Positions 1 through 8,807 of a stretch of 8,807 bases of DNA are shown here, in pieces (positions within the stretch are counted from its first letter, which is position 1; the number at the start of each line of letters is the position of its first letter). Source of the DNA: JACPSX01 sp035288405 [NCBI: bacterium]. Lineage in GTDB: Bacteria > JACPSX01. The notes under the pieces are model-generated. The model was not told the DNA's origin. It did no database searches and saw nothing but the letters and a program-made list of their open reading frames with translations. The stretch is taken from contig DATEAK010000264.1 in assembly GCA_035288405.1 (NCBI GenBank), positions 1 to 8,807 on the forward strand, in the 5' to 3' direction. The translations under genes and the position numbers were made by a program.

Positions 1-1
1 G

Positions 2-523
2 GTCCAGCTGGGGTTCGACGAAGCCAAGGTAAAGAATGTCTCTAAGGCTCTGCAGGGGCACTTCCGCAAAGCCTCCGTGAGTCCGAAACGGGTTCTCCAG
101 GAATTCCGGGTTACACCCGAAGATCTTTCCTCTCTGAGCCCCGGCCAGCAGATGACGGTGTCTATGTTCCGGCCAGGAGACCGTGTGGATGTCATCGGCG
201 TGTCCAAAGGGAGAGGTTTTACGGGGGTCATGAAGCGTCATGGTTTCCACGGTTTCCCCGGCTCCCATGGGACTCATGAATGCTTTCGGCACGGTGGATC
301 GATCGGTTCTCGATTTCCTCAAGGGACTCTGCGAGGTCAACGCATGGCGGGGCATTACGGAGACGAAAAGACCACGGTGCAGAATCTTCAGGTCGTTGAT
401 GTCAAGGAGGCCCAAAACCTCCTTATCGTCAGAGGGGCGGTCCCAGGAGCTCGCAACGGGTATCTGGTGATTCAGCCTGCCAAGCGCATGGCCAAACAGA
501 AAGATCAAGCGAAGATCGCTTAA
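2..523 (+). CDS. rplC: Ribosomal protein L3 (uL3), 5'-truncated by the window edge
   Basis: Frame 2 is open from the first base, so the gene enters from outside; 173 residues are visible and roughly 35-40 N-terminal residues are missing compared with the usual 205-215. L3 binds 23S rRNA near the peptidyl transferase centre and is an early assembly protein of the 50S subunit. The sequence shows typical L3 blocks: GHFRKASVSPKRVLQEFR near the start, VDVIGVSKGRGFTGVMKRHGF, the conserved loop SHGTHECFRHGGSIG, RGQRMAGHYGDEKTTVQNL, and the C-terminal NLLIVRGAVPGARNGYLVI. The THE-FRHGGSIG form of the loop differs from the enterobacterial one. A GTG at position 77 lies inside the gene and is not the real start. 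The gene ends with TAA at 521-523. No rplD follows, although rplD normally comes directly after rplC in the S10 operon. Confidence 0.97.
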   Translation, partial: VQLGFDEAKVKNVSKALQGHFRKASVSPKRVLQEFRVTPEDLSSLSPGQQMTVSMFRPGDRVDVIGVSKGRGFTGVMKRHGFHGFPGSHGTHECFRHGGSIGSRFPQGTLRGQRMAGHYGDEKTTVQNLQVVDVKEAQNLLIVRGAVPGARNGYLVIQPAKRMAKQKDQAKIA

Positions 524-676
524 TGGGTTGTCGAAGGATCGCTGCTCTTTCTTTGCCGGCTTCAGTTAGCAGGGTTCTTGGAGAAACTCATTTCTGGTAT
601 CTGCCTGCGCTGGGACTTCAGGCCCTGTCACGGGAGGCCGGTCTCCAAAGTCTGCGGTTTCCCTCAAGAAGTTTGT
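524..676. other. Convergent intergenic gap between rplC and trxB
   Basis: About 150 bases separate the two stop codons of convergent genes. I find no L4 (rplD) coding sequence in any frame. There is only weak hairpin potential, for example CTGCT at 542-546 with AGCAG at 568-572, and no T-tract that would make a clear intrinsic terminator. An open frame from the ATG overlapping the rplC stop (523-717) gives a low-complexity Leu/Ser/Arg-rich product with no recognisable domain and runs into trxB antisense, so I do not call it a gene. Confidence 0.6.
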
Positions 677-1885
677 CTACCCTTCCTCGGCTTCTAGAAA
701 CCGCTCGGCGTCTATAGCAGCCATACAACCAGTGCCGGCTGCCGTGACGGCCTGCCGGTAAACCCGATCGACGACATCGCCGGCGGCAAAGACCCCGGGC
801 ACGGCTGTCTTTACGCCTTCGCGGGTAATCAAATAACCGTCGGAATCCATTTCCAGAACGCCCCGGAGGAAACCTGTGTTCGGGGTGTGACCGATGGCAG
901 TGAAAACTCCTGCGCAGACAATCTCTGTGATCTTCCCGGTCTTGACATTGCGAAGCCGGACGCCGACTACCTTTCCCTGTTCAACTCCCAAAACCTCGCT
1001 GATCTCGGAATCCCAAATAAAGCGGATTTTGCTATTGCGATTAGCCCGGTCCTGCATCACTTTTGAGGCTCTGAGCTTATCCCTTCGGTGGACCACGGTG
1101 ACTGTACGAGCAAACTTGGTCAGGAAGATTGCCTCCTCCATGGCGGTGTCTCCTCCACCGGCCACGATGACGTCCTGATCCTTGAAGAAAAACCCATCGC
1201 AGGTAGCGCAGGCAGATACCCCCCGTCCGAGGAGCTTTTTCTCAGAGGGCAAGCCGAGAAAACGAGCGCTGGCTCCGGAAGCAATGATGATGGTTTTCCC
1301 CCGGTACGCGTTGCCGTCGGCTTCGACTATATAGGGACGTCGAGACAGATCGACTCGGCTCACTTCGTTGGAAACAAAGGTGGCGCCGAAACGCTCTGCC
1401 TGCTTCTTCATTTCCTCCATTAGGTCCGGTCCTAAGATCCCTTTGGAGAAACCCGGATAATTCTCCACTTCCGTTGTAATTGTGAGCTGGCCGCCGGGCT
1501 GTGCCCCTGAAAGGACCAGGGGGGCCAGATTCGCCCTGGCCGCGTAGATGGCAGCCGTCAGGCCGGCCGGGCCGGACCCAATGATGATGACCGCATATCC
1601 TTTGCCCTGTTCAGCGAGTTTTCTGCTTTCTTGAATCTCCAGAAGATCATTGAGGTTCCCTTGGTTCTCGAGGGCTTTCAAATCGTCATATCCTCCAATT
1701 GCTTTGCCGTTGACGAAGATCTGTGGGACGGTTTGCCGACCCGATTTCTTGCGGATTTCCTCCCGCCTGATTGGGTCATTCGTTACATCGATTTCCCTAA
1801 AATCAACCCCTTTGACCCTCAGTAGTTCCTTGGCAAGATGACAGAAAACGCAGTCGCTCTTTGTGTACACTTCGACGAGAGCCAT
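677..1885 (-). CDS. trxB: Glutaredoxin-thioredoxin reductase fusion protein
   Basis: This 402-residue protein joins two redox modules. Residues 1-84 are a glutaredoxin with active site CVFC (C12, C15), the cis-proline motif TVP (52-54) and the GGYDDL segment (64-69) that contacts glutathione in the family. After a short linker (about 85-96), residues 97-402 form a low-molecular-weight FAD/NADPH thioredoxin reductase: FAD loop GSGPAG (103-108), redox motif CATCD (C226, C229), NADPH loop GGGDTAMEEA (243-252), HRR (266-268) for the NADPH phosphate, GVFAAGDVVD (364-373) and RQAVTAAG (377-384). A classical TrxB has about 310-320 residues, so the extra length is the glutaredoxin. The likely role is NADPH-driven disulfide reduction in the cytoplasm, perhaps passing electrons directly to the fused glutaredoxin. 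The ATG is preceded by GAGGAAAGG. The gene lies 38 bp after the HD-domain gene on the same strand, so the two are probably cotranscribed. Confidence 0.95.
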   Translation of the reverse strand: MALVEVYTKSDCVFCHLAKELLRVKGVDFREIDVTNDPIRREEIRKKSGRQTVPQIFVNGKAIGGYDDLKALENQGNLNDLLEIQESRKLAEQGKGYAVIIIGSGPAGLTAAIYAARANLAPLVLSGAQPGGQLTITTEVENYPGFSKGILGPDLMEEMKKQAERFGATFVSNEVSRVDLSRRPYIVEADGNAYRGKTIIIASGASARFLGLPSEKKLLGRGVSACATCDGFFFKDQDVIVAGGGDTAMEEAIFLTKFARTVTVVHRRDKLRASKVMQDRANRNSKIRFIWDSEISEVLGVEQGKVVGVRLRNVKTGKITEIVCAGVFTAIGHTPNTGFLRGVLEMDSDGYLITREGVKTAVPGVFAAGDVVDRVYRQAVTAAGTGCMAAIDAERFLEAEEG

Positions 1886-1923
1886 TATGACCCTTTCCTC
1901 GTCGGCAAAATTGCGGGGAATGC

Positions 1924-3339
1924 CTAAATGTTTGTTGAGCTTGAAGCCTCCATGCGGCCGGCCACTTTCTTCGTTGCTTCTCTCAGGAGCCGTTTGTGGG
2001 CCAGGGCACTGTGCTTTATGAATATGCGGAATTTGACGATTTTTACCGGGAAGGTGTCAAACAACTCCCGGTAGTAGCGCTGGTCTACGGGTTCTTCCTC
2101 GGGATCGTAAATGTTGATTTGCTGAGGGCCGGCAAATGGATTGTCCGGCCGGGGATCAAATGGAGCCATGTCGACCGCGAATTCCAGATTCCGGAGATGG
2201 GAAGGAAGTTCCGCGCGGATCTGGTCCTCGATTTCTTCCGCGCGAGGAGGTCGGTGAAAGATCCCGCCGGACATGTATTGAATGCTCTGATCGTAAATCT
2301 CGCGCCAATCGAGCTTGCGCTCCAGAATTCGTTTCCATAGCTTGCCGAGATTCTGCTTCTTCAGATCAGAGCTTTCTTCCCAATCAGCAACCTGGGTCAG
2401 CAAGGACCAATCGGTCAGCCTGTAAAATGCCTCCAGGTGATTCAGCGGGTCGTTCGGGAAGAGAATCTCCATGGTCTCCGAGAACACTTCTTTCATCTGT
2501 AAGTCAATGAGCCGGGTAGTCCGGTGATAGTAGATGTTCTCGAAGAGATACTGTTTGGCCAGCAGGAACATCTTCAACGAGGAGATCCCGCGTTTGTGCA
2601 GGGTGAGCCCCCGATCGCTGAAAAAAGAATAGTAAATCAACCTCTCCGGGGCAACAGGGCCCAGATCAATGCCGCACATGTAGGAGTCGCGAACCACAAA
2701 GTCCATGTTATCCGCAGTGTAGACTCCGGAAAGGAGTGGGCGCATGAAGTGGAGCCAGCGCGGATATTCCGTTTCACGAGTTCCGGAAGGTTTCTTGATC
2801 AGGAAGGTTAAGAACTCGGGTTGAAGGGACTCGTCCGGAAAGAAAGCCCCATCCGGGCTGCGCCGCACCGCACGGATCATGTCGGGGAGCTCTTTCAGGA
2901 TGATTTGCTGTCCGATGTCTTCATGGTTGATATGGAAGCGATGCTCCCAATATTCGTTGTCTAGGAAATGCCCGAAGGGGCCGTGACCTACGTCATGGAG
3001 AAGACCGGACAGGCGGGCCAGCTCGACGCAGAAGTGAATGCTGGGAGCATCCAAGCAAACATTCTTGAGGGAGGGATAGAGGGAGGTCATGAATCTCCCG
3101 GCCAGGTGCATGACCCCGACCGAGTGCTGGAAACGTGTATGTTCGCCCGCAGGGTAGACCCACCAGGCCGACTGCAGTTGGTGTATGCGGCGGAGCCGTT
3201 GGACCCAACGGGAATCAATAAGGTCTTTCTCTGTGACTTCTCGGGTATTTTCTGCAGGCACGGTGAGGGAGATAAACTTGTGAATCGGATCGCCTAAGAG
3301 GCCCTCGGAAAGGAACTTTTCGTCCCCGGAAATGGCCAA
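1924..3339 (-). CDS. HD-domain phosphohydrolase, SAMHD1/dGTPase-like
   Basis: This 471-residue cytoplasmic protein is of the COG1078/SAMHD1 type; characterised relatives hydrolyse dNTPs to deoxynucleoside plus triphosphate. The metal ligands are visible: H72 in RFQHSVGV, H115-D116 in LLHDVGHGPFGH, and D210 in TADNMDF. They match SAMHD1 H167, H206-D207 and D311. H119 and H139 (in NHEDIG) occupy the positions of the SAMHD1 catalytic histidines H210 and H233. The segments YYHRTTRLIDLQM (271-283) and LEAFYRLTDWSL (302-313) also resemble SAMHD1, as does the C-terminal lobe (about 386-442). TTG is chosen as start because GGAGGTG lies 4 bases upstream and no in-frame ATG is better placed. It is the first gene of a two-gene unit with the glutaredoxin-thioredoxin reductase. 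The exact substrate (dGTP, several dNTPs, or other) cannot be read from the sequence. Confidence 0.9.
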   Translation of the reverse strand: MAISGDEKFLSEGLLGDPIHKFISLTVPAENTREVTEKDLIDSRWVQRLRRIHQLQSAWWVYPAGEHTRFQHSVGVMHLAGRFMTSLYPSLKNVCLDAPSIHFCVELARLSGLLHDVGHGPFGHFLDNEYWEHRFHINHEDIGQQIILKELPDMIRAVRRSPDGAFFPDESLQPEFLTFLIKKPSGTRETEYPRWLHFMRPLLSGVYTADNMDFVVRDSYMCGIDLGPVAPERLIYYSFFSDRGLTLHKRGISSLKMFLLAKQYLFENIYYHRTTRLIDLQMKEVFSETMEILFPNDPLNHLEAFYRLTDWSLLTQVADWEESSDLKKQNLGKLWKRILERKLDWREIYDQSIQYMSGGIFHRPPRAEEIEDQIRAELPSHLRNLEFAVDMAPFDPRPDNPFAGPQQINIYDPEEEPVDQRYYRELFDTFPVKIVKFRIFIKHSALAHKRLLREATKKVAGRMEASSSTNI

Positions 3340-3343
3340 ATTT

Positions 3344-3350
3344 CACCTCC
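3344..3350 (-). promoter_or_regulatory. Shine-Dalgarno that fixes the TTG start of the HD gene
   Basis: On the minus strand GGAGGTG is followed by AAAT and then TTG. An ATG a few bases further upstream is out of frame. The near-perfect ribosome binding site at ideal spacing is the main support for the unusual TTG initiation codon. Confidence 0.8.
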
Positions 3351-3371
3351 CATTGGAAAATATCAAAGCGG

Positions 3372-3400
3372 AGTGTAGCCCACGACTTTTCGAAAAGCAA
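3372..3400 (-). promoter_or_regulatory. Putative sigma70-type promoter of the HD/trxB unit
   Basis: Read on the minus strand, TTGCTT (3400-3395) and TACACT (3377-3372) are separated by exactly 17 bases. The predicted transcript start near 3365 would leave a leader of about 26 bases before the TTG codon. The -35 element overlaps the palindrome CTTTTCGAAAAG at 3386-3397, a plausible repressor site. Confidence 0.6.
3386..3397. repeat. 12-bp perfect palindrome CTTTTCGAAAAG
   Basis: This is a perfect inverted repeat lying across the -35 element of the minus-strand promoter. Its position suggests an operator for the HD/trxB unit; the binding protein is unknown. Confidence 0.55.
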
Positions 3401-3436
3401 GGGAGGGGGTGGAGGCGGGCGAGACTTCGTAGCTGT

Positions 3437-3448
3437 TCATTGCAATGA
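3437..3448. repeat. 12-bp perfect palindrome TCATTGCAATGA
   Basis: This perfect inverted repeat sits between the two divergent promoters. It is extended by a matching G/C pair at 3435 and 3450 after one mismatch. It may be a regulator binding site; there is no gene here. Confidence 0.45.
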
Positions 3449-3480
3449 TCCAGTACTATGTCATCTGCTTATTTCTATCG

Positions 3481-3510
3481 TATTGAAATACAATAACATT
3501 TTCGGTTATT
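3481..3510. repeat. AT-rich overlapping inverted repeats
   Basis: TATTG (3481-3485) pairs with CAATA (3491-3495) around a 5-base centre. AATAAC (3492-3497) pairs with GTTATT (3505-3510) around 7 bases. The AATAAC and GTTAT half-sites recur near the perR promoter (GTTAT at 3596-3600, ATAAC at 3613-3617), hinting at a shared operator unit. The assignment is speculative. Confidence 0.35.
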
Positions 3511-3562
3511 CGGCTTTTTCCTGAAGTAGGTGGTTTAAATGAAATTGAAGAAGAGCAGTTCT

Positions 3563-3576
3563 GGATTTTAAAATCC
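3563..3576. repeat. 14-bp perfect palindrome GGATTTTAAAATCC
   Basis: This perfect inverted repeat ends 3 bases before the -35 hexamer of the perR promoter. The position suits an activator or autoregulator site. It does not resemble the Fur/PerR box. Confidence 0.5.
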
Positions 3577-3579
3577 CTA

Positions 3580-3607
3580 TTGACAATTGAGAATAGTTAT
3601 CTATATT
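3580..3607 (+). promoter_or_regulatory. Sigma70-type promoter of perR
   Basis: A consensus TTGACA (3580-3585) and TATATT (3602-3607) are separated by 16 bases. The predicted transcript start is near 3614, leaving a leader of about 25 bases with AGAAGGA (3626-3632) as ribosome binding site before the ATG at 3640. It is the strongest promoter match in the window. Confidence 0.75.
3588..3602. promoter_or_regulatory. Putative Fur/PerR box in the perR promoter
   Basis: TGAGAAT-A-GTTATCT matches the Fur-family 7-1-7 consensus TGATAAT-N-ATTATCA at 11 of 14 arm positions. It lies in the spacer between -35 and -10, where binding would block polymerase. Together with the adjacent perR gene this suggests autorepression. 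A second palindrome, TATTAGCTAATA, overlaps the -10 element just downstream. Confidence 0.5.
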
Positions 3608-3615
3608 AGCTAATA
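3604..3615. repeat. 12-bp perfect palindrome TATTAGCTAATA
   Basis: This perfect inverted repeat overlaps the -10 element and the predicted transcript start of perR. It lies inside a wider imperfect dyad, GTTAT (3596-3600) with ATAAC (3613-3617). It could be a second Fur-family half-site cluster. Confidence 0.5.
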
Positions 3616-3639
3616 ACAGTTACTAAGAAGGAATCATTC

Positions 3640-4074
3640 ATGGTTTTAATCGAAACTGCAATAGATAAATTGAGAGAGCAAGGGTTTAAGGTTACTCCCC
3701 AAAGGATCGCGATTCTGAAGGCCCTTCTTAACAATACGGCTCATCCAACGGCTGAGGCCATTTATGAGTTGGTCCGAGTAGAACATCCGACTATGTCCTT
3801 AAATACTGTCTATAAGACGCTGGAAGTTCTCGGATCCATTGGTGAGGTTGTAGTGCTCAACGTGAAGGAAGGGCGAAATCATTTCGATCCGAACACGTCT
3901 CCGCATCACCATTTTGTATGCCGGCGTTGCCGGAAAATCCTCGATGTGCATGGGGATTATTCGGATGCTTTTGTAGTTCCAGCAGACTTGAAAGACCGCC
4001 ACCAAGTTGAAGGCTATCAGGTGGAGTTTTTTGGAGTTTGTAAGGAATGCGAGGCTCGCGGAGCAGACGGTTAG
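3640..4074 (+). CDS. perR: PerR-type peroxide-responsive repressor (Fur family)
   Basis: This 144-residue protein has an N-terminal winged helix (about 1-80; recognition region SLNTVYKTLEVL) and a C-terminal metal-binding dimerisation domain. All regulatory metal ligands of Bacillus subtilis PerR are present with an offset of two: H35, D83, H89, H91 and D102 (Bacillus H37, D85, H91, H93, D104). The aspartate at 102 favours PerR over Fur, which has glutamate there. The structural zinc site is C94-x-x-C97 and C134-x-x-C137. In the family, Fe-catalysed oxidation of the two histidines equivalent to H35 and H89 by H2O2 releases DNA. It is divergent from the HD/trxB unit and just upstream of rubrerythrin, an expected target. 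Its codons look more AT-rich than its neighbours, which may reflect acquisition or weaker codon selection. Confidence 0.93.
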   Translation: MVLIETAIDKLREQGFKVTPQRIAILKALLNNTAHPTAEAIYELVRVEHPTMSLNTVYKTLEVLGSIGEVVVLNVKEGRNHFDPNTSPHHHFVCRRCRKILDVHGDYSDAFVVPADLKDRHQVEGYQVEFFGVCKECEARGADG

Positions 4075-4177
4075 TTCTTGGGAAGGTGCATTTTTAGCAG
4101 AGGAATTTTAGGAAGCTGGGTTGGAAAAGGCAGCGGCTGTGACGAAACGGCAGGCAATCGGATATGAGGAGGAAGAA

Positions 4178-4603
4178 ATGGGGAAACCACTGGCAAGCAC
4201 GAAAACGTTTCAGAATCTGAAGGAAGGATTTGCAGGGGAGTCACAAGCAAACCGGCGTTATCTTTACTTTGCTCGCAAGGCGGACATTGAGGGCTATCCG
4301 GATGTAGCGGGGGTGTTCCGGGATACCGCGGAGGGGGAGACGGGGCACGCCTTTGGGCATTTTGATTTTCTCAGTGAAGTCGGGGACCCGGTGACGGGGG
4401 TTCCGGTGGGTGGGACGGATAAAAACCTGAAGTCGGCGGTGGAAGGGGAGACCTACGAGTACACGCAGATGTACCCGGGGTTTGCCAAGACGGCGCGGGA
4501 GGAAGGGTTTGAGGAGATTGCGGAGTGGTTTGAGACTCTGGCCCGGGCCGAGAAGTCCCACGCAGGGCGTTTCACGAAGGCCCTGGAATCCTTAAAATCC
4601 TAA
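4178..4603 (+). CDS. rbr: Rubrerythrin lacking the rubredoxin domain
   Basis: This 141-residue di-iron protein is a four-helix ferritin-like bundle that reduces H2O2 to water in anaerobes. Probable iron ligands are E21 (GESQANRRY), E54 and H57 (EGETGH), E91 and E94 ([10 protein letters not shown]), and E125 and H128 (AEKSH), matching the rubrerythrin pattern. The protein ends right after the fourth helix, so the C-terminal Cys-x-x-Cys rubredoxin domain of classical rubrerythrin (about 190 residues) is absent and a separate electron donor is needed. The ATG at 4178 is preferred over an in-frame TTG at 4121 because GAGGAGGAAG precedes it and the family begins here. It follows perR by 103 bp with no clear promoter, so it may be read from the perR promoter. 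Codons are strongly G-rich (many GGG and GCG). Confidence 0.93.
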
Positions 4604-4622
4604 AAGGAATTCATATATCTCA

Positions 4623-4642
4623 GACCAGCCTGGCAGGCGGTC
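4623..4642 (+). other. Stem-loop just after rubrerythrin
   Basis: GACC (4623-4626) and GCCT (4628-4631) pair with AGGC (4635-4638) and GGTC (4639-4642), with one bulged A and a 3-base loop. The stem starts about 20 bases past the stop codon. It lacks a proper T-run, so it may protect the mRNA 3' end or act together with the terminator that follows. Confidence 0.55.
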
Positions 4643-4655
4643 TTTCGGCGAGGGG

Positions 4656-4695
4656 AAAAGGGGTTGGGCACGGAGGGGGGCCCAGCCCCTTTTTT
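4656..4695 (+). terminator. Rho-independent terminator after rubrerythrin
   Basis: AAAAGGGGTTGGGC (4656-4669) pairs with GCCCAGCCCCTTTT (4680-4693) over 14 bp with one G-T wobble and a 10-base loop, ending in a run of six T (4690-4695). It closes the perR-rubrerythrin transcript. Confidence 0.88.
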
Positions 4696-4957
4696 ATCCG
4701 TGTTCCAGATCCTCCCTGTCCTTCGGGGAGGAGAGTCGTTTATCCAGAGAATTTCTATGGATACCGCTTGATCGCTACGCCAGAATTTTTGCCGCTTTCG
4801 GCCTTGATCCGTTCATAGCTCCCCTTAGTTCCACACCGGCGCCAAGCCGGCTGATTCCCGGGCACTAAGTGAGGTGATGATGCTATGCGGGATGAGTGAG
4901 GAACGCAAGGTGTGTTCACTCAGGGAGAGACAACCCTTTCAAGAGAGGAGAAAGATC
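4696..4957. other. Intergenic leader region before the thioferritin gene
   Basis: No gene is recognised in this stretch. A small hairpin, CCTCCC (4711-4716) with GGGAGG (4726-4731), is present. No convincing -35/-10 pair is visible, although a promoter is expected after the strong terminator. The thioferritin frame is open back to a GTG-ATG-ATG cluster at 4874, preceded by a weak purine stretch, so a 28-residue N-terminal extension is possible but not favoured. Confidence 0.5.
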
Positions 4958-5509
4958 ATGGCCAAGGTAGCGCGAGAGATGGTGGAGAAGGCGGGAGTCA
5001 ATGTTGAACAACTCGTAAAGATGTTGGTCGACAATGCGGCTGCCGAACTCACCACCTATTACTACTACACGATCCTGCGGGTGAACCTGATCGGACTGGA
5101 GGGGGAAGGCCTCAAGCAGATTACCGAAGACGCCCGCATCGAAGACCGCAATCACTTCGAGGCCCTGGTGCCTCGCATCTACGAACTCGGCGGCAAGCTG
5201 CCCGGGGACATGAAGGTGTTCCATGATACCTCGGCCTGTCCGCCGGCGACCCTGCCAAGGGATCCGAGTGATATCCAGGCAATGCTTAAAGTGCTCGTGG
5301 AAGCGGAGAGATGCGCGGTGAGGGGGTATACAAGCATCTGCAACATGACTGCCGGCAAGGATCATCGGACCTACGATTTGGCCCTGGCGATCCTGCATGA
5401 GGAAGTCGAGCACGAAGCCTGGTTCTCCGAATTCCTGGGCGAGGGTCCCTCAGGCCATTTTAACCGCCGCGGTGAGAACTCACCTTTCGTGTCGAAATTC
5501 CTGAAATAA
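4958..5509 (+). CDS. Dps-like ferritin (DPSL, thioferritin family)
   Basis: This 183-residue ferritin-like protein resembles archaeal and anaerobe DPSL proteins, which form 12-subunit cages like Dps but carry a bacterioferritin-type intra-subunit di-iron site and use H2O2 to oxidise Fe(II). Candidate ligands are E30, the E62-D63-R64-N65-H66 segment, E115 or E117, and E149-x-x-H152. C119 and C128 in ERCAVRGYTSIC form the cysteine pair near the metal site that defines thioferritins; C94 is an extra cysteine. The phrase IYELGGKLPGD is typical of the family. The ATG at 4958 is chosen because AGAGAGGAG precedes it and the N-terminus MAKVAREMVEKAG fits the family. With perR and rubrerythrin upstream it completes a peroxide/iron detoxification cluster, though a terminator separates the transcripts. 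Confidence 0.88.
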   Translation: MAKVAREMVEKAGVNVEQLVKMLVDNAAAELTTYYYYTILRVNLIGLEGEGLKQITEDARIEDRNHFEALVPRIYELGGKLPGDMKVFHDTSACPPATLPRDPSDIQAMLKVLVEAERCAVRGYTSICNMTAGKDHRTYDLALAILHEEVEHEAWFSEFLGEGPSGHFNRRGENSPFVSKFLK

Positions 5510-5525
5510 GTTCGCAGTGGGACAG

Positions 5526-5573
5526 GGGAGGCTCGATAGAGTTCGGGTCTCCCCGAGGATCCTCGATTCTCCC
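5526..5573 (+). other. Nested stem-loop after the thioferritin gene
   Basis: GGGAG (5526-5530) and TCGA (5533-5536) pair with TCGA (5563-5566) and CTCCC (5569-5573). Inside lies a second hairpin, TCGGG (5543-5547) with CCCGA (5552-5556). There is no adjacent T-run, so it is either a factor-assisted terminator or an mRNA-stabilising structure at the end of the thioferritin transcript. Confidence 0.5.
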
Positions 5574-5592
5574 TTCCGCAACATCGTTTGCA

Positions 5593-5622
5593 TTGCGTCC
5601 TTACCTGCGATAACGTTATAAT
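5593..5622 (+). promoter_or_regulatory. Sigma70-type promoter of the midA-glcF-nuo unit
   Basis: A consensus TATAAT (5617-5622) has TTGCGT (5593-5598) upstream at an 18-base spacing. The -10 overlaps a 10-bp palindrome, ATAACGTTAT (5610-5619). The expected transcript start, 6-8 bases downstream, falls in a run of nine T (5626-5634). GGGAG (5639-5643) serves as ribosome binding site for midA. Confidence 0.65.
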
Positions 5623-5649
5623 CTATTTTTTTTTACCCGGGAGTTTTGG

Positions 5650-6843
5650 ATGGAAAAATGTCCAACGCCCTCTGCAGTTAAGCAGAGTCTGGCCGCACGC
5701 ATACGGGAAAAGGGGCCGATTCCCTTCTCGGAATTTATGGAGTTCGCCCTCTACGATCCTTCGTGGGGTTACTACATACGGGAGCACCCCACGGCAAGTC
5801 GTAACGGAGATTTCATTACCAGCGTATCCGTGCACCCCCTCTTTGGCCAATGCCTGGCCGTTCAGATCGCCGAGATGGCCGAAAGAATGGGGACGAAGAG
5901 TTTCCAAATCATCGAGTTTGGTGGTGGGAAAGGTGCTCTTTGCGTGGATATCCTGAAGTGTCTTAAAGAGGAATTTCCACGGGTTTACCAGCGTACGTAC
6001 TACAGGATTGTGGAAGTTGCCGAGTCTCCTTCCTCATTCTGGGAAGAGGTGGATCGATGGGTGCCGGAGTGTCGGGAGCGCCTTTCTTGGCTCACTCCTA
6101 CGGAGTGGAACCTGGACTCGTCTCCTTTCAGTGGGTGCGTCTTAGCCCAGGAATTTCTGGATGCTCTCCCCGTTCACCGGGTCGTCCGCAGCCGTGGGGA
6201 CTGGGAAGAGATTTACGTCGATTACCAGAAGGGATCATTCAAAGAAGTGGCAGGGCCTCTCTCTTCATCCGACCTTCGTGAGGTCTGCCAGAGCGTGCCG
6301 GAGGGAGAATCGTTAACGGAAGGAGCTGCACTAGAGATCAACTTGGCGGCGGTTCGCTGGCTCGAGGGAATCGCAGCGCGGTTGCAGCAAGGCTATATTC
6401 TCATTTTGGATTACGGCGCCTGGGGAGCGCCCTTGCTGGCCGATACGCTGTCCTGCTACTTTCGCCATACGGTTCATCATAACCCGTATATCCGGCTTGG
6501 GGAGCAAGACATGACCACCCATGTAGATTTCCACAGCCTGGTTCTTGCTGCCCAGAGGACTGGCTTGGTACCGCGGGGTTTGGTATCTCAAACCAGGTTT
6601 CTCTTCAACCTGGGGATTGTGGAACGGGCGTCTAGAAGGTATGATTCGCTAGATTCATCTGTGGGACTGTCGGAGCGCCTGGCATTGAAGACCTTGACCC
6701 TGCCGGATGGCATGGGGGATCGGTTCTGGGTTTTTGTGCTGGAGAGGTCCATGGGGAAGGAATTGTTGCGGGGTCTTGAGTGCCGGGTTTTGACGGAAGG
6801 GCGAGAGGGGGCGCAGGACCCAGTTCTCTGTGCTTCGTTCTGA
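5650..6843 (+). CDS. midA: MidA/NDUFAF7-family SAM-dependent methyltransferase
   Basis: This 397-residue protein belongs to COG1565 (Methyltransf_28). Visible signatures in order are PFSEFMEFALYDPSWGYY (25-42), GDFITSVSVHPLFG (53-66), the SAM-binding loop IIEFGGGKGAL (87-97), AQEFLDALPVHRVV (166-179), YILILDYG (249-256) and the C-terminal block PYIRLGEQDMTTHVDF (279-294). The eukaryotic member NDUFAF7/MidA is a mitochondrial enzyme that symmetrically dimethylates an arginine of complex I subunit NDUFS2, the NuoD homologue, and is needed for complex I assembly. Here the gene heads a cluster that ends in nuoB and nuoD, which supports the same role in this bacterium (inference). The stop TGA lies 7 bases before the glcF ATG, indicating tight coupling. 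The last 25 residues or so extend beyond the conserved core. Confidence 0.9.
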   Translation: MEKCPTPSAVKQSLAARIREKGPIPFSEFMEFALYDPSWGYYIREHPTASRNGDFITSVSVHPLFGQCLAVQIAEMAERMGTKSFQIIEFGGGKGALCVDILKCLKEEFPRVYQRTYYRIVEVAESPSSFWEEVDRWVPECRERLSWLTPTEWNLDSSPFSGCVLAQEFLDALPVHRVVRSRGDWEEIYVDYQKGSFKEVAGPLSSSDLREVCQSVPEGESLTEGAALEINLAAVRWLEGIAARLQQGYILILDYGAWGAPLLADTLSCYFRHTVHHNPYIRLGEQDMTTHVDFHSLVLAAQRTGLVPRGLVSQTRFLFNLGIVERASRRYDSLDSSVGLSERLALKTLTLPDGMGDRFWVFVLERSMGKELLRGLECRVLTEGREGAQDPVLCASF

Positions 6844-6850
6844 GGAAGAC

Positions 6851-8170
6851 ATGGCCGGAACAGTCGCTGAAGTTGAATTAGGGCGCTGTGTCTCATCTAG
6901 TGAAGATTATTACCAGGGACTACTCTCCTGTGTTCACTGTGGACTGTGTCTTCCTGCCTGCCCGACTTACCGGGAGCTGGGTACCGAAATGGATTCACCT
7001 CGAGGCCGCATTTCCCTCATGCGTGCAGTGGCGGAAGGACAGATTCATCTCTCGTCTCGAGTTCTCCGGCATATTGATCTTTGCCTGGGGTGCCGGGCCT
7101 GTGAACCCGCCTGTCCTTCGGGGGTACCCTATGGCAGCCTCCTGGAGTGGACTCGGGAGCAGTCGGCGAAGCGCGGCAATGACGATAGTAAGGCGAATAA
7201 CCTGAAGCGGGTTTATCGGAGTTTATTCGGCCACACTGGGTTTCTTAATTGGCTATGCCAGATGGTTCGAATCTACCAGATCACGGGGCTTGAGAAAGTG
7301 GTGAGGAGATCCGGAGTTTTGCACTGCTTTCCCGAGAAGATTCGAGGATTGGAGTCGATGCTTCCGACAGTGCCCGCCTGGCATGAGCGCAGACCCATTC
7401 CGGAAATGTTTGGTTCTGCCGGACAGGCCGGCGTGGTCGGCCTGTTTGCGGGCTGTGTGGGGTCAACTTTGTTCGGAAGGGTGAATCGGTTCGCGGCACG
7501 GATCTTGGCCTATCACGGTTTTCAGACCCATACTCCAGCCGGACAAGTCTGTTGTGGCGCGTTGCAGTGGCACAGCGGCGATCGGGAGGGTGCCCGGTCA
7601 CTGGCGAAGCGGAACGTCGAAGCTTTCGCCCAATCAGGGTCCGGGGAAATTCTCGTCGCGGCGGCAGGCTGTGGGGCCGTCCTTAAAGAATACGGGGAGC
7701 TCCTAGATGGCGTGCCAGCAGCCGTAAGTTTCAGCAGCCGGGTGAGAGACATCAACGAATTTCTCGGAGGGCTGCACCTGCGCCGTCCCCCGGTGAGTCT
7801 ACCTCTCAAAGTCACCTACCAGGATCCTTGTCACCTGGCGCACGTCCAAGGCGTCCGCGGGGAACCGCGGCGTTTGCTGGCAGCGATTCCTGGAATTGAA
7901 TTGGTGGAAATGCCCGATTCGGACCGCTGTTGCGGCAGTGCAGGAACATATACGATCAGGGAGTACGAAATGTCCATGCGCTTGCTGAAAAGCAAGATGC
8001 GCGCTGTCGCTTCCACGGGAGCGCAGGCAATTGTCACAGCCAATCCGGGATGCCACATACAGCTTGAAGGCGGAACCCGGAAGTTTGGGCCGCAGATCCC
8101 GGTCTATCATGTGGTGGAGTTGCTGGCCAGATCTTACGGCCTGGCCGGTCCGGCTACCTGGAAGAACTGA
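6851..8170 (+). CDS. glcF: Glycolate oxidase iron-sulfur subunit-like protein (GlcF)
   Basis: This 439-residue protein has two N-terminal 4Fe-4S motifs, C27-x2-C30-x2-C33-x3-C37-P and C78-x2-C81-x2-C84-x3-C88-P. Two CCG (DUF224) domains follow: C202, C234-C235-G and C274, then C327, C360-C361-G and C401. The architecture is shared with HdrD-like proteins, but the stretch CPTYRELGTEMDSPRGRISLM is characteristic of GlcF. GlcF passes electrons from a FAD-linked 2-hydroxyacid dehydrogenase (GlcD/GlcE) toward the quinone pool. No GlcD-like gene is in the window; the neighbours are midA (7 bp upstream) and nuoB (32 bp downstream). ATG 6851 is chosen because GAGGAAG precedes it; a GTG at 6830 would overlap midA by 14 bases. 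The substrate could equally be lactate or another 2-hydroxyacid. Confidence 0.88.
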   Translation: MAGTVAEVELGRCVSSSEDYYQGLLSCVHCGLCLPACPTYRELGTEMDSPRGRISLMRAVAEGQIHLSSRVLRHIDLCLGCRACEPACPSGVPYGSLLEWTREQSAKRGNDDSKANNLKRVYRSLFGHTGFLNWLCQMVRIYQITGLEKVVRRSGVLHCFPEKIRGLESMLPTVPAWHERRPIPEMFGSAGQAGVVGLFAGCVGSTLFGRVNRFAARILAYHGFQTHTPAGQVCCGALQWHSGDREGARSLAKRNVEAFAQSGSGEILVAAAGCGAVLKEYGELLDGVPAAVSFSSRVRDINEFLGGLHLRRPPVSLPLKVTYQDPCHLAHVQGVRGEPRRLLAAIPGIELVEMPDSDRCCGSAGTYTIREYEMSMRLLKSKMRAVASTGAQAIVTANPGCHIQLEGGTRKFGPQIPVYHVVELLARSYGLAGPATWKN

Positions 8171-8202
8171 GAAACGATTTGAACTGTCTTTAGGGAGCGG
8201 AT

Positions 8203-8688
8203 ATGGGAAAAGAAGAGGGAAGCGGAGATCACGTTTTTAGGGATGTGTTTTTGACTCGGGTTGATGATCTCGTTAATTGGTCCCGGAAAAATTCCCTGTG
8301 GCCGGCCATGTTCGGTCTGGCCTGTTGTGCCATCGAGATGATGGCCACGAGCACTTCCCGCTACGATTTGGCCCGCTTCGGAGCCGAAGTCTTCCGAGCC
8401 TCGCCGCGCCAGGCCGATCTCATGATTGTGGCAGGTCGGGTCTCGGCGAAAATGGCGCCGGTGCTGCGTCGCATATACGACCAGATGCCCAACCCCAAGT
8501 GGGTCATCTCTATGGGGGCGTGCGCCTCTACCGGCGGGATGTTTGACAACTATGCCATTGTTCAGGGAGTTGATCAGGTCGTTCCCGTGGACATTTATGT
8601 TCCGGGGTGTCCTCCGAGGCCTGAAGCTCTGATGGAGGGGATTATTAAGCTCCAGGAGAAGATTGCGAAGGAGAGGGTACTGCGCTAG
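8203..8688 (+). CDS. nuoB: NADH-quinone oxidoreductase subunit B
   Basis: This 161-residue subunit binds cluster N2, the last Fe-S centre before quinone reduction in complex I. The four expected cysteines are C41-C42 ([10 protein letters not shown]), C107 ([10 protein letters not shown]) and C136 ([10 protein letters not shown]). Conserved segments [27 protein letters not shown] and [11 protein letters not shown] are intact, and the length is normal. The start ATG follows TAGGGAGCGGAT. It is 32 bp after glcF and 66 bp before nuoD, in one apparent operon. Unusually, nuoA is not directly upstream and nuoC is not directly downstream. The long open frame on the opposite strand (8134-8799) is a shadow. 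Confidence 0.97.
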
Positions 8689-8754
8689 CGGCGTTGTCGC
8701 AGAATCCACAATGGTAGCAGGCGTGAGAATTCCCACACGAATCAAGGGGCAGTT
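8689..8754 (+). other. 66-bp spacer where nuoC would be expected
   Basis: The gap between nuoB and nuoD is far too short for nuoC (about 150-200 codons). It contains AAGGGGC (8744-8750), which can serve as ribosome binding site for nuoD. No promoter or hairpin is evident. Confidence 0.75.
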
Positions 8755-8807
8755 ATGGCGCAAACCGAGACAATGATCCTGAACATGGGGCCTCAGCATC
8801 CGAGCAC
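8755..8807 (+). CDS. nuoD: NADH-quinone oxidoreductase subunit D, 3'-truncated by the window edge
   Basis: Only 17 full codons are visible: MAQTETMILNMGPQHPS, followed by the first two bases (AC) of the next codon. MGPQHPST is the near-invariant N-terminal signature of NuoD (the 49-kDa subunit, homologue of NDUFS2), which with NuoB forms the quinone pocket. The protein begins directly with the NuoD domain, so it is not a NuoCD fusion. The arginine methylated by NDUFAF7 in the mitochondrial homologue lies beyond the window. The start follows AAGGGGCAGTT. Confidence 0.9.
   Translation, partial: MAQTETMILNMGPQHPS

Follow-up and report, generated by a model that had tools for sequence, protein, structure and literature searches.

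NDUFAF7 is reported to dimethylate Arg85 of human NDUFS2 (PMC3829151). The same symmetric dimethylation is described for the NuoD arginine of Paracoccus denitrificans, and the equivalent arginine of E. coli is given in that report as unmodified (PMC3750175). A review refers to bioinformatic and structural evidence for NuoD methylation by alphaproteobacterial homologues (PMC9006661); for the remaining bacteria, the literature support that we saw was homology only. In Thermus, the target site is described as a threonine, and Arg83 of Nqo6 (NuoB) occupies the same space (PMC8042128). This arginine swap was proposed earlier with backing from coevolution (PMC5552823), and complex I is described as carrying either NuoD-Arg with NuoB-Thr or NuoD-Thr with NuoB-Arg (PMC5552823, PMC8042128).

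Herein, we analyzed a bacterial window (the whole stretch of 8,807 nucleotides) in which midA precedes nuoB and nuoD. The locus shares the protein family, the fold and the association with complex I genes with NDUFAF7/MidA acting on NDUFS2 Arg85 (human, Dictyostelium), but, by our prediction, the complex I encoded beside it has no target arginine. In the Nitrospira-type midA-nuoA-nuoB-nuoC-nuoD cluster (L006-L008, L018-L020, L023, L029 and L030), midA lies directly 5' of the nuo genes on the same strand, as it does here. Those clusters have nuoA and nuoC, threonine in NuoB and arginine in NuoD, whereas the window has a GlcF-like gene before nuoB, no nuoA or nuoC, and arginine in NuoB. With the Thermus-type complex I (Nqo4 Thr, Nqo6 Arg83), the window shares the NuoB arginine at the swap position; it differs in that midA adjoins the nuo genes, while Thermus composti gave no PF02636 match. 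The locus is a variant of a known association and a useful test case.

The genes of the cluster all lie on the + strand: midA (5650..6843, 397 aa), a GlcF/LdhH-like Fe-S oxidoreductase gene (6851..8170, 439 aa), nuoB (8203..8688, 161 aa) and the start of nuoD (8755..8807), separated by gaps of 7, 32 and 66 bp, the last between nuoB and nuoD. Translation of the nuoD start gave 17 codons, MAQTETMILNMGPQHPS, before the window edge, and the target-site residue falls outside the window. The nuoB product matched PF01058 (E 2.8e-32) and the NCBIfam NuoB subfamily model (265.7 bits versus a cut-off of 116). The GlcF-like protein matched PF02754 in two stretches and PF13183, its domains being a 4Fe-4S dicluster (Fer4_8) and two CCG stretches; the best NCBIfam match was GlcF at 267.9 bits, under the cut-off of 333. 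An alternative GTG start of this gene at 6830, upstream, would overlap midA. The GlcF-like gene occupies the slot before nuoB where nuoA would be. Both nuoA and nuoC, which accompany nuoB and nuoD in a complex I (Nuo) operon, were absent from their usual places at the locus, and the genes 3' of nuoD are outside the view. Across the midA cluster, the ribosome sites are plausible and the spacing is tight, and the composition over 5500-8750 shows no sharp break. The sequence-only reading had presented midA, nuoB and nuoD as one apparent operon. The genes, the strand and the gaps are real, but its title left out the GlcF-like gene. At the opposite end of the window, rplC stands without rplD.

The single promoter that had been described as visible was not borne out. 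A consensus scan of 5400-8807 returned no promoter on the + strand and one site on the - strand, against a shuffle mean of 1.2. The TATAAT 5' of midA (5617..5622, + strand) is perfect, but it had no accepted -35. Two terminator-like sites were found, one inside midA and one before it, compared with 3.9 in shuffles. Since these sites are not above chance, midA and the nuo genes may possibly form one transcript.

Judged by its sequence and modeled fold, the midA product is a genuine MidA/NDUFAF7-family (PF02636, COG1565) methyltransferase and would be expected to have the enzyme activity. It matched PF02636 at E 3.5e-57 (194.1 bits versus a cut-off of 23.3). Its AlphaFold2 model (mean pLDDT 90) matched 4g67 (E 1.6e-32) and Dictyostelium MidA 5ztz (E 2.1e-28) in Foldseek, and also the COG1565 structure 4f3n and 1zkd; other methyltransferases matched much less well, the best of them at E 2.4e-06. 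Of the 41 alignment columns that 90% or more of 155 relatives share, the protein matches 38. It departs by G50S, N167Q and G265D, in columns where at least 95% of relatives agree. N167Q need not signal a loss of activity, because the alignment places the same residue in Dictyostelium MidA. In three trees, the end branch of the window MidA had lengths of 1.58, 1.39 and 1.88, against medians of 0.44, 0.43 and 0.41; it ranked third longest, was not flagged as long, and ranked longest, respectively. Missing relatives account for part of this length. Searches for a close relative of this MidA found none; the best identity was 43%, in the phylum of genome G031, and nothing closer appeared in the phylum of genome G039. 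The trees gave the window no firm place, and a grouping of four rows that reached 95% SH-aLRT in one tree was absent once more rows were added.

We then considered the swap position. Arg79 of the window NuoB (codon 8437..8439, + strand), the mark of a swapped complex I, aligned with Arg83 of T. thermophilus Nqo6 (phmmer against 2fug_6) and with the residue of 8e9g_B, which we take to be Mycobacterium smegmatis. The position is threonine in 7awt_B, presumably E. coli, and in the mitochondrial chains. Aligned residues of 98 distinct NuoB/NuoD pairs, from regions partly picked for Thr-type NuoD prior to any look at NuoB, comprised 65 Thr/Arg, 27 Arg/Thr and 6 others, the last being low-scoring paralogues with proline in NuoB. 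An earlier motif-only count had given 30 and 19. No Arg/Arg or Thr/Thr pair was found among the 98, so that the swap held without exception in 92 pairs (the 6 proline paralogues aside), and the counts were unchanged when all 331 loci were included. Nonomuraea and Tsukamurella (Arg/Thr for NuoB/NuoD) and E. coli (Thr/Arg) were consistent with the swap. Among the 71 rows of a NuoB tree, the window fell inside a 23-row NuoB-Arg clade (support 97/89). Given NuoB Arg79, the swap rule and this clade, we predict with high confidence that the window NuoD carries threonine at the target site; the absence of the arginine is read here from NuoB Arg79 and not directly. The complex I beside midA would be of the swapped (Thermus) type, with NuoB Arg79 supplying the arginine near Fe-S cluster N2. 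Because the adjacent NuoD is predicted to be of the Thr type, MidA would have no target in its neighbor.

To place this locus, we compared MidA with NuoD type in 388 genomes of three phyla, by means of a degenerate NuoD-site pattern that yields the target codon itself. In Nitrospirota, a match to the window protein at E 1e-3 counted as MidA; for Chloroflexota and Acidobacteriota, the PF02636 cut-off was applied. The phylum names come from the centre loci (Nitrospira, Thermomicrobiales and Acidobacteria records); NCBI now assigns Thermomicrobiales to Thermomicrobiota, and Chloroflexota is, we assume, the GTDB name for that set. Of 240 genomes bearing an Arg-type NuoD motif, 177 had MidA, versus 3 of 67 with the Thr type only. 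The pattern misses variants, and these totals exclude 51 genomes that gave no accepted motif and 30 with incompletely listed matches. With at least 60 bits required for MidA in Chloroflexota and Acidobacteriota, the totals were 174/240 and 2/67. By phylum, the Arg-type and Thr-only figures were 81/96 and 0/4 in Nitrospirota (118 genomes), 47/70 and 2/50 in Chloroflexota (141 genomes), and 49/74 and 1/13 in Acidobacteriota (129 genomes). The Fisher values (1e-3, 2e-13 and 9e-5) overstate the evidence because genomes of the same phylum are not independent samples. Genomes with both NuoD types had MidA in 30 of 35 cases, indicating that the presence of NuoD-Arg is what matters. The Arg type can occur without MidA, since 63 of the 240 Arg-type genomes and the control E. 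coli lack the enzyme. Thermus composti, a named control, had no PF02636 match.

A Thr-type NuoD was present in 33 MidA-positive genomes; the pattern found the Arg type as well in 30 of them, a number that rose to 31 once G235 was re-checked. This genome was Thr-only by pattern, yet it carries an Arg variant (H-R-N) as well; with G235 reassigned, the Thr-only figure would become 2/66. The re-check took in 11 MidA-positive genomes without a motif and the 3 Thr-only genomes, and left out 40 MidA-negative genomes without a motif. All five Chloroflexota MidA-positive genomes without a motif proved to be of the Arg type (H-R-S variant), and no NuoD type was assigned in the six from Nitrospirota. In G167 and G310, the Thr type was still the sole NuoD type found; either MidA exists there without its target or these assemblies are incomplete. 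The G031 phylum (198 genomes, 71 MidA matches, some weak or partial) offers no contrast, because there was no NuoD-like Thr match among the matches listed.

The linkage of midA to nuo genes, put forward from this one locus by the sequence-only reading, recurs in several phyla. A first scan found nuo genes at no fewer than 19 of 80 midA loci, many of them incomplete. In the survey, midA lay within 10 kb of a NuoD motif in 27 of 87 Nitrospirota, 10 of 56 Chloroflexota and 3 of 61 Acidobacteriota MidA-positive genomes, and all 40 were of the Arg type. These counts are lower bounds, because midA directly adjoins nuoB in 7 of 30 Acidobacteriota loci. In the cyanobacterial loci L012, L017, L034 and L035, midA adjoins a NuoD homologue (ndhH in cyanobacterial naming). 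The G039 phylum contributed four genomes with clear MidA out of 64; three have midA divergent from nuoA-nuoB, and in the fourth, G684, the longer MidA match lies in a 2.7-kb stretch free of nuo genes, and a second, short match (residues 17-70) adjoins nuoA-nuoB. The linkage is not universal, as midA has other neighbors elsewhere: it sits between lgt and pgeF in Azospirillum, and a GNAT gene separates it from pgeF in Sphingomonas. When linkage is mapped as a label on the MidA tree, well-supported branches alone require at least 7 changes, and parsimony counts 16, which indicates that the linkage was repeatedly gained or lost. Apart from the window, midA-linked NuoB had threonine in 48 of 48 loci (41 genomes) and midA-linked NuoD had arginine in 35 of 35 loci (34 genomes); these loci were partly selected for a NuoD motif near midA, although the survey had shown no Thr-type case to select. 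The window alone, with Arg79, departs from the Thr type in the adjacent NuoB. Across bacteria, then, both the presence and the linkage of MidA track Arg-type NuoD.

The claim that this neighborhood represents a conserved enzyme-substrate pair has to be divided. In general, the bacterial MidA-NuoD pair is better supported than before, as MidA tracks and often adjoins Arg-type NuoD. At this locus, the pairing of MidA with the neighboring NuoD is probably wrong, given NuoB Arg79 and threonine in NuoD in 27 of 27 such pairs. We consider it likely that MidA stands beside a swapped-type complex I, acts in trans on an Arg-type NuoD, and holds a retained or leftover position. An action in trans on an Arg-type NuoD elsewhere in the genome is its most likely role, because 31 of the 33 MidA-positive genomes with Thr-type NuoD also hold the Arg type. 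The substrate would be that NuoD, as part of a second complex I whose genes would lie at another site. An Arg-type nuo set may have been displaced by a Thr-type set beside the retained midA, which would explain the gene order. Alternatively, MidA may be a remnant after nuo replacement. It is most improbable that the adjacent NuoD nevertheless carries the arginine and is dimethylated by MidA while the complex encoded here assembles. The symmetric dimethylation described for Paracoccus NuoD (PMC3750175) and the recurrence of midA beside Arg-type NuoD in other genomes suit such a local pair, but NuoB Arg79, the lack of any Arg/Arg pair among 98 and the place of the window within the NuoB-Arg clade argue against it.

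MidA could instead have been retargeted, either to NuoB Arg79, which takes up the space of the NuoD arginine beside Fe-S cluster N2, or to another protein of the gene cluster. The two arginines are described as overlapping in space (PMC8042128), the window MidA is long-branched and differs from its relatives at three strongly conserved columns, and G167 and G310 pair MidA with the Thr type as the sole type found. However, 64 of the 67 Thr-only genomes lack MidA, Thermus composti gave no match to PF02636, part of the branch length comes from missing relatives, and N167Q recurs in Dictyostelium MidA, so that we regard retargeting as distinctly unlikely. A specific form of this idea, in which MidA would have stayed beside the nuo genes of this lineage because the enzyme followed the arginine to NuoB and now methylates Arg79, seems very unlikely; if true, an assembly methyltransferase would have switched subunit together with its target arginine. 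A chance neighborhood or an assembly join, with no functional tie between midA and the nuo genes, is rather unlikely as well. It would fit the GlcF-like gene in place of nuoA, the missing nuoC, the absence of rplD beside rplC at the far end of the window, the lack of any match (E 1e-3) to the GlcF-like protein in 331 loci, and the lack of nuo matches at the 20 midA loci fetched from the G031 phylum, which holds the closest MidA (6 of these loci being under 10 kb). The tight spacing, the plausible ribosome sites, the lack of a sharp composition break over 5500-8750 and the linkage of midA to nuo genes in several other phyla speak against it.

These comparisons amount to a rule: MidA is often kept with the N2 arginine on NuoD and is nearly always missing where the NuoB-arginine type is the sole one found. 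The rule supports methylation of the NuoD arginine as an old step of bacterial complex I assembly and lets sequence predict which bacteria may methylate NuoD. The midA-nuo cluster of the window runs counter to the rule, which makes it a natural test for other MidA substrates. Our literature search found no report of MidA/NuoD-type co-occurrence or of midA-nuo linkage, and an earlier report may exist. A DNA methylase role of MidA has been claimed, in preliminary form, for Wolbachia (PMC12455994); we rejected this role here, as the window holds nothing that bears on it. An Rfam scan of the window gave no matches at gathering scores, and PADLOC returned solely a weak dGTPase match, by the HD protein of the window.

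Besides the window, the survey genomes G167 (loci L198 and L219) and G310 (locus L260) are exceptions to the rule that MidA occurs with Arg-type NuoD, both being MidA-positive with only Thr-type NuoD found. The NuoD target site read H-R-S or H-R-N at other loci, all from MidA-positive Chloroflexota (L263-L267 and L271).

In the Chloroflexota clusters at L215 and L216, nuoB adjoins nuoD and a NuoC match is absent, as in the window; these clusters, however, are midA-linked and Arg-type. In Acidobacteriota, midA adjoins nuoB directly at L229, L230, L234, L240, L243, L252 and L256, with nuoB placed behind nuoI at some of these loci. No NuoD motif was found within 10 kb of midA in the genomes carrying these seven loci. 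The GlcF-like Fe-S protein immediately preceding nuoB in the window (6851-8170) had no match across the 331 loci compared.

Just upstream of midA, consecutive genes for a Fur/PerR-family regulator, a rubrerythrin and a Dps protein (3640-5509) resemble a peroxide-stress cluster, and the Dps protein fits the archaeal model PRK13456. The HD-domain protein (1924-3339, TTG start) showed only weak dGTPase similarity. At the 5' end, rplC (L3; 2-523) is followed across 523-677 not by rplD but by trxB on the opposite strand, which points to disruption of the S10 operon or else to a join made in assembly. This thioredoxin reductase (677-1885) carries a glutaredoxin domain at its N-terminal end within a single reading frame.
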